DNA of 64,000 bases. Origin: Bacillus bingmayongensis. GTDB lineage: Bacteria > Bacillota > Bacilli > Bacillales > Bacillaceae_G. Shown in pieces: positions 1 through 64,000 of this stretch (its first letter is position 1; the number at the start of each line of letters is the position of its first letter). The stretch spans positions 62,001-126,000 of the forward strand of contig NZ_AKCS01000013.1 of the NCBI RefSeq assembly GCF_000299035.1. The letters run 5' to 3'. Under the pieces are notes generated by a model. It searched no databases. It was not told where the DNA came from and saw nothing but the letters and a program-made list of their open reading frames with translations. Made by a program: the position numbers and the translations under genes.

Positions 1-1012
1 TGGATTTGGGTTAGAAATTCCAAAGGCACTGTTAACGATTCCATCACAAGGTGGTATTGTGAACTTGCCAGCAGTGATTATTACACTAGTGTTAACATTG
101 CTATTATCGCGTGGTACGAAAGAGAGTAAACGTGTGAATAATGCAATGGTATTAATCAAAATTGGTATTGTTGTCCTATTCCTTGCGGTCGGTGTATTCT
201 ATGTGAAACCAGAAAACTGGATTCCATTTGCACCATATGGCTTAAGTGGAGTCTTTGCTGGAGGAGCAGCTGTATTCTTTGCTTTCTTAGGTTTCGATGC
301 ATTAGCAACTTCAGCAGAAGAAGTGAAAAATCCACAGCGTGATTTACCAATTGGTATTATTGCCTCATTAATCATTTGTACAATCATTTATGTTGCAGTT
401 TGTCTTGTGATGACGGGTATGGTTTCCTATAAGGAATTAGATGTACCTGAAGCAATGGCTTATGTATTAGAAGTTGTTGGACAAGATAAAGTGGCTGGTG
501 TAATTGCTGTCGGAGCCGTAATTGGTATTATGGCTGTAATTTTTGCTTATATTTACGCAACAACACGTGTATTCTTTGCAATGAGTCGTGACGGTTTATT
601 GCCAGAATCTTTTGCGAAAATTAACAAGAAGACAGAAGCACCAACGTTCTCAACTTGGTTAACAGGAATTGGTAGTGCTTTAATTGCTGGATTTATCGAT
701 TTAAAAGAATTGTCAAATTTAGCGAATATTGGAGCGTTACTAACATTTGCGATGGTTGGTGTATCGGTTATCATCCTTCGTAAAACACATCCGAAATTAC
801 AGCGCGGATTTATGGTGCCACTTGTACCAATTTTACCGATCATTTCAATCGTATGTTGTCTATTCTTAATGGTAAACTTACCGTTAACAACATGGATGTA
901 CTTCGGTGCTTGGTTAGCAATTGGAGTAGTTGTATACTTTGTTTATTCGAAAAAACACAGTCATCTAAAAGAAGATGGAAGTTCGCAAGATAGCTTGGAA
1001 GAAGCTAATTAA
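1..1012 (+). CDS. APC-family amino acid permease, C-terminal part (5' end outside window)
   Basis: The reading frame is already open at base 2, so the gene begins upstream and only its last 336 codons are visible. The GTG at 59 is internal and is not the start. The protein is almost entirely hydrophobic, with about eight predicted membrane segments, and contains the APC-superfamily stretch FFAFLGFDALATSAEEVKNP. This resembles the BcaP/YfnA-type permeases of Bacillus that import branched-chain or other neutral amino acids across the cytoplasmic membrane. The C-terminus is a short charged cytosolic tail. The substrate cannot be read from the sequence. A strong terminator follows directly. Confidence 0.88.
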   Translation, partial: GFGLEIPKALLTIPSQGGIVNLPAVIITLVLTLLLSRGTKESKRVNNAMVLIKIGIVVLFLAVGVFYVKPENWIPFAPYGLSGVFAGGAAVFFAFLGFDALATSAEEVKNPQRDLPIGIIASLIICTIIYVAVCLVMTGMVSYKELDVPEAMAYVLEVVGQDKVAGVIAVGAVIGIMAVIFAYIYATTRVFFAMSRDGLLPESFAKINKKTEAPTFSTWLTGIGSALIAGFIDLKELSNLANIGALLTFAMVGVSVIILRKTHPKLQRGFMVPLVPILPIISIVCCLFLMVNLPLTTWMYFGAWLAIGVVVYFVYSKKHSHLKEDGSSQDSLEEAN

Positions 1013-1031
1013 GGGGATATAATGAATTGTA

Positions 1032-1071
1032 AGCCTTGTGCGCCTAGGGAGCGCACAAGGCTTTTTCTTTT
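1032..1071 (+). terminator. Intrinsic terminator of the APC permease
   Basis: A perfect 12-bp stem (AGCCTTGTGCGC, 1032-1043, with 1051-1062) closes a 7-nt loop and is followed by a T-rich run. It lies 20 bases after the permease stop codon. Confidence 0.92.
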
Positions 1072-1137
1072 GCGCAGAGGAGGAAAAATTAGCATTGTAT
1101 AGAATTTGTATGTTGAAATATTTAAAGGGGTGAAACA

Positions 1138-1191
1138 ATGGTCGTAAAAAATGAATTAAAAATCGTTGTTGATGCAGTGAGAACTGAATAA
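1138..1191 (+). CDS. Tiny 17-codon open frame, possible leader peptide or gene remnant
   Basis: An ATG preceded by a good Shine-Dalgarno (AAAGGGG, 7 nt spacing) opens a 17-residue frame, MVVKNELKIVVDAVRTE, that stops just before a terminator-like hairpin. No family is recognised. It could be the surviving N-terminus of a deleted gene, a small protein, or a chance frame. The RBS and tight coupling to a terminator are the only support. Confidence 0.3.
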   Translation: MVVKNELKIVVDAVRTE

Positions 1192-1201
1192 ATTAAAAAG
1201 G

Positions 1202-1241
1202 GGTATATGAAAGGGTGAAAACCTTCGTATATCTCTTTTTT
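1202..1241 (+). terminator. Terminator behind the 17-codon frame
   Basis: A 12-bp stem with one bulge and two wobble pairs (GGTATATGAAAGG at 1202-1214 with 1222-1233) closes a 7-nt loop and runs into CTCTTTTTTG. It ends transcription between the permease and the metal-resistance operon. Confidence 0.75.
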
Positions 1242-1327
1242 GTATGAAGAATATAGCGGATGTGGAGAATAAGTTATATGTTTTTTAAATGTGAATAAAA
1301 TGTTCGGAAAATTTAGTGCGGATTTTA

Positions 1328-1390
1328 TTGACACATATGAATGGGTGCTCATATAATAAAAGTATAAGATATATGAATGATTGTTCATAT
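1328..1390 (+). promoter_or_regulatory. Promoter and twin ArsR-type operators of the metal efflux operon
   Basis: A sigma-A promoter is visible: TTGACA at 1328-1333, an 18-nt spacer, and TATAAT at 1352-1357. Two copies of an inverted repeat overlap it. Copy 1, at 1335-1354, fills the spacer (ATATGAA-N6-CTCATAT). Copy 2, at 1371-1390, is ATATGAA-N6-TTCATAT and lies downstream of the -10. The sequence resembles the 12-2-12 operators of SmtB/CzrA/CadC repressors. The placement implies that the regulator encoded next represses its own operon until metal is bound. Confidence 0.82.
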
Positions 1391-1414
1391 GTTCAAATAA
1401 AGAGGTGAGCTATA

Positions 1415-1792
1415 ATGGCTGAAAATAAAGTAGAAGCATGCCAAGAAGCATGTTCTCAAACAATTATCCATGAAGAAGTTGTTGATCAAGTAAAACAAAC
1501 AATTCCAGATGACGAAAGTTTAAGCAAAGTAGCAGAGTTATTTAAAGTATTAGGTGATCGTACGCGTACACGTATTTTACACGCACTATTTGAAGCGGAA
1601 ATGTGTGTATGTGACTTAGCTTATTTACTCGGTATGACACAATCCTCTATTTCACATCAGCTTCGTGTATTAAAACAAGCAAAACTTGTGAAAAACCGTA
1701 AAGAGGGAAAGGTTGTTTATTATTCATTAGCTGACCATCACGTAATTCATATCTTTGAGCAAGCATTTGAACATGTAAATGAGGAAGAATAG
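1415..1792 (+). CDS. ArsR/SmtB-family metal-sensing repressor (CadC-like)
   Basis: This 125-aa winged-helix repressor has the CadC-type metal motif EMCVCDL (C64 and C66) in the recognition-helix region and two extra N-terminal cysteines, C9 and C13, as in Cd/Pb/Zn sensors of this family. The HTH is MTQSSISHQLRVLKQ. The start has a clear GAGGTGAG ribosome binding site. It is 27 bases ahead of a heavy-metal P-type ATPase and is preceded by two inverted-repeat operators, so autoregulated derepression by Cd, Zn or Pb is likely. Which metal is physiological is an inference. Confidence 0.92.
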   Translation: MAENKVEACQEACSQTIIHEEVVDQVKQTIPDDESLSKVAELFKVLGDRTRTRILHALFEAEMCVCDLAYLLGMTQSSISHQLRVLKQAKLVKNRKEGKVVYYSLADHHVIHIFEQAFEHVNEEE

Positions 1793-1819
1793 AAAAGAAA
1801 AGCGCAAGGAGGGAGAACG

Positions 1820-4186
1820 ATGGCAGAAGCACTAGTGAAACGGAAACTTGTGTTAGAAGGATTAGATTGTGCGAACTGTGCGATAAAAATTGAAAAAGGC
1901 GTTGGGGGATTAGAGGGTGTCTCCTCTTGTTCTGTGAACTTCGCAACAAAGACAATGACTTTAGAAACAGAGAAAAATCGAGAGAATAACGTTGTTACTG
2001 AAGCGAAACAACTTGTTACGAAATTAGAACCGCACATTCAAGTAAAGGATGAACAAAAAACAAAAGTTGCAAAAGAAGTATTTGTATTAGAAGGGCTAGA
2101 TTGTGCAAATTGTGCAATGAAGATTGAAACAAAGGTAAAAGAGATGCCTACAATTTCAAATGCGACTGTTGATTTTGTATCGAAGAAATTAAAAATAGAA
2201 GTTGCAAATAAAAAAGAGCTTGAAATGACAGTACAAGATATGAAAAATATTGTTCATAAGTTAGAGCCAGATGTAAAAGTTGTTCGTGAAGAAAAAATAG
2301 GTCATGATCATGGGCATAGCCACGACCATGGCGAAGGAAATGTGAAGAAAATGCTGTGGCGCTTAGCGATTGGTGGGGTTTTAACAGGAATTGCTGTACT
2401 TGCAGGATTACCGCAAATGATGACAATTCCACTTTTCGTTATCGCATATTTACTAATTGGTGGAGATATTGTTTGGCGAGCTGTGAGAAACATAACACGC
2501 GGCCAAGTATTTGATGAAAACTTTTTAATGGCGATTGCCACACTTGGAGCATTTGCGATTGGGGAGTATCCAGAAGCTGTTGCGGTTATGCTCTTTTACC
2601 AAGTAGGTGAATTATTCCAAAGCATTGCTGTAAATCGTTCTCGAAAATCAATTACTTCATTAATGGATATTCGTCCTGATTATGCAAACGTTAAAGTTGG
2701 CAACGAAACAAAACAAATTTCACCGGAAGATGTGAAAATTGGAGACTATATCATTGTTAAACCAGGTGAGAAAGTACCGTTAGATGGGAAAGTAGTGGAA
2801 GGAACATCAATGGTAGATACTTCAGCATTAACTGGTGAATCTGTACCTCGTGAAGTAGAAGTTGGGAATGATGTATTAAGTGGTTTTGTGAACCAAAATG
2901 GTGTGTTAACAATTGAGGTAACAAAAGAATTTGGTGAATCAACTGTATCGAAAATTTTAGATTTAGTACAAAATGCAAGTAGCCGAAAAGCGCCAACAGA
3001 AAACTTTATTACAAAATTTGCGCGCTACTACACTCCAGTCGTCGTTATTACAGCAGCAGTATTAGCGTTTATTCCTCCTCTTATTTTAGAAGGTGCTACA
3101 TTCTCAGATTGGATTTATCGTGCATTAGTGTTCCTTGTTATTTCTTGTCCATGTGCGTTAGTGGTATCTATTCCACTTGGATTCTTTGGTGGTATTGGTG
3201 GAGCATCTAAAAGCGGTATTTTAATCAAAGGAAGTAACTATTTAGAAGCGCTGAATGATGTGAAACATATCGTATTTGATAAAACAGGAACATTAACAAA
3301 AGGTGTATTCAAGGTAACGAAAATGGAGCCAAACGGTACAACTACAAAAGAAGAACTTCTTGAATATGCTGCGTTTGCAGAAGTTTATTCAAATCATCCA
3401 ATCGCACAATCTATTCGAAGTTCATATGGAAAATCAATTGATGAAAATATAATTGAGGACTACAGTGAAATTTCTGGTCATGGTACAGTTGTAAAAGTGC
3501 AAGGTAAAGAAATTTTTGCAGGCAATGCAAAATTAATGAGAAAAGAAAATATTGCATTCGAACAGCCTCAAACAGTAGGCACTCTTGTTCACGTTGCTGT
3601 AGATGGTGCATATGCAGGTTATATCGTTATTTCTGATGAAGTGAAAGAGGATTCAAAACAAGCGATTCAAAAATTAAAAGAACTTGGTATTAAGAAAACA
3701 GTCATGTTAACAGGTGATGCAAAATTAGTTGGAGAAGCGGTTGGTAAAGAACTTGGTTTAGATGAAGTTCATGCTGAATTATTGCCACAGCAAAAAGTAG
3801 AAGAAATCGAAAAAATTGATGGGGCAAAACAAGCAAAAGAAAAAATTGCATTCGTTGGTGATGGAATTAATGATACACCAGTATTAGCAAGAGCTGATGT
3901 TGGGATTGCAATGGGTGGCTTAGGATCTGATGCAGCGATTGAAGCGGCGGATATTGTAATCATGACAGACGAACCTTCTAAAATCGCAACAGCTGTTAAA
4001 ATTGCCAAACGTACACGCAATATTGTATGGCAAAATATTATCTTTGCACTTGGTGTAAAAGGACTTGTCCTACTCCTTGGTGCATTTGGGATTGCAACAA
4101 TGTGGGAAGCGGTTTTCTCAGATGTTGGTGTTACACTACTTGCTGTATTGAATGCGATGCGTGTGCTTAGAGTGAAAGACTTATAA
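1820..4186 (+). CDS. cadA: P1B-type heavy-metal ATPase (Cd/Zn/Pb/Co efflux, CadA/ZntA type)
   Basis: The 788-aa membrane pump has two N-terminal heavy-metal-associated domains, each with a GLDCANCA metal motif (C17/C20 and C95/C98). A His/Asp-rich linker follows at about residues 160-172. The transmembrane CPC motif is at C443-P-C445, in the context SCPCALVVSIP. The phosphorylation motif DKTGT is at D487, and the hinge is GDGINDTP. CPC followed by ALVVSIP is typical of Zn/Cd/Pb rather than Cu pumps. It uses ATP to expel divalent metal from the cytoplasm and is co-transcribed with the ArsR repressor just upstream. Confidence 0.94.
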   Translation: MAEALVKRKLVLEGLDCANCAIKIEKGVGGLEGVSSCSVNFATKTMTLETEKNRENNVVTEAKQLVTKLEPHIQVKDEQKTKVAKEVFVLEGLDCANCAMKIETKVKEMPTISNATVDFVSKKLKIEVANKKELEMTVQDMKNIVHKLEPDVKVVREEKIGHDHGHSHDHGEGNVKKMLWRLAIGGVLTGIAVLAGLPQMMTIPLFVIAYLLIGGDIVWRAVRNITRGQVFDENFLMAIATLGAFAIGEYPEAVAVMLFYQVGELFQSIAVNRSRKSITSLMDIRPDYANVKVGNETKQISPEDVKIGDYIIVKPGEKVPLDGKVVEGTSMVDTSALTGESVPREVEVGNDVLSGFVNQNGVLTIEVTKEFGESTVSKILDLVQNASSRKAPTENFITKFARYYTPVVVITAAVLAFIPPLILEGATFSDWIYRALVFLVISCPCALVVSIPLGFFGGIGGASKSGILIKGSNYLEALNDVKHIVFDKTGTLTKGVFKVTKMEPNGTTTKEELLEYAAFAEVYSNHPIAQSIRSSYGKSIDENIIEDYSEISGHGTVVKVQGKEIFAGNAKLMRKENIAFEQPQTVGTLVHVAVDGAYAGYIVISDEVKEDSKQAIQKLKELGIKKTVMLTGDAKLVGEAVGKELGLDEVHAELLPQQKVEEIEKIDGAKQAKEKIAFVGDGINDTPVLARADVGIAMGGLGSDAAIEAADIVIMTDEPSKIATAVKIAKRTRNIVWQNIIFALGVKGLVLLLGAFGIATMWEAVFSDVGVTLLAVLNAMRVLRVKDL

Positions 4187-4189
4187 GAT

Positions 4190-4217
4190 AAAAAGAGAAG
4201 CGAAGGCTTCTCTTTTT
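4190..4217. terminator. Bidirectional terminator between cadA and pncB
   Basis: A 12-bp stem (AAAAAGAGAAGC at 4190-4201 with 4206-4217) and a GAAG loop carry A and T runs on both sides. It can serve the + strand ATPase and the convergent - strand pncB, whose stop codon lies inside it. Confidence 0.9.
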
Positions 4218-5679
4218 ATTTTTGAATACGATTTGCAATTTGCTCTCGTACATTTTGAATATAATTCATTTTATGATCCCAGCACTCTTGGCTTAAATCG
4301 ACTGGGTATTCTTCAGGATTAAGAGTCCGTTTATATTCTTCCCAAAATACATTTAAACTATCATATGCATACTGCTGGATATTTTTTATTTCAGGCAGTT
4401 TATATGTGCGTTTACCTTTTACAAAAATATTATGGTGTAGTTCTTTTGCTTCGAAATTTGTCACAAATTTACTGATGTACGTATGGACAGGATGAAACAT
4501 TTTTAAACGTTCTTCCTGCTGTGGTACTTCAGCTTCTAGCGCAATATAATCCCCTTCGGAGTGTCCGTTGACGCGATTAATAATGCGATATACACGTTTT
4601 AATCCTGGTGTTGTAATCTTTTCAGGATTAGAAGAAATTTTGATTGTATCGTTTAGCGTCCCATTTTCATCTTCAATCGCAACTAACTTATAAACAGCCC
4701 CTAATGCAGGTTGTTCAAAGGAAGTGATGAGTTTTGTGCCAACGCCCCATACATCAATTTTTGCTCCTTGGGATTTTAAGTGCATAATTGTATATTCATC
4801 CAAATCGCTAGAAGCGATAATTTTTGTATTTGTAAATCCAGCTGTATCAAGTAGTTTTCGTGCTTCTTTTGATAAATAAGCCATATCGCCGCTATCAAGA
4901 CGAATACCATAAAAATCAATACGGTCGCCGAATTCTTTAGCAACTCGAATCGCATTTGGTACACCGGATTTTAACGTATCATATGTATCAACGAGAAAAA
5001 CGCATTTTTGATGCGTTTCAGCGTACTTTTTAAATGCAACATACTCATCACGGTAAGCTTGGACAAAGGAATGAGCATGTGTGCCAGCGACAGGAATACC
5101 AAAGCGTTTTCCAGCACGGACGTTGCTAGTAGAAGAAAATCCACCAATAAAGGCTGCGCGTGTACCCCAAAGGGCAGCATCAAATTCATGAGCGCGGCGT
5201 GTACCAAATTCTAATAGTTCGTCATTGTTCGCTGCATGTTTCATGCGAGCTGCTTTTGTAGCGATTAATGTTTGGTAATTCACAATGTTTAACAAGGCGG
5301 TTTCAATAATTTGAGCTTCACCAAGCGGTGCGTCAACGCGTAATAGTGGTTCGTTATTAAAAACGACTTCTCCTTCTTGCATACTGCGAATTGTTCCAGT
5401 AAACTTCATATTTTGTAAATAATGCAGAAACTCTTCTTCAAATTGTAGTTCTTTTAAATAAGTGATATCACTTTCGGTAAAACGAAAATTCTCTATGTAT
5501 TCAATAATTTTTTCAAGACCAGCAAAAATGGCATAACCATTTTCAAATGGAAGCTTTCGGAAATATAAATCAAAAACAGAGCGGCGATTATGAATCCCGT
5601 CTTTCCAATACGTATAAGCCATGTTAATTTGATATAAATCTGTATGTAAGGCGTAACTATCGTCTTTATAATGATTCAT
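4216..5679 (-). CDS. pncB: Nicotinate phosphoribosyltransferase
   Basis: This is a full-length 487-aa NAPRTase. It converts nicotinate and PRPP, with ATP, to nicotinate mononucleotide in the NAD salvage pathway in the cytosol. The family landmarks are the N-terminal ALHTDLYQINMAYTYW, the segment VAGTHAHSFVQAY carrying the conserved active-site histidine, and the PRPP-binding GIRLDSGD. The start has a GGAGGTG ribosome binding site. It is a single-gene unit, convergent with cadA and divergent from nprR. A 17-bp palindrome overlaps the promoter. Confidence 0.95.
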   Translation of the reverse strand: MNHYKDDSYALHTDLYQINMAYTYWKDGIHNRRSVFDLYFRKLPFENGYAIFAGLEKIIEYIENFRFTESDITYLKELQFEEEFLHYLQNMKFTGTIRSMQEGEVVFNNEPLLRVDAPLGEAQIIETALLNIVNYQTLIATKAARMKHAANNDELLEFGTRRAHEFDAALWGTRAAFIGGFSSTSNVRAGKRFGIPVAGTHAHSFVQAYRDEYVAFKKYAETHQKCVFLVDTYDTLKSGVPNAIRVAKEFGDRIDFYGIRLDSGDMAYLSKEARKLLDTAGFTNTKIIASSDLDEYTIMHLKSQGAKIDVWGVGTKLITSFEQPALGAVYKLVAIEDENGTLNDTIKISSNPEKITTPGLKRVYRIINRVNGHSEGDYIALEAEVPQQEERLKMFHPVHTYISKFVTNFEAKELHHNIFVKGKRTYKLPEIKNIQQYAYDSLNVFWEEYKRTLNPEEYPVDLSQECWDHKMNYIQNVREQIANRIQK

Positions 5680-5700
5680 TGCGAAAACACCTCCGTAATT

Positions 5701-5743
5701 TTGTTATAGTATAACAATTTTTACTAGTTTATGCCAAAGAAGA
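5701..5743 (-). promoter_or_regulatory. pncB promoter with an overlapping 17-bp palindrome
   Basis: Read on the - strand, TTGGCA, an 18-nt spacer and TATACT form a sigma-A promoter. Bases 5701-5717 are a perfect palindrome (TTGTTATA-G-TATAACAA) that contains the -10, a position expected for a repressor. I do not recognise the cognate regulator; an NAD-responsive factor would fit the gene. Confidence 0.55.
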
Positions 5744-5988
5744 TTATCTTAGTAAGAAGAGGATTTTCTTTTGTTTACTATATTGGAAAGATCAATACCG
5801 ATAGTTGATAGCTATTGATTGAGAAAAACTAGTTCAGAAGCCTTTTCTAACATAAAAATTAATTATTAAGATGGAAATAAAACCATTTTTTGTGAAATTC
5901 TTTAGAAAATTTACATTTATTAATTTATATTTTTCTGATTTTTATGTATTATTAGAGTAGTGAGGGTAAATGAGAATGGAGGAGGACA
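5718..5988. other. pncB-nprR intergenic region
   Basis: This stretch is AT-rich with no gene. ATCAATA at 5791-5797 and TATTGAT at about 5813-5819 form an inverted repeat. ATTCTTTAGAAAATT near 5900 matches the CodY consensus at 12 of 15 positions and lies about 90 bases upstream of nprR. No clear PlcR box is seen. The nprR start is set by a GGAGGAGG Shine-Dalgarno. Confidence 0.4.
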
Positions 5989-7266
5989 ATGCAACAAACA
6001 TTAGAGAAAATTGGAAAACAAGTTTTTTATAAACGACTACAGCAAAAAATGACACAAGAAGAATTATGTCAGGGCATTTGTTCCGTCTCATATTTAAGTA
6101 AAATCGAAAATGGAAAGATAGAAGCATCAGAGGAAATTTTGCAGCTGCTCTGTGCGAGGTTAGAGATTGCTGTGTCGGATTTACGAGATGTGGAAGCGGA
6201 AGTGAAAGAGAAATTAGATGAGTGGTTAAATGCATTGGTTCATTTGGATAAGCAACAGGTAGAACGTATATATAATGAGCTGCAAGCTGAAATGAAGCAT
6301 GTTTTAGACTTTGAAATCATAAATTATTATAAACTTCTTTATACGCGGTATTTAATTATGAAACGGGATTTTCCAGCTCTTAAAGAGGAGTTAGATAAGC
6401 TAAAGAAGATGTATAAGAAGTATTCTCCGTTTCAGAAGTTGTTGTATATGTATAGTAAAGCGTTATCATATTGTTTACAGTATAAGTTTAAAGATGGTTT
6501 AGATTACTTGCTTAAAACTGAGGCGATGGCAAAAGAGTTGAGCTATTATGAAACGGGAATTCATTATAATATAGCGCTCGCATACAGTCACTTAGAAATC
6601 CCGCACCTTGCACTTCATTTTGCAAATGTTGCACTAGAAGGATTTCGAAATGAGTATAAATTCCGTTATGTAATTAATTGTCAAATTATTATTGCGTTAA
6701 GTTATTCAGAGAAGGGGCAGTATGAAGAAGCTTTAAAGATGTATAAAAGTATACTAAGAGAATCAGATTCTTTTGCTGAAAAAGATTCAATTCTAGCTAT
6801 TGCGTTAAGTAATATTGGAAATATTTATTATAAAAAAAATCAATATGCAGAAGCAAAAGAATATTACTCAAAAAGTTTACAATATCAAAAACAAGAGAAT
6901 TTAAATTATATTGATACGTTATATGAGATGGCGTTGCAATGTATTAATCTTGGACAATTAGATGAGGCTAAAGAGTGGATTGATAAAGGGATTGTAGCTG
7001 CTAGACAGGAGGAGAGATTTAATACGAAATTGTATTTACTTCTCATGCTCAGATATAGGTATTTTGAAGAAACAAAAGCATATAAAGTATTTCTAGAAAC
7101 AGAAGCAATTCCATTTTTTAAAATTGCAGGAAATAAAAAAGAATTAAAGAAAGCTTATATGGAACTTGCTGAATACTTTGAAGAGTTGTCAGATCTAAAG
7201 GAAAGTAATCGGTATTATAAACTTGTTATTGAAGTACTAGAAGATTATAAGGAGGAATACGAATGA
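5989..7266 (+). CDS. nprR: NprR, RNPP-family quorum-sensing regulator
   Basis: This 425-aa cytosolic regulator has an N-terminal HTH at about residues 10-65 (IGKQVFYKRLQQKMTQEEL) and then a long all-helical TPR array. TPR-like pairs such as ALSNIGNIYYKKNQYAEAKE are plain at about residues 265-330. In the B. cereus group NprR binds the re-imported NprX peptide and then activates the neutral protease and other necrotrophism genes; without peptide it acts on sporulation. Its last four bases overlap the start of nprX (ATGA), and the protease gene follows. Confidence 0.93.
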   Translation: MQQTLEKIGKQVFYKRLQQKMTQEELCQGICSVSYLSKIENGKIEASEEILQLLCARLEIAVSDLRDVEAEVKEKLDEWLNALVHLDKQQVERIYNELQAEMKHVLDFEIINYYKLLYTRYLIMKRDFPALKEELDKLKKMYKKYSPFQKLLYMYSKALSYCLQYKFKDGLDYLLKTEAMAKELSYYETGIHYNIALAYSHLEIPHLALHFANVALEGFRNEYKFRYVINCQIIIALSYSEKGQYEEALKMYKSILRESDSFAEKDSILAIALSNIGNIYYKKNQYAEAKEYYSKSLQYQKQENLNYIDTLYEMALQCINLGQLDEAKEWIDKGIVAARQEERFNTKLYLLLMLRYRYFEETKAYKVFLETEAIPFFKIAGNKKELKKAYMELAEYFEELSDLKESNRYYKLVIEVLEDYKEEYE

Positions 7267-7367
7267 GAAAAGTATTGACTGGATTGTTAGTATTGGGGTT
7301 AGTGTTTACTGCGATAGGTGGAGCAGGTGGTGCTCAGCAATATACAAGTAAACCTGATATTTATTGA
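7263..7367 (+). CDS. nprX: NprX signalling pro-peptide (ends SKPDIY)
   Basis: A 34-residue secreted pro-peptide starts inside the nprR stop codon (ATGA overlap) behind an AAGGAGG site. It has a basic start, MRKVLTG, a hydrophobic core, a cleavage-like AGGA region and the C-terminal signal SKPDIY. In the family the exported precursor is trimmed by proteases, re-imported by oligopeptide permease and binds NprR. The best-known mature form is SKPDIVG. This allele keeps SKPDI but ends with Tyr then TGA, lacking the terminal glycine. The frame is too short for routine ORF calling. Confidence 0.9.
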   Translation: MRKVLTGLLVLGLVFTAIGGAGGAQQYTSKPDIY

Positions 7368-7410
7368 TATTTATAGCGCAAAAAATAAATTAGCTTAAAG
7401 AGTAAATATA

Positions 7411-7469
7411 GAACAAATATTGAGAAAGGCCCTTTCCGAAACGGAAAGGGCCTTTCTCAATATTTGTTC
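7411..7469. terminator. 28-bp perfect hairpin between nprX and the protease
   Basis: Bases 7411-7438 and 7442-7469 are exact reverse complements around an AAA loop. The stem is far longer than a usual terminator. The core GAAAGGCCCTTTC of each arm is almost palindromic itself. The T-run afterwards is weak (TTGTTCTCC). It probably separates the nprRX transcript from the protease, and could also stabilise an RNA 3' end. Confidence 0.7.
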
Positions 7470-7548
7470 TCCAAAATTCTCCAAAACTTGAGAAAAGAAT
7501 TAATTGAATTTTTAGTATATAAATAGTGGAAATCTAATGCTAATATAA

Positions 7549-9294
<1,746 letters not shown>

Positions 9295-9319
9295 GATTTC
9301 AATCCCCTTTAGAGAAAAT

Positions 9320-9346
9320 AAAAAAGGAGCAATTTGCTCCTTTTTT
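9320..9346. terminator. Bidirectional terminator of the protease and the TVP38 gene
   Basis: A 12-bp stem (AAAAAAGGAGCA at 9320-9331 with 9335-9346) closes a 3-nt loop, with A and T tails in both directions. It overlaps the last codon of the convergent gene. Confidence 0.9.
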
Positions 9347-9893
9347 ATTTCTTCTTCCACTTCTTCCATATATACAATACCCCAATACAACCAGCAATCG
9401 TTATAATCCACTTTGCTTCACTTGTTCCATTCATAACATGATATGCAGAATATACTTCGATAAGCATTGCCGGTATTTTTCCTATTGTACTTGCAATACT
9501 GAAAGAGAATAACGACATTTTGCCTAAAGCCGCAAATAAGGTAATGATGCTTGATGGAATAAATGGAACAAGTCGAAATGATAGAACGAGTAAAAATGCC
9601 TCTTTACCTCGTACATAAAGAAGACGTTCTACTTTTGGGTAGTTGTTTATTTTATTGTGAGCAAATTTTTGGAAACCTAGTCGATAGAAATAAAATGAAA
9701 CAATTGCACCTAATGCTTCACCTGTAATCGATATGATCGTTCCGTCTGTTAAGCCGAAAAGCTGTATATTGATCGCGGTTAAAAATATGCTTGGAATAAA
9801 ACCAGCTAAGCTAATGATGATATTAAATAGAATGCTCAGCGGAATTGCAGTTGTGTAATGCTCTGTAAGTAAATCGCGAATCATTTCTTGCAT
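9345..9893 (-). CDS. TVP38/TMEM64 (DedA-like, SNARE-associated) membrane protein
   Basis: The protein has 182 residues from the ATG at 9893, which is served by AAAGGA at 9-nt spacing. An upstream in-frame ATG at 9950 has no ribosome binding site. It has four to five membrane segments and the family motif FRLVPFIPS at about residue 100, with a glycine-rich re-entrant-like segment before it. Proteins of this family act in membrane lipid flipping or homeostasis, but this one has no assigned substrate. It stands alone between the protease and the copper operon. Confidence 0.82.
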   Translation of the reverse strand: MQEMIRDLLTEHYTTAIPLSILFNIIISLAGFIPSIFLTAINIQLFGLTDGTIISITGEALGAIVSFYFYRLGFQKFAHNKINNYPKVERLLYVRGKEAFLLVLSFRLVPFIPSSIITLFAALGKMSLFSFSIASTIGKIPAMLIEVYSAYHVMNGTSEAKWIITIAGCIGVLYIWKKWKKK

Positions 9894-9993
9894 GCAGTTA
9901 TGTCCTTTAGCTTTTTTTAGCATTACACCATATTTAGGGAATATAGGCAAGAGTGGATTTATATAAAAAATATAAATTTTTGGCAGTAAAAAC

Positions 9994-10023
9994 TTGTAAT
10001 TTTATACCCCTTACAGGTATAAT
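9994..10023 (+). promoter_or_regulatory. csoR promoter and CsoR operator
   Basis: TTGTAA at 9994-9999, an 18-nt spacer and TATAAT at 10018-10023 form the promoter. TATACCCCTTACAGGTATA at 10003-10021 fills the spacer and part of the -10. This is the pseudo-palindromic G/C-centred operator typical of CsoR (TACCC...GGGTA type), so the copper operon is autorepressed. Confidence 0.85.
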
Positions 10024-10047
10024 GTATACAAAGAAGGGGGTATATTT

Positions 10048-10350
10048 ATGGATCATTGCTCAAATCAAGAAAAAATGGTTCCGCGAACGGATGAAGAAAT
10101 TGAGAAAGTTGTAAAACGTTTGAAAAGAATCGAAGGACAGGTCCGTGGTATACAAAAGATGATTGAAGAGAATCGCTATTGTGTTGATGTGCTTATTCAA
10201 ATTTCTGCGGTGCAAGCAGCATTAAATAAAGTTGGTTTTTCATTGTTGGAGCGTCATACAAATCATTGTGTAGCGAAAGCGATTCAAGAAGGGAATGGAG
10301 ATGCATCTATTCAAGAATTGATGCAAGTCATCAAGCAGTTCTCAAAATAG
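10048..10350 (+). CDS. csoR: CsoR copper-sensing repressor
   Basis: This 100-aa all-helical DUF156 repressor keeps the Cu(I) triad at C45, H70 and C74, at the same positions as in B. subtilis CsoR. The DNA-binding basic helix [17 protein letters not shown] is intact. Cu(I) binding releases it from the operator just upstream and switches on copA and copZ. The start follows AAGAAGGGGG. The csoR-copA gap is 16 nt. Confidence 0.95.
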
Positions 10351-10366
10351 AAGGGAGATGAACTGT

Positions 10367-12757
10367 ATGAGTAAAACAAAACAAATAACAGTTGGTATTG
10401 ATGGAATGACATGTTCAGCTTGTTCTGCGCGGATAGAAAAGGTGTTAAATAAACTAGATGGTGTGGAAGCAAATGTGAATTTAGCGATGGAACAAGCGAC
10501 TGTTCAATATGATGAAGATGAACAAACTATAGAGACGATCACAAATCGTATTGAGAAATTAGGATATGAAGTTCGAACAAAAAAAATAAATTTAGATATT
10601 GAAGGAATGACATGCGCTGCATGTTCAAATCGGATTGAAAAAGTAATAGGTAAAATAGAAGGAATAGAAAGTATTAATGTTAATCTGGCGATGAATACTG
10701 CGACAATCGTATATAAAGATGGGCTTATTACAATAGAAGCCATTTTAGAAAAAATAACGAAATTAGGCTATAAAGGTAAACTGCAAGAAGAATCTGGTCC
10801 TAATAAAAAAGAAGAACAATTAAAAGGAAAACGAAGACAGCTGTTCCTTTCTATGTTGTTATCATTGCCACTTCTTTATACAATGGTAGCGCATATGCCT
10901 TTTGAGACAGGAATACCGATGCCGCACTTTTTAATGAATCCATGGGTACAATTATTATTTGCAACACCGGTGCAATTCTATATAGGTTCTCAGTTTTATG
11001 TTGGGGCATATCGTTCATTACGAAACAAGAGCGCAAATATGGATGTGCTTGTTGTACTTGGTACATCAGCAGCGTATTTTTATAGCTTATATGAAGGTTT
11101 GAAAACACTACAAAATCCATCATATTCACCGCAGCTTTATTTTGAAACGAGTGCAGTGCTCATCACACTAATTCTTGTTGGGAAATATTTTGAAGCGGTT
11201 GCGAAAGGAAGAACAACGGAAGCGATTTCAAAATTACTGAGTCTACAAGCAAAAGAGGCATTAGTCATTCGCGATGGACGTGAAATGTTAATTCCAATCG
11301 AAAGTGTTGCTATTGGTGATACCATTGTTGTAAAACCAGGTGGAAAGATACCTGTAGATGGTATTGTTTTATCGGGTACTTCGTCAGTTGATGAGGCGAT
11401 GATTACAGGTGAATCTATCCCAGTTGAAAAGCAATCTGGAGATGCTTTAATCGGAGCAACGATTAATAAAAATGGTACATTAACAATGCGTGCTGAAAAA
11501 ATTGGAAAAGATACAGCGCTCGCTAGTATTATTAAAATTGTAGAAGAAGCTCAAGGATCAAAAGCGCCAATTCAGCGTATGGCAGATACAATTTCTGGAA
11601 TATTTGTTCCGATTGTTGTAGCAGTTGCTGCAATCGCGTTTTTCGTTTGGTATTTTGCAATTACTCCGCAAAATTTACCGCAATCTCTTGAAGTTGCTAT
11701 AGCGGTATTAGTAATCGCTTGTCCTTGTGCACTTGGTCTTGCAACGCCAACTTCTATTATGGTTGGAACTGGAAAAGGGGCAGAGAAAGGAATTCTTTTT
11801 AAAGGCGGAGAGTATTTAGAAGCAACGCATAAAATTAACGCTGTTTTATTAGATAAAACAGGCACTGTTACAAAAGGAAAACCAGAAGTGACAGATGTAA
11901 TGAACTTGCAAGATGATATGTTAACACTTGCTGCTTCTGCAGAAAATGTTTCGGAACACCCATTAGCATCCGCTATTGTAGAATATGGAAAACAAAAAGA
12001 AATTACATTATTACCTGTAGAAGACTTTCGTGCAGTACCTGGACATGGGATTGAGGCCATGATAGAAGGTAAGTCAGTTATTATTGGAACACGAAAATTA
12101 ATGAGTGAACATGGTGTTAATATAGCTGAGTATGAAGAAGTGATGACTAAGCAAGAAGCTGATGGAAAGACTGTTATGCTGGTAGCAATTTCAAATCAAT
12201 TTGCAGGAATGATTTCTGTTGCAGATACGATAAAAGAAAGTTCAAAAGAAGCCATCCATACGATGCAATCTGCTGGAATTGATGTTTATATGGTAACAGG
12301 AGACAATAAACGAACTGCTGAAGCAATTGCAAAACAGGTTGGCATCAGCCGTGTATATGCAGAAGTATTGCCGGAGAAAAAAGCAAATATTGTAGAACAA
12401 TTAAAGCAAAAAGGGAAGCGAGTAGCAATGGTTGGTGATGGTATTAATGATGCTCCAGCATTAGCGAAAGCGGATATAGGGATGGCGATTGGAACAGGTG
12501 CAGATGTAGCAATTGAAGCAGCAGATGTTACCCTAGTTGGTGGGGATTTAGGTCATATTCCACAAGCAATTGATTTAAGTCAAAAAACAATGAAAAACAT
12601 TCGTCAAAATTTATTTTGGGCATTATTCTATAATGCGATTGGTATACCGATCGCAGCAATTGGTTTATTAGAGCCGTGGGTCGCTGGAGCAGCGATGGCA
12701 TTTAGTTCTGTGTCTGTTGTAACAAATGCTCTTCGTTTGAAGCGTGTTAAAATATAA
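10367..12757 (+). CDS. copA: CopA, Cu(I)-exporting P1B-1 ATPase
   Basis: The protein has 796 residues. The ATG at 10367 is chosen because AAGGGAG (10351-10357) abuts the upstream ATG at 10358 and gives proper spacing only to the second. It has two HMA domains with MTCSAC (C16/C19) and MTCAAC (C83/C86). The transmembrane CPC is C452-P-C454 in [11 protein letters not shown], the copper-type context. The phosphorylation site DKTGT is at D496, and GDGINDAP follows. It expels Cu(I) delivered by CopZ and is in one operon with csoR and copZ. Confidence 0.95.
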
Positions 12758-12778
12758 GTTGAGGATAGGTTTTTATGA

Positions 12779-12807
12779 GGGGTACAGCTTATGATAAGTT
12801 GTACTCC
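12779..12807 (+). other. Intercistronic hairpin between copA and copZ
   Basis: GGGGTACAGCTTA (12779-12791) pairs with 12795-12807 around a TGA loop, giving 13 bp with two G-U pairs. No T-run follows, so it is not a standard terminator. It sits 33 bases before copZ and could be an RNA processing or stability element that lets copZ mRNA accumulate above copA. Confidence 0.5.
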
Positions 12808-12840
12808 CGTCAAATAATTATAATTTGGGAGGAATTAGAA

Positions 12841-13044
12841 ATGACTGTAACATTAAATGTACAAGGAATGACTTGTAATCATTGTAAAATGGCGGTGACA
12901 AATGCACTACAAGAATTAGCGGGTGTAAAGAATGTAGAGGTTGAATTACAAGCGGGTACAGTAGCAGTTGAATATGATGAAGCGAAAGTAAATGTAGAAC
13001 AATTAAAAGATGTCATTGAGGAGCAAGGTTACGATATTGTATAG
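12841..13044 (+). CDS. copZ: CopZ copper chaperone
   Basis: This 67-aa single HMA domain protein begins MTVTLNVQGMTCNHC. The ATG at 12841 is chosen for its GGGAGGA site; the longer frame from 12775 lies across the hairpin and has no ribosome binding site. C12 and C15 of the MTCNHC motif bind Cu(I), which it passes to CopA. It is the last gene of the operon and is followed by a terminator. Confidence 0.95.
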   Translation: MTVTLNVQGMTCNHCKMAVTNALQELAGVKNVEVELQAGTVAVEYDEAKVNVEQLKDVIEEQGYDIV

Positions 13045-13095
13045 GATATAACTTTCAGTCGTAAGGATTTACGGCTTCTATACTAAAGAAATAAG

Positions 13096-13133
13096 AAAAA
13101 GCGTGTAGAATTTTAGTATTCTACACGCTTTTT
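13096..13133 (+). terminator. Terminator of the csoR-copA-copZ operon
   Basis: A 16-bp perfect stem (13096-13111 with 13118-13133, core GCGTGTAGAAT) closes a 6-nt loop and ends in a T-run. Confidence 0.93.
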
Positions 13134-13191
13134 TCTATCCAAAATTGACTTTTAATGAAGTTCCGATAATAATCATGAAAGAGGTGATATG

Positions 13192-13710
13192 ATGAAACAA
13201 TTAAGTAGTATTTTCCTTAGCATGTTACTTGCAATGGTTCTAATTTTAAGTGGATGTGCAGGAAAAGAACAGAAAAAAGCGGATCCGAAAGAGAATAATT
13301 CAGCATCAATAGAGAAAATTAATGATAATATTTTAGATGAAATGGAAGGACCACCGAAAAATGGTCATACGATAGAACGTCATGTCGGGAAGACAGAAGA
13401 TCAGCTAAAGAAACGATTACGTACAGATAAAGTATCGGCTGCAAGTACATACTACGATAAAGAAACAGCAACAAAAGCTGTTAAAGATAGTTTAAAGCAA
13501 CATGAGCAGGAAATTGAGAAGTGGTTAAAGAATTCCAAAGAAAATCGTCTCGTGTTAAATACGAAGCATTCATTTCCTGTTGGGAAAACAGTATTAAAGA
13601 AAGATATGAGTGTAAAAGATAAGCTGATGAATACAGTTACAGTTTTAGCGAGAGATAAATCAGGATCATTAGGATTTAAGATTATTACTTCTTATCCATC
13701 AGATAAGTGA
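13192..13710 (+). CDS. Lipoprotein with a CdiA-CT/RNase A-like toxin domain
   Basis: The 172-aa protein has a lipoprotein signal (lipobox LSGC, C22), a charged linker to about residue 52, and then a domain that reads throughout like the bacterial RNase A-like toxin family (CdiA-CT of Yersinia kristensenii type). It shows GHTIERHVGK, the block KAVKDSLKQHEQEIEKWL, PVGKTV and the C-terminal ITSYP. H64, R75 (+11), T166 and Y168 match the His/Arg/Thr-x-Tyr active-site pattern of that family as I know it. A second ATG at 13189 is closer to GAGGTG. The stop codon lies inside an intergenic-repeat remnant. The likely role is an RNase toxin anchored outside the membrane, paired with the next gene. Confidence 0.8.
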   Translation: MKQLSSIFLSMLLAMVLILSGCAGKEQKKADPKENNSASIEKINDNILDEMEGPPKNGHTIERHVGKTEDQLKKRLRTDKVSAASTYYDKETATKAVKDSLKQHEQEIEKWLKNSKENRLVLNTKHSFPVGKTVLKKDMSVKDKLMNTVTVLARDKSGSLGFKIITSYPSDK

Positions 13711-13763
13711 AACTTTAATCAGTAGGGGGATTGTTACCTGCAAATAGCGGGATAAATAGGAAA
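13707..13763 (+). repeat. Internally deleted copy of the 150-bp intergenic repeat
   Basis: AAGTGAAACTTTAATCAGT at the left and GCAAATAGCGGGATAAAT at the right are the two ends of the element seen in full at 57646-57797. The central ~100 bases are missing, with the join at a GGGGG tract that occurs twice in the full copy. It fills the space between the toxin and immunity genes and contributes the toxin TGA. Confidence 0.7.
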
Positions 13764-13776
13764 GGAGAGAAATAGC

Positions 13777-14049
13777 ATGTATCCAACGCTACAATATTTT
13801 CTAAAATCATACTGTACGTTAAGTGTGTATGAAGAAGAAATAGTAGATGTAATGACGGATTTTTTAGAGCAAGAGGAACAGGAAACAATTGAAAAGTTAA
13901 AAAGCGAGTTATTATATATAAAGCAGACAGAAGCATGGGAAGATGGTTGTTTATTAGCAGCCAAACAAGGAAATCGTATATGGTCATTAGAAGAGACGAG
14001 AGAACATATAGAGACATTTGTACATTTATTGCAAAACAAAAAGGCGTGA
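13777..14049 (+). CDS. Probable immunity protein of the RNase A-like toxin
   Basis: This 90-aa acidic, helical cytosolic protein has a strong GGAAAGGAG site. Its start, YPTLQYFLKSYCTLSVYEEE, and helical body resemble the small CdiI-type immunity proteins found next to RNase A-like toxins. No signal peptide is present, as expected for protection of cytosolic RNA. It lies 66 bases downstream of the toxin lipoprotein on the same strand, separated only by the repeat remnant, and ends in a terminator. The toxin-antidote assignment is an inference from context and weak similarity. Confidence 0.65.
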   Translation: MYPTLQYFLKSYCTLSVYEEEIVDVMTDFLEQEEQETIEKLKSELLYIKQTEAWEDGCLLAAKQGNRIWSLEETREHIETFVHLLQNKKA

Positions 14050-14065
14050 AGCATCACGCCTTTTT
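14038..14065. terminator. Bidirectional terminator, immunity gene and vanW-like gene
   Basis: AAAAAGGCGTGA (14038-14049) pairs with 14054-14065 around AGCA. It includes the ends of the two convergent genes. Confidence 0.9.
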
Positions 14066-15307
14066 GTATACACTTTTTGAAATTTGGCCATTTGAGATGA
14101 CCTGACCGTTTTGTGTTACTTTTTTATATGTGACAGCCGTAATTTTATTTCCAGTAGTACTAATTACTTTTGATGAAACTTCTACGTTCTTGCCAGTAGG
14201 TGTACCGAAAATACGTGTAGTTATGCTACTGCCATTAGAAAATGCTTGAATATAAATATGCTTGCCGGTATTATTTTTGAATTTTAAATCTGGTCCATAA
14301 TCTGCTACAGCAGCATCTTGACCAAGTGGTAAGTAGTGAACAGGCATAGAATGGTTACTACGAGCAACAACTCCTAAATCAGCGCGTAATGCTGCCCCAT
14401 ATAGAGTACTACTAACTTGGCAAACGCCACCTCCAGCACTTTGTACAACTTTTCCTTGTAAAAAAACAGCAGCGGATTTATAACCATGGGCTGCATCTGT
14501 AATACCAACACGTCCGTTAAAACTAAATGTTTCGTCAGGCGCTACAATTGCGCCACTTAAAGTATTCGCAGATTTGTTTACATTAAAGGATTGACTGCCG
14601 TTTCGACCAGTCATAGGAGTAGAGTATTCAGCGATAACCTCTGTAATTCCCATGTTTTGAATATCTTCTGTAGAGCGTTCTGGCTTTATGGAGGCAATTG
14701 GGAGCTGAATGTCTTGTGTACCAGTAGTAATTGCTTGTGTTGTTAGTTCTTTTAATTTCTCTTTATCAACTTTTTCGCCATTTTGACTTGAACTAATATT
14801 TACTGTTGTTCCAGTAACACTTAATTCAGCATTTACAGGTTCCTTTAAAGTTTCGTTGTATTTTTCTTTCATAAAAGCTTCATAAGCTGTTGTATTCAGG
14901 TATGGCGTTAATTTATATTCACGTTTAAGCTCGCCGTTTTCAGCTTGTTTGCGTATTTTATAGCGATCCATAATGTTTCCTTTTTGTTCTTTAAAGATTT
15001 TTTCGACAATGTCTTTTTCTTTATATTCAATCCCTAGGTCTTTCCACGTATAAGTTTGTGTATTACCCTGGAATGCATAGTTAAGAGATTTTTTATTGGA
15101 TTCATCAATTTTTTTTTGAATAATTTCTTGGACATCTTTTTTACTTTTACCATCAAGAGAAGTGCCTTCAAATGTAGTATGTGGCAATACATTTGTATCG
15201 AGCTGTTTATTTAATTTAGAAACGTATTGATAACCAACAATCCCACCTGCACATAGTAATATTCCACCAGTGACAGCAGAACTAATAAGTAATTTACGTA
15301 GCTTCAT
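14054..15307 (-). CDS. VanW-family protein with peptidoglycan-binding-like domain
   Basis: This 417-aa protein has one N-terminal membrane anchor (residues 7-29). A PG_binding_4-like region lies at about 60-215, and a VanW domain at about 225-350 carries the hallmark GGGVCQVSSTLY and NHSMPVHYLPLGQDA. A G5-like tail (KVTQNGQVISNGQ) ends it. It is probably displayed on the outer face of the membrane and involved in the cell wall; its reaction is not known. The start has GGGGGAAG. A perfect WalR-type box upstream supports a cell-wall role, and an LCP cell-wall enzyme is next on the same strand. Confidence 0.85.
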   Translation of the reverse strand: MKLRKLLISSAVTGGILLCAGGIVGYQYVSKLNKQLDTNVLPHTTFEGTSLDGKSKKDVQEIIQKKIDESNKKSLNYAFQGNTQTYTWKDLGIEYKEKDIVEKIFKEQKGNIMDRYKIRKQAENGELKREYKLTPYLNTTAYEAFMKEKYNETLKEPVNAELSVTGTTVNISSSQNGEKVDKEKLKELTTQAITTGTQDIQLPIASIKPERSTEDIQNMGITEVIAEYSTPMTGRNGSQSFNVNKSANTLSGAIVAPDETFSFNGRVGITDAAHGYKSAAVFLQGKVVQSAGGGVCQVSSTLYGAALRADLGVVARSNHSMPVHYLPLGQDAAVADYGPDLKFKNNTGKHIYIQAFSNGSSITTRIFGTPTGKNVEVSSKVISTTGNKITAVTYKKVTQNGQVISNGQISKSVYKKA

Positions 15308-15393
15308 TTACTTCCCCCCAAAAAGTTAATATATAAGGTTATATGTATTCGTTTTTTATGTATGAATGATAAAAATAGTATTATGTATGTACT

Positions 15394-15456
15394 AGTATAC
15401 TATTATTTCCCTTACAGGTGTAATATTTTTATAAAAAACGTTACAATCCTGTAACA
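15394..15456 (-). promoter_or_regulatory. WalR-type box and promoter of the vanW-like gene
   Basis: Read on the - strand, TGTTAC-N5-TGTAAC (15456 to 15440) matches the WalR consensus TGTWAH-N5-TGTWAH exactly. TTACAC (15423-15418), an 18-nt spacer and TATACT (15399-15394) follow as a possible promoter. The box lies about 17 bases upstream of the -35, a normal activator position. Confidence 0.55.
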
Positions 15457-15506
15457 TTTGTCTCTTTTTGTCATTATTTGCGTAAGAAAATGGAAGTATT
15501 TTGTTG

Positions 15507-15563
15507 AAAATTATAATAAAAAGGCTGCTGGAAAAGTCCTAGCAGCCTTTTTATTATAATTTT
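15507..15563. terminator. Terminator downstream of the LCP gene
   Basis: A 23-bp perfect stem (15507-15529 with 15541-15563, core AAGGCTGCT) closes an 11-nt loop, with A/T tails on both sides. It serves the - strand LCP gene, whose last codons overlap it. Confidence 0.92.
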
Positions 15564-16567
15564 TTATGTTCAGTTTTATTCGTAACACCGAGATGTTCTT
15601 TTAATGTTTTGGATACGTCCTGTACACTCTTTTCATCAGGAATGTAGTAGTAGATGCCACCGATATATTTGTCGCTACCTTTTACTTGGAGTTTATCCAT
15701 CTTTAAGTCGGATCCCATTGTGTTCTTAGTAATTGTCATCATGTCATCAAATGTTAAGTTTGTTTTTAAATCATGCTCAACAGCATCTAATAAACCACCA
15801 ATTTTATTAATGGAATTTATAGATAGTGCTTTTTGAGCAATTGCTTCTAAAACAAGCTGTTGACGCTGACCGCGCATATAATCGCTATCGATATGACGAG
15901 TCCTTGCTAAAGCAAGTGCTTCTTCACCATTTAGATGCTGACGCCCCTTTTTAAGATGGATTGCGCCTGCTTCATCTTTACTATTTTGCTCTGTAAATTC
16001 AACAGGAACGTCTACAGTAATGCCACCAAGAGAATCGACAATTTTTATAAAGGATTTAAAGTTAAATTTCACATAGTAGTCAACAGGAACATTTAAAAAG
16101 TTCTCAACTGTATCAATTGTACTATCTACGCCTCCAAATACGTGAGCGTGCGTGATTTTATCTTGTTTATCGCGTGATTTAATATACACACGTGAGTCAC
16201 GTGGTATGCTAACAAGCTTTACTGATTTATCATTTTTATTGATTGTAGCAAGCAACAATGCATCTGTACGCGTTGCTTTACCATAAGATTTTTCGCGAAG
16301 ATCACTTTCATCAACCCCCATAATAAGGACAGAAACATTATCGGTCATTGGCTTAACGGCTTTTTCTCGTTTATCAGATTTATCGCCTCTATCTAGTTTA
16401 GAATAGGCATTATTTATAATTGATTTTGCTTTACTGTATATGTGGAAAGAATAGCTTCCACCACCAATCGTTACAATGAGTAGCGGAATGAGAACAAACC
16501 ATAGTAGGCGTCTTTTCTTAAATCGCCTCTTGGAGGTTCTATCAGTGTTTTCTAAATCTGAGTTCAT
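15554..16567 (-). CDS. LytR-CpsA-Psr (LCP) family cell-wall glycopolymer ligase
   Basis: The 337-aa protein has a basic cytosolic N-terminus (SKRRFKKRRL), one transmembrane anchor at about residues 24-46, and an extracellular LCP domain at about 75-245. Typical LCP signatures are visible: LVSIPRDSRV, DSLGGITVDVP and the arginine-rich EALALARTRHIDSDYMRG. Enzymes of this family transfer wall teichoic acid or other glycopolymers from a lipid carrier to peptidoglycan. It is monocistronic, between terminators. Which polymer it ligates is not visible. Confidence 0.92.
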   Translation of the reverse strand: MNSDLENTDRTSKRRFKKRRLLWFVLIPLLIVTIGGGSYSFHIYSKAKSIINNAYSKLDRGDKSDKREKAVKPMTDNVSVLIMGVDESDLREKSYGKATRTDALLLATINKNDKSVKLVSIPRDSRVYIKSRDKQDKITHAHVFGGVDSTIDTVENFLNVPVDYYVKFNFKSFIKIVDSLGGITVDVPVEFTEQNSKDEAGAIHLKKGRQHLNGEEALALARTRHIDSDYMRGQRQQLVLEAIAQKALSINSINKIGGLLDAVEHDLKTNLTFDDMMTITKNTMGSDLKMDKLQVKGSDKYIGGIYYYIPDEKSVQDVSKTLKEHLGVTNKTEHKKL

Positions 16568-16676
16568 TATTTAGTTCTCCTTTAGATCATTCAATTTGTA
16601 TATTCTTTTATAATGTGTAAATGAGACACATAAAAGATATTGTACGCTAAATAGATATTGTTGTACATGTATAAAA

Positions 16677-16710
16677 AATAGATGTCTCGATTATTTATGA
16701 GACATCTATT
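16677..16710 (-). terminator. Terminator of the nucleoside transporter gene
   Basis: AATAGATGTCTC (16677-16688) pairs with GAGACATCTATT (16699-16710). On the - strand it is followed by an A/T-rich run. It lies about 50 bases past the nupC-like stop codon. Confidence 0.8.
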
Positions 16711-16760
16711 CGTATTGTATACAAAAAGATTGAATAAGAAAAGGATTAAATTTTACCTCT

Positions 16761-17939
16761 TTATAGCATAATGCTTACAATAATTGCAGATAAAATGCTG
16801 ACGAGTGTTGCACCGTATAACAGTTTTAAACCGAAGCGAGCAACGACATTACCTTGTTCTTCATTTAACCCTTTAACGGCACCGGAAATAATTCCGATAG
16901 AAGAGAAGTTAGCAAAGGATACAAGAAAAACGGAAATAATGCCCACTGTACGAGGAGAGAGGGTATTTGCAAGTTTGCTGAGATCCATCATGGCAACGAA
17001 TTCATTCGTTACAAGCTTTGTAGCCATAATGCTTCCTGCTGTGACAATTTCTTTACTTGGCACACCGATAAGGAAAGCGATAGGAGAGAAAACATAACCA
17101 AGTAACTGTTGAAATGTAATTCCAAAAATAAGATGGAATAAATCATTAATACAGCTAATTAAGGCAACAAATCCAATTAACATGGCACCGACCACAATAG
17201 CAACGCGAAATCCATCTAGAATGTATTCTCCAAGCATCTCAAAAAAGGTCTGTTTTTCGCCTTTAATTTCTAAAATGTCTTCTTCTTCTTTCACTTCATA
17301 TGGATTAATAATAAGTACAATAATAAAACCACTGAATAAATTTAAGACAAGAGCGGTTACTACATATTTTGGCTCAATCATTGTCATATAAGCACCGACG
17401 ATTGACATCGATACGGTCGACATGGCGGAGGCGCATAGTGTATAGAGACGATGTTTTGGAATTTGCGCAAGCTGTTTTTTTACGGTAATGAATACTTCTG
17501 ATTGGCCTACAATGGCAGAAGCAACAGCATTATAAGATTCCAGTTTTCCAAGTCCATTGATTTTACTGAGGAAAAACCCAATCCAACGAATACAAAATGG
17601 TAATATCTTGAAATGTTGTAAAATACCAATTAAGACAGAAATGAAGACAATTGGCAAGAGTACATTTAAGAAGAATGGCATTTCCCCTTTATTGGCAATA
17701 CCACCAAATACGAAATTTACCCCAGACGCAGCATAATCCAATAATTTTGTAAATAAATTTGAAATCATAGTTACAAGCACAAGACCAATTGCGGTATTTA
17801 ATAGTAAATAGGTTAAAATTATCTGTATAATAAGCATGATGAGAATGGGTTTGAATTTAATATGCTTTTTATTATTACTTGCAATGTAGGCAAGAAAGAA
17901 AACAAAAACAAGACCGAGAAAAAAAGTAACAAATCGCAT
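16761..17939 (-). CDS. nupC: Concentrative nucleoside transporter (NupC/CNT family)
   Basis: This 392-aa protein has about ten membrane segments and the full CNT layout: an N-terminal helical pair, gate region and C-terminal core. Conserved motifs are [48 protein letters not shown] and the NFSSIGII helix tip. It imports nucleosides by proton or sodium symport. The start has TAGGGGGC. It is a single-gene unit. Specificity (pyrimidine or purine) cannot be told. Confidence 0.93.
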
Positions 17940-18031
17940 AATTAGCCCCCTAAAAGAGATATTCTATTACATAGGTTTTTCATTTCAAAGAAGAATATGC
18001 ACGTTTAGTAAAGAGAGGAATGAAGTAGGGA

Positions 18032-18418
18032 ATGTATATATTTAGAATTCATCATATTGCAATTATTTGTTCTGATTATAAAATATCCAGAGATTTTTAT
18101 ACAAGAATTTTAGGTTTTAAAGTATTAAATGAAGTGTACAGAGAAGAGAGGGATTCCTATAAATTAGATTTATGTGTAGGAGGACAGTATCAAATTGAGT
18201 TATTTTCGTTTCCAAATCCTCCAGATCGGCCAAGTTTCCCTGAAGCAGCTGGCCTTAGACATTTAGCATTTGCAGTTACAGATATACAGGAGGCAGTTAG
18301 GCATCTAAATCAATGCGGAGTAGAGACAGAATCAATACGTGTTGATGAAATAACGGGAAAACAGTTTGTATTTTTCCAAGATCCCGATTGTTTACCGTTA
18401 GAGTTATATGAAGGTTAA
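18032..18418 (+). CDS. VOC (glyoxalase I-like) metalloprotein, YaeR type
   Basis: This 128-aa single-chain vicinal-oxygen-chelate protein has two beta-alpha-beta-beta-beta modules. Candidate metal ligands are His in RIHHIAI, Glu in QIELFSF, His in GLRHLAF and Glu in PLELYEG, the standard H/E/H/E pattern. It is close in length and pattern to the YaeR subfamily (SMU1112c-like). The substrate is unknown. The ribosome binding site is only moderate (AGAGAGG). It stands alone with no obvious terminator. Confidence 0.85.
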   Translation: MYIFRIHHIAIICSDYKISRDFYTRILGFKVLNEVYREERDSYKLDLCVGGQYQIELFSFPNPPDRPSFPEAAGLRHLAFAVTDIQEAVRHLNQCGVETESIRVDEITGKQFVFFQDPDCLPLELYEG

Positions 18419-18550
18419 AAATTGGGGAATTTTATATAGGTTTGCTTTTTGACAAATGAAGAGAATAAGAACAAAGTGAAACTTCCATTAGTCTTTTTCT
18501 AAATCAGTTTTTGTATTTTGGAAAAAACTTCTTTTGAAAAGGAGGTGTAA

Positions 18551-18572
18551 CTTTAGCTAAGAAAAGCTAAAG
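18551..18572 (+). other. Hairpin in the CNNM leader next to a TTG start
   Basis: CTTTAGCT (18551-18558) pairs with AGCTAAAG (18565-18572). The stem takes in the start of the AAAGGTG Shine-Dalgarno. A second, better site, GGAGGTG at 18541-18547, has no start codon at proper distance unless the hairpin folds and brings it closer to the TTG. Confidence 0.4.
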
Positions 18573-18579
18573 GTGTTCT

Positions 18580-19896
18580 TTGGAATTTGTTAAATTAATG
18601 ATGGTGGCTCTTCTTATTGCGTTAACAGGTTTTTTTGTGGCAGTTGAATTTGCAATTATAAAAGTGCGTAGCAGTCGTATTGATCAGCTTGTAGGGGAAG
18701 GAAAAAGAGAGGCATTGGCAGCTAGGAAAGTAATTTCAAATTTAGACGAATACTTATCAGCATGTCAGCTTGGAATTACAATTACAGCTCTAGGACTAGG
18801 TTGGCTAGGTGAGCCAACTATAAAACATGTATTAGAGCCGTTATTTTTAAGGCTAGCACTTTCACCAGCGGTTGCAAGTACGGTCTCTTTTATTATTGCA
18901 TTTGCCGTTATTACATTTTTGCATGTTGTAATTGGGGAATTGGCACCAAAAACACTTGCCATTCAAAAAGCGGAGCAAGTAAGTTTGTTACTATCTCGGC
19001 CGCTCATTTATTTTTACCGTATTATGTATCCATTTATTTGGGCTCTAAATGGATCGGCTCGCCTCGTGACTGGTATATTTGGATTACACCCCGCTTCTGA
19101 GCATGAAGTTGCACATTCAGAAGAGGAATTAAGACTTATTTTATCGGAGAGTTATGAAAGTGGAGAAATTAATCAGGCGGAATTTAAATATGTAAATAAT
19201 ATTTTTGAATTTGATAATCGGTTAGCAAAAGAAATTATGGTCCCGCGTACTGAAATAGTCGGTTTATATGAAGATGAACCGTTCGAGACACATATTAAAG
19301 TGATTGGACAAGAAAAGTATACAAGGTATCCTGTATTTGGAGAGGATAAAGATGAGATTATTGGGATGGTTAATGTAAAAGACTTATTTATTCGCTATAT
19401 GGATGGTGGACGAAATGAAGAATGCTCTATCAAACCATATACAAGACCTGTCATTGAAGTATTAGAAAATATTCCAATTCATGATTTGTTACTGCAAATG
19501 CAAAAAAGACGAATTCCTCTTGCTGTTTTATATGATGAATATGGAGGAACAGCAGGGATTGTGACACTTGAAGATATTTTGGAGGAAATTGTTGGTGAAA
19601 TCCGGGATGAATATGATGAAGATGAACATCCGCCTATCGAACATGTAAGCGAAACATATAAAATTGTAGATGGAAAAGTACTCATTAGTGAAGTAAATGA
19701 TTTGCTTGGTGTGCATCTATTTGCTGACGATGTAGATACAATTGGTGGCTGGATCATGATGCAAAAACAGACAATTACTGAAGGCGATGTCATTGAGACA
19801 AATGGCTGGATTTTTAAAGTTCTTGAAAAAGATATGCATCAAATTAAGCGAGTAGAAATAAAGAAATTTGAGGCGGAAGATACAGCAATTGCTTGA
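18580..19896 (+). CDS. CNNM/CBS-pair/CorC_HlyC membrane protein (hemolysin-like, probable Mg/Co efflux)
   Basis: The 438-aa protein has a CNNM/DUF21 membrane domain with three to four helices at about residues 1-185. A CBS pair follows at about 205-335 (MVPRTEIVGL, DEYGGTAGIVTLEDILEEIVGEI), then a CorC_HlyC transporter-associated domain. Relatives protect against magnesium or cobalt excess. The frame has no ATG at its start: TTG at 18580 is used behind AAAGGTG, and a hairpin (18551-18572) lies just before it, so translation may be regulated or weak. Confidence 0.88.
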   Translation: MEFVKLMMVALLIALTGFFVAVEFAIIKVRSSRIDQLVGEGKREALAARKVISNLDEYLSACQLGITITALGLGWLGEPTIKHVLEPLFLRLALSPAVASTVSFIIAFAVITFLHVVIGELAPKTLAIQKAEQVSLLLSRPLIYFYRIMYPFIWALNGSARLVTGIFGLHPASEHEVAHSEEELRLILSESYESGEINQAEFKYVNNIFEFDNRLAKEIMVPRTEIVGLYEDEPFETHIKVIGQEKYTRYPVFGEDKDEIIGMVNVKDLFIRYMDGGRNEECSIKPYTRPVIEVLENIPIHDLLLQMQKRRIPLAVLYDEYGGTAGIVTLEDILEEIVGEIRDEYDEDEHPPIEHVSETYKIVDGKVLISEVNDLLGVHLFADDVDTIGGWIMMQKQTITEGDVIETNGWIFKVLEKDMHQIKRVEIKKFEAEDTAIA

Positions 19897-19903
19897 TCTT
19901 TAT

Positions 19904-19936
19904 AAATCAGTGGGAAGGGGGAATTCCCACTGATTT
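19904..19936 (+). terminator. Terminator of the CNNM gene, similar to a repeat arm
   Basis: AAATCAGTGGGA (19904-19915) pairs with TCCCACTGATTT (19925-19936). The stem is nearly the same as the terminal hairpin AATCAGTGGGG...CCCCACTGATT of the intergenic repeat at 57.65 kb. Confidence 0.8.
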
Positions 19937-20117
19937 AATTTTCAATGTAGAAGTATGATTGAGGAATTAATTTTGCAGAAAAACAGTATTATTTGCGCTT
20001 TCAAAAAAGGTGCTATAGTGAAGGAAGATATGGGAATATATATCTGACAAAAATCATATTTTCATAGAAAATGTTTTTAGGTCATCGATTAGAATGAAAA
20101 GTACAGGTGATGAAAAA

Positions 20118-21551
20118 ATGATAGCAACCAAAGATATACGTATTGAAAAAGATTTTCTAGGGGAAAAGGCAGTACCAAATACAGCTTACTACGGTGTTCA
20201 AACATTACGAGCTGTAGAAAATTTTCCGATTACAGGATATCGTATTCATACGTCATTAATTACAGCAATGGCAATGGTCAAAAAAGCTGCAGCACTTGCC
20301 AATATGGAGACAGGTTATTTGCAAGCAAGTATTGGGGAAGAAATTGTAAAATCGGCTCAGGAAATTATTGATGGAAAGTTTCATGAGCAGTTTATTGTTG
20401 ATCCAATTCAAGGCGGGGCAGGAACGTCTATTAATATGAATACAAATGAGGTTATTGCAAACCGTGCCCTTGAGAGAATGGGTTATGAAAAAGGAAGCTA
20501 TGCAACGATTAGTCCAAATACACATGTGAACATGGCGCAATCAACAAATGATGCGTTTCCGACAGGAATTCATATTGCGGTGCTTATGATGTTAGAAAAA
20601 CTTCTTATTACAATGGATGCACTTCATGGTGCATTTATTGATAAAGCAAAAGAATTTGATCATGTGATAAAAATGGGGCGTACGCATTTGCAGGATGCAG
20701 TTCCAATTCGACTTGGTCAAGAATTTGAAGCGTACAGCCGTGTGCTTGGGCGCGATATAAAACGCATTAGGCAGTCTCGTCAACATTTGTATGAAGTGAA
20801 TATGGGTGCAACAGCTGTTGGAACAGGATTAAATGCAAATCCGACTTATATCGAGCAGGTTGTGAAGTATTTACGCAGTATTAGTGGATTTCCACTGGTT
20901 GGCGCGGAACATTTAGTGGATGCAACGCAAAATACAGATGCGTATACAGAAGTATCAGCAGCACTAAAAGTATGTATGATGAATATGTCTAAAATTGCAA
21001 ATGACTTGCGTATTATGGCATCTGGTCCACGTGTCGGATTAGCTGAAATTCAATTACCAGCTCGTCAACCAGGATCATCTATTATGCCAGGAAAAGTAAA
21101 TCCAGTTATGGCAGAAGTGATTAACCAAGTTGCCTTCCAAGTTATTGGAAATGACCATACTATATGTTTAGCATCAGAAGCAGGACAATTAGAACTAAAT
21201 GTAATGGAGCCGGTGTTAGTATTTAATTTAATTCAATCCATTAGTATTATGAATAATGCATTCCGTGTATTTCGTGAGTATTGTATTAAGGATATTACTG
21301 CAAATGAAGCGTTGTTAAAACAATATGTTGAGAAAAGCGTTGGGATTATTACGGCAGTGAATCCTCATATTGGATATGAGACAGCATCTCGAATTGCTCG
21401 TGAAGCAATTGCGACAGGCAAATCTGTTCGTGAGCTTTGCTTAGAGCATGGTGTGTTAACAGAAGAAGAGCTCGATATTATTTTGGATCCATATGAAATG
21501 ACGCATCCTGAAATAGCTGGAGCATCGTTATTAAAAAATAAACAATCCTGA
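20118..21551 (+). CDS. aspA: Aspartate ammonia-lyase
   Basis: The protein has 477 residues from the ATG at 20118, chosen because AGGTGATGA lies 4-8 nt before it; an upstream ATG at 20094 lacks a site. It belongs to the fumarase/aspartase superfamily, with the catalytic flexible loop GSSIMPGKVNP and conserved GRTHLQDAVP and STNDAFPT segments. It deaminates L-aspartate to fumarate and ammonia in the cytosol, feeding the TCA cycle. It is monogenic, and a Rex-controlled lactate permease is convergent with it. Confidence 0.95.
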   Translation: MIATKDIRIEKDFLGEKAVPNTAYYGVQTLRAVENFPITGYRIHTSLITAMAMVKKAAALANMETGYLQASIGEEIVKSAQEIIDGKFHEQFIVDPIQGGAGTSINMNTNEVIANRALERMGYEKGSYATISPNTHVNMAQSTNDAFPTGIHIAVLMMLEKLLITMDALHGAFIDKAKEFDHVIKMGRTHLQDAVPIRLGQEFEAYSRVLGRDIKRIRQSRQHLYEVNMGATAVGTGLNANPTYIEQVVKYLRSISGFPLVGAEHLVDATQNTDAYTEVSAALKVCMMNMSKIANDLRIMASGPRVGLAEIQLPARQPGSSIMPGKVNPVMAEVINQVAFQVIGNDHTICLASEAGQLELNVMEPVLVFNLIQSISIMNNAFRVFREYCIKDITANEALLKQYVEKSVGIITAVNPHIGYETASRIAREAIATGKSVRELCLEHGVLTEEELDIILDPYEMTHPEIAGASLLKNKQS

Positions 21552-21573
21552 TACATGTATATCAGGATTGTTT
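21540..21573 (+). terminator. aspA terminator
   Basis: AAACAATCCTGAT (21540-21552) pairs with ATCAGGATTGTTT (21561-21573), followed by TCCTTTT. Confidence 0.9.
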
Positions 21574-21622
21574 TCCTTTTATTCGTAATGAATAAAAGGA
21601 AAACTTTCATTGAAAAAGAGAA

Positions 21623-21668
21623 AAAAGCTGAAAACGATTCCTTGCAGAAGGGATCGTTTTCAGCTTTT
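21623..21668. terminator. Terminator of lldP, readable from both strands
   Basis: A stem with one bulge (AAAAGCTGAAAACGAT at 21623-21638 with 21653-21668) abuts the lldP stop codon and has T-runs on both sides. Confidence 0.88.
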
Positions 21669-23289
21669 AAAAGATATTAAATATAGAAGTTAATTGAAGT
21701 AGGCTAATTATTGCTAAGAAAATTAAGCTATATTTCATTGCTGTTTTAAATAGAGCAGATTCTTTACCAACTAGTCCAACGGCTGCACAAGCAACTGCTA
21801 CTGATTGTGGTGAAACCATTTTTGCCATTGTACCACCGACTACGTTTAATGCAACCAGTGTAGATGGAACGATATCTAATTGAGCTGCAGTTACTGCTTG
21901 AAGCGGTGCGAATAAAGAACCACTTGATACTACTGAACCAGTTAAGAATACGCCGATCCAACCTAGGATTGGAGATAAGATTGGGAAAGCATCACCAGTA
22001 GATGATAAAGCTAGTCCAAGAGTAGAAGACATACCAGAATAGTTTGTTACATATGCTAATGCAATTACACTACAAATTGTATAAATTGGCGCTTTCAATT
22101 CTTTTAATGTTTCAATAGTTAGTTCTTTAACTAATTGCCCTTTTGCACGATATACAAGTAAAGATACGATAATTGCTAGCACAATCGCAGTAGTTGTAGA
22201 TGAAAATACATCTAGCTTGAAGAGCGCTGCAAATGGTGTGTCCGCATTTACAATAGGTGTTGTTTTAATTACTTGATTGTGTAAACCAGGAATTTGGATG
22301 TTCCACACTAAGCTTCCTAATGCACCGTCTGGAGCAAATAAGCCTTTGATCACTTTTAAATTGAAAATTGTTACAAATGCAGTTAGAAAAGCAAATGGTG
22401 ACCAAGCATATAGAATTTGTTTCATTGTGTAACCATGCTTTTCCACTTGTTGATCTGTAGCTTGAGCTGAAGATTTTGGTTGCCATACACGTAAGAATAA
22501 AGCTAATGCTACCATGCTGACAACAGCTGCGAAAATATCAGTCAATTCAGCACCAAGGAAATATGTTACAACAAATTGTGTAATGGCAAATGAACCACCA
22601 CTTACAAGGATACCTTGCCAAGTTTCTTTAATCCCTTTAAAACCGTCTACCATTGCAACAAGTAAGAATGGTAATGCAAAGCTAATGAAAGGTAATAACG
22701 TTACAGTTTGCCGCCCAACAATTAATGCATCCATCTGTGTTAATTGAGCAGGTACTGTAACTGGAATACCCATTGCTCCCATTGCTCCACCAGCAATATT
22801 TGCAACTAAGCAAATACCTGCTGCTTTTAATGGATTAAAGCCCATACCTACAAGTAATGCTGCTGTAATTGCAACCGGTACGCCAAAACCAGCTGCACCT
22901 TCTAAGAAAGCACCGAAAGAATAAGCGATTAACAAGACTTGAAGACGACGGTCGCTTGTAATACTAGAAATACTATCACGAATAACATTAAATTGTTCAG
23001 TTTTTACTGTTAATTTATAAAGAAAAATTGCTGCAATAACGATTGTACAAATTGGATAAAACCCGGCTGCTACTCCAAATGCAGCGGATGATACTGCCAT
23101 AGTTGCAGGCATCTTGTAAACAAATATGGAAAGAATGATTGCTAAAATTACGCTATAAAGCCCTGATAAATATCCTTTAACTTTAAATACTGTTAAACAA
23201 AGAACGAAGAATAAAATTGGAAGAGCGGCAACAAGTGCTGATAACCAAATGTTGTTTAACGGATCATAAATTTGTGTCCAAGTACTCAT
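21667..23289 (-). CDS. lldP: L-lactate permease (LldP/LctP family)
   Basis: This 540-aa protein has about 13 membrane segments. The conserved LctP block GAFLEGAAGFGVPVAITAAL is at about residue 125, and AGGAMGAMGIPVTVPAQL follows. It exchanges or symports L-lactate with protons. The start has AGGAGTTG. Two Rex-type operators lie between the promoter and the start codon, so expression should rise when NADH/NAD is high (low oxygen, fermentation). It is convergent with aspA. Confidence 0.95.
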   Translation of the reverse strand: MSTWTQIYDPLNNIWLSALVAALPILFFVLCLTVFKVKGYLSGLYSVILAIILSIFVYKMPATMAVSSAAFGVAAGFYPICTIVIAAIFLYKLTVKTEQFNVIRDSISSITSDRRLQVLLIAYSFGAFLEGAAGFGVPVAITAALLVGMGFNPLKAAGICLVANIAGGAMGAMGIPVTVPAQLTQMDALIVGRQTVTLLPFISFALPFLLVAMVDGFKGIKETWQGILVSGGSFAITQFVVTYFLGAELTDIFAAVVSMVALALFLRVWQPKSSAQATDQQVEKHGYTMKQILYAWSPFAFLTAFVTIFNLKVIKGLFAPDGALGSLVWNIQIPGLHNQVIKTTPIVNADTPFAALFKLDVFSSTTTAIVLAIIVSLLVYRAKGQLVKELTIETLKELKAPIYTICSVIALAYVTNYSGMSSTLGLALSSTGDAFPILSPILGWIGVFLTGSVVSSGSLFAPLQAVTAAQLDIVPSTLVALNVVGGTMAKMVSPQSVAVACAAVGLVGKESALFKTAMKYSLIFLAIISLLQLTSIFNIF

Positions 23290-23314
23290 AATAATGACAA
23301 CTCCTATCTATAAT

Positions 23315-23354
23315 ATGTGAAGATATTCACATTAATTTGTGAAACAATTCACAA
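23315..23354 (-). promoter_or_regulatory. Two Rex operators in the lldP leader
   Basis: TTGTGAAACAATTCACAA (23337-23354) is a perfect TTGTGA-N6-TCACAA Rex box. ATGTGAAGATATTCACAT (23315-23332) is a second, differing only in the outer bases. Their centres are 22 bp apart, about two helical turns, so two Rex dimers could bind on one face. Both lie downstream of the -10 and should block transcription. Confidence 0.85.
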
Positions 23355-23370
23355 TCAACTTACATTGCTA

Positions 23371-23399
23371 AGTATATTCCTGTTCAACACTATTGTCAA
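23371..23399 (-). promoter_or_regulatory. lldP promoter
   Basis: On the - strand, TTGACA (23399-23394), a 17-nt spacer and TATACT (23376-23371) form a near-consensus sigma-A promoter, about 80 bases before the start codon. Confidence 0.8.
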
Positions 23400-23477
23400 C
23401 GTAGAAAAGTATAATTATTCTATAATAGTGCTAACTGTAAAAAATCCGCTACATTTTGTTCATAAACTAGACAAAAA

Positions 23478-23515
23478 ATAAAAACCCGTATGCTGCAAAG
23501 TATACGGGTTTTTAT
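23478..23515 (-). terminator. Terminator of a lost - strand gene
   Basis: TAAAAACCCGTA (23479-23490) pairs with TACGGGTTTTTA (23503-23514). It has no intact gene on either side. Read on the - strand it directly follows the stop codon of the open remnant described next. Confidence 0.75.
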
Positions 23516-23574
23516 AAGTTATCCATGTATTCCTTCATATTTTCATATGTCATAGGCCCTACATGTTTAAAATG
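23512..23574 (-). pseudogene. 3' remnant of a disrupted - strand gene
   Basis: On the - strand a frame reading HFKHVGPMTYENMKEYMDNL ends at TAA (23514-23512), exactly where the terminator begins. Upstream of about 23575 the sequence changes into tnpB-like coding on the other strand. This looks like the last ~20 codons of a gene whose body was removed by the mobile element or a deletion. The family is not recognised. Confidence 0.35.
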
Positions 23575-24192
23575 AATTACACTTTGGATGGAAATTATAA
23601 AGGGAGTGGTTCCTTCCGTTTTTCAGTTATAGGTAAATCTGCTGGACAAATCACAAAGATAATCGAAGCGGAAGTGATTCGCTTAGTTAATTTAGCAGAG
23701 CGGTATAACAAGCCGATTGTAATCGAGAAGTTAGATACCGCACAATCGAAGGCAGGTGATCGGTACGGAAATAAGCGAGTGAATCGAATGAAGAGTCTGT
23801 TCGTTTATCAGAAGATGACAAATGCGAGTCTGGGTCGTGCGGATAAAAGGGGCGTGGCTGTCTTTCAAGTCAATCCAGCTTACACTTCTATCTCAGGGAA
23901 GATGAAATATATGCGGAAACTTGGGGTTTCAATCCATCAATCAGCGGCCTTTACAATTGGTCGTCGTGGATTAGGATACAAAGAGAAAGTGCCTCAGGTG
24001 CTTCAGTCTTATATTCCAAAGAAAGATGCACATCACTGGAGCCATTGGCATCAATTAAACAATCGATTGGATATTCGTACGTATCATTTCTATCAGTTAT
24101 ATCATGTAAATCAGCCGAAAGAGGCATTACAAATCGAGCGATTAGACTTATTTGAGAGCGAAAAGAAAAAACTGGAAAAACTGTTTGCATAA
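23563..24192 (+). pseudogene. tnpB: 5'-truncated TnpB-related protein (IS200/IS605 type)
   Basis: About 205 codons match the C-terminal half of TnpB-related RuvC nucleases. The first residues (LDGNYKGSGSF) correspond to the end of the RuvC-I region. IVIEKLD carries the RuvC-II glutamate, and SIHQSAAFTIGRRGLG is the RuvC-III region. Full-length relatives are about 350-550 aa, so the N-terminal domain and the first catalytic Asp are missing. The ATG at 23563 lies at the junction and is not a real start. The base composition is richer in GC than its surroundings. It is inactive as a nuclease. Confidence 0.75.
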
Positions 24193-24475
24193 TGAAAAAA
24201 GATTCCCTTGTCCCAGTCTCTTACGCTTGTCACCAGAGCAGATAACAGGTCTAGGAACTGGATGCATGGCATGGTGTTCTTCGCCTCGATATAGGAAGAA
24301 AGTAGCTGTACCTTTTCTGCTTTCCTCGGGAGATAGAAAGAGGTCGTCTTGCCTAAGGACACTACCGAATTTCTATATCGTTGTATCCTCTTTGTTGAAC
24401 GAGAGGAAGTGTTTTTGTTAGGGCGGAAACAGTATAATCCCCCATCTCAAGCTCATATAGAGGTAGGTGGGGGTA
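24193..24475 (+). mobile_element. Right end of the TnpB element, probable omega-RNA region
   Basis: The ~280 bases after the tnpB stop hold no gene and are GC-rich and rich in possible stems. They end in a hairpin-like pair (CCCCCATCTC near 24440 with GAGGTAGGTGGGGG at about 24459-24472) and TTCAA. In IS200/IS605 elements this position holds the right end and the 3' guide RNA scaffold. The boundary with the host at about 24480 is estimated. Function is unlikely without an intact tnpB, unless supplied in trans. Confidence 0.5.
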
Positions 24476-24480
24476 GTTCA

Positions 24481-24822
24481 ATGGTCAAATAACTTAAAAA
24501 GATTACATTTGCATATCATTTCAGAACAGTATTTTACAATATCATTACAAGAAGTAGTGTAAGTAAAAAAATATAACAAAAAGGTTGAGAAAACAGCATT
24601 TAGAAGCAAAGTATTCCCATCTGTATGTTTTGCTTTTTCACTAAGCCGTGTAGTATAATATTCAAAATCAACAGGGATTTTTGCCCTTAATTGTATGTTG
24701 ATAAAAGGAGGAAATAATTTTTTTATTTTAGGTTGATAAAGTTGTGTCGTAACAGGAAATATAAAAACAAATATATAAATAAATAAAAAAGAAAATAAAA
24801 ACGAAAAAATGAGGGGAACTTT
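24481..24822. other. AT-rich non-coding stretch before the PagR-like gene
   Basis: No convincing gene is present. A 119-codon - strand frame crosses it but runs over the next gene's ribosome binding site and has no start signal of its own. Possible -10 sequences are too many to choose from in this composition. Confidence 0.4.
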
Positions 24823-25110
24823 ATGAATCAAAATCAATTTGATTGTCGTATTTCAGAAGAGGATGTACAAATGCTACGAGCGTTAGCTCACCCACTCCGC
24901 CTTCGCCTTGTAATGGAGCTTATGGGACGCGGAACTTGTAACGTAACGCAATTGCAAGAAGTATTAGAAATTCCGCAATCTACTGTTTCACAGCATTTAA
25001 CGAAATTAAAGCAGAATAAAGTTGTTCGTTTTGAAAGACGTGGCTTAGAAGTATATTATCAAGTGCATAATGAGAAGGTAAGTGAAGTTGTAAAGACATT
25101 ATTTTCGTAA
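24823..25110 (+). CDS. ArsR-family regulator, PagR-like
   Basis: This 95-aa winged-helix protein contains LAHPLRLRLVMELM, the recognition helix IPQSTVSQHLTKLKQ and the wing RRGLEVYYQVHNEKV. The string QSTVSQHL and the GLEVYY wing are close to the B. anthracis PagR group, which are metal-independent. It has no CxC or other obvious metal site; its cysteines are isolated. GAGGGGAAC precedes the ATG. No target gene is adjacent apart from sspH downstream. Its role is unknown. Confidence 0.88.
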   Translation: MNQNQFDCRISEEDVQMLRALAHPLRLRLVMELMGRGTCNVTQLQEVLEIPQSTVSQHLTKLKQNKVVRFERRGLEVYYQVHNEKVSEVVKTLFS

Positions 25111-25126
25111 AATTTGAATATTATGG

Positions 25127-25156
25127 AAAAAGACGTATAGAAATATACGTCTTTTT
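25127..25156 (+). terminator. Terminator of the PagR-like gene
   Basis: AAAAAGACGTATA (25127-25139) pairs with 25144-25156 around GAAA, followed by more T. Confidence 0.92.
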
Positions 25157-25226
25157 TTATGGAATATATTCCATAAAGATATGAAAAGATAAAAAGGAGT
25201 GTAATAAGTAGAAGGAGAGATACTGA

Positions 25227-25406
25227 ATGGATGTAAAGCGTGTGAAACAAATTTTGTCATCTTCGAGTAGAATCGAGGTAACTTATCATGGTGTGCCAGT
25301 ATGGATTGAAAGTTGTGATGAGGGAAGTGGAATCGCAAATGTACATGATGTGAAAACACCACATGAAACAGTGCAAGTAGAAGTTACAGCGTTAGAAGAG
25401 CAATAA
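25227..25406 (+). CDS. sspH: Small acid-soluble spore protein H-type
   Basis: The 59-aa protein begins [20 protein letters not shown] and continues [12 protein letters not shown]. This matches H-type SASPs: a short basic N-terminal helix, then ITY-N/H-GVPVWI, then an acidic tail. A GAAGGAGAG site and a strong terminator frame it. It is made in the forespore and belongs to the minor SASPs. It falls below usual ORF length limits. No sigma-G promoter was identified with confidence. Confidence 0.88.
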
Positions 25407-25448
25407 AAAGCGAAAGTTAGCTTTCAGGAGCTAACTTTCGCTTTTTAT
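25403..25448 (+). terminator. sspH terminator
   Basis: A 20-bp perfect stem (25403-25422 with 25429-25448, core CGAAAGTTAGCT) closes a 6-nt loop. Confidence 0.93.
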
Positions 25449-25626
25449 TTATAGAAATAGAAGGAAATATGCAATAATTCATAGTTTATGCATATTGGTA
25501 TATTTTTGTGGATACCAACTTTTGGTTTTTTCATCGAAAAGCTTGAAAAAAACAGTTTTTTCTATGTAACGACAAATTGGAACATGATTTGCATAGAGTA
25601 AGTAACAATAAGAAGGAGGTTGAAAA

Positions 25627-26994
25627 GTGAAGAATGAAATGAAGCTAAAGCGTTCGTTGAATTTTTTTCAGTTAGTATTACTAGGTTTAGCTTACATGGC
25701 GCCATTAACCGTATTTACTACGTTTGGAGTTGTAGAATCTTTATCAAAAGGTGTAATACCAACGGCGTATATACTTGCGCTATGTGCCATGTTGTTTACG
25801 GCATATAGTTACGGACAAATGACAAAGGCCTATCCGATTTCTGGATCTGCTTACACGTATACGCAAAAATCTTTGAGCCCAGGGCTGGGTTTTATGGTTG
25901 GTTGGATAATTTTAATGGATTATTTGTTTATTCCCATGATTAACTTCCTCATAATAGCACTTTATTTATCCGAATATTTCCCGTCTATTCCTTCTAGTAT
26001 ATGGATTGTTGCCATGATTGTAATTGTTACTGTAATCAATATTGTAGGGACAAAATTAACGATTACAATGAATATGATTTTTTTAGGATTCCAGTATTTC
26101 GTATTGCTTTTGTTCTGCATCTTATGTGTAACCTCCCTCCTCAATGGGAATGGAGAAGGAACTATACTTTCATTAAAACCATTCATAAATTCTGACTCAT
26201 CAATTTTAGCTGCATTTTCTGGCGCAGCAGTTCTTTGTTTATCTTTCTTAGGCTTTGATGCATTAACAACCTTCGCGGAAGAAACGATCAATCCAACAAA
26301 AACTATCCCAAAAGCAATATTCTTTGTAATTGCTTGTTCTGGTAGTTGTTATATTCTTGTTTCTTATTTGGCACACTTAATTCATCCGGATTATTCATCT
26401 TTTAAAAGTCTAGATACAGCAGCTGCTGAAATTGCTAGAATGATAGGCGGAAATTTATTTAATGCTATATTTCTTGCAGGAATGATAGTAACTTCTTTTA
26501 CTTCAGCTTTGACTTCTCATGCTAGTGTTTCACGTATTTTATATGCAATGGGAAGGGATTCGGTATTGCCAAAAACATTCTTTTCCTATATACATCCACG
26601 CTTTCAAACACCTATCAAAAATATTATTTTAGTGAGTATTTTTGCTCTAGCTGCACTATTTACTGATCTTGTTACAATCACTTCTTTCATTAATTTTGGT
26701 GCACTAATTGCCTTTACATTTGTAAACATCTCAGTTATTGCTCATTACTTTGTTAAAGGACGTCAGAGATCTTTAAAATCTACAATTTTATATTTTGTGA
26801 TTCCGTTAATTGGTGCGAGTATAACGATCAAGTTATGGAGCGATTTGGATAAGATGTCTATGGTACTAGGAGGAATATGGGCTCTTGTTGGGATTGTTTA
26901 CTTACTCTATATTACGAAATTATTCCGTGTTCAACCACCACAAATGAATTTTGATGAATCACAGAAAGAAGATGGACAAGAATTATCGATTTAG
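25627..26994 (+). CDS. APC permease, PuuP-like (probable putrescine/polyamine importer)
   Basis: The 455-aa protein has 12 predicted membrane segments. The N-terminus LNFFQLVLLGLAYMAPLTVF and the block LGFMVGWIILMDYLFIPMIN follow the putrescine importer PuuP pattern. FLGFDALTTFAEE is the APC signature. AGAAGGAGG precedes the ATG. It is the first gene of a three-gene operon with an amidohydrolase and an N-carbamoylputrescine amidase-like hydrolase. Together these suggest uptake and hydrolysis of a polyamine-type or amide substrate. Specificity is inferred. Confidence 0.85.
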   Translation: MKNEMKLKRSLNFFQLVLLGLAYMAPLTVFTTFGVVESLSKGVIPTAYILALCAMLFTAYSYGQMTKAYPISGSAYTYTQKSLSPGLGFMVGWIILMDYLFIPMINFLIIALYLSEYFPSIPSSIWIVAMIVIVTVINIVGTKLTITMNMIFLGFQYFVLLLFCILCVTSLLNGNGEGTILSLKPFINSDSSILAAFSGAAVLCLSFLGFDALTTFAEETINPTKTIPKAIFFVIACSGSCYILVSYLAHLIHPDYSSFKSLDTAAAEIARMIGGNLFNAIFLAGMIVTSFTSALTSHASVSRILYAMGRDSVLPKTFFSYIHPRFQTPIKNIILVSIFALAALFTDLVTITSFINFGALIAFTFVNISVIAHYFVKGRQRSLKSTILYFVIPLIGASITIKLWSDLDKMSMVLGGIWALVGIVYLLYITKLFRVQPPQMNFDESQKEDGQELSI

Positions 26995-27004
26995 GAGGAG
27001 AATG

Positions 27005-28609
27005 ATGACGAAAAAAGCAGATGTTATTTTAAGTAGTAATGCTGTGTTTACAGGAACGAAAGAAACCTTTATCTCAGCTTCTGTTGTGGTTAAAAATAAT
27101 AAAATTATTGCTCTTGTTCAAAAAGATAAAATTCAAGATTATGTTGATTCTCACACAATGATATATGATTTTGGAAATCAGCTTATTATGCCTGGATTTC
27201 ATGACTTTCATATTCACCTTATGCTAGGGAGCTTAGTGAATGAGGGGGTACAACTTATTCATGCACGCTCAGCTAAAGAAGTTGCAAGGCTTGTAAAGAA
27301 ACACGCTGATACAAATAGAAATGCACCTTGTGTGGTTGGAAGTAGTTGGGAGCAGAATTTGTGGGAAGCTCAGGAAGAACCCCATCGAAATATATTAGAC
27401 GAATTCATTGCAGACAGGCCGGTGTTTTTATATCATGCTGAATTTCATTGTGCGTGGCTAAACAGTAAGGCCTTAGAAATGGCGGGGATTCATAGAGGAA
27501 CGAAAAATCCACCCTATGGAGAAATTGTGAAAGATCAGAATGGCGAGCCAACAGGAATCTTAAAGGAAAATGCAGTAGGATTAGCGACAAATGTATTACA
27601 GTTTAATCCTGAGCGGAATAGAGTATTGCTTCAGAGTTTTTTAATGGAAGCTGCAAAATATGGTGTAACCTCTGTACATGATTTATTGAGAATACCTGAA
27701 ATGGGTGTAGAAGAAGCGGAGCTATATGATGAATTCGAGAAGGAAGGTAAGTTAACAACAAGGGTCCATTTTGTGGCTCCTCTGAATGGAGATTTAAAAT
27801 TAGCAAAACGTTTAAGTGAAAGGTATCGCTCTAATATGGTTCAATTTTGTGGGTTTAAACAATTTATAGATGGTGTTACAACAAGCTATACAGCGTACTT
27901 ACTAGAACCATACTGTACTCACACGACAAATGGTTATACAACTTATCCTCCAGAAATAATAAAAAAATGGACAGTCGACGCGGATAAAGAAGGGTTTCGT
28001 GTAAGGTTTCATGCGATTGGGGATGGGGCAGTACGTTTAGCGCTAGACGCTTTTGAAGAGGCACAAATACAAAATGGTAAAAGGGATGCAAGGCATGCAA
28101 TTGAGCATGTTGAAATGATTCACCCAAGCGATATTGAGAGGTTTCAAAAGTTAGGTGTACTGGCGTCTATTCAGCCTGAACATATTAATCTTACTAGTAG
28201 AGAAGTATATAAGAAGTTAATTGGATCAGAAAGAATGGAGCACAATTATTTAATTAAAACGTTAATGGATTCAGGTGCAACGCTTGCATTTGGAAGTGAT
28301 TATCCTGTAGTTACATTAAATCCGTTACCGGAAATTTATAGGGCAGTAACAAGGTTAGATGATGAAGGCGTAGAGTGGAATTTACAGGAAAGAGTTTCTT
28401 TACGGGCATATACATATGCTCCTGCATATGCTTCATTTCGTGAAGATGAACTAGGAACAATAGAAGTAGGAAAGTTAGCTGATATAGTCGTATTGGATCG
28501 TAACTTGTTTGATGTACCTGTGACAGAAATTAAAGAAGCGGCAGTTACTTTCACAATGGTAGATGGGAATGTTGTATTCCAAGCTGAAAAGCAAAGTGTC
28601 AAAAATTAA
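27005..28609 (+). CDS. Metal-dependent amidohydrolase (YtcJ type)
   Basis: The protein has 534 residues from the ATG at 27005, six bases after AGGAGG; the frame extends further 5' but runs through the permease. It is an amidohydrolase_3 family TIM barrel: MPGFHDFHIH is the first metal motif, RFHAIGDGAVRLAL and HAIEHVEMI supply later His ligands, and AFGSDYPV supplies the catalytic Asp. The stop-to-start gap to the permease is 10 nt. It hydrolyses an amide, imine or formamide-like bond. The substrate is unknown, possibly agmatine- or formylated-amine-like given its neighbours. Confidence 0.85.
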   Translation: MTKKADVILSSNAVFTGTKETFISASVVVKNNKIIALVQKDKIQDYVDSHTMIYDFGNQLIMPGFHDFHIHLMLGSLVNEGVQLIHARSAKEVARLVKKHADTNRNAPCVVGSSWEQNLWEAQEEPHRNILDEFIADRPVFLYHAEFHCAWLNSKALEMAGIHRGTKNPPYGEIVKDQNGEPTGILKENAVGLATNVLQFNPERNRVLLQSFLMEAAKYGVTSVHDLLRIPEMGVEEAELYDEFEKEGKLTTRVHFVAPLNGDLKLAKRLSERYRSNMVQFCGFKQFIDGVTTSYTAYLLEPYCTHTTNGYTTYPPEIIKKWTVDADKEGFRVRFHAIGDGAVRLALDAFEEAQIQNGKRDARHAIEHVEMIHPSDIERFQKLGVLASIQPEHINLTSREVYKKLIGSERMEHNYLIKTLMDSGATLAFGSDYPVVTLNPLPEIYRAVTRLDDEGVEWNLQERVSLRAYTYAPAYASFREDELGTIEVGKLADIVVLDRNLFDVPVTEIKEAAVTFTMVDGNVVFQAEKQSVKN

Positions 28610-28628
28610 TAGCAGGAGGGAAAAGAGA

Positions 28629-29495
28629 ATGAGCACGATTACAATAGGGTTAGTTCAATTAGCATGTAGTGAGAATATCAAAATAAATATAGAAAAAACG
28701 ATTGAAAAAGTAAGAGAAGCAGCGAATAAGGGTGCTAAGATTATTTGTTTACAAGAGCTTTATCATGCCGAGTACTTTGCTCAAAATGTCTCTGTTTATA
28801 ATTATGAATTAGCTATTTCTTTTAAGCATGGTGCATTACAAATGATGCAACAATTAGCGAAAGAATTGTGTGTAGTCTTAATCGTTCCTTTTTATGAATG
28901 GGCAGCAAAGGGGATTTATTTTAACAGTGCAGCAGTTTTTGATGCTGATGGTAAGTATTTGGGAACAACACGTAAAAATCATATTCCGGATGGTCCAAAT
29001 TATCATGAAAAATATTATTTCACACCAGGGAATACTGGCTATCCAGTATATGATACGACATATGGGAGGATAGGAGTTGGTATATGTTGGGATGAGTGGT
29101 TTCCTGAAGTAGCGAGAATTTTGACATTAAAAGGTGCAGAAATATTATTTTATCCTTCAGCGATCGGTTCAGAGCCCGATTATCCAGAGCTTGCTACAAA
29201 GCAAGCTTGGACAAAAGCTATTTCAGCTCATGGTATTCATAATGGTGTGTTTGTGGCCGCTGTAAACCGTGTAGGACAAGAAAAGGATATGACATTTTAT
29301 GGAGGTAGCTTTATTAGTAATCCAATGGGAGAAATTATCTGTTCTTTAGAAGAAGAAGAGGGAGTGTTAATTCAAACAATTGATACGAAGGAAATTGAAA
29401 ATGTTCGTAACCTTCTTCAATTTTTAAGAGATCGCCGTACTGATACGTATTTGCCATTGTTAGAAAAAGAAGCGCTAAAATCAGTGGAATTATAA
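28629..29495 (+). CDS. Carbon-nitrogen hydrolase, N-carbamoylputrescine amidase-like
   Basis: The protein has 288 residues from the ATG at 28629 behind GGAGGGAAAAG. The nitrilase fold triad is complete: E43 (CLQELYHAEYF), K116 (RKNHIPDGPNYHEKYYF) and C153 (GICWDEWFPE). The HIPDGPNYHEKYYFTPG loop is a feature of AguB-type N-carbamoylputrescine amidohydrolases, which release putrescine, CO2 and ammonia. It closes the operon with a PuuP-like permease and an amidohydrolase. No agmatine deiminase (aguA) is in the window, so a complete agmatine route is not shown. Confidence 0.87.
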   Translation: MSTITIGLVQLACSENIKINIEKTIEKVREAANKGAKIICLQELYHAEYFAQNVSVYNYELAISFKHGALQMMQQLAKELCVVLIVPFYEWAAKGIYFNSAAVFDADGKYLGTTRKNHIPDGPNYHEKYYFTPGNTGYPVYDTTYGRIGVGICWDEWFPEVARILTLKGAEILFYPSAIGSEPDYPELATKQAWTKAISAHGIHNGVFVAAVNRVGQEKDMTFYGGSFISNPMGEIICSLEEEEGVLIQTIDTKEIENVRNLLQFLRDRRTDTYLPLLEKEALKSVEL

Positions 29496-29533
29496 AATAA
29501 AAAGAGACTCTTATAGCAGAGTCTCTTTTTATT
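29496..29533. terminator. Bidirectional terminator, amidase and dtpT
   Basis: AATAAAAAGAGACTCT (29496-29511) pairs with 29518-29533 around TATAGC. T-runs lie on both strands. Confidence 0.92.
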
Positions 29534-29540
29534 GATTTTC

Positions 29541-30932
29541 TTATTCCATCATACGTGCAATTTTTTTAGAGAACATAAGAAGTACTAAGCCAAGTACAAT
29601 TACAATAATACCGATGCTTGCAAACACTTCTAAATATCCTAAAGATTGTGTGAAAGCAGCTAATGCACCAGCAAGGTAGTTTGCCATACCAGAACCTGCT
29701 AACCATACTCCCATTAATAGAGATGCTAATTTTACAGGAGCTATCGCACTTACCATTGATAGACCGATTGGTGATAAGAATAATTCACCAATTGTATGGA
29801 ACATATATGTGAAGACGATGAATAATAAGTTTGCTTTAGTAGCAATATTGGCTTCGTCGCTTCCAGTTTTCAGAACAGCTAAAGTTAAAACAAGGTAACC
29901 TATACCTAGTAAAATCATACCAAGCGCCATTTTTGTCGGAACTTTTAAATCTCCACGTTTTGACTTAGAAAGTTTCATCCATAACAGAGATACAAATGGA
30001 GCTAATAGTACGATAAATGCCGGGTTAACAGATTGGAACCAAGATGTTGGAACTTCCCATCCGAAGATTGTACGATCAACAAATGTGTTTGTATATAGTG
30101 TTAAAGAGCTACCAGCTTGTTCAAAACCTGCCCAGAAGAAAACAACGAAGCAAGTTAAAATAACGATTGCCCAAGTACGGTTCTTTTCTTGTTTTGTTAA
30201 AGGTTTTTTCTCAATTACTGGTGCATTTTTATCTTTTGATTTTTTACCTACAATTGTTGTTCCTGCTTTACCAAGGTAACGAGGAGCTAATAGGTTAAAG
30301 AAAATTTGTCCAATAATCATACCGATACAAGCTGCAAGGAACCCGTATTTATAACCCATAACCATAACGCCATCAACGCTTGTTTTAAAGAAATCTTCTG
30401 CTAGGAAACCACAAATAAGTGGTGCAAAGAAAGCCCCTACGTTGATACCCATATAAAAGATTGTGAAGGCACTGTCACGGCGTGAATCATTTTCGCCATA
30501 TAGTTCACCTAGCAATGTTGAAATATTTGGTTTGAAGAATCCATTACCAATAACTAATAATCCTAATCCTAAAAAGAGACCAGTTTTTGTATTCATTGAA
30601 AAGAGTACAAAGTTACCAAGTGCCATAATAATACCACCAAGGGTAATTGCATGACGTCTTGTAATAAAGTGGTCAGTTAACCATCCACCAATAATCGGTG
30701 TGAAATATACTAAAGCTGTGAAAATTCCGTATAATTGCACTGCAAAAGCTTTATCGAATCCAAGGCCTCCGCTTACAACAGTTGTTGTTAAATAAAGAAC
30801 TAAAAGACCACGCATTCCGTAATAACTAAATCTTTCCCACATTTCTGTTAAGAACAACAAGTATAATCCAGGTGGATGTTTTTTTGGTGATTGTTGCTCT
30901 CCAGCTTTGTCTAATTTTAAAGCTGCATCCAT
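29541..30932 (-). CDS. dtpT: Proton-dependent di/tripeptide transporter (POT/PTR2 family)
   Basis: This 463-aa protein has about 12-14 membrane segments. The POT hallmark EMWERFSYYGMRG is at about residue 31 (the ExxERF proton-coupling motif), and the PTR2 signature GGWLTDHFITRRHAITLGG follows at about 80. The start has GGGGGAAG. It brings di- and tripeptides into the cell. It is monocistronic. Its long AT-rich upstream region has weak CodY-like and cre-like sequences that would fit nutritional control, but these are not strong. Confidence 0.94.
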   Translation of the reverse strand: MDAALKLDKAGEQQSPKKHPPGLYLLFLTEMWERFSYYGMRGLLVLYLTTTVVSGGLGFDKAFAVQLYGIFTALVYFTPIIGGWLTDHFITRRHAITLGGIIMALGNFVLFSMNTKTGLFLGLGLLVIGNGFFKPNISTLLGELYGENDSRRDSAFTIFYMGINVGAFFAPLICGFLAEDFFKTSVDGVMVMGYKYGFLAACIGMIIGQIFFNLLAPRYLGKAGTTIVGKKSKDKNAPVIEKKPLTKQEKNRTWAIVILTCFVVFFWAGFEQAGSSLTLYTNTFVDRTIFGWEVPTSWFQSVNPAFIVLLAPFVSLLWMKLSKSKRGDLKVPTKMALGMILLGIGYLVLTLAVLKTGSDEANIATKANLLFIVFTYMFHTIGELFLSPIGLSMVSAIAPVKLASLLMGVWLAGSGMANYLAGALAAFTQSLGYLEVFASIGIIVIVLGLVLLMFSKKIARMME

Positions 30933-31273
30933 ATTGCTTCCCCCTAATCCTGTATAACGGATATTTATGTAATCATTTTAATTTACAAAATATTTAGAAG
31001 TCAATAGAATTATATGGAAATAGAAAGAAAATTTCTTAAATAATCTATTGAATCTTAACCGTTACTGTATTTTTCCCTGAAAATTAGATAATAAGCGTTT
31101 TCAAATGTAGTATTTGAATTTCAAAAGAAGATAAAATAATGATAAATCAGAAAATTTAGATTAAAATAACTATTCTGATATAAAGAAAATATATTTTATT
31201 TACTTTTATAATATAACATATTGGGAATAAAAATACAAAACGAAATAATGTGACACTTCCGTGAAAACGAAAT
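30933..31273. other. dtpT upstream region with weak CodY-like and cre-like sequences
   Basis: No gene is present. ATAAATCAGAAAATT near 31142-31156 matches the CodY consensus at 11 of 15 positions. On the - strand, TGAAAACGCTTATT (31106-31093 approx.) matches the CcpA cre consensus at 12 of 14. Both are plausible for a peptide transporter but are marginal in this AT-rich setting. Confidence 0.3.
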
Positions 31274-31302
31274 AAAACAGCTCCCAAAAGGGGAGCTGTT
31301 TT
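31274..31302 (-). terminator. Terminator of the iron-binding lipoprotein gene
   Basis: AAAACAGCTCCC (31274-31285) pairs with GGGAGCTGTTTT (31291-31302). It lies just after the - strand stop codon. Confidence 0.9.
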
Positions 31303-31311
31303 AGAAAAATA

Positions 31312-32277
31312 TTATTTTGCAAAGCGTTTTTCAATGTCATCTAGCATTAAGTTTGCAGCCATTACACCGCCAGCTGTATTCCAAATTACATCGTCAACTT
31401 TGTATACTTTACCATTCTTGGAAGCATTTAAGTTTTTGAATAGAGGATCATTGATATATTCTTTCTCTAATTCAGAACCTTTTTTCTCATTTCCTTGATT
31501 GTAAGTGAAGTAGAAGATGATATCGCCATCCATTGCAGGAATGCGTTCTTTAGACACGTTGCGTTCTGCAAAGTCATTTTTGTTTTGATCACCAGGACGT
31601 TTGAAACCAAGTTCTTTTAAAATAACACCAGAGAATGTATCTCCGTGATAAATACGAACATCGCCAGGCATAAAGCGCACCATAGAAATTTCTTGATTTA
31701 CTTTATCTCCAAGTTTGCCTTTTAAGTCTTTGATACGTTTGTCGTAATCAGCTAATACCTTTTGACCTTCTTTTTCTTTATTTACTGCTTTTGCATAAAG
31801 TTTAAAGTTATCTTTCCATTCACCGCGTAATGTTTCTGAGAAAACAGTAGGAGCAATGCCATTTAATTGCTCGTATATTTTTTCGTGACGCAGTTTGTTA
31901 CCAATGATTAAGTCAGGTTTTAAAGAAGCAATTGCTTCTACATTGGGTTGAAGCTCAGTACCGACAGTTTTTACATCTTTCAGTTTATCCTTCGTATGTG
32001 GATACCATGGGTTACCGGTAGGTGATTCAGCAGCACCGACTGGTGTTACACCAAGGGTAAGTAAAGCTTCTGTTCCTTCATTTGTTAAAATAACAACACG
32101 CTTTGGATTAGCAGGAACTTCCGTTTTACCCATTGCATGTTCTACAGAAATCATTTCTTTCTTTTCTTCTTTTTTAGGCTCCGCTTTGTTATCAGATTTC
32201 CCACATGCCCCTAATAGAAGTGAAAATGATAACACGAATACAAATAATACAAATGATTTTTGTTTGATGAAATTCAT
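31312..32277 (-). CDS. Iron-siderophore ABC transporter substrate-binding lipoprotein
   Basis: This 321-aa protein has a lipoprotein signal (lipobox LLGAC, Cys about 25) and the periplasmic-binding-protein type III fold, with NPKRVVILTNEGTEALLTLGV at about 58 and PDLIIGNKL at about 119. It captures a ferric siderophore outside the membrane and delivers it to the permease pair encoded divergently. A Fur-like box lies between its start and the permease genes. The siderophore (hydroxamate, catecholate or petrobactin) cannot be told. Confidence 0.92.
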   Translation of the reverse strand: MNFIKQKSFVLFVFVLSFSLLLGACGKSDNKAEPKKEEKKEMISVEHAMGKTEVPANPKRVVILTNEGTEALLTLGVTPVGAAESPTGNPWYPHTKDKLKDVKTVGTELQPNVEAIASLKPDLIIGNKLRHEKIYEQLNGIAPTVFSETLRGEWKDNFKLYAKAVNKEKEGQKVLADYDKRIKDLKGKLGDKVNQEISMVRFMPGDVRIYHGDTFSGVILKELGFKRPGDQNKNDFAERNVSKERIPAMDGDIIFYFTYNQGNEKKGSELEKEYINDPLFKNLNASKNGKVYKVDDVIWNTAGGVMAANLMLDDIEKRFAK

Positions 32278-32298
32278 TATGTATCCCCCTTAAAAATT

Positions 32299-32389
32299 GA
32301 GAATAATTTTCATTATCGAATTGATATTACGACCTTGCAACTATATTGTCAATAGTAATAATTGACAATAATAATTGTTATCATTGACA
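32299..32389. promoter_or_regulatory. Divergent iron-uptake control region with Fur-like boxes
   Basis: GAGAATAATTTTCATTATC (32299-32317) differs from the 19-bp Fur consensus at three positions. TAATAATTGTTATCA (32369-32383) matches the 7-1-7 form at 13 of 15. TTGTCAAT-N7-ATTGACAA (32346-32368) is an additional inverted repeat, and TTGACA at 32363 and 32384 are candidate -35 boxes for the permease operon. Iron repression of both directions is likely. Confidence 0.7.
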
Positions 32390-32450
32390 ATGTAAATTAA
32401 GTTGCAATACACTAACAATGTATCATTATACATTGAAGGAGAAACGCTGC

Positions 32451-33455
32451 ATGTTATTAAAAACAAATCGAGCAAAATGCGTTGGATTATTTGTTGGAAT
32501 CATTGCAGTTATTACTTGTATTTGGGGAAGTATTATTTTGGGATATACAAATACAAGTGGGAAATTAGCACTTGATGCTTTTTTTCATTTTAATGGTTCG
32601 AATGAACATATTATTATTCAAAACGTACGGTTACCGCGTGCGCTTATTGCCGCTAGTGTCGGTGCAAGTTTAGCCATCGCTGGTTGCTTAATGCAAACTT
32701 TAACTAAGAATCCACTTGCTGCTCCGGATTTTATCGGATTAAACTCAGGTGCTGCCTTTTTCATTGTTGTAGCAATTGTTGTTTTTTCGATAACATCTTT
32801 ATCAGCGTTTACGTGGATTGCTTTTTTAGGTACAGCAGTTGCTGCGGCACTCGTATTTGCATCTAGTTCTTTAGGAAAAGAAGGGACAACTCCACTTAAG
32901 TTAACATTAGCAGGGGTAGCGATAAGTGCCTTATTTTCTTCTTTAACGCAAGGATTACTTGTATTAAATGAGAAAGCGTTAGAAGAAGTATTATTTTGGC
33001 TTGCTGGTTCTGTACAAGGTAGAAAGTTAGAAATATTGCAATCTGTATTCCCTTATTTATTAATAGGGTGGATAGCATCTCTTATGATGGCAGGAAAAGT
33101 AAATACATTAATGATGGGAGAAGATGTTGCGAAAGGGTTGGGGCAACGAACTGTTTGGATGAAATCATTGGTACTACTCATTATTGTTTTACTGTCTGGC
33201 GGCTCAGTTGCTGTTGCAGGTCCAATTGGTTTTATTGGAATTATTACTCCTCATTTTGCAAGAGCTCTTGTCGGTGTAGATCATCGTTGGAGAGTTCCAT
33301 ATAGTGGGTTGTTAGGTGCCATTTTGTTATTACTTGCAGATATTGCTGCAAGATATGTCATTATGCCACAAGAAGTTCCAGTAGGGGTTATGACAGCATT
33401 TATTGGTGCACCATTCTTTATTTATATTGCACGTAAGAGAGGGCTTAGCAAATGA
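32451..33455 (+). CDS. FecCD-family siderophore permease, subunit 1
   Basis: The protein has 334 residues from the ATG at 32451, which has GAAGGAGAAA; the upstream ATG in frame lacks a site. It has about nine to ten membrane segments, with the family segments RLPRALIAASVGASLAIAGC and GPIGFIGIITPHFARALVG, the latter being the cytoplasmic loop that contacts the ATPase. Its last four bases overlap the next permease gene (ATGA). It forms a heterodimeric channel with that protein. Confidence 0.93.
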   Translation: MLLKTNRAKCVGLFVGIIAVITCIWGSIILGYTNTSGKLALDAFFHFNGSNEHIIIQNVRLPRALIAASVGASLAIAGCLMQTLTKNPLAAPDFIGLNSGAAFFIVVAIVVFSITSLSAFTWIAFLGTAVAAALVFASSSLGKEGTTPLKLTLAGVAISALFSSLTQGLLVLNEKALEEVLFWLAGSVQGRKLEILQSVFPYLLIGWIASLMMAGKVNTLMMGEDVAKGLGQRTVWMKSLVLLIIVLLSGGSVAVAGPIGFIGIITPHFARALVGVDHRWRVPYSGLLGAILLLLADIAARYVIMPQEVPVGVMTAFIGAPFFIYIARKRGLSK

Positions 33456-34510
33456 AGAAGTATATTCCGTTTCGTATAGGAAAAGACGGCCTCTCGTTTT
33501 TAATGTATAAACGAGCTTGTCTCGTCTTGTTAGGTTTATTAATTGTTTTAATCGGATTATTTTTTGCAAGTGCAGGTATGGGGGAGATGAAAGTGTCTCC
33601 ATATGATGTATGGCAAGCAATTACCGGAAACGGTGATGCAATGTCTAATATGGTTGTAAATAAGTTTCGTATGCCACGTATTTTAATTGCAATTCTTGTA
33701 GGAATAGCTCTTGCTGTAGCTGGATGTATTTTACAAGGACTCGTTAGAAACCCGCTTGCTTCTCCTGATATCATTGGGATTACGGGTGGTGCAAGTGTAG
33801 CAGTTGTACTATTTCTTGCTTTATTTAGTGATAAAAATAATGCATTAACAGTAAGCATTCATTATATGCCGCTAGCGGCCTTTATTGGGGCAACTATCGT
33901 TGCAATTTTTGTATATTTATTTGCATGGAGAAATGATGGATTATCGGCGATTAGTCTTGTTTTAATTGGTGTTGGATTTTGGGCACTAACGAAGGCTGCG
34001 ACAACATTGTTTATGCTGTTAGCACCAATCTATCAAGCGAGCCAAGCAAATGTGTGGATTACTGGTACTGTTTACGGATCTTCTTGGCAAAATGTAGGAG
34101 TGTTAGCACCTTGGGTTCTAATTTTAACAGTGATTGCGTTTGTCGCTGCAAGGCATTTAAATGCACAAGAACTTGGTGATGATATTGCTACCGGACTTGG
34201 TATTCGCTTAACGAAATCTAGATTTTTCCTATTGCTCCTTAGTACAGCGTTAATTGGAGGAGCGGTTGCTTTTGCAGGTGGAATTGGCTTTGTTGGTTTA
34301 ATGGCACCGCATATTTCAAGAAGATTAGTTGGTTCTTTATATGGGGCATTACTTCCAGTGGCTGCTATTGTTGGTGCAATTTTAGTACTTGCTGCCGATT
34401 TAATTGGCCGTACAGTCTTTGCTCCGCTTGAAGTTCCAGCAGGTGTATTTACATCAGCAATCGGTGCTCCGTATTTTATTTATTTACTTTATAAAAGTCG
34501 AAATTCATAA
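33452..34510 (+). CDS. FecCD-family siderophore permease, subunit 2
   Basis: This 352-aa protein has the same fold as the preceding gene: FRMPRILIAILVGIALAVAGCI near residue 70 and GGIGFVGLMAPHISRRLVG near 280. The 4-nt overlap with subunit 1 indicates translational coupling. Pairing of two different FecCD proteins is the FhuB/FhuG-like arrangement split over two genes. Confidence 0.93.
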   Translation: MKKYIPFRIGKDGLSFLMYKRACLVLLGLLIVLIGLFFASAGMGEMKVSPYDVWQAITGNGDAMSNMVVNKFRMPRILIAILVGIALAVAGCILQGLVRNPLASPDIIGITGGASVAVVLFLALFSDKNNALTVSIHYMPLAAFIGATIVAIFVYLFAWRNDGLSAISLVLIGVGFWALTKAATTLFMLLAPIYQASQANVWITGTVYGSSWQNVGVLAPWVLILTVIAFVAARHLNAQELGDDIATGLGIRLTKSRFFLLLLSTALIGGAVAFAGGIGFVGLMAPHISRRLVGSLYGALLPVAAIVGAILVLAADLIGRTVFAPLEVPAGVFTSAIGAPYFIYLLYKSRNS

Positions 34511-34570
34511 AGGTAAAGCGTACATAGATGGTTTTCTATCTATTAAAAAACGGAGTAAAGGGAGATGAAC

Positions 34571-35392
34571 ATGCAAAAAGCATTAGAGACAAAATCGTTA
34601 ACATTGTCTTATGGTGAAACAATTATTATTGATGAATTAAATTTAGAGATCCCAAAAGGGAAAATTACGATTTTTATCGGTTCTAACGGCTGCGGAAAAT
34701 CAACTTTATTACGTTCCCTTGCTCGTTTATTAAAACCGACATCGGGTGATATTTTATTAGATGATAAAGCGATTCAAAATATGCAAACAAAGCAAATTGC
34801 CCGTCAAATGGCAATTTTACCACAAGGACCTCAAGCTCCGGAAGGACTGACTGTACTACAACTTGTGAAACAAGGACGTTATCCATACCAAACATGGCTG
34901 AAACAATGGTCAGAAAAAGATGAAGAAATGGTACAAAAAGCGCTTGCGGCAACGGGTATGACGGAATTTGCTGAGCGTGATGTTCATGCTCTTTCAGGTG
35001 GACAACGTCAGCGTGCTTGGATTGCAATGACACTAGCGCAAGATACAGATATTATACTGTTAGATGAGCCAACAACATACTTGGATATGACACATCAAAT
35101 TGAAGTACTAGATTTATTATTTGAATTAAATGAAACAGAGCAAAGAACAATCGTTATGGTGCTACATGATTTAAACTTAGCCTGTCGCTATGCAGATAAT
35201 ATTGTAGCTATTCAAGATAAACAGATCTATGCACAAGGGAAACCGGAAGAAATTGTTGATTGTAAATTAGTTCGTGATGTCTTCCGTATGGATTGCCAAA
35301 TTACAACAGATCCGTTATTTGGAACGCCGCTTTGTATTCCGCAGGGAAGAGGAAGATGTTTAATTCCACAGGCAGCGCAGGTAGTGAAATGA
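34571..35392 (+). CDS. Siderophore ABC transporter ATPase
   Basis: The protein has 273 residues from the ATG at 34571, because AAAGGGAG touches the earlier ATG at 34565. Walker A is GSNGCGKST, the signature is LSGGQRQRAWIA, Walker B is IILLDEPT, and the H-loop is MVLHDLN. It is FepC/FhuC-like and powers ferric-siderophore import through the two FecCD permeases. The lipoprotein of the system is encoded divergently, so the four genes form one import system. Confidence 0.94.
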   Translation: MQKALETKSLTLSYGETIIIDELNLEIPKGKITIFIGSNGCGKSTLLRSLARLLKPTSGDILLDDKAIQNMQTKQIARQMAILPQGPQAPEGLTVLQLVKQGRYPYQTWLKQWSEKDEEMVQKALAATGMTEFAERDVHALSGGQRQRAWIAMTLAQDTDIILLDEPTTYLDMTHQIEVLDLLFELNETEQRTIVMVLHDLNLACRYADNIVAIQDKQIYAQGKPEEIVDCKLVRDVFRMDCQITTDPLFGTPLCIPQGRGRCLIPQAAQVVK

Positions 35393-35393
35393 C

Positions 35394-35419
35394 AAAAGCG
35401 ATGAAATTTCATCGCTTTT
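35394..35419 (+). terminator. Terminator of the siderophore ABC operon
   Basis: AAAAGCGATGAAA (35394-35406) pairs with TTTCATCGCTTTT (35407-35419), with extra T after it. Confidence 0.88.
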
Positions 35420-35422
35420 TTG

Positions 35423-35700
35423 TTTATCCCGCTATTCTAGGGCAGTAATACTCCCACCTCAAAATTCGGCGAAAGCATTGTCCAGCTCTAGCGGCTAGAA
35501 TCTCCGGTCGTTTCGCCCCCTCGGACGAGGCAAAAAGCGCCTCTCTGTCGGGTGCTCCAACGTCCTGCGATTCTGAGCGAGCCGCTTCCGCTTTTCTAAA
35601 GAAGTTAGGTGGGAGTATTACTGCCCGTAAAAGCCCGATTGGTGAGGGCTGATAATCAGTGGAGGATGGAGAAAATCCCCACTGATTAAACTTTCACTTT
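35423..35700 (-). repeat. Intergenic repeat (bcr-like), copy with a 120-bp insertion
   Basis: Read on the - strand this is the same element as at 57646-57797. It begins AAAGTGAAAGTTTAATCAG, has a hairpin of the CAGTGGGG type, then CGGGCTTTTACGGGCAGTA, and ends GCGGGATAAA. Paired blocks CCCACCTCAAAATTC and TTAGGTGGGAG flank the middle. It differs from the shorter copy by an extra segment at about 35478-35597. It resembles the class of B. cereus group 'bcr' intergenic repeats; the exact family was not checked. Confidence 0.75.
35478..35597. repeat. GC-rich hairpin element nested in the intergenic repeat
   Basis: This ~120-bp block is absent from the copy at 57.7 kb. It is much more GC-rich than its surroundings and has AGCGGCT near the left end and AGCCGCT near the right end as inverted repeats, with many internal short stems (CTCGGACGAG, GGCAAAAAGCGCC). 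The style TCCAGCTC...CGCTTCCGCTTTTC is a pattern I associate with another dispersed B. cereus group repeat. It appears to have inserted into the first repeat. Confidence 0.6.
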
Positions 35701-35924
35701 ATTTTTTGCAAGAAAATAGAAGACAGAGAGGCATCCTTTTTGTAATAATTCCACACCAAATTTGGCATTACCGCATCCTAAGTCAAGAATGTTCTTCCCT
35801 TTAATATCCTCGATGAGCTGCAATAAAGCTGGTTTTTCGATTATATCATTTGGCGATATCTACGATTCATGTACTGTTCAAAAAAAGAGTCGTCATTATA
35901 TACTTCAGATTCTGTAAATGCCAC
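35686..35924 (-). pseudogene. SAM-dependent methyltransferase, frameshifted and truncated
   Basis: On the - strand a GTG start behind AGGAGCTGAG opens VAFTESEVYNDDSFFEQYMNRRYRQ, then hits TAA. A shift of frame at about 35843-35850 continues as NDIIEKPALLQLIEDIKGKN, then ILDLGCGNAKFGVELLQKG, the SAM-binding motif I of class I methyltransferases. The frame then runs into the repeat and stops at its TAA (35688-35686). Only about 75 of the usual ~240 residues remain, so both a frameshift and a 3' truncation are present. Confidence 0.75.
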
Positions 35925-36001
35925 TTTCTCAGCTCCTAAAAATATTTTTTTATTCTATCAAACATTCAAAGCAAATAATAGATTTCTTTTGCTTAATCAT
36001 A

Positions 36002-36028
36002 TATAATCTAAAAATGTAAGCGTTTTCT
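36002..36028 (+). promoter_or_regulatory. kbl promoter -10 and CcpA cre site
   Basis: TATAAT at 36002-36007 has a poor -35. TGTAAGCGTTTTCT at 36015-36028 matches the cre consensus TGWAANCGNTNWCA at 13 of 14 positions and covers the expected transcription start, a position for catabolite repression. Confidence 0.6.
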
Positions 36029-36137
36029 TCGAACTATTTTTCTATAACAAATTTCGAAAACGTGTTAAGCTAGTAGAGGGATTATTGGAATTATTAAGAC
36101 AATAATTCGCTTACATGAACGATGGGGAGGCTTCACG

Positions 36138-37328
36138 ATGTCTAGTAAAACACTTGCAAACTTTTTGGAAGAAAATTTAGAAGATTTAAAAGCAAAGGGA
36201 CTTTATAACGTAATTGATCCGCTAGAAAGTCCAAATGGACCAATCATTACAATTGGCGGGAAAGAATATATTAACTTATCTTCAAATAACTATCTTGGTT
36301 TAGCAACAGACGATCGCCTGCAAGAAGCAGCAATTGGTGCAATTCATAAGTATGGCGTTGGTGCGGGAGCGGTTCGTACAATTAACGGTACTCTTGATTT
36401 GCATATCAAATTAGAAGAAACAATTGCCAAGTTTAAACATACAGAAGCAGCGATTGCATATCAATCAGGATTTAACTGTAATATGGCAGCGATTTCAGCT
36501 GTTATGGATAAAAATGATGCAATTCTCTCTGATGAATTAAACCATGCGTCTATTATTGACGGCAGTCGTTTATCAAAAGCAAAAATTATTGTTTATAAAC
36601 ATTCTGATATGGATGACTTACGCAAAAAAGCAACTGAGGCCAAGGAATCAGGTCTTTACAATAAATTGATGGTTATTACAGATGGCGTGTTCTCAATGGA
36701 TGGTGATGTTGCGAAACTACCAGAAATTGTTGAGATTGCAGAAGAGCTAGATTTAATGACATATGTAGATGATGCACATGGTTCAGGTGTACTTGGAAAA
36801 GGTGCAGGTACTGTAAAACATTTCGGACTTTCTGATAAAGTAGATTTCCAAATTGGTACATTATCAAAAGCGATTGGGGTAGTCGGTGGATATGTAGCAG
36901 GAAAGCAAAACTTAATTGATTGGCTAAAAGTTCGTTCACGTCCATTCCTATTCTCAACAGCTTTAACACCAGCAGATGCTGCAGCTTGTATGAGATCGAT
37001 TGAAATTTTAATGGAAAGCACGGAATTACATGATCGCTTATGGGAAAATGGTCGCTATTTAAAACAAGGTTTAAAAGAGCTTGGATTTAACATTGGAGAA
37101 AGTGAGACACCAATTACACCTTGTATTATTGGCGATGAAGTATTAACACAAGAATTTAGTAAACGTCTAAATGAAGAAGGTGTATACGCAAAATCAATTG
37201 TGTTCCCAACTGTAGCAAAAGGAACAGGTCGTGTTCGTAATATGCCAACAGCAGCACATACGAAAGAAATGCTCGATGAAGCGATTCGTACGTATGAAAA
37301 AGTGGGCAAAGAAATGGGAATCATTTAA
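36138..37328 (+). CDS. kbl: Glycine C-acetyltransferase (2-amino-3-ketobutyrate CoA ligase)
   Basis: This 396-aa PLP enzyme of the alpha-oxoamine synthase family has the lysine motif in [16 protein letters not shown] at about residue 240, the substrate motif [10 protein letters not shown], and [10 protein letters not shown] binding PLP. It cleaves 2-amino-3-ketobutyrate with CoA to glycine and acetyl-CoA, the second step of threonine degradation. GGGGAGG precedes the ATG. The first-step enzyme, threonine dehydrogenase, follows 44 bases downstream. Length and motifs are normal. Confidence 0.95.
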
Positions 37329-37372
37329 CATATTTACATCTTTTGAAAGCTTGCAAATGAGGAGTGGGGAAA

Positions 37373-38338
37373 ATGAAAAAAATTCTAGTAACCGGTTCTT
37401 TAGGGCAAATTGGTTCTGAACTTGTAATGAAACTTCGTGATGTATACGGTGCATCAAACGTTATTGCAACAGATATTCGTGAAACAGATAGTGATGTAGT
37501 AAAGTCTGGTCCATTTGAAACGTTAGATGTAACAGATGGTCAGAAACTGCATGATATTGCGAAACGTAATGAAGTGGATACAATTATTCATTTAGCAGCT
37601 TTACTTTCAGCAACCGCAGAAAAAAATCCGTTATTTGCGTGGAACTTAAATATGGGTGGGCTTGTAAATGCATTAGAAGCAGCACGTGAACTTGACTGTA
37701 AATTTTTCACACCAAGTTCTATCGGTGCATTTGGTCCAACAACGCCAAAAGACAATACACCGCAAGATACGATTCAGCGACCTACTACAATGTATGGGGT
37801 AAACAAAGTAGCAGGAGAATTGTTATGTGATTACTATTATCAAAAATTTGGCGTTGATACACGTGGTGTACGTTTCCCAGGTTTAATTTCTTATGTAGCT
37901 CCTCCAGGAGGCGGTACAACGGACTATGCAGTTGAAATTTACTATGAAGCAATTAAAAAAGGTACTTACACCTCTTACATTGCAGAAGGTACGTACATGG
38001 ATATGATGTATATGCCAGATGCACTGCAAGCAATTGTTTCATTAATGGAAGCAGATCCAAGTAAGTTAATACATCGTAATGCTTTTAATATTACCGCAAT
38101 GAGTTTCGAGCCAGAGCAAATTGCAGCAGCGATTCGTAAGCACATTCCTACGTTTACAATGGATTACGCTGTGGACCCTGCTCGTCAAACAATTGCAAAC
38201 AGCTGGCCAAACTCAATCGATGCAACAGCAGCAAAAGAAGAGTGGGGTTTTAAAGTAGATTATGATTTAGATAAAATGACAGTTGATATGCTGGCAAAGT
38301 TAAAAAAAAAGTTAACAGCTGAGTTAGTGCTTAGCTAA
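37373..38338 (+). CDS. tdh: L-threonine 3-dehydrogenase, SDR/epimerase type
   Basis: The protein has 321 residues from the ATG at 37373 behind GAGGAGTGGGG. It is an extended short-chain dehydrogenase with a Rossmann motif [11 protein letters not shown] at residues 8-18 and the catalytic YGVNK (Tyr and Lys of the Ser/Tyr/Lys set). It is like the NAD-dependent epimerase-type threonine dehydrogenases rather than the zinc-dependent Tdh. It oxidises threonine to 2-amino-3-ketobutyrate, which Kbl then cleaves. Co-location with kbl supports this assignment. Confidence 0.92.
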
Positions 38339-38340
38339 TG

Positions 38341-38373
38341 AAAAAGAGCTGCTTCTTTGAAGCGGCTCTTTTT
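38341..38373 (+). terminator. kbl-tdh terminator
   Basis: AAAAAGAGCTGCTTC (38341-38355) pairs with GAAGCGGCTCTTTTT (38359-38373), with one wobble pair. Confidence 0.9.
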
Positions 38374-38409
38374 GTCAAACTTAGTTTAGAAAAGAAATCT
38401 GTTTTCTCG

Positions 38410-38679
38410 TTATATAGATTTTACCTTATTCGGATTAAGACCTTTTTGTTCATTGCTAGCCTTAGGATATTGCTGATTTGTTTCTTCATATTGTTTTTCA
38501 TATTCGTAGCTAAATGCTTTATGTGTTTTTTGATCGTTCTCCCAAGGAGTCGATTTTCCTAACTCTCTGTTAGTGGAAGAACCGTAAGGACCTTCAGGAA
38601 ACTCTTCGGGAATGATATATTCATGCCTAGCTTCAGCGGCTGTAACATCCGTATATTGTTCATCTTTTTTTGAAGACAA
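38410..38679 (-). CDS. Small hydrophilic conserved Bacillus protein (possibly DUF3905)
   Basis: The protein has 89 residues from TTG at 38679 (MSSKKDEQYTDVTAAEARHE); GAAAGG lies 9 nt upstream of this TTG, while the frame's GTG at 38688 abuts the site. It is rich in Glu, Tyr, Lys and Asn, with no membrane segment or signal. Segments EEFPEGPYGSS and GKSTPWENDQKTHKAFSYEYE look conserved in the B. cereus group. No function is known. A role in spores is possible but has no direct support. Low GC and a lone position are its only context. Confidence 0.65.
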   Translation of the reverse strand: MSSKKDEQYTDVTAAEARHEYIIPEEFPEGPYGSSTNRELGKSTPWENDQKTHKAFSYEYEKQYEETNQQYPKASNEQKGLNPNKVKSI

Positions 38680-38878
38680 ATGAAACACCCTTTCAAATAT
38701 ATTTGATAGTAAACTTTTTCTTTAATATACCCAAAAAGATTTCTATGAATTTTTCATTTTTTTTCTTCTTGATAGGATTATTTATATATCTTCATAATAA
38801 GTAGTATAAGCGAGTAGAATTGTATCGAAAATTGAACCAAAATTAGATACGTAAAAATACAAATAGGAGGAAATATCT

Positions 38879-39301
38879 ATGAAAAGAGTCGATGTTGTTT
38901 ATTCATTAATCTATAATCAGGAAAAGAATCAAATATTAATGGTACATAACGTTGAACAAGATGATTGGTCATTACCAGGTGGCGCAGTGGAAAAAGGGGA
39001 AACATTAGAAGCTGCAGCTGTAAGGGAGGTAAAAGAAGAAACAGGACTAATAGTAGGAATACAGGGGATTGCTGCAATAAATGAAAAGTTTTTTACTGAG
39101 ATAGGTAACCATGCATTATTGATTACTTTTCATGCCAATGTGATAAATGGCGATATTGCTGTGCAAGATGCAGATGAAATTTCAGAAATAGAATGGGTGG
39201 ATATGAAAACGGCAAACGAGCGCTTTCCATATTATGATGGAGGGCTTGAATCTTTATTACAAGCATCCATTCCATATAAATTTCAAAAAGAAACAAAATA
39301 G
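38879..39301 (+). CDS. NUDIX hydrolase
   Basis: This 140-aa protein has a complete Nudix box, [23 protein letters not shown] (fits GX5EX7REUXEEXGU), at about residues 38-60. It hydrolyses nucleoside diphosphates linked to another moiety, using Mg2+. It could be a MutT-like pool cleaner or a housekeeping pyrophosphatase; specificity is not evident. The start has AGGAGGAAA. It stands alone and is followed by a terminator shared with the - strand vWA gene. Confidence 0.9.
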
Positions 39302-39362
39302 TAAATGAAATTTTATCGACATAAATTCAACGATATCGACTGCTTGATAAATAACGACTAAA

Positions 39363-39389
39363 AAACAGGGGCTGGACAAGCCCCTGTTT
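39363..39389. terminator. Bidirectional terminator, NUDIX and vWA genes
   Basis: AAACAGGGGCT (39363-39373) pairs with AGCCCCTGTTT (39379-39389). Confidence 0.88.
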
Positions 39390-39390
39390 A

Positions 39391-41271
39391 CTATTCAATC
39401 GTCTTCAATAATAACTTCTTCAATAACGGCTTAATTTTTAAGCGTAAATCTTCAGCATGATTCGCAACTAAGAAGTGATGGTTATAAATATTTTTCATCA
39501 ATTGATATGTCGCTTCTTTTGCTTCGCCTTCTTCGATAAAGATCCCGATAACTTCCATACCGCTTTTACGAGCAAGTTTAACAGCTTCGTGTGTATCTAA
39601 AATACCGTCTTGTTGATAGTCTAAAGCGGATGGTTCACCATCTGTAAAGACAAGTAAGAATTTGTGCTTCTCTGGCCTTTTTGCAAGCTTTTCAGAAACG
39701 ATGCGAATAATGTAACCGTCGCGATTATCTTCTTCTTCACGAAGTTGCATAATTTCTGGACCTACGTTTGGAAGCGTTGAATTTTTGTACGTTACAACTT
39801 CATGAATGACGTTTGGTTTATCTTCTGGTGTCGCACTAGAAGCATCTTCCCAAAATCCACTAATCGCATGTGGGATTTTTAATGACTTTAATGCTTCATG
39901 GAACAGAACAACACTCTTTTTCGTTTCTTCCATTTTGTTATACATAGAACCAGAACAGTCAACTAATAACTGAAAGGCTACATCAAGCTCTTGTGATTCT
40001 TGACCTTTTTTATAAAACATACGCGGTTGTTTTTCTGTATAAATACGGAGGAACTTTTTACGGAGTCTTCCGTAATATTTATCACTATTTGCGTTTGTTT
40101 TGTTTTCAATCGTTTTTTCAATGATTTTCTTTAATTCTTTTACGTCTTTATTAATGACGGACTTGATGGCTTGATAGTCTTTTTTATCTTCAGGGGTTGG
40201 CTTACGAGCTTCTTTGAATGTATGTGAAGCACCAACGTTATATTTACCATATACACCCTCATTTTGACTAGAAGCATGGGAAGCTCTCGCATCTTCAGTA
40301 TCAGCTCCATCAAAGTTTGACTGTGTACTTTTTTGCGAAGTACCTTGTACTGAACCGAGTGCTTGATCACCATCTTCAGACTCGCGAGCCGTATCACCCA
40401 TCATATTTGTTTTTGTTCCGCTTTCTAATTCAAAGCGTAAAAAGTTCTCGTTTTCGTTATTTTTATTTTCACGATGCCATGTCGAGAAGCTTTCATTAAT
40501 TTTATTTTTATTCTCATCATCTACGATTTGAGTATCATCATTTGCTAATTCTTCGACACGACCGTTTTTTTCATCTGCAATGACAGATAAATAGAGCGGC
40601 GCATGCCCGAAGTAGTTGTTAATCATATCATTTTCAAGAAGTCCTTCTAAGCGATAACGAATTTTTTCAACAATATACATTGTATCTTCTGTATTACGAG
40701 CTTGGAATGTATCATGTAAAATGGACTCAATTTGCTCGAAATATTCGTTGTTAAAAATTTCGTATTTATCGCTTGTTAAGGAAAGGTAGCATAGACAAAA
40801 TAGACGATCACCGTGATAGTTACGAACGCGGTTGATTTCATTTTGTGAACTAAAGTAATTACGGTACATTTCTTTACGTCTTTTAAAAATATGCTTCGTA
40901 CCAGGGCGTAAATTTTTTACAATTTCCTCTACGCGTAAATCTTCTAACAGAACAAATAATTGTGTTAAAAACTTTTTAAGAGGAGATTCTTGTAATTCAA
41001 TTGCATAAGAACGAATTAATGCCATGTCCGAGTAATGTTTATTGCCAAGTGCTTTTAAAAACACCTCGCTTTTTAATCCGATTACTGTATCCTCTTCTTT
41101 TCGGTCGTCCCAAAAGTGACTGATGACAACTTTCTTTTCGATTTCGTCGTAATATGCTTTATAGCCATACTCTAAGTAAGCATCAGCTTCTTTTAGAAGA
41201 GCATACATTAAATTTTCCATTTGAAGAAACAGCGACGCATCAATTTTTTTGTCACTAAAAATTTGTCTCAT
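39391..41271 (-). CDS. von Willebrand A-domain protein (YojO/NorD-like, MoxR partner)
   Basis: This 626-aa cytosolic protein has a C-terminal vWA domain at about residues 430-620, with MIDAS motif DCSGSM, and VFTDGEPS further on. The middle, at about 250-345, is a low-complexity acidic and Ser/Asn/Glu-rich linker. The gene begins 3 bases after the MoxR ATPase stop codon, and its site lies inside that gene. MoxR/vWA pairs remodel or insert cofactors into target complexes. In B. subtilis the homologous pair is YojN/YojO, of unknown target. No oxidoreductase is adjacent here. Confidence 0.88.
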   Translation of the reverse strand: MRQIFSDKKIDASLFLQMENLMYALLKEADAYLEYGYKAYYDEIEKKVVISHFWDDRKEEDTVIGLKSEVFLKALGNKHYSDMALIRSYAIELQESPLKKFLTQLFVLLEDLRVEEIVKNLRPGTKHIFKRRKEMYRNYFSSQNEINRVRNYHGDRLFCLCYLSLTSDKYEIFNNEYFEQIESILHDTFQARNTEDTMYIVEKIRYRLEGLLENDMINNYFGHAPLYLSVIADEKNGRVEELANDDTQIVDDENKNKINESFSTWHRENKNNENENFLRFELESGTKTNMMGDTARESEDGDQALGSVQGTSQKSTQSNFDGADTEDARASHASSQNEGVYGKYNVGASHTFKEARKPTPEDKKDYQAIKSVINKDVKELKKIIEKTIENKTNANSDKYYGRLRKKFLRIYTEKQPRMFYKKGQESQELDVAFQLLVDCSGSMYNKMEETKKSVVLFHEALKSLKIPHAISGFWEDASSATPEDKPNVIHEVVTYKNSTLPNVGPEIMQLREEEDNRDGYIIRIVSEKLAKRPEKHKFLLVFTDGEPSALDYQQDGILDTHEAVKLARKSGMEVIGIFIEEGEAKEATYQLMKNIYNHHFLVANHAEDLRLKIKPLLKKLLLKTIE

Positions 41272-41274
41272 GAA

Positions 41275-42168
41275 TTATCCCTCAAAGAAATAGCTTTCTG
41301 CTAATTCACGGACAGTCATTTGTTCTGTTTCATCATTTAATTTTGCGATAATGCTTCGCTCAATTGCACGCATAACAGGAATGTATACGCCTAAATCACA
41401 TGCGTCAATAATACCGCGAATACTCGCTGCTTCTTCACTTACGCGGCCATCACGAGCAAGTGGCATTAGGTCACTTGCAAATGCGACAAATTTTTCGATC
41501 GTTGCAACGTCTTTTAATTTTGATTCAGATAATAATAGTTGTTTTAATGTATCACCTTGAATATAAGGAACTTCGATAATAACGAAGCGGTTCTTTAATG
41601 CTTCATTTAGTTCACTCGTTCCAACGTAACCTTCGTTAATAGCGGCAATTACACGGTACTCTTCATCACCATATACAACTTGTTGTGTAAATGGGTTTGT
41701 GATCATTTTACGGTAATCTAATGCACCGTGAAGAAGAGGGAGCGTTTCAGGTTTTGCCATATTGATTTCATCGATATATAGGAAATGACCATTTTTCATT
41801 GCTTTCATAAGAGGACCGTCAACGAAGGAAACTTCAGATGCTCCATCTTTTGTTTTTAAAGTATTGTATCCTAAAATACCTTCCACATCTAAATCAACTG
41901 AACAGTTAATACTGTGCATTGGCTTTTGAAACAAGGAAGAAAGCGTTTCTGCAAGGACGGTTTTTCCGCTTCCCGTTGGTCCTTTTAGTAAGATGTTCTT
42001 TCCAAGGAGAAGTGCTGTAATCGCATCTTCAATAATGCTATTATCTGATGCTTTATACATTTTTGTTCCGATTAAATGTGTATTTTCACCAGCTGCTTGC
42101 TTATTTTTGTCGTGAATCGTTGCTAATTGCTGTTTTAAATCAGCATGTATATGAAATTGTTCTAACAT
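41275..42168 (-). CDS. MoxR-family AAA+ ATPase (YojN-like)
   Basis: The protein has 297 residues from the ATG at 42168 (AGGTGGG at 6-nt spacing); the frame's earlier ATG at 42243 has none. Walker A is GPTGSGKT (residues 63-70), Walker B is FLYIDEINMA, and sensor and arginine-finger regions follow (EALKNRFVIIEVPY). It is the NorQ/CbbQ-type subgroup of MoxR. It is first in a two-gene operon with the vWA protein and likely acts as a chaperone that activates an unidentified client enzyme. Confidence 0.92.
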   Translation of the reverse strand: MLEQFHIHADLKQQLATIHDKNKQAAGENTHLIGTKMYKASDNSIIEDAITALLLGKNILLKGPTGSGKTVLAETLSSLFQKPMHSINCSVDLDVEGILGYNTLKTKDGASEVSFVDGPLMKAMKNGHFLYIDEINMAKPETLPLLHGALDYRKMITNPFTQQVVYGDEEYRVIAAINEGYVGTSELNEALKNRFVIIEVPYIQGDTLKQLLLSESKLKDVATIEKFVAFASDLMPLARDGRVSEEAASIRGIIDACDLGVYIPVMRAIERSIIAKLNDETEQMTVRELAESYFFEG

Positions 42169-42330
42169 GTATTTCCCACCTAACATTATTTTCGTAAAGT
42201 AAACAATACATCTTATGATAACTTGTTTTAATATGGTATGCAAAGAAAAGAAGAGGAAGACAGAGGTGAGAAAAGTACGTTATTATAAAAGAAAAAGTAA
42301 TCAAATTTGTTTTGATTACTTTTTAGAAAT

Positions 42331-43860
42331 TTACAGTAAAGGTGAAATGAGTCGCATAAGCGATTCGAGTATTCGCTTTCCGATATTTCGTTTTTTGAAT
42401 GAATCCCATCTAATTTCTATGGAATCTTTAAAATCTTGCTCGAAATCATGCTTTATATCTAACACTGTTTTAGATTCATATAGCATTGCGATGAGCTCAT
42501 AATTAAGTTCAAAGCTACGAATATCCATATTTGCTGTACCAATTGTAGCAATTTTATCATCAACAAGTACAATTTTGGCGTGCATAAATCCATCTTTATA
42601 GTGGTAAATGGATGCCCCTGCTTTTAAGAGTGGGGTAAAGTAGGATTGAGATGCTTGGTCACTAATAATACTGTCACTTTTTCCTGGATACAGAATGCGT
42701 ACATCAATTCCAGCAGTTGCACTTAAACGTAGTAATGTTAATGTTTCTTGATCTGGAATGAAGTACGGCGTTGCAATCCAAATTGACTTTTTTGCAGATC
42801 CCATAACCGCTAACAGAGCGTTACGAATATTTGTATCATCCGAGCTTGGACCGCTTGCGACGATTTGGACGCCGCCTTGTGTTTGAGGGACTCCTTTCCC
42901 TGGAAAATATCCCCTGTTCATAAATGGATCCCAAGAGTAAGTATTTAAACCACTAGAGGCATAGAGCCAATCTTCTAGAAAAATAGCCTGTAGTTTATAT
43001 AATGCTTTTCCTTCTATTTTTAAATGACTATCGCGCCAAATAGGAAACTTTTTCGAATGGCCAAGATATTCATCACCAACGTTAAGTCCACCTGTAAAAC
43101 CAATGACGCCATCTACAATAACAATCTTACGATGATTACGATAATTTACTGTTTCAAGTAGCCACGGTGAAAGAATGGAATCAAATTCCATAATTTCAAT
43201 TCCAGCTTCTTTCATAGGTCGTAAGAAGCGATTTCGTAGTGTATTACTTCCAAGTCCATCGTACAGAAAACGTACGATGACACCGGATTTTGCTTTTTTT
43301 ATTAATGCATCTCGAATTTTCGTACCGATGTCATCTGAACGATAAATATAGTATTGAATATGAATGTGATGCTGTGCGTTTTCGATAGCTTGTATGATTT
43401 CAGTAAATGTTTCTTCTCCATTTGTTAATAGCTTTGTTGTTGTTTCATCTGCGACAGGGCCACCGCCGAATTTTTGTACAATCGTTGTTAAATAGGTGGA
43501 CCGCTCACTTAATGAGGAAGGAAGTGCTACATCTAAACGCTTGCCTTCTAAAATCTGACGGAAGACATTTCGCTGTTCCTCTGCACGATGTAAATGCTTC
43601 TCTCGTCTCCAGCGACTTCTTCCAAAAAGTAAGTACAATAGTACACCTATAACTGGAAGGAGGGCTAATACTAAAAGCCACGCCAATGTACTTTGGGGTG
43701 AACGATTTTCAATAAAAATAACGAAGGAAATCCCTATAACAGTGATGGGCCATAGTGTACCGAAAATAGTGTATAACGATATGAGGGACCTATTTAAGAG
43801 CATGAGAACAATTGCTGTAATTGTAAAAACAAGTAGTAATTGAACAATACGATTTTTCAT
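42331..43860 (-). CDS. Cardiolipin synthase (phospholipase D superfamily)
   Basis: The protein has 509 residues from the ATG at 43860 (AGGTGA 11 nt upstream); the longer frame starts at a GTG that has no site. Two N-terminal membrane helices (about residues 8-57) are followed by two PLD domains with HKD motifs, NHRKIVIVDG at about 225 and HAKIVLVDDKIATIG at about 405. It condenses two phosphatidylglycerol molecules to cardiolipin and glycerol at the membrane. Several Cls paralogs are normal in this group. It is monocistronic. Confidence 0.93.
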   Translation of the reverse strand: MKNRIVQLLLVFTITAIVLMLLNRSLISLYTIFGTLWPITVIGISFVIFIENRSPQSTLAWLLVLALLPVIGVLLYLLFGRSRWRREKHLHRAEEQRNVFRQILEGKRLDVALPSSLSERSTYLTTIVQKFGGGPVADETTTKLLTNGEETFTEIIQAIENAQHHIHIQYYIYRSDDIGTKIRDALIKKAKSGVIVRFLYDGLGSNTLRNRFLRPMKEAGIEIMEFDSILSPWLLETVNYRNHRKIVIVDGVIGFTGGLNVGDEYLGHSKKFPIWRDSHLKIEGKALYKLQAIFLEDWLYASSGLNTYSWDPFMNRGYFPGKGVPQTQGGVQIVASGPSSDDTNIRNALLAVMGSAKKSIWIATPYFIPDQETLTLLRLSATAGIDVRILYPGKSDSIISDQASQSYFTPLLKAGASIYHYKDGFMHAKIVLVDDKIATIGTANMDIRSFELNYELIAMLYESKTVLDIKHDFEQDFKDSIEIRWDSFKKRNIGKRILESLMRLISPLL

Positions 43861-44140
43861 ATGTATGAACTTCACCTATTCTTTCTTATATATATCCCTC
43901 AACAATAAAATAAAACTTTTTTCAATGAGATTTTTTCATGTCTACTAAGAATCAGTCTTGCGTACTTACTGCCCAGTAAGGAGGGACAAAATGTAAGATA
44001 TATTTACTAAAAGCCTTATTATAATATCCTTATTATAAGACATTTTGTTTTCTTCTGCATAAATATAGATAAAATACCCATGCTCTCCACATTTGTCCTG
44101 CATAGGATAGGGATAAATAAGTAATAAAGGAGATGGGAAA
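43861..44140. other. Intergenic region between cls and the His-rich gene
   Basis: There is no gene. A short hairpin (CTTACTG-CCC-AGTAAG, about 43966-43981) and a direct repeat CTTATTATAA near 44013-44036 are the only structures seen. The start of the next gene has AAGGAGATGG. Confidence 0.35.
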
Positions 44141-44485
44141 ATGAACAATATGCGGAATCATGGTGGCCACCACGGACACAACCACCACGGACACAACCAC
44201 CACGGACACAATCACCACGGACACAATCACCATGGACACAATCACCATGGACACCATCACGGATACAATCATGGCAGTGGTTGGGGCTGGGGAGGAGGCT
44301 CATTTTTCCCAGTTGGAAGTTTTGTAGGTGGGATGTTAGGAGGACTAACAGCTGGAGCATTGTCGAGCGGTGGAGGCTATTATCCAGTGCCGTATCCAGT
44401 AGCATACCCAGAACCATACCCAGTGACATATCCAACAACATACCCAGCACCATATCCAACTCAAAATCTATATGGTAGTTATTAA
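44141..44485 (+). CDS. His-rich/Pro-Tyr low-complexity protein, putative metal binder or coat protein
   Basis: The 114-aa protein has three parts. Residues 7-47 are tandem NHHGH pentads (about six), containing some 22 histidines. A Gly/Trp/Ser hinge (GWGWGGGSFFPVG) and short hydrophobic GGMLGGLTAGA follow. The last 40 residues are YP-x-PYP repeats (PVPYPVAYPEPYPVTYP). No signal peptide is visible. The composition suits a Ni/Zn/Cu store or a spore-coat or exosporium structural protein. The DNA repeat unit is 15 bp, so copy number may vary between strains. It has a strong AAGGAGATGG site and a terminator. Confidence 0.8.
   Translation: MNNMRNHGGHHGHNHHGHNHHGHNHHGHNHHGHNHHGHHHGYNHGSGWGWGGGSFFPVGSFVGGMLGGLTAGALSSGGGYYPVPYPVAYPEPYPVTYPTTYPAPYPTQNLYGSY
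44170..44260 (+). repeat. 15-bp tandem repeat inside the His-rich gene
   Basis: The unit AACCACCACGGACAC (with AATCACCA variants) is repeated about six times, each encoding NHHGH. In-frame and near-identical, it is a likely length-variable tandem tract. Confidence 0.85.
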
Positions 44486-44493
44486 TAAGTAAC

Positions 44494-44527
44494 AAAAAGC
44501 AGACCTTGAATGTTCCGGTCTGTTTTT
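44494..44527 (+). terminator. Terminator of the His-rich gene
   Basis: AGCAGACC (44498-44505) pairs with GGTCTGTT (44517-44524), flanked by an A-run and T-run. Confidence 0.85.
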
Positions 44528-44641
44528 TAGTAGCCAAAGAACTATATATGATTCGGGAAAAAATAACAACGAGATTTTATCTGTAATAGTACAAAATAGG
44601 AAGGAATCATTTTAATATGAAATGGAGTTAGAGTCATATAT

Positions 44642-45403
44642 ATGCAAAAATATGTGCAGTTGTATAAGGTCCTTTTTGTTTTTACGATATTACTTGGGGG
44701 GTGTTCTCCTGCTACTAAGAAGCCCTTGCAACCAGTAAAAACAGATCAGAAATCGAATCAATATAAGCTTCAGCAAGTAAAACAAGAAACGCAAAAACCT
44801 TTACCTGAGAAAATTGTACTATCACATGTTCCATTTATCAGGCAGCTTCCTGAATTAAAAAGAGGTTGTGAAGTAACGAGCTTGGCGATGTTACTTCAGT
44901 CAGCAAATATTCAAGTAGATAAAATGAAGCTAGCAAAGGAAATACACAAAGTTCCATTTTGGATTGGAAAGAAGCATGGGCATCCAAATGAGGGGTTTGT
45001 TGGAAATATTTATACGTACTCTTCTCCTGGATATGGTGCGTATCATAAGCCGATTTACAAATTGGCACAGCAATATTTAGGGGAGCGAGCAATTGATTTG
45101 ACTGGACGAGATATGGAGAGCATCTATACACAGATTCGTTCAGGGATACCTGTGTTAGTAGTTACAAATTCTACTTTTCGAATTCTTTCCGATAATCAGT
45201 TTCGTAATTGGGAAACGCCGCAAGGAATGGTTCGTATTACATACTACGAGCATAGTGTTCTCGTGACTGGATATGATAAAGACAAAGTGTATATTCATAA
45301 TCCTCTTGGAAAAGAGCCACATATAGCTGTTACGAAAAATGAATTTCAAGCAGCTTGGGAGCAAATGGGTAAGCAAGCGATTAGCTATAAAAAAGGTGCT
45401 TGA
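44642..45403 (+). CDS. Lipoprotein with C39-like papain-fold peptidase domain
   Basis: The 253-aa protein has a lipoprotein signal (lipobox LLGGC, Cys 21), a Lys/Gln-rich spacer to about residue 58, then a peptidase_C39_2-type domain. The catalytic Cys lies in RGCEVTSLAML (about 78), the His in YYEHSVLVTGYD (about 203), and Asn in IHNPLG. It is similar in design to YvpB-type surface proteins. It acts outside the membrane on an unknown peptide or as a non-export C39. GGAGTT lies about 12 nt before the ATG, a long spacing. It is convergent with the LysR gene. Confidence 0.82.
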   Translation: MQKYVQLYKVLFVFTILLGGCSPATKKPLQPVKTDQKSNQYKLQQVKQETQKPLPEKIVLSHVPFIRQLPELKRGCEVTSLAMLLQSANIQVDKMKLAKEIHKVPFWIGKKHGHPNEGFVGNIYTYSSPGYGAYHKPIYKLAQQYLGERAIDLTGRDMESIYTQIRSGIPVLVVTNSTFRILSDNQFRNWETPQGMVRITYYEHSVLVTGYDKDKVYIHNPLGKEPHIAVTKNEFQAAWEQMGKQAISYKKGA

Positions 45404-45421
45404 GTAATCAAGCTCTTTTTT
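45390..45421. terminator. Terminator between the C39-like and LysR genes
   Basis: AAAAAG-GT-GCTTGA (45390-45403) pairs with TCAAGCTCTTTTT (45408-45420) with a small mismatch. It serves two convergent genes. Confidence 0.8.
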
Positions 45422-46308
45422 TAATGATTATATTCTTGAAAATGTTGAATAATAAATTCTTTAAAAGTTTTCGCAGCAGGAGATAGGTAATGATTGCGAG
45501 CAGTAGCTAATGCAATCGTTCGTTCACATGGATAATCAGTAATTTCTAGAAAATGTAGATGGGATTGATCAAATTCTTTTACTTTAGGCAATATAGCGAT
45601 GCCTAACCCAGCGGCGACAAATCCTAAAATCGTTGCAATTTCTTCCCCCATAAAAGTAATTTTTGGATGGACCTGAAGCGTTTGGCACATTTGATCAAAT
45701 ATATAGCGAAGGCCATACCCATCCTTAAAACAAATAAACTCTTCATTTGCTAATTCTTGAAATGATATATGTTTTCGATGAGCCAATGGGTGAGTTTTTG
45801 AGACAGTGAGATACAATGGTTCTATTTTTAACGTTGTCCATTCAACTTGTTCATGTAAGATTGGTGGTGAAGTTAGGCACATGTCTGCCAATCCTTCTTT
45901 TACTTTTTCTAAGAGATGAATATTTGCTCCTTGATACATTTGAAATGTAACGTTTGGATAGAGTTTCTTATAGTCAGCAATTATCTCAGGTATTGGCCGA
46001 GTGCCTAATGTATGTAAAAAAGCAATTGAGATTTCTCCGCTATCAGGAGAAATTTTCTCTTGAATTTCTGCTGCGCCAGTATGTAATGCGCTTTGTGCTT
46101 GCTTGGCTCGTTTTAGAAACATTTTTCCATACCTTGTTAAGCAGACTATTTTGCCCTCTCTTATAAATAATGGAACACCAAGTTCTTCTTCCAATTTTAA
46201 GATTGAACGGCTAAGGGCTGGCTGCGAAATTAACTGTTCTTTTGCAGCTTTGGTGAAATGTTTGTGCTTTGCTACAGCGATAAAATTTTCAATTTGATGC
46301 CATTCCAT
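45421..46308 (-). CDS. LysR-family transcriptional regulator (YybE-like)
   Basis: This 295-aa LysR protein has an N-terminal winged HTH (NFIAVAKHKHFTKAAKEQLISQPALSRSILKLEEELG) and a substrate-binding domain at about residues 90-290. It is divergent from an MFS exporter, with 120 bases between them, an arrangement like B. subtilis yybE/yybF. LysR members usually control their divergent neighbour in response to a small ligand. The ligand is not known. T-N11-A type sequences such as ATCGATATGATG occur in the gap but are not specific enough to define a site. Confidence 0.9.
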   Translation of the reverse strand: MEWHQIENFIAVAKHKHFTKAAKEQLISQPALSRSILKLEEELGVPLFIREGKIVCLTRYGKMFLKRAKQAQSALHTGAAEIQEKISPDSGEISIAFLHTLGTRPIPEIIADYKKLYPNVTFQMYQGANIHLLEKVKEGLADMCLTSPPILHEQVEWTTLKIEPLYLTVSKTHPLAHRKHISFQELANEEFICFKDGYGLRYIFDQMCQTLQVHPKITFMGEEIATILGFVAAGLGIAILPKVKEFDQSHLHFLEITDYPCERTIALATARNHYLSPAAKTFKEFIIQHFQEYNH

Positions 46309-46428
46309 ATATTTATCTCCCTATCATGCGTTTTTGTTATCGATATGATGCAAATTATAAATTAGACACATAGATAAAGGAAGCGTAGCATAAAGAGTAT
46401 AGTTTTAACAGACAAAGGGGAGATTGCA

Positions 46429-47631
46429 ATGAGTTATATCCAAAAAGGAACAAAGACATATACAAATGCTAGCATAGCATTGTTTCTTGGCGGATTTGTT
46501 ACATTTGCTACGCTGTATGCAACGCAACCACTATTACCGATACTGGCAAAAGAGTTTCAAGTTTCTGCAACAGCAGCGAGTATAACATTATCTATTACAA
46601 CAGGGACGATGGCGATTATGATGCTTGTTGCAGCATCAATGTCAGACATAATTGGTCGGAAACGGATTATGATCTTATCGATGTTCTTTACCTCTATGAT
46701 TGGAGTACTGACAGCATTTAGTCCTAATTTTATTACGCTTGTTTTATTAAGAGGATTACTTGGAGTTTGTATAGCTGGTCTTCCTTCCATTGCGATGACT
46801 TATATTGGGGAAGAATTTGAACCAAGTGGATTAGGAAGAGTTATGGGGCTCTATATTTGTGGCAATGGAATAGGAGGAATGACTGGTCGTATTTTTATTG
46901 GAATTGTAACGGATCTATCATCATGGAGGATTGCATTAGGACTGCTTGGTGTTATTACAGTCATTTGTAGTATCCTATTTTGGCGTACATTACCAAATTC
47001 TATGAATTCTAAGAAACAAACGGTTAACTTTCAATCTATGTGGAATGCTTATACAATACATTTTAAAAACAAACAATTAGTAGCGACTATTTTACTTGGG
47101 TTTACATTAATGGGGAGTTTTGTCACACTGTACAATTATATTGGGTTTTTATTAGAGGAACCTCCTTATTCGTTAAGCCAAACATTAATTGGATTTTTAT
47201 TTATTGTCTATATTATGGGAACATTTAGTTCTGTATTTATGGGGAAACAAGCAGATCAGCATGGAAGAACTTTTACCCTTACGATTTCTATTACCATTAT
47301 GATGGTAGGAGCTATGATAACACTTGTTCCCAATCTTATTATAAAAATAATTGGATTATCTATTTTTACATTTGGCTTTTTTGGAAGTCATTCCATTGCC
47401 AGTGCATCAATTGAAAAATATGCAGAAACTAATAAGGCTCAAGCTGCTGCATTATATTTATTATTCTACTATTTAGGTTCAAGTTTTGTTGGTTCATTTA
47501 GCGGTTACTTTTGGGAACACCTCCATTGGATAGGTGTCATTTCTTTAATTATTATGTTATTAATGGGCGGACTTTCTCTTGTTTTATTAGTCCAAAAAGA
47601 GTTTCATGTGGAACAACATAAAAGTAATTAA
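46429..47631 (+). CDS. MFS transporter (YybF-like)
   Basis: This 400-aa, 12-helix MFS protein is of the drug/metabolite exporter type. SDIIGRKRIMILSMF at about 75 is the loop 2-3 motif A, and ATQPLLPILAKEF is at about 28. AAAGGGGAG precedes the ATG. It is divergent from the LysR regulator and probably controlled by it. It could export a drug, amino acid or sugar derivative; nothing narrows it further. Confidence 0.9.
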   Translation: MSYIQKGTKTYTNASIALFLGGFVTFATLYATQPLLPILAKEFQVSATAASITLSITTGTMAIMMLVAASMSDIIGRKRIMILSMFFTSMIGVLTAFSPNFITLVLLRGLLGVCIAGLPSIAMTYIGEEFEPSGLGRVMGLYICGNGIGGMTGRIFIGIVTDLSSWRIALGLLGVITVICSILFWRTLPNSMNSKKQTVNFQSMWNAYTIHFKNKQLVATILLGFTLMGSFVTLYNYIGFLLEEPPYSLSQTLIGFLFIVYIMGTFSSVFMGKQADQHGRTFTLTISITIMMVGAMITLVPNLIIKIIGLSIFTFGFFGSHSIASASIEKYAETNKAQAAALYLLFYYLGSSFVGSFSGYFWEHLHWIGVISLIIMLLMGGLSLVLLVQKEFHVEQHKSN

Positions 47632-47636
47632 TAGAA

Positions 47637-47693
47637 AAAAGAAGCTGCGAGCGAACCATCTATCGTATTTTGATGGTGCTGGCAGCTTCTTTT
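47637..47693. terminator. Terminator between the MFS and APC genes
   Basis: AAAAGAAGCTGC (47637-47648) pairs with GCAGCTTCTTTT (47682-47693). An inner ACCATC/GATGGT stem extends it. It serves convergent genes. Confidence 0.88.
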
Positions 47694-47696
47694 GTA

Positions 47697-49121
47697 TTAG
47701 CTTATTTTTTTATTTGGTTGTTCTGAAACGGAAGTAGATGAATTTCTCATCAGAATAGGATAGAGAACAAGTCCTAATACAAATAATCCAATGCCTAAGA
47801 AAAATGTTTTTAAATCAGCTGTTCCAGTTTTAATTACCCAAATAGAGTATAGGAGTGCAAGTAAGGTAATAATTCCATCTTTTACTCGAGAGCCTGGTGT
47901 TATATCGTATGTTTCTCCTGTTACAACAAGCTTTAATTGGTATAGGGTAGAAACAAGATATGGAATTAAATAAGCTAACGTCGCAACAACAATTGCGAAA
48001 TTATACGCTTCTGAGACAGTTCCAGATATTGTTGAAAATAAGAAAATTTGTGTCATAACATTAGTAACAAACAACGATTTTGAAGGACTTCCTTTTTGAT
48101 TGGTCTTTCCAAAGAATTTCGGGAAAAGTCCGTTCTTTGCTGCTTGATAAGGTACTTCTGAACTAACAACAATCCATCCTACAGTAGATCCGAACAATGA
48201 TACAAGTGCAAGGAGTGCCATAATGTAAGCACCTTTATTACCAATTGCTAGGTTTAATGCATCCACCAATGGTTTTTGAGATTCTTTTAAAGCATCTTGC
48301 GGAAGAGCACCCATTGTGAGTAGAGTAATTGCCATGTAAATAATAAGTGCAATAATTAATCCGAAAATCGTTGCTTTTTTTACATCACGCTGTGATTTTG
48401 CGCGATTAGACAACATAACTGCTGATTCAATTCCTATAAATGCCCAAAGAGTTGCAATGGCAGCAGCATTTATCTGTCCTCCTAATGGAATCGATTTTCC
48501 AGCTTCATTCATAAATGTTTGACCATCACCAAAATTAGAAGCGTTAAAAATAAATAATGTAATGACGATGAACATTGTAAATCCGATAATCTTTGCGATT
48601 GTTGCAAGTAGGTTCATGTTACCTGCACGATCAATATTTTGAGAAAGAATATATTGAATGCCCCATAGCATAATGCTACATACAGCAAATGTTAATCCTT
48701 TTCCAAGTTCTAATGAAAATCCGTTTAGTGAAAAAAGAACTTGCTTACTTTGTAAAACTGGGAAGAATGTAGACAAATATCCTGCAAATGAAATAATAAC
48801 AGAAGCAGTTGCAGCCCAGTTCGCAGCCCAGTATCCCCATGCCATACTATATCCAGCAACTTTACCTGCTTTTTGAGAGGTAAACATTGCTTGTGCATAA
48901 CTTTGTGGACCAGCTTTTAACTCCGGTTTACGCACTGCAAGATTCCCGAATACAAGTGCAATCATAAATACACCAAGTCCTGTAATACTCCATGCAAGTG
49001 TCGATCCCATTGGGCCTGATACTTGCGCTAAATTTGCTGGAAGCATAAATACGCCGCCGCCAACCATATTTCCAACAACAAACGCTGTTAAAATCCATAA
49101 ACCCCATTTTTTCGTTTCCAT
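47697..49121 (-). CDS. APC-family basic amino acid permease/antiporter, probably histidine-related
   Basis: This 474-aa protein has 12 membrane segments, of the basic amino acid/polyamine antiporter subgroup (ArcD/YvsH/HdcP relatives). GNMVGGGVFMLPANLAQ is at about 17-33, and WAFIGIESAVMLSNRAKSQRDV is at about 230. AAAGGAG precedes the ATG. The upstream leader encodes a peptide with four consecutive His codons and an attenuator, so histidine (or a histidine/histamine exchange) is the likely substrate. That substrate is an inference from regulation. It is monocistronic. Confidence 0.88.
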   Translation of the reverse strand: METKKWGLWILTAFVVGNMVGGGVFMLPANLAQVSGPMGSTLAWSITGLGVFMIALVFGNLAVRKPELKAGPQSYAQAMFTSQKAGKVAGYSMAWGYWAANWAATASVIISFAGYLSTFFPVLQSKQVLFSLNGFSLELGKGLTFAVCSIMLWGIQYILSQNIDRAGNMNLLATIAKIIGFTMFIVITLFIFNASNFGDGQTFMNEAGKSIPLGGQINAAAIATLWAFIGIESAVMLSNRAKSQRDVKKATIFGLIIALIIYMAITLLTMGALPQDALKESQKPLVDALNLAIGNKGAYIMALLALVSLFGSTVGWIVVSSEVPYQAAKNGLFPKFFGKTNQKGSPSKSLFVTNVMTQIFLFSTISGTVSEAYNFAIVVATLAYLIPYLVSTLYQLKLVVTGETYDITPGSRVKDGIITLLALLYSIWVIKTGTADLKTFFLGIGLFVLGLVLYPILMRNSSTSVSEQPNKKIS

Positions 49122-49180
49122 AATTGTATAACTCCTTTGTAGTAGTTTTCTTCATGCATCATTTTTTTACTAGCGTTTTT

Positions 49181-49229
49181 TAAAAATAAAAAAGAGCCAT
49201 GTAGATAAAAAATACCTACATGGCTCTTT
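49181..49229 (-). terminator. Attenuator terminator of the permease leader
   Basis: On the - strand AAAGAGCCATGTAG (49229-49216) pairs with 49204-49191, followed by a T-rich run (49190-49181). It lies 60 bases before the permease start codon and is the conditional terminator of the His leader. Confidence 0.88.
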
Positions 49230-49299
49230 GCCTAACGTAGGTACAACGGGAATAACCCTTGTACCTACGCGTAATTTTTTCCGCTAGGTTTCAAGGGTT
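49213..49299 (-). promoter_or_regulatory. Mutually exclusive hairpins of the His attenuator
   Basis: On the - strand three helices compete. Helix 1:2 joins AACCCTTG (49299-49292) plus 49289-49282 with 49271-49254, as two helices of 8 bp each. Helix 2:3 joins CGTAGGTACAA (49269-49259) with 49246-49236 (11 bp). Helix 3:4 joins TACCTAC (49243-49237) with GTAGGTA (49219-49213), extended by GGC/GCC. Segment 4 is also the 5' arm of the terminator. Segment 1 begins on the last base of the leader stop codon, so a ribosome at that stop hides it. Confidence 0.75.
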
Positions 49300-49355
49300 T
49301 ACGTATGATGATGATGTTTTTGTGCAAATGTAACTACAGTTGTATTCGTAAGCAT
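49299..49355 (-). CDS. Histidine leader peptide MLTNTTVVTFAQKHHHHT
   Basis: An 18-codon frame reads ATG...CAT CAT CAT CAT ACG TAA. It has an AGGGAG site 9 nt upstream and follows a sigma-A promoter (49420-49392). Four tandem His codons just before the stop are the signature of a transcription-attenuation leader that senses charged tRNA-His. The stop codon abuts the first attenuator segment. It was missed by ORF length cut-offs. It is the key evidence that the permease downstream responds to histidine supply. Confidence 0.82.
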   Translation of the reverse strand: MLTNTTVVTFAQKHHHHT

Positions 49356-49391
49356 AGTTCTTTGCTCCCTTTCTCCTCTGATTTTGAAGTT

Positions 49392-49420
49392 AGTATACTA
49401 CATGTTTTTTAGAATGAAAA
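49392..49420 (-). promoter_or_regulatory. Promoter of the His leader-permease transcript
   Basis: On the - strand TTTTCA (49420-49415), a 17-nt spacer and TATACT (49397-49392) form a promoter about 40 bases before the leader ATG. Confidence 0.6.
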
Positions 49421-49681
49421 GAGAAATATGAAAAAAATTATAAAAATTCGTATTGGTGACTAAATATTTATGTGTATTTTAAAAAGGGGATAAAGTCCTT
49501 TCTTTTTAGGTGGGAGAGAGCATCCGGCCATGCATAGAAGCGGTCAGATCCTTTTTCAGCCCCATGCTATATAAAAACATAAGGAGACAACAAGTGGAGG
49601 TCTGCCTTTGTTTCCATAGCCGTGATTTATATGTTGGAAAATCAAAATGGTTTTATATTCCTCCCTTCTTTAGGTGAGAGA
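49421..49681 (+). other. Leader region upstream of treR, function unknown
   Basis: No recognised gene or riboswitch is seen. TTTTAGGTGGGAGAGAGCAT (about 49505-49524) recurs imperfectly as TTTAGGTGAGAGATTGGCAT (about 49669-49688). Between them a frame opens at GTG (about 49594) behind AAGGAG and reads MEVCLCFHSRDLYVGKSKWF to a TGA in the second repeat, 27 codons in all. It may be a small protein, a structured leader or a decayed duplicate of the treR promoter region. Confidence 0.35.
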
Positions 49682-49709
49682 TTGGCATGATTTTCTGTCA
49701 TGCTATAAT
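49682..49709 (+). promoter_or_regulatory. treR promoter with inverted repeat in the spacer
   Basis: TTGGCA (49682-49687), a 16-nt spacer and TATAAT (49704-49709) form the promoter. GCATGA-N7-TCATGC (49685-49703) is an inverted repeat that fills the spacer and could be an operator, though it does not match the TreR palindromes upstream of treP. Confidence 0.55.
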
Positions 49710-49746
49710 ACAAGTAGAAAAAGAAGGTGACAAGGGGTTATTCAAA

Positions 49747-50457
49747 ATGATGAGTAAGTATGAACAGATTTATACGGAGATAAGTGATTCAATTGATAAT
49801 CGTAAGTTAAAAGAGGGGTGTAAAATTCCATCTGAAACAGAATTGATGAAGCAGTATGAAGCGAGCCGTGGGACGGTAAGAAAAGCTGTAGATTTATTGC
49901 AGGAACGTGGATACGTGCAAAAAATTCACGGTAAAGGTGTTTTTGTTTTAAAACGAAAAAACATTGAATTTAATTTTGGAGGTATTGTGAGTTTTCAAGA
50001 GGAAAACGAACGATTAGGGCGCCACTGTATAACAAATGTCGTAGAGATGGAGCAATTGTCAGCAACGAAAGAAATAGCCAAACTATTAAATGTGAAGGCG
50101 AAAACGAAGGTAGATCATATTAAACGTGTTCGAAATATTGATGGGGAAAATGTAATTCTAGATGTAAATTATTTTGTATCTGAACATATTCCTGGATTAA
50201 CAAAAGAAATCGCTGAGAAATCGATTTATAAATACATTGAGAAAGAATTAGGATTACATATTAGTTATTCACAGCGTGTTATTGAAGTACAACCATGTAC
50301 AGAGGATGATCGGAAGTATTTAGATTTGAACGGAACAGAGTATGTTGTTGTTGTGAAAAATTTTACTCATTTATATGATGGTAGTCAATTTGAATATACA
50401 GAATCACGTCACCGTTTGGATATTTTTCATTTTTCTGACGTGGCGCGGAGAAAATAA
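49747..50457 (+). CDS. treR: TreR, GntR/UTRA-family trehalose operon repressor
   Basis: The protein has 236 residues from the ATG at 49747 (AAGGGG 9 nt before); the frame extends further 5' through the promoter. The GntR winged HTH covers residues 1-65 (IPSETELMKQYEASRGTVRKAVDLLQERGYVQKIHGKG) and a UTRA effector domain about 85-225. In Bacillus it represses the PTS and hydrolase genes until trehalose-6-phosphate binds. It lies just upstream of treP; the order differs from B. subtilis, where treR is last. Confidence 0.93.
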   Translation: MMSKYEQIYTEISDSIDNRKLKEGCKIPSETELMKQYEASRGTVRKAVDLLQERGYVQKIHGKGVFVLKRKNIEFNFGGIVSFQEENERLGRHCITNVVEMEQLSATKEIAKLLNVKAKTKVDHIKRVRNIDGENVILDVNYFVSEHIPGLTKEIAEKSIYKYIEKELGLHISYSQRVIEVQPCTEDDRKYLDLNGTEYVVVVKNFTHLYDGSQFEYTESRHRLDIFHFSDVARRK

Positions 50458-50489
50458 AGAGATGAAACAGTGCATTGTTTCATCTCTTT
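50456..50489 (+). terminator. treR terminator
   Basis: AAAGAGATGAAACA (50456-50469) pairs with TGTTTCATCTCTTT (50476-50489), separating treR from treP. Confidence 0.9.
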
Positions 50490-50516
50490 TTTATATTTTG
50501 AGAGAAAAATTCACAA

Positions 50517-50581
50517 ACTCGTATATACGAGTGTTGACTAACTTATATATACGAGTTAATATGTAATTGTAAACGGTATCA
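50517..50581 (+). promoter_or_regulatory. treP promoter, two TreR operators and a cre site
   Basis: ACTCGTATATACGAGT (50517-50532) is a perfect palindrome. ACTTATATATACGAGT (50541-50556) matches it at 14 of 16 bases, 24 bp further on. The promoter is TTGACT (50534-50539), a 17-nt spacer, and TAATAT (50557-50562), so operator 1 abuts the -35 and operator 2 fills the spacer. TGTAAACGGTATCA (50568-50581) is a perfect CcpA cre at the start of transcription. Trehalose induction and glucose repression are both written here. Confidence 0.88.
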
Positions 50582-50603
50582 AAAAAGAAAAGAGGGATGG
50601 AAT

Positions 50604-52031
50604 ATGGGGAAGGATTATCGTAAGACGGCAGAAGAAGTGCTGCAATATATTGGTGGGAAAGAAAATATTGAACAAGCAGCACATTGTGTAACAAGACTAC
50701 GCATCGCTTTGAAGGATGAAAGTAAAATAGATAGCGATAAACTGCAAGCGGTTTCCTTAGTAAAAGGAGCGTTTCATAACGCTGGCGTATTTCAAATTGT
50801 TATTGGTCCAGGAGATGTGGATCGTGTATATGCAGAATTGATAACGCTTGCAGGTATGAAAGAATCGACAGTAGCGGATGTAAAGGACTCAGGGAATCAG
50901 AAATTAAATCCAATGCAAAAGTTTGTCAAAATATTTTCCGATGTATTTATGCCGATTTTACCAGCAATTGTTACAGCCGGTTTATTGATGGGGATTAATA
51001 ATTTATTAGGAGCAAAGGACTTATTTTTTGAAGGAAAAAATCTATTAGAAGTATATCCAAACTTAGGCGGACTTTGGGATTTAATTAATATGATGGCCAA
51101 TACAGCATTCGTATTCTTACCAGCACTTGTTGGTTGGTCAGCAACGAAGCGTTTTGGCGGCAGTCCGATACTTGGTATCGTGATGGGGTTGATGCTTGTC
51201 CATCCTGATTTATTAAATGCATGGAATTACGGGAAAGCAGCAGCAGGTCTAGATGGACAGAAAATTGAGTACTTCGATATTTTAGGATTATTCCAAATTG
51301 AAAAAGTAGGCTATCAAGGACAGATTTTACCGATTTTAGTAGCGGCATTTGTATTAAGTAAAGTTGAGATTTTCCTGAAGAAACGTGTACCAAATGCAAT
51401 TCAATTACTAGTTGTACCAATTACCACAATTGTTGTAACTGGTGTATTGGCGTTAGGAGTTATTGGTCCAGTTACACGTCATATTGGTGATTTATTAACA
51501 GCTGGTCTAGTTGGTGTATACGAGACAGTTCCTGCACTTGGAGCATTATTATTTGGCGCGTTATATGCACCACTCGTAATTACAGGTATGCATCATATGT
51601 TTATTGCGATTGATTTACAGTTAATCGCACAAAATGGCGGTACATTCATTTGGCCAATGATTGCACTTTCTAATCTCGCACAAGGTAGCGCAGCTCTGGC
51701 AATGTTTTGGATTTCAAAAAATCAAAATGATAAAAGTATGGCGTCAACATCAGCGATTTCAGCATACTTCGGTATTACCGAGCCAGCGATGTTCGGTGTG
51801 AATTTAAGAAATAAATTTCCGTTTTATGCAGCTATTACGGGATCGGCAGTTGCAGCAGTATTTATCACGTTAAACGGTGTGTTAGCTCCAGCGATTGGAA
51901 TTGGCGGGTTGCCAGCATTTATTTCTATCATTCCGAAATCGATTCCAATGTTTGTGATTGGGATGATAATCGCAGTAGTAGTACCATTTGTTTTAACATG
52001 GTTATTTGCAAGACGAGTAAAACAGAAGTAG
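50604..52031 (+). CDS. treP: PTS trehalose-specific EIIBC component
   Basis: This 475-aa protein has an N-terminal EIIB domain (phosphorylated Cys28 in AAHCVTRLRIAL) and an EIIC membrane domain at about residues 105-470, with the glucose-superfamily loop GITEPAMFGVN at about 390. It has no EIIA domain, so a separate IIA-Glc is needed. It imports trehalose as trehalose-6-phosphate, which TreA, 13 bases downstream, hydrolyses. It is controlled by TreR and CcpA sites upstream. Confidence 0.95.
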   Translation: MGKDYRKTAEEVLQYIGGKENIEQAAHCVTRLRIALKDESKIDSDKLQAVSLVKGAFHNAGVFQIVIGPGDVDRVYAELITLAGMKESTVADVKDSGNQKLNPMQKFVKIFSDVFMPILPAIVTAGLLMGINNLLGAKDLFFEGKNLLEVYPNLGGLWDLINMMANTAFVFLPALVGWSATKRFGGSPILGIVMGLMLVHPDLLNAWNYGKAAAGLDGQKIEYFDILGLFQIEKVGYQGQILPILVAAFVLSKVEIFLKKRVPNAIQLLVVPITTIVVTGVLALGVIGPVTRHIGDLLTAGLVGVYETVPALGALLFGALYAPLVITGMHHMFIAIDLQLIAQNGGTFIWPMIALSNLAQGSAALAMFWISKNQNDKSMASTSAISAYFGITEPAMFGVNLRNKFPFYAAITGSAVAAVFITLNGVLAPAIGIGGLPAFISIIPKSIPMFVIGMIIAVVVPFVLTWLFARRVKQK

Positions 52032-52044
52032 GAGGCAATTTAGC

Positions 52045-53706
52045 ATGAAAGATTGGCATAAAAGTGTTGTCTATCAAATTTATCCGAAAAGCTTTAATAG
52101 CTATTACAATACAGAAACTGGCGATATAAAAGGTGTCACAGAGAAACTAGACTATTTACAAGAACTTGGTGTTGGTTATATTTGGCTTACGCCAATTTAT
52201 CGTTCACCGCAAAATGATAATGGCTATGATGTCAGCGATTATTATTCTATAGATCCGTCTTATGGAACGATGGAGGAATTTGAAGAGTTACTAGCAGAAG
52301 CGAAGAAACGTAAAATTGATATTATGCTTGATATTGTTGTGAACCATAGTTCGACGGAGCATAAGTGGTTTCAGGAAGCGCGCCATGATAAAAATAGCCC
52401 GTATCGCGATTTTTATATATGGCGTGATGAAAAAAATAATTGGCAGTCTAAATTTGGCGGCTCCGCTTGGGAATATGATGAGAAAACAAAACAATATTAT
52501 TTGCATCTATTTGATAAAACCCAAGCTGATTTAAATTGGGAAAATGAAAAACTTCGAGAAGAAGTATACGAAATGATGCGCTTTTGGCTTGAAAAAGGGG
52601 TTAAAGGATTTAGGCTTGATGTAATTAACTTAATTTCTAAAGATCAGCGTTTTTTAGATGATGAAGGAATACTGGCTACTAGTGATGGACGTAAATACTA
52701 TACAGATGGACCTCGTGTTCATAACTATTTACAAGAAATGAATCATGAAGTATTTGAAGGACATGATGTAATTACCGTTGGAGAAATGTCATCTACAACA
52801 ATTGATAATTGTATTAAGTATTCGAATCCAGAGCGGAAGGAATTAAGTATGACATTTAGCTTTCATCATTTAAAAGTAGATTATCCAAATGGTGACAAGT
52901 GGACAAAAGCTGATTTTGATTTTGTGAAACTAAAAGAAATCATGTCGGAATGGCAAATTGAGATGCAAGAAGGCGGAGGATGGAATGCTCTGTTCTGGTG
53001 TAACCACGATCAACCGCGCATTGTATCTCGTTTTGGTGATGATAAGCGGTACCGAAATGAATCGGCAAAAATGCTAGCAACGTCGATGCATATGTTGCAA
53101 GGGACACCTTATATTTATCAAGGTGAAGAAATTGGAATGACGAATCCGGGCTTTAATCATATCGATTTGTATCGTGATGTAGAATCTTTAAATATTTATA
53201 AAATGAAACGAGAAGAAGGGATGTCTGACGAAGAAATCATTGGTATCCTGAAGCAAAAATCTCGTGATAATTCGCGCACTCCTATGCAGTGGAATGGAGA
53301 AGCGAATGCTGGCTTTACAGCAAGTATACCTTGGATTTCTGTTGCAGAGAATTATAAAGAAATTAATGTAGAAAAGGCGCTGGAAGATAAACAATCTATC
53401 TTCTATTACTATAAAAAACTGATTGAATTTAGAAAGAAATATGATGTCATTACAGATGGTAAATATGAAATTGTAGATATGAATCATCCGAATGTGTGGG
53501 TATATACACGCAAGCTAGAAGATGAAGTGCTACTTGTTGTAAATAATTTTTACGAGGAAACAATAACTTATTCTGTACCAGAAGAAGTCAGAGTAAATGG
53601 AATGAAGCAAGAAATATTAATATCAAATTATGAGGATTCAGGTGAAGATATTAGAAACCTTATACTTAAACCGTATGAATCCATTGTGTATCGATTTACT
53701 AAATAA
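52045..53706 (+). CDS. treA: Trehalose-6-phosphate hydrolase (GH13 phospho-alpha-glucosidase)
   Basis: This 553-aa alpha-amylase family barrel has the nucleophile Asp in GFRLDVINL (about 200), the acid/base Glu in VGEMSS (about 250) and a third Asp in NHDQPR (about 320). It splits trehalose-6-phosphate to glucose and glucose-6-phosphate in the cytosol. TAGGAGGC precedes the ATG. It is the last gene of the operon and is followed by a terminator. Confidence 0.95.
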   Translation: MKDWHKSVVYQIYPKSFNSYYNTETGDIKGVTEKLDYLQELGVGYIWLTPIYRSPQNDNGYDVSDYYSIDPSYGTMEEFEELLAEAKKRKIDIMLDIVVNHSSTEHKWFQEARHDKNSPYRDFYIWRDEKNNWQSKFGGSAWEYDEKTKQYYLHLFDKTQADLNWENEKLREEVYEMMRFWLEKGVKGFRLDVINLISKDQRFLDDEGILATSDGRKYYTDGPRVHNYLQEMNHEVFEGHDVITVGEMSSTTIDNCIKYSNPERKELSMTFSFHHLKVDYPNGDKWTKADFDFVKLKEIMSEWQIEMQEGGGWNALFWCNHDQPRIVSRFGDDKRYRNESAKMLATSMHMLQGTPYIYQGEEIGMTNPGFNHIDLYRDVESLNIYKMKREEGMSDEEIIGILKQKSRDNSRTPMQWNGEANAGFTASIPWISVAENYKEINVEKALEDKQSIFYYYKKLIEFRKKYDVITDGKYEIVDMNHPNVWVYTRKLEDEVLLVVNNFYEETITYSVPEEVRVNGMKQEILISNYEDSGEDIRNLILKPYESIVYRFTK

Positions 53707-53710
53707 TTGG

Positions 53711-53741
53711 AGAGGTTGTATGTTATGAGCATACAACCTCT
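53711..53741. terminator. Terminator of the tre operon and of the ger operon
   Basis: AGAGGTTGTATG (53711-53722) pairs with CATACAACCTCT (53730-53741). It lies between convergent genes. Confidence 0.88.
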
Positions 53742-53743
53742 TA

Positions 53744-54868
53744 TTAATTTAAAACGCCGCCATATAATATTTCCACTTCTACTTCAGGAGTAAACTTTAC
53801 CTTTTGATAATCTTTTTTCCAGTTCTTTTTCTTCCATAAATCTGGATGATAGGCGATAAGATGTCGTCCAACACCAAAGGCATCACAATGAGCTTTTTGG
53901 AGAGTTTTAATAATCTTTTTTGATTCTTTTGTAAGCTGTTCAGATAATTGCTTATTTAATTTTTTACGCTCTTTTGCTTTATGTAAATGATCTTTCGGAT
54001 ATTCGACGACAATGACTCGTAATTGAAGTTTAATATTTACATGAATATTTCCCTTTTTGTCTGTTGTCACTTTTCTTTTTCTTTTTACCTTTTGCTTATT
54101 TACTTCAATGGTGACATAATTAGCTGGTTTGGATGCATCCTTTCCTGATAATTTCTGTGTTATACGAGCGCTGGGCCCCATTTTCTCAGATAGCAATACG
54201 AAAAGTACCGATTGATTAAGAGGAAGGTGTCCTGTTAATTTATCATTGTGAAATAACGCTAGACCATTTGCAATGATTTCTTTCCCTTTTACTTTTATAG
54301 AAGGAAGAGTAAAATCTTCTCCAGGGTCTGCTATTTTGCGAAATACTGCTTCTAATGTTTCGTTTGGAAAAACACTCATGTCTTCTAAACTTCGTACTTT
54401 TTTCTTTAAAAATTCACCTATTAATAAATTTCCTACTTTTTTCTTCTCAAGAACTTTAGAGGCTTTGCCATCTACTGAAATGAGTTTTACAGGTGCAGTT
54501 GGATTACCGGGATCACGGAAACCGACATCTAGTAGTGGGAATATTCCCTTTTTTTCAAGAACTTTTCCTGTTAACTGTACATTATATTTAAAATAACGAG
54601 TATTTCCTGTTACATTTTTTCTTAATGAATCACTTGTATCTCGTGCAGTATGACCGGTCGCTGAGTGAATTTCATTTAAAACAGAGGATTGTTCTCCACC
54701 TGAGCTTTTGACAAGTTCGACGGTCTGCATTAACCGATTTTCAGATATTGCGTCATATGCAATACTATATGCTAGGTGCGCGTCTCTTAATGATTCTTGA
54801 TCCCAACATCCGGAAAGAAATAGCACAGTGCATATCATGATACACAAATTTATTATTCTTTTTAGCAT
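53744..54868 (-). CDS. Ger(x)C family germinant receptor lipoprotein
   Basis: This 374-aa protein has a lipoprotein signal with lipobox LSGC (Cys 21, then WDQESLRD, the GerC hallmark). Three GerC domains follow, rich in Lys. It is tethered to the outer face of the spore inner membrane and completes the receptor with the GerA- and GerB-type subunits encoded upstream, with which it overlaps by 7 bases. Some of its length is a charged helix (HLHKAKERKKLNKQLSEQL). Confidence 0.92.
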   Translation of the reverse strand: MLKRIINLCIMICTVLFLSGCWDQESLRDAHLAYSIAYDAISENRLMQTVELVKSSGGEQSSVLNEIHSATGHTARDTSDSLRKNVTGNTRYFKYNVQLTGKVLEKKGIFPLLDVGFRDPGNPTAPVKLISVDGKASKVLEKKKVGNLLIGEFLKKKVRSLEDMSVFPNETLEAVFRKIADPGEDFTLPSIKVKGKEIIANGLALFHNDKLTGHLPLNQSVLFVLLSEKMGPSARITQKLSGKDASKPANYVTIEVNKQKVKRKRKVTTDKKGNIHVNIKLQLRVIVVEYPKDHLHKAKERKKLNKQLSEQLTKESKKIIKTLQKAHCDAFGVGRHLIAYHPDLWKKKNWKKDYQKVKFTPEVEVEILYGGVLN

Positions 54869-55956
54869 GTATCTTCTCCTTGTTTATTTCGCAGTAGGGC
54901 GTAAAGTAAAAATAAGAAAGGAAGAATGCCAATGAAAATATAGGTGGTGTGATCTGCGAATTTGGCAATAGCCTCTAGTTCTTCAGGGGTATTCAAAAAA
55001 CAGGCGATACAAAAAGAAATAAGACCTATAATGGGAACAGCTTTTTGGTGCTTATCTAGTTTGAAAATATATCCTATTCCAGTAGATGATGCACAGAAAT
55101 AACTGACAATAGATGCTACAACAGTGGTCATCCATATAGGAATGAAAATGAGATCCGCACGATCTATAATACCGATGTGAAGAGATCTTAATAAATAGAC
55201 GACTGGTTGAGGGATTAACTCAATTTGCTTTGAGCTAAAGACGATAAAGCAGATCCATACTGTAAACGTATAAAATATCGTTACAAATCCATTGGCAATT
55301 GAAATAGCTTTTAACCTTGCTGTAGGGCTTCCGTGTGCAAACGGATAGGCGATGAGCATAATTTCAAACCCGTACATCGCAGTTATCGTTTCTTTCGATG
55401 CTCGAATAATGTTCCACCAACCTGCTTCTGTAATCGGGAAAATATATGAAAATTCAGCATGGGTAAGACCGAGCCCAATTAGAAAAGCCATTGGGACAAT
55501 AAGGATAGATATCATAACGTAAAATCGTACAATGACTTTGAACGTGTTATAAGCTACAAATGAACAAGCGAACGTGAATATTAAGAGAACAATAGACCAA
55601 GGAGTTACTTGTAAAATCCATATTTTAATGACGCTGCAAGCATTTAACATAACTGTCATGCCAATAAGCATAAAGTAGAAAATATAAGAAACACCAAGTA
55701 TTTTTCCAAATACGTTTCCGAACATTTTTGAAACAATTTCATAGAGTGTAGCTCCCGGAAATCGCTTCATTAATAACCACATGAGCAAAATAATGATTTG
55801 AATGATAAGTCCTGCTATTATTGTGGAAATCCATCCACCACCTTTTGAAATTGGGTGAAGGCGATTGGGAAGAGAGAGGAGACCTACACCAATTTGACAT
55901 TGAATAATAAAAACGGTAAATTGCCCAAGTGTAATTTTACTTTGATTGCTGATCAT
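54862..55956 (-). CDS. GerB-family germinant receptor integral membrane subunit
   Basis: This 364-aa protein has ten membrane helices and an APC-superfamily-like fold, with IQCQIGVGLLSLP in helix 1 and the mid-protein segment TITAMYGFEIMLIAYPF. GerB subunits are the probable germinant-binding site. The gene overlaps gerA by 20 bases and gerC by 7, so the three are translationally coupled. AGGAGGAGAG inside the gerA end serves its ATG. Confidence 0.92.
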   Translation of the reverse strand: MISNQSKITLGQFTVFIIQCQIGVGLLSLPNRLHPISKGGGWISTIIAGLIIQIIILLMWLLMKRFPGATLYEIVSKMFGNVFGKILGVSYIFYFMLIGMTVMLNACSVIKIWILQVTPWSIVLLIFTFACSFVAYNTFKVIVRFYVMISILIVPMAFLIGLGLTHAEFSYIFPITEAGWWNIIRASKETITAMYGFEIMLIAYPFAHGSPTARLKAISIANGFVTIFYTFTVWICFIVFSSKQIELIPQPVVYLLRSLHIGIIDRADLIFIPIWMTTVVASIVSYFCASSTGIGYIFKLDKHQKAVPIIGLISFCIACFLNTPEELEAIAKFADHTTYIFIGILPFLFLLYALLRNKQGEDTC

Positions 55957-57445
55957 CTCTCTCCTCCTCTCTGTTGATTGGCTGCCTTAACATTTTTTTA
56001 GGTTTTGGATCATGAGGGCGGTTCCCAAAAGACCAAATTGGGAGCCTTACAAACGCATCTTTCATATCTTTTATTCGCATTGGAGCGATTGGAGAAAGAT
56101 ATGGTGTATGAAAAGAATGAAGCTGACATAAATGAACAAATGTAATAATTAACCCAAATGAAATACCAACATAGCCGAATAGGGCAGCTAAAATCATTAA
56201 TGGAAATCGAAGTATACGAACAGCAGAGCTCATATCATTTGATGGAACGAGAAATGATGAAATCGCTGTTAAAGCAACAACAATAGTCATCGTATAAGAA
56301 ACAAGCCCCGCTTTTACAATGGCATCGCCAATTACTAAACCGCCTACAATACCAATAGTTTGGCCAACACGGCTTGGTAAACGAATCCCAGCTTCCCGTA
56401 ATAGTTCAAAGATTAACTCCAGTAATAAAGCTTCAATGATAGGAGGAAACGGTACACGCTCTAACGAAGATTTAATCGTATAAACTAATTCGAGCGGTAA
56501 AACGTCAGGATGAAAAGCGACGGTTGCGATATAAAAAGCGGGTAAGAGAAAAGCGATTAAAAAACTTACAATGCGAAGCATTCGAATGAAAGAGCCAACA
56601 ATCCAGCGATTGTTATAATCGTCTGGTGATTGATAGAAAGCAAATAATGTTACAGGAACAATAAGAGTTGTTGGATCTCCATCTGCTAAAATAGCAACTC
56701 TACCTTCCATAAGATTCGCTACTGTCCGGTCCGGACGCTCTGTGTTTAGCTGTTGTGGAAATGGTGAAAAAGATGTATCTTCAATAAATTCTTGTATATA
56801 CCCTGGCGGCATAAGTGAATCAGTTTTAATGGTTTGTAATCTTCTTTTTACCTCTGTTACAAGTTCATCGTTTGCTAAATCTTGCATATAGACAATGGCA
56901 ACTTTGGTATGCATTTCTTCACCAAGTGTAAAGTATTTAACCACTAAATTTGGATTTTTAATGAGTTTGCGAATGGAAGTTAAATTAGTAGCTAAATCTT
57001 CTACAAAACCAGTATGTGGTCCGCGGACAATTCCTTCGTTATCAGGTTCTTTTATATCTCTTTTTAGGGATAATGCTGTTTCGAAAATGCAAAAACTTTG
57101 AGCCTTTTCGTGAAAATACAAAGACTTTCCTTGTAATAAAAGTTGTATTCCATACAGTAAGTTTGTTTCGCTTTTCATGTTTAATGTAGAAAAGGCTTCA
57201 TTAAGTGATAATTCAGTTCGTGTTAATAAAGGTTCGAGGGCAAATTGATGAATTAAATTAGGATCTGCTAAAGATTCAATATATAATAGAGTGCCTTTTT
57301 CATTTTGAAAAGGAAGTTCAAGTTTTTTTAAATCATCGGAATGAAATAGTTTGTTTTCAAGGTAGTTGATATTTTCTGCAAAGGATGGAAACATATGCTT
57401 TTCTTTATTTCCAGATTGCTTATCGTTTTGTTTTATTTGTGTCAT
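55937..57445 (-). CDS. GerA-family germinant receptor subunit
   Basis: The protein has 502 residues from the ATG at 57445, served by AAAGGTGG; the frame's GTG at 57454 overlaps the site. It has a hydrophilic N-terminal domain to about residue 280, with the conserved SFSPFPQQLNTERPDRTVANLMEGRVAILADG, then five to six membrane helices and a Lys/Arg/Pro tail. It is in the spore inner membrane. Which germinant it serves cannot be told. A CATAATA sigma-G-like -10 lies at 57497-57491 on the - strand with a poor -35. Confidence 0.93.
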   Translation of the reverse strand: MTQIKQNDKQSGNKEKHMFPSFAENINYLENKLFHSDDLKKLELPFQNEKGTLLYIESLADPNLIHQFALEPLLTRTELSLNEAFSTLNMKSETNLLYGIQLLLQGKSLYFHEKAQSFCIFETALSLKRDIKEPDNEGIVRGPHTGFVEDLATNLTSIRKLIKNPNLVVKYFTLGEEMHTKVAIVYMQDLANDELVTEVKRRLQTIKTDSLMPPGYIQEFIEDTSFSPFPQQLNTERPDRTVANLMEGRVAILADGDPTTLIVPVTLFAFYQSPDDYNNRWIVGSFIRMLRIVSFLIAFLLPAFYIATVAFHPDVLPLELVYTIKSSLERVPFPPIIEALLLELIFELLREAGIRLPSRVGQTIGIVGGLVIGDAIVKAGLVSYTMTIVVALTAISSFLVPSNDMSSAVRILRFPLMILAALFGYVGISFGLIITFVHLCQLHSFHTPYLSPIAPMRIKDMKDAFVRLPIWSFGNRPHDPKPKKMLRQPINREEERDDQQSK

Positions 57446-57645
57446 AATTTCCACCTTTTATAGAATAAAATCATGTTGTTAATTTTTGCTTATTATGAAA
57501 AATTTATGCTTATATTTGTTGGTGGGAATCTGTAGAATCGCAAACAATTGGAAATACAATGTGTATAGATAGTATTTGTCTATTGGTATTAAGGGTTTTA
57601 TGGGGATGTATAACATCACCAGTTTCTTGCTTTGAATTTAGATAT

Positions 57646-57797
57646 AAAGTGAAACTTTAATCAGTGGGGGCTTCATCCCCACTGATTATTAGTTGAACGA
57701 ATCGGGCTTTTATGGGCAGTTGATCCCCCACCTGACTTCTTTGCTTCTGCTGAATTTTGAGGTGGGGGTCTTACTGCCCGCAAATAGCGGGATAAAT
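57646..57797 (+). repeat. Full-length copy of the ~150-bp intergenic repeat (bcr-like)
   Basis: It begins AAAGTGAAACTTTAATCAG. A first hairpin (CAGTGGGGG-CTTCA-TCCCCACTG) follows, then CGGGCTTTTATGGGCAGTTG. A second stem has CCCCCACCTGACTTC pairing with GAGGTGGGGG, and the end is CTTACTGCCCGCAAATAGCGGGATAAA. The right end also has CCCGC-AAATA-GCGGG. It has no ORF worth calling. It is the reference for the deleted copy (13.71 kb) and nested copy (35.42 kb). Confidence 0.8.
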
Positions 57798-57930
57798 TTA
57801 CAAGCAAATTATATCTATACTAGATTAACGATATTAATATATATCTTTTGTACTATAAAGATTACGTCTAATGGAATGTACAATTACATCATTTGATGAA
57901 TAGGAAATTTCTTCAAGGCGATTTATACTA
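57798..57930 (+). other. AT-rich spacer, no gene
   Basis: No coding frame, clear operator or terminator is seen. TATACT at about 57925-57930 could be the -10 of a short transcript leading into the structured element that follows, but no convincing -35 goes with it. Confidence 0.3.
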
Positions 57931-57933
57931 GTA

Positions 57934-58015
57934 TTGTGTCCTGCCTGTTTAGGTGTAGCACACAGCCGGTGATTGGCTAGTGGGAGTCTTCCCATTTTGC
58001 CAGTGCCGGTTTTTT
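57934..58015 (+). ncRNA. Orphan two-hairpin structure ending in a terminator
   Basis: TGTGT...ACACA (about 57935-57963) encloses CCT-GTTT-AGG. Then GCCGGTGATTGGC (about 57965) pairs imperfectly with GCCAGTGCCGG, with an inner TGGGA-GTCT-TCCCA stem, and runs into GGTTTTTTG. It terminates no known gene and lies about 50 bases before a sensor kinase gene. It could be a small RNA or an attenuating leader. I do not recognise a riboswitch class. Confidence 0.45.
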
Positions 58016-58063
58016 GTTGGATAATAGAGAAAATATATTTTTTACAAGAAAGAAGGGACTATT

Positions 58064-59896
58064 TTGAAAGATGTAGATTCTATTTCTATGAAAGAAAAAG
58101 TAGCAAGTTATTATCTTTATTTCATTTCTTTTTTTGGTTTGATTACTATAACTATATCTTTACTTGAAATTAAAATCCCTTCTCATCCAACGATACTCGT
58201 ATTGTTAGTGCTATTTATGGGGATTAATGAGTATTTTCCTGTACGATTCTGGAGAGGAGTAAGTTCACTGAGCTTTCCAATTATTTATTCTATGCTCTTG
58301 TTGTTTGGAACACATATAACTGTACTTTCTCTTGTATTTGTTACGTTAATTATTCATCTGCTTCGCCGTTCGCCAGTGGAAAGGATGCTTTTTAATAGTA
58401 CTCAGCATGCTCTTAGCCTTATACTAGCAGAATGGTTTTCTAGCAATTGTATGCTGTGGTTGATTAGCGGAATGAATATGACAGTTTTATATGAGAAATT
58501 AATATTTTTGCTATTGTTTAGCATATTTTTTTGTTTTTTCAACAACCTTTTCTATGATTTATTAATAGTACTTCTTCCTCAGCCATATTCGGTACGTCGG
58601 TGGAATCAAAAAAACATATCAGTATTTCTTTGCGAAAGTTTTTGTTTATTCTATGCTGCACTTATACATATATTAGGTACGCAATATCGTTTAGAGATGA
58701 ATGAAATTGTAGTTTTTTTCTTCTTCTTTCCACTTGTAGCAATCTCAATTATTAGTTCATTTTCTGCAAGAATACGGATGGAAAAAGAAAGATTATATGA
58801 ATTTTTTCTCATTACGACAGAATTAAGCCGTGGATTATCTGGTGGAAATCTACAACATATAAAAAAATCACTTAAAGGATTTTTAGGAATACAAGCATAT
58901 GTATTATGGACAAAAGACGAGGGAGAATGGAATATTCAGTTAAAGGATGGAAAGTTGAAAGAATTCATGTCTGATTATTCTGATGATGCCAAAAAGTTTG
59001 AGGAGATATCTAAAAATGTAGTGTTTAATAATTGGAAAGTTGGTACAGCACCGGGAGATGGTGTGTTTGAGGATGTTATACGCTCCCTTGTTTATTTTCC
59101 TCTCATTGTAAATAATGAATTGATTGGGATGTTTGTTGCAGGAAAAAGTAGAAATTTTGGCTTTTTTCCAGAAGATGTGCAGTTATTAGAAACTTTTTCT
59201 AATCAATTAGCTAATATAGTTAAAACGAGAATATTGATTTCCGAACAAGAAAAAAGGATGATTTTAGAAGAAAGAAATAGAATTGCTCGCGAAATTCATG
59301 ATGGTATTGCGCAAGCGTTAGCTGGAGTGATATTTCAACTAGAATCCGCCCAGAAAAAATATCGTGATAAACCAACTGATATGCAGCAAGTAGTGGAGAA
59401 AAGTATTAGGAAATTAAGAGGAAGCTTAGGGGAAGTTCGCTATTCTATTTATGCCTTAAAGCCGTACCCAACGCAGCAATTAGGACTCAAGCAAGCGATA
59501 GCAAGTAAGATAAAATCTATAAAACAAGAATATGAACTAGACATTAGATACCATGAAAGAGGTCATTCTCGAACGCTTAGTTTTTCTAAAGAAAGAGTCA
59601 TTTTTGATACATTCCAAGAGAGTTTACAGAACATTGTTAAACATGCACAAGCGGAAAAGATTGATGTTCTGTTAAGTTATCAGCGTGAACACGTACTTTT
59701 AAAGGTGAAAGATAATGGAGTGGGTTTTTCTCTATTTGAGTCTATGGTTAAAACGAAGTGTGAACCACATTATGGTATATTACATATGAATGAACAAGCT
59801 GAACAGCTGGGGGCTACTTTACAGATTGATAGTTCTGTAGGGAAGGGGACAGAAATTACATTGTTAATTCCAGATTCACAAACAAGGGGTGCGTAA
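58064..59896 (+). CDS. Membrane sensor histidine kinase (NarL-partner type, HisKA_3)
   Basis: The protein has 610 residues from TTG at 58064, which has AAGAAGGGAC. About eight N-terminal membrane helices form a MASE-like sensor to residue 240. A GAF-like cytosolic domain lies at about 255-395, a HisKA_3 dimerisation helix with IAREIHDGIAQALAGVIFQLE at about 410, and a HATPase at about 500-605 (NIVKHAQAE, DNGVGF, GTEITLLIP). It phosphorylates the response regulator that starts 1 base after its stop codon. The signal is unknown. Confidence 0.9.
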   Translation: MKDVDSISMKEKVASYYLYFISFFGLITITISLLEIKIPSHPTILVLLVLFMGINEYFPVRFWRGVSSLSFPIIYSMLLLFGTHITVLSLVFVTLIIHLLRRSPVERMLFNSTQHALSLILAEWFSSNCMLWLISGMNMTVLYEKLIFLLLFSIFFCFFNNLFYDLLIVLLPQPYSVRRWNQKNISVFLCESFCLFYAALIHILGTQYRLEMNEIVVFFFFFPLVAISIISSFSARIRMEKERLYEFFLITTELSRGLSGGNLQHIKKSLKGFLGIQAYVLWTKDEGEWNIQLKDGKLKEFMSDYSDDAKKFEEISKNVVFNNWKVGTAPGDGVFEDVIRSLVYFPLIVNNELIGMFVAGKSRNFGFFPEDVQLLETFSNQLANIVKTRILISEQEKRMILEERNRIAREIHDGIAQALAGVIFQLESAQKKYRDKPTDMQQVVEKSIRKLRGSLGEVRYSIYALKPYPTQQLGLKQAIASKIKSIKQEYELDIRYHERGHSRTLSFSKERVIFDTFQESLQNIVKHAQAEKIDVLLSYQREHVLLKVKDNGVGFSLFESMVKTKCEPHYGILHMNEQAEQLGATLQIDSSVGKGTEITLLIPDSQTRGA

Positions 59897-59897
59897 A

Positions 59898-60539
59898 ATG
59901 ATTAAAATATTAGTAGTGGATGATCATGCTTTTTTACGAGACGCAATTCGTAGCATACTAGAGGTTGAATCTGATATAAGAGTAGTTGGAGAAGCGGTCT
60001 CTGGGGACGAGATATTAGAGAAAGTTGAGGAATGCAGGCCAGATTGTATCTTGATGGATATCAATCTTCCAGGAAAAAATGGAATTGAAGCTACGGCACT
60101 AGTGAAAAAACAGTATCCAACTTGCCGAGTGCTTGCTTTTACTATGTATGAGCATGATGAGTATTTAATGGATGCGCTTCAGGCAGGTGCTGATGGCTAT
60201 TTATTGAAGGATTCATCATCAGAGCAAGTAGTGGCAGCGATTCGAATGTTATATCAAGGAGATTCAGTTATTCATCCGCGTATGACTAAAAAATTAATTA
60301 CGTATCATCAGCAACAAATGAAATTAGAACCAAACGAAAATGAACTGACAGAGCGTGAAAAGGAAATTCTCTTTGAATTGGTCAAAGGGCTTAGTAATAA
60401 AGAAATTGCTGAAGCTCTATATATTAGTGACAAGACAGTTAAAATTCACATCAATAAAATTTTTAAAAAACTGAATGTAAAAAGTCGTTCGCAAGCGGTA
60501 ATTTATGCTGTTCGAAATCAGCTGGTTCCGCTGGACTAA
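59898..60539 (+). CDS. NarL/LuxR-family response regulator
   Basis: The protein has 213 residues from the ATG at 59898, served by AAGGGG in the kinase end. The receiver domain has acidic D8 and D9 and the phosphorylation site D54 in LMDINLPG. The LuxR HTH is at about 145-205 (ELTEREKEILFELVKGLSNKEIAEALYISDKTVKIH). It is coupled to the preceding kinase. Its targets are not known; the S8 protease downstream is a candidate only by position, and a strong terminator separates them. Confidence 0.93.
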   Translation: MIKILVVDDHAFLRDAIRSILEVESDIRVVGEAVSGDEILEKVEECRPDCILMDINLPGKNGIEATALVKKQYPTCRVLAFTMYEHDEYLMDALQAGADGYLLKDSSSEQVVAAIRMLYQGDSVIHPRMTKKLITYHQQQMKLEPNENELTEREKEILFELVKGLSNKEIAEALYISDKTVKIHINKIFKKLNVKSRSQAVIYAVRNQLVPLD

Positions 60540-60552
60540 ATAAGAGATGTCT

Positions 60553-60614
60553 AAAAGAACTATCGTGTTTCTTTATTGTATATTACAAGGAATAAAGAGC
60601 AAGATAGTTCTTTT
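60553..60614 (+). terminator. Terminator of the two-component operon
   Basis: AAAAGAACTATC (60553-60564) pairs with GATAGTTCTTTT (60603-60614), and an inner TCTTTATT/AATAAAGA stem (60570-60577 with 60591-60598) extends it. Confidence 0.88.
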
Positions 60615-60933
60615 GTACTATTTAGGTGTAGAATCATTAGAACAAAAATTACTCCTTTTGTTTAATTTTCAGAAAAATCAAAATGTGGAATAATAAAAAT
60701 AGAATTATAGTTTAATTCTATTAATAATTCATTTTGTGAAAATTTGTTAATGAAAATAAATTATAGGGGGATTTTATAGGAAAAGATTGGGAATGAGTGG
60801 ATGGTAGCAGTGCTGGATATTCTCAATCATATGAAATAAAGATTCAAGATTAATAGAATTGCCAATGCTGAACAAGGTTTTGAGAATTAATTCGTTTAGA
60901 AAAAATAATTTTGTAATGATAAGGGGATGCCAT
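60615..60933 (+). other. Upstream region of the S8 protease
   Basis: This stretch is AT-rich and non-coding. No clear operator is seen. AAGGGGATG at 60921-60929 gives the ribosome binding site for the protease ATG at 60934. Confidence 0.35.
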
Positions 60934-63900
60934 ATGAAGAGAAGAAAATTTGGAAAGATTCTTATTGGAACGTTGACAGTTGGTATGTTATTGTCTCAGG
61001 GAATTCCATATAACGTATTGGCAGAAGAGGTGAATACATCTACTTTAACTGGAATTGATGATGCAAATTCTGTATTGAAAGGACTTACAAAGGAACAGCG
61101 TAATGCTTTAAAAACATTAGATGCAAAACCGGGCTTTGTTATTTCACCAGGTATCAATACAGCAAGTCCTGATAATGTGAATGTAATTGTAGAGTTCAAG
61201 CAAGCTCCTGCTAAAATTGAGGTGCTAAAAGAAGCGGCTAAAGGAAAAAAACTAGCTCTTTCGACTGCGGAACAAAATGTGGAAGCATCTCATAAAGGAT
61301 TTAAATCTGAGCTTGAACAGCTTCGAAAAAAGAAAGATAAAGGGGAAAATTTTAAATCTGCCAAAATAACGAGAGAATATAAGAATGCCTTTAATGGTGT
61401 GGCAATGTCCTTACCTGGGAATATGATTGAAGACTTAGTTCGCACTGGTATTGTTAAGCGCGTATGGGAAGATCAGGAGGTCAAAATTGATTTGCCGAAA
61501 GACACAGCTAAGACTGCTGTCCAGCCGAAAATGGCAGATAGCGTACCACAAATCGGTGTGGACAAGCTTCACGCTGAAAAAATAACAGGTAAAGGAATTA
61601 AGGTGGGGGTACTGGATACAGGTATCGATTATAACCACCCTGATTTAAAAGATGCATATAAAGGATATCGTGCAAAGCAAGGTGAAGATCCAACAAAAAT
61701 AGATCCGAACTCTATAAAAGGATGGGACTTTGTTAATAACGATGCTGATCCTATGGAGACAACGTATAAGGATTGGCAAAATTCCGGAGGTTATCCTGAG
61801 ATTTATGATGGAAGTGCATATTATACATCTCATGGTACTCATGTAGCTGGAACCATAGCTGCCGGTAAGAAAAATGGTGTGGATTATGCGGTTCAAGGGG
61901 TAGCCCCTGATGTCGATTTATATTCTTATCGCGTACTAGGACCATATGGAAGCGGACAAATAAATGGTATTATTGCTGCGATTGATAAAGCAGTGAAAGA
62001 CGATATGGATGTTATTAATTTATCACTAGGTGCATCTATTAATGATCCTTTATATCCTACTTCTGTGGCAGTGAACAATGCAATGTTAGCTGGTGTTGTC
62101 ACAGTTGTGGCGGCAGGAAATAGTGGACCAGAAGAAGGGACTCTTGGATCACCTAGTGCGGCGGCACTTCCGATTACAGTTGGAGCGAGCGACGCTGCGA
62201 TGACCATTCCAACATTTTCGGCTGATGCAGGTGATTTACATGTGGATAAGATGATGCTACTTGGAAAAAGCTTTACTGATAAGCTTGAGGACTTAAAAGG
62301 GAAATCTTTATCTGTTGTATATGCAGGGCTTGGAAAATCAGGTGATTTTACGGGGAAAGATGTAAAAGGAAAGTTAGCGCTTATCCAGCGTGGTGAGATT
62401 ACATTTGATGAAAAGATTAAAAATGCAAAAGAAGCAGGCGCAAAAGCCGTTATTGTGTACAACAATGTGGATGGTGAAATTACAAGTTATCTTGGAGAAA
62501 GTACCTCATCTATTCCATCTTTCCGCTTAACAAAAGCAGATGGTGAGAAATTACAAGCAAAAGCTGTACAAGGAGATGTATCTTTAGCGTTTGGAGAACT
62601 GAGTAACACAAAAACAGAGGGAGATCACTTAGCTGATTTCAGTTCACGCGGTCCTGCAAGTAAAACAGATGATATTAAACCAGATATTGTAGCGCCAGGT
62701 GTGTCTATTTTCTCTACTGTTCCTGAGTATATAAATGATCCAAAGGATGGCGAAAATTATCCGGTAGCATATGGACGTATGTCAGGTACATCTATGGCAA
62801 CTCCTCATACTGCGGGGGTAGCAGCATTAATTTTACAAGAACATCCAAACTATAGTCCGTTTGAAGTAAAAGAGGCGCTTATGAATACAGCAGTTGATTT
62901 AAAAGAAGAGCGTTCTGTATTTGAAGTAGGATCAGGACGAATTGATGCTTATCGTGCAGTTCATACGGATACATTTATTGAAGTTATCGATAAAACGTCA
63001 AACATTGTAAATGATGAAGAAGTAGAAATGGAAGAAAAAACTGGCTCTATTGCATTCGGTTATAAAACTCAATTGGCAAATGGACCAATTAAAGATAGCC
63101 GAAAAGTTCTCATTAAAAACAACAATAAAACAGAAGAAAAAGAGTTCAAATTAGAAGTAGAGTTTTCACCAACGAGTGTAGGGGTGCAGGATGCAGCGAA
63201 GAATGGTGTGAAATTGAACGTACAAGATTCTATTAAGGTAGCCCCCGGTGCATCTGGTGAAATTAGTCCTGAAATTATTATTCCAGAAAACGCAGAATTC
63301 GGTAGATATGAAGGATATATTCATATTTCAAATAAAAACAATGAAAAAGAAATATATCAAGTACCATTCGCAGTGAAATTCACAGAAAAAGGAATTGCAT
63401 CTGTAGATTTGCTTAGAGATGCAATGGCGACAGATGCATCTAACTTCCATCCATTTATGGGAAGACCGAGTTCACCGTTGACATTTAAATTAAATAGTCC
63501 ACTTGAAACCATTGATGCGGTGGTGAAGGATCGAAAAACAGGAAAGGCATTAGGAATTGTTGGCACACTTAATGCTAGCGGTCTAACACCGAATAATGAA
63601 TATATAATGTTCGATGGTATGGGAGGATATGTGTTCCCATTTACAGGAGATCCAAATCATCCAATTGGAGACAAGCGGGTTATGTTGCCTGACGGAGATT
63701 ACCAACTCGACTTTGTTGGATACGATAAAGAAGGGAAATCTTATACAAAAGGAGATAGCGCAATTATTGATAATGTTAAACCTGAAGTGAAGTTCAATGA
63801 TGTGCAACCTGGGGTTCATGAAGTAAATGAATCTATGTTCACAGAAGAAGATGGACAAAGGGCATTATGGGTACATGGTAATATTTATGATTCTACGGTG

Positions 63901-64000
63901 GATGCATTAAAGGCAAAAGGCCTCCAGTATGACCAAAAGGCTAATGAAATTGTATATTACCAAAACTCCGCCTTTCCGTCAGGTTGGTTGAATACAATTC
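60934..64000 (+). CDS. Secreted subtilisin-like S8 serine protease with PA domain (cut by window end)
   Basis: The open frame has 1022 codons with no stop before the window ends. A signal peptide (MKRRKFGKILIGTLTVGMLL, cut near VLA-EE) is followed by an I9-type propeptide to about residue 200. The catalytic triad is D228 (VLDTGID), H300 (SHGTHVAG) and S620 (GTSMATPH). A PA domain is inserted between H and S (residues about 430-550). Fn3-like and C-terminal domains follow. It is similar to Vpr-type Bacillus proteases but longer. It acts outside the cell or in the wall. Confidence 0.93.
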   Translation, partial: MKRRKFGKILIGTLTVGMLLSQGIPYNVLAEEVNTSTLTGIDDANSVLKGLTKEQRNALKTLDAKPGFVISPGINTASPDNVNVIVEFKQAPAKIEVLKEAAKGKKLALSTAEQNVEASHKGFKSELEQLRKKKDKGENFKSAKITREYKNAFNGVAMSLPGNMIEDLVRTGIVKRVWEDQEVKIDLPKDTAKTAVQPKMADSVPQIGVDKLHAEKITGKGIKVGVLDTGIDYNHPDLKDAYKGYRAKQGEDPTKIDPNSIKGWDFVNNDADPMETTYKDWQNSGGYPEIYDGSAYYTSHGTHVAGTIAAGKKNGVDYAVQGVAPDVDLYSYRVLGPYGSGQINGIIAAIDKAVKDDMDVINLSLGASINDPLYPTSVAVNNAMLAGVVTVVAAGNSGPEEGTLGSPSAAALPITVGASDAAMTIPTFSADAGDLHVDKMMLLGKSFTDKLEDLKGKSLSVVYAGLGKSGDFTGKDVKGKLALIQRGEITFDEKIKNAKEAGAKAVIVYNNVDGEITSYLGESTSSIPSFRLTKADGEKLQAKAVQGDVSLAFGELSNTKTEGDHLADFSSRGPASKTDDIKPDIVAPGVSIFSTVPEYINDPKDGENYPVAYGRMSGTSMATPHTAGVAALILQEHPNYSPFEVKEALMNTAVDLKEERSVFEVGSGRIDAYRAVHTDTFIEVIDKTSNIVNDEEVEMEEKTGSIAFGYKTQLANGPIKDSRKVLIKNNNKTEEKEFKLEVEFSPTSVGVQDAAKNGVKLNVQDSIKVAPGASGEISPEIIIPENAEFGRYEGYIHISNKNNEKEIYQVPFAVKFTEKGIASVDLLRDAMATDASNFHPFMGRPSSPLTFKLNSPLETIDAVVKDRKTGKALGIVGTLNASGLTPNNEYIMFDGMGGYVFPFTGDPNHPIGDKRVMLPDGDYQLDFVGYDKEGKSYTKGDSAIIDNVKPEVKFNDVQPGVHEVNESMFTEEDGQRALWVHGNIYDSTVDALKAKGLQYDQKANEIVYYQNSAFPSGWLNTI

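What the first reader, a model, noticed from the sequence alone, without database searches (positions are those of the whole stretch)
49181..49420. Histidine leader-peptide attenuator controlling an APC permease
On the - strand, a promoter is followed by an RBS and an 18-codon leader peptide with four consecutive His codons, then by segments that can form exclusive pairs 1:2, 2:3, 3:4 and a terminator 4:5. Segment 1 starts on the last base of the leader stop codon. A ribosome that completes the leader hides segment 1, so 2:3 and the terminator form (off). A ribosome stalled on the His codons leaves segment 1 free, so 1:2 forms and 3:4 disarms the terminator (on). In Bacillus, histidine genes are generally known for T-box control; a translated His leader for a permease in this group would be notable. 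It also predicts the substrate of an otherwise unassigned transporter.
Basis: partly seen in the sequence, partly recalled or inferred. Interest (0 to 1): 0.85.

Follow-up and report, generated by a model that had tools for sequence, protein, structure and literature searches.

The report
Histidine-starvation switch for a permease
A short RNA leader that makes a tiny histidine-rich peptide very probably turns on an amino-acid importer when the cell runs short of histidine; the switch type is known in related bacteria, but its use on this importer appears new and points to what the importer carries.

Summary
On the minus strand a promoter-like site, a Shine-Dalgarno and an 18-codon leader (MLTNTTVVTFAQKHHHHT) are followed by segments pairing 1:2, 2:3, 3:4 and 4:5 (terminator), then an APC permease gene. 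Permease orthologues in Ectobacillus (77%) and Bacillus sp. 165 (74%) have homologous HHHT leaders and nearly identical RNA. Homologous elements precede hisZ-hisG, hisS paralogues, a hisD paralogue and YuiF-type permeases in other Bacillales; covariation over ten distinct elements supports both folds. In a coarse folding model segment 4 is freed as the ribosome moves from the His codons to the stop (clear in 14 of 16 elements). Independently, 45 of 50 permease orthologues carry a HisR-operator-like box; the two leader-bearing relatives lack box and hisR. Best reading: ribosome-mediated transcription attenuation of a histidine importer by histidine. The class is known (His leaders of hisZ/hisS*, 2010; B. 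cereus-group his operon, 2022). New are this target, its predicted substrate and the apparent HisR-to-attenuator swap. No experiment was done, and the window's species is not established.

The parts
49392..49420 (-). sigma-A-like promoter TTTTCA-17-TATACT
   Evidence: 9 of 12; AGTATACT also before the leader in L022
49365..49372 (-). Shine-Dalgarno AAAGGGAG of the leader, 9 nt before ATG
   Evidence: sequence; AAAGGGAG identical in L048 and L022
49299..49355 (-). leader peptide MLTNTTVVTFAQKHHHHT*, four CAT codons at positions 14-17
   Evidence: C-terminus like MFNVTLFAQLHHHT* (L048) and MFNTTMFVQLHHHT* (L022)
49287..49299 (-). segment 1 (AACCCUUGAAACC), pairs with segment 2; begins on last base of the stop codon
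49254..49269 (-). segment 2 (CGUAGGUACAAGGGUU)
49235..49250 (-). segment 3 (CCCGUUGUACCUACGU); pairs with 2 (off) or with 4 (on)
49213..49229 (-). segment 4, 5' arm of the terminator
49188..49207 (-). segment 5, 3' arm of the terminator and start of the T-run
47697..49121 (-). APC-superfamily permease, 474 aa, predicted histidine importer; SD AAAGGAG 49138-49132
   Evidence: PF13520; TIGR00905 345.8 bits, under its cut-off 409.05; no NCBIfam cut-off reached

Best explanation
This is a ribosome-mediated transcription attenuator that senses charged tRNA-His and controls a histidine uptake permease. With enough histidine the ribosome reaches the leader stop codon and covers segment 1; segment 2 pairs with 3, segment 4 stays free, and 4:5 terminates transcription before the permease gene. 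When charged tRNA-His is scarce the ribosome waits at the first His codons; its front edge stops short of segment 1, so 1:2 forms, 3 pairs with 4, the terminator is not made and the permease is expressed. In this lineage it stands where most other Bacillaceae examined have a HisR-like operator before the same permease. Shown from sequence: anatomy, conservation, covariation, modelled switch position, linkage to histidine genes. Inferred: stalling, read-through, substrate and direction of transport.
For: Anatomy. Homologous leaders and nearly identical RNA before two permease orthologues. On the sequence-only alignment A5 (11 rows, 10 distinct): ON structure 93.5% of cells paired, 6 of 17 pairs with changes on both sides, slid controls 29-48%; OFF structure 93.1%, 7 of 27, slid controls 29-51%. 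Helix 1:2 pairs fully in 10 of 10 hand-cut rows, with compensatory changes at 4 of 8 positions. One position changes in segments 2, 3, 4 and 5 together (U-A-U-A in the window, C-G-C-G in L062). Pairing of segment 4 with upstream RNA is higher with segment 1 free than hidden in 16 of 16 elements, and falls between the first His codon and the stop: window 0.77 to 0.47, L048 0.78 to 0.34, yuiF type 0.69 to 0.12. Shuffled segment 1 never matched the window's value (0/200). Homologous elements precede hisS paralogues, a hisD paralogue, hisZ-hisG and YuiF-type genes. HisR-like box before 45 of 50 permease orthologues but not before the three with this leader; box conserved above its flanks in 26 representatives; hisR not found in either leader-bearing relative. 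Bacillus sp. 165 has neither hisG nor hisD found, yet keeps element and permease.
Against: No expression, ribosome or uptake data. No whole genome is held for the window, so its other histidine genes and hisR could not be checked. The switch is weak in 2 of 16 elements (L096, 0.88 to 0.87; L097, 0.76 to 0.68). Shuffled segment 1 reached the observed sequestration in 22/200 for L063, 54/200 for L095, 22, 23 and 35/200 for L097, L098, L099, 20/200 for L075 and 10/200 for L087; in the other nine it was 0-4/200. 4:5 covariation is not beyond row shuffles (131/2000), nor are pair types (130/500 and 489/500). In G001, G005, G007 and G021 no His leader was found before the his operon itself. G057, G221 and G011 have hisR and also His leaders at other genes, so the two controls do not exclude each other everywhere. 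The full untranslated RNA favours the terminator at equilibrium, so the on-state must be kinetic. The nearest named protein families are basic amino-acid antiporters.
Confidence: 0.88

Rival explanations
1. The attenuator senses histidine as described, but the permease is an exchanger (for example histidine for another amino acid or amine) or mainly carries another basic amino acid; histidine control serves export or balance rather than import.
For: Best family model is basic amino acid/polyamine antiporter (TIGR00905, 345.8 bits against cut-off 409.05), then arginine-ornithine antiporter (312 against 591); nearest solved structure by sequence is the arginine/agmatine antiporter AdiC.
Against: All NCBIfam cut-offs missed, including both histidine-histamine antiporters (200.6 against 725; 178.8 against 750); induction on starvation fits uptake; HisR-like boxes before orthologues; kept in a genome where hisG and hisD were not found; no histidine decarboxylase recognised by eye among the flanking ORFs of six loci, listed but not scanned with models.
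Confidence: 0.15
2. The element reports general translation slow-down (any stalled ribosome, including antibiotic stress) rather than histidine in particular.
For: Published Gram-positive leader attenuators respond to ribosome-targeting drugs (titles and abstract starts in the listing: PMC4191407, PMC6851288). In the model 1:2 is free to form at any codon up to the His run.
Against: The 22 leaders share a run of at least two His codons near their end while other residues differ between families (but HH near the end was the search rule); most identified targets are histidine genes.
Confidence: 0.06
3. Only the terminator and hairpins matter (fixed read-through, or an RNA made for its own sake); the small ORF is incidental.
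For: A sub-threshold Rfam resemblance to the sRNA sau-5971 (24.2 bits, cut-off 90).
Against: Leader ORF, HHHT end and stop position kept in the two orthologues; segment 1 begins at the stop codon in the 10 rows hand-cut; covariation for both exclusive folds.
Confidence: 0.03
4. T-box or protein-bound leader.
For: T-boxes are common in leaders of the B. cereus group (PMC2494555, passages).
Against: No T-box or other Rfam family at gathering score in the window; no T-box in the 40 of 50 orthologue loci scanned.
Confidence: 0.01

Closest known systems
Histidine leader peptide upstream of hisZ and hisS* in bacilli (PMC2965389; the section on hisS read in full, other passages)
   Same: short ORF with His run and premature terminator; elements before hisS paralogues and a HisZ-like gene are recovered by a model built from permease and orf154 elements
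   Different: targets there are the synthetase paralogue and hisZ; 'permease' occurs once in the main text, in the ABC section, 'APC' not at all
Candidate RNA attenuator of the his operon in six B. cereus-group species (PMC9413887; abstract, sections 5, 6 and 10 in full, passages of others)
   Same: leader with three to five His codons in a row, exclusive hairpins, in hisR-less Bacillales
   Different: reported for his operons; transporters named are HisXYZ, YuiF and hisT; no 'APC' in the main text; its alignment supplement could not be opened, so homology to this element is untested
Enterobacterial his operon attenuator (Rfam His_leader RF00514; details recalled)
   Same: logic: ribosome position chooses between antiterminator and terminator
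   Different: no RF00514 match in the window; the extra 5' segment of the enterobacterial leader was not established here
HisR (YerC) repressor regulon (PMC9413887)
   Same: same signal; a HisR-like box precedes 45 of 50 orthologues of this permease
   Different: DNA-binding repressor instead of RNA; best site before the window permease scores only 8 of 14

Membership tests
Ribosome-mediated amino-acid transcription attenuator (trp/his type) | short translatable leader ORF with own SD | tested here: met
   translation itself not assayed
Ribosome-mediated amino-acid transcription attenuator (trp/his type) | run of codons for the regulated amino acid, conserved | tested here: met
   HHHH here, HHH in both leader-bearing orthologues
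Ribosome-mediated amino-acid transcription attenuator (trp/his type) | mutually exclusive antiterminator and terminator | tested here: met
   covariation for both folds; 4:5 taken alone not beyond row shuffles (131/2000)
Ribosome-mediated amino-acid transcription attenuator (trp/his type) | ribosome position on cognate codons versus stop changes the fold | tested here: met
   modelled only; weak in 2 of 16
Ribosome-mediated amino-acid transcription attenuator (trp/his type) | read-through rises on starvation for the amino acid | not testable with these tools
   needs reporter or RNA measurement
Bacillus His-leader attenuator family (hisZ / hisS paralogue) | sequence and structure homology to leaders of known histidine genes | tested here: met
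   model R1 finds elements before hisS paralogues (E 2.8e-16, 2.9e-19), a hisD paralogue (3.3e-13), YuiF type (1.3e-10, 1.6e-10) and hisZ-like genes (3e-6 to 8e-5); the published sequences themselves were not compared
T-box riboswitch | T-box covariance model match | tested here: not met
Rfam His_leader RF00514 | covariance model match | tested here: not met
Histidine transporter | carries histidine | not testable with these tools
   inferred from regulation only
Arginine-ornithine antiporter (TIGR03810) | score over curated cut-off | tested here: not met
   312 against 591 bits

The most novel reading that the evidence does not exclude
One ancestral His attenuator has been copied from locus to locus in Bacillales, above all where hisR was lost, and has taken over a histidine regulon (his operon, hisS paralogue, YuiF permease and this APC permease), replacing a DNA-binding repressor at the same genes; the APC permease is then a further, unrecognised class of Bacillaceae histidine importer shared by the HisR and attenuator regulons.
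Probability: 0.55. Interest if true: 0.65.

Novelty: new member of a known kind. Interest (0 to 1): 0.52.

Why it matters
It gives a likely substrate to an APC permease that no curated family model assigns, from two independent kinds of regulatory evidence (His attenuator in one lineage, HisR-like box in most others). It also offers a case of a protein repressor apparently swapped for an RNA attenuator at the same gene, testable in harmless species.

Tried and rejected
T-box, riboswitch and known Rfam leaders: no match at gathering score in the window. The sub-threshold hits trpB motif RF04312 (34.7 of 59 bits) and sau-5971 (24.2 of 90) were taken as resemblance of hairpins and not followed. 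Seven loci with related elements gave one Rfam match at gathering score, an unrelated HEARO RNA in L097. A 36-base pattern of the element in viral contigs and the leader region against plasmids found nothing; a 24-kb part of the window against plasmids gave only short or weak alpha-glucosidase-type matches in 4 records, so the species was not identified.

Weak covariance-model hits: of the 30 loci returned, 18 show a leader with at least two His codons in a row and 12 do not. Six of those 12 were read: by eye L072 and L083 look like TPP riboswitch leaders, a motif recalled and not scored; the other four show hairpins but no clear leader. All 12 were dropped. A stray HH in L092 was judged chance. 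In one search only 8 first-look candidates per genome were scored, so missed elements are possible.

The permease-type box sought genome-wide gave one permease site each in 6 of 10 genomes plus 4 other sites with no histidine gene recognised nearby by eye; the reversed control pattern gave more sites (18 against 10), so that search says nothing about other HisR targets. Scoring the published consensus over about 1.5 kb before hisG did better: in 9 of 11 hisR-bearing genomes the best site (10-12 of 14) lies 20-55 nt before the hisZ start, in G415 and G011 it does not (no shuffle control).

A tree of 45 rows (window, 40 of 50 loci, 4 more distant relatives) left the three leader-bearing permeases on an unresolved fork: a single origin is neither shown nor excluded. 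orf154 and the ORF after the permease in L048 have no family match. Structure prediction was not run.

Full report
Observation. The RNA folds far better than dinucleotide shuffles (z -6.5 to -9.8). In the window, 2 of 1089 short ATG ORFs (nested starts counted) carry HHH and one HHHH. The promoter score by itself is near chance.

Relatives of the permease. A scan of genome contigs with peptide patterns gave 50 loci, best identity 77%; none of their titles names a B. cereus-group species, and no whole genome is held for the window. Among the 50, L048 (Ectobacillus panaciterrae) has the leader MFNVTLFAQLHHHT and L022 (Bacillus sp. 165) MFNTTMFVQLHHHT, each followed by RNA almost identical to the window from the stop codon to the terminator, in contrast to the diverged flanks. 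L004 and L009 have a different His-rich leader. The other 46 gave no comparable leader in the script.

The element is a family. A covariance model of five elements (R1) was run on 397 genomes of the order; 41 have a match at E up to 0.01, with 8 candidates scored per genome. Of the 30 loci returned, 18 show a leader with at least HH. What follows the element: the permease (L048, L022); a 154-aa ORF in G005 and G007; a histidyl-tRNA synthetase paralogue of the PRK12420 type in G021 and, about 590 nt further on, in G221; a histidinol dehydrogenase homologue in G057 (TIGR00069 323.6 bits, cut-off 243.8), which is a paralogue because the his operon of that genome has its own hisD (550.2 bits); a YuiF-type protein (PF03553 and PF13726; that this is the YuiF make-up is recalled) in G007 and G005; and a 305-310-aa HisZ-like protein, scored in one case (TIGR00443 194.5 bits, below its cut-off 271.65), with hisG directly downstream in the five such genomes checked, G009, G011, G012, G013 and G015. 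In G001 one further element precedes only a 37-aa ORF and an alpha/beta hydrolase. That most identified targets belong to histidine synthesis, charging or uptake, though R1 was built from none of them, is the strongest support for histidine specificity.

Structure. On the sequence-only MAFFT alignment A5 (11 rows, 10 distinct), the antiterminator structure has 93.5% paired cells, 15 cells changed on both sides (shuffle mean 5.2, 0 of 500 as high) and loses pairing when slid (29-48%); the terminator structure has 93.1%, 18 cells (mean 6.5, 0 of 500) and 29-51% when slid. The number of pairs with such changes was reached by 3 and 18 of 500 shuffles; further pair types were reached by 130 and 489 of 500, so that measure gives no support. 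Related sequences can beat the shuffles without structure, so the kind of change matters: between the window and L062 one position changes in segments 2, 3, 4 and 5 together, keeping 2:3, 3:4 and 4:5. In hand-cut segments of 10 rows (L061 dropped, its segments equal L062), 1:2 is 100% paired with both-sided changes at 4 of 8 positions; 2:3 and 3:4 are 97% paired (0 of 2000 row shuffles as high for each of the three); 4:5 96% (131 of 2000). Hand cutting leans towards the structure. The hisZ-type elements were not in these counts.

Switch. With transcripts ended after segment 4, pairing of segment 4 with any upstream RNA was computed with segment 1 free or its first 12 nt hidden: higher when free in 16 of 16 elements (of 22 leader-bearing ones; six near-copies of the hisZ type left out). 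Walking a ribosome with an assumed front edge 15 nt past the first P-site base, pairing is high with the first His codon in the A site and falls by the stop: window 0.77 to 0.47, L048 0.78 to 0.34, L022 0.78 to 0.43, L098 0.69 to 0.12, L074 0.82 to 0.13; L096 and L097 hardly change. In the hisZ-type leaders, with four extra codons after the His run, the fall comes within those codons. The edge value is recalled and only one was tried; the on-state must be kinetic, since the complete RNA prefers the terminator.

Independent evidence on the permease. PMC9413887 gives the HisR consensus cacTTTAnnnnnnTAAAgtg (section 6 read). Scoring the 300 nt upstream of each permease, 45 of 50 loci have a site with at least 11 of 14 matches, 25 of them CACTTTACCAAACTAAA; base shuffles of the same stretch reached the score in 0-11 of 200 in these 45. 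The exceptions are L022 (10), L048 (8), L036 (10), L044 (10) and L045 (9); the window scores 8. Many loci are close kin, so these are not 45 independent cases; in 26 boxed representatives of 27 tried the box columns are much more conserved than the flanks. In 9 of 11 hisR-bearing genomes the best site over about 1.5 kb before hisG lies 20-55 nt before hisZ. The hisR gene (TIGR02531) is found in 28 of 37 genomes searched; it was not found in those of L048 and L022, nor in G005, G007, G021, G009, G013, G015 and the metagenome-assembled G077, which has a boxed permease. It is present in G011, G057 and G221 although these carry His leaders at other genes, and in the genomes of L036, L044 and L045, whose permeases show no box. 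In Bacillus sp. 165 (G002) neither hisG nor hisD was found, so it may be a histidine auxotroph; the permease element is the only one one search found there. PMC9413887 (section 5) reports that HisR is missing from the B. cereus group among Bacillales. Protein families do not settle the substrate.

Literature. PMC2965389 (section on hisS in full, passages) reported His leaders before hisZ and hisS* in bacilli; PMC9413887 (abstract, sections 5, 6, 10, passages) reported His attenuators of the his operon in six B. cereus-group species; the table passage seen of PMC2494555 lists His T-box transporters as ABC systems. Term searches in the main texts of the first two show no APC permease. Searches listed no paper on this leader-permease pair as far as the listed titles and abstract starts show; several lists were capped, and supplements and subscription papers were not seen.

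Verdict. The attenuator passes the sequence tests available and belongs to a known kind. The new parts are its target, the predicted histidine transport, and the apparent exchange of a HisR-like operator for an RNA attenuator at the same gene. That the elements spread by copying between loci is likely from their similarity but was not tested against convergence.

Noticed in passing
L004 2855-2926 and L009 2842-2916: Two closely related permease orthologues carry both a HisR-like box and a different His-rich leader (MITIKCEFHSIKHHHRYHHHSC, MIITIKNNYNSIMAHHHQNHHHSC) without an evident terminator; perhaps a translational attenuator of independent origin.
   Followed up: partly
L061 1021-1485, L062 after the element, L048 4596-5174: A protein without family match (154-192 aa) follows the permease in Ectobacillus panaciterrae and stands directly behind the element in G005 and G007, as if the permease had been lost between them (36% identity over 131 aa). 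It may belong to histidine uptake.
   Followed up: partly
L097 1364-1532 and 1685-2491: In G001 a His attenuator (leader MIAKKIQFMTTAHHHF) precedes only a 37-aa ORF and an alpha/beta hydrolase with no known link to histidine.
   Followed up: partly
L096 1639-2955: A second histidinol dehydrogenase homologue in G057, outside the his operon, stands behind a His-leader element although this genome has hisR.
   Followed up: partly
L098 and L099: YuiF-type permease genes under the same attenuator family; the tables seen of PMC9413887 list YuiF under HisR or T-box only.
   Followed up: partly
window 49237-49268: Stem and loop of 2:3 are identical in the window and two other genera, beyond what pairing needs; a role in polymerase pausing or as a loop signal is conceivable.
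   Followed up: no
window 49367-49371 with 49293-49297: AAGGG of the leader SD can pair with CCCUU of segment 1, which could give termination when the leader is not translated at all.
   Followed up: no
window 53744-57454: Three minus-strand genes that look like a spore germinant receptor operon (recalled from sequence, not scanned).
   Followed up: no
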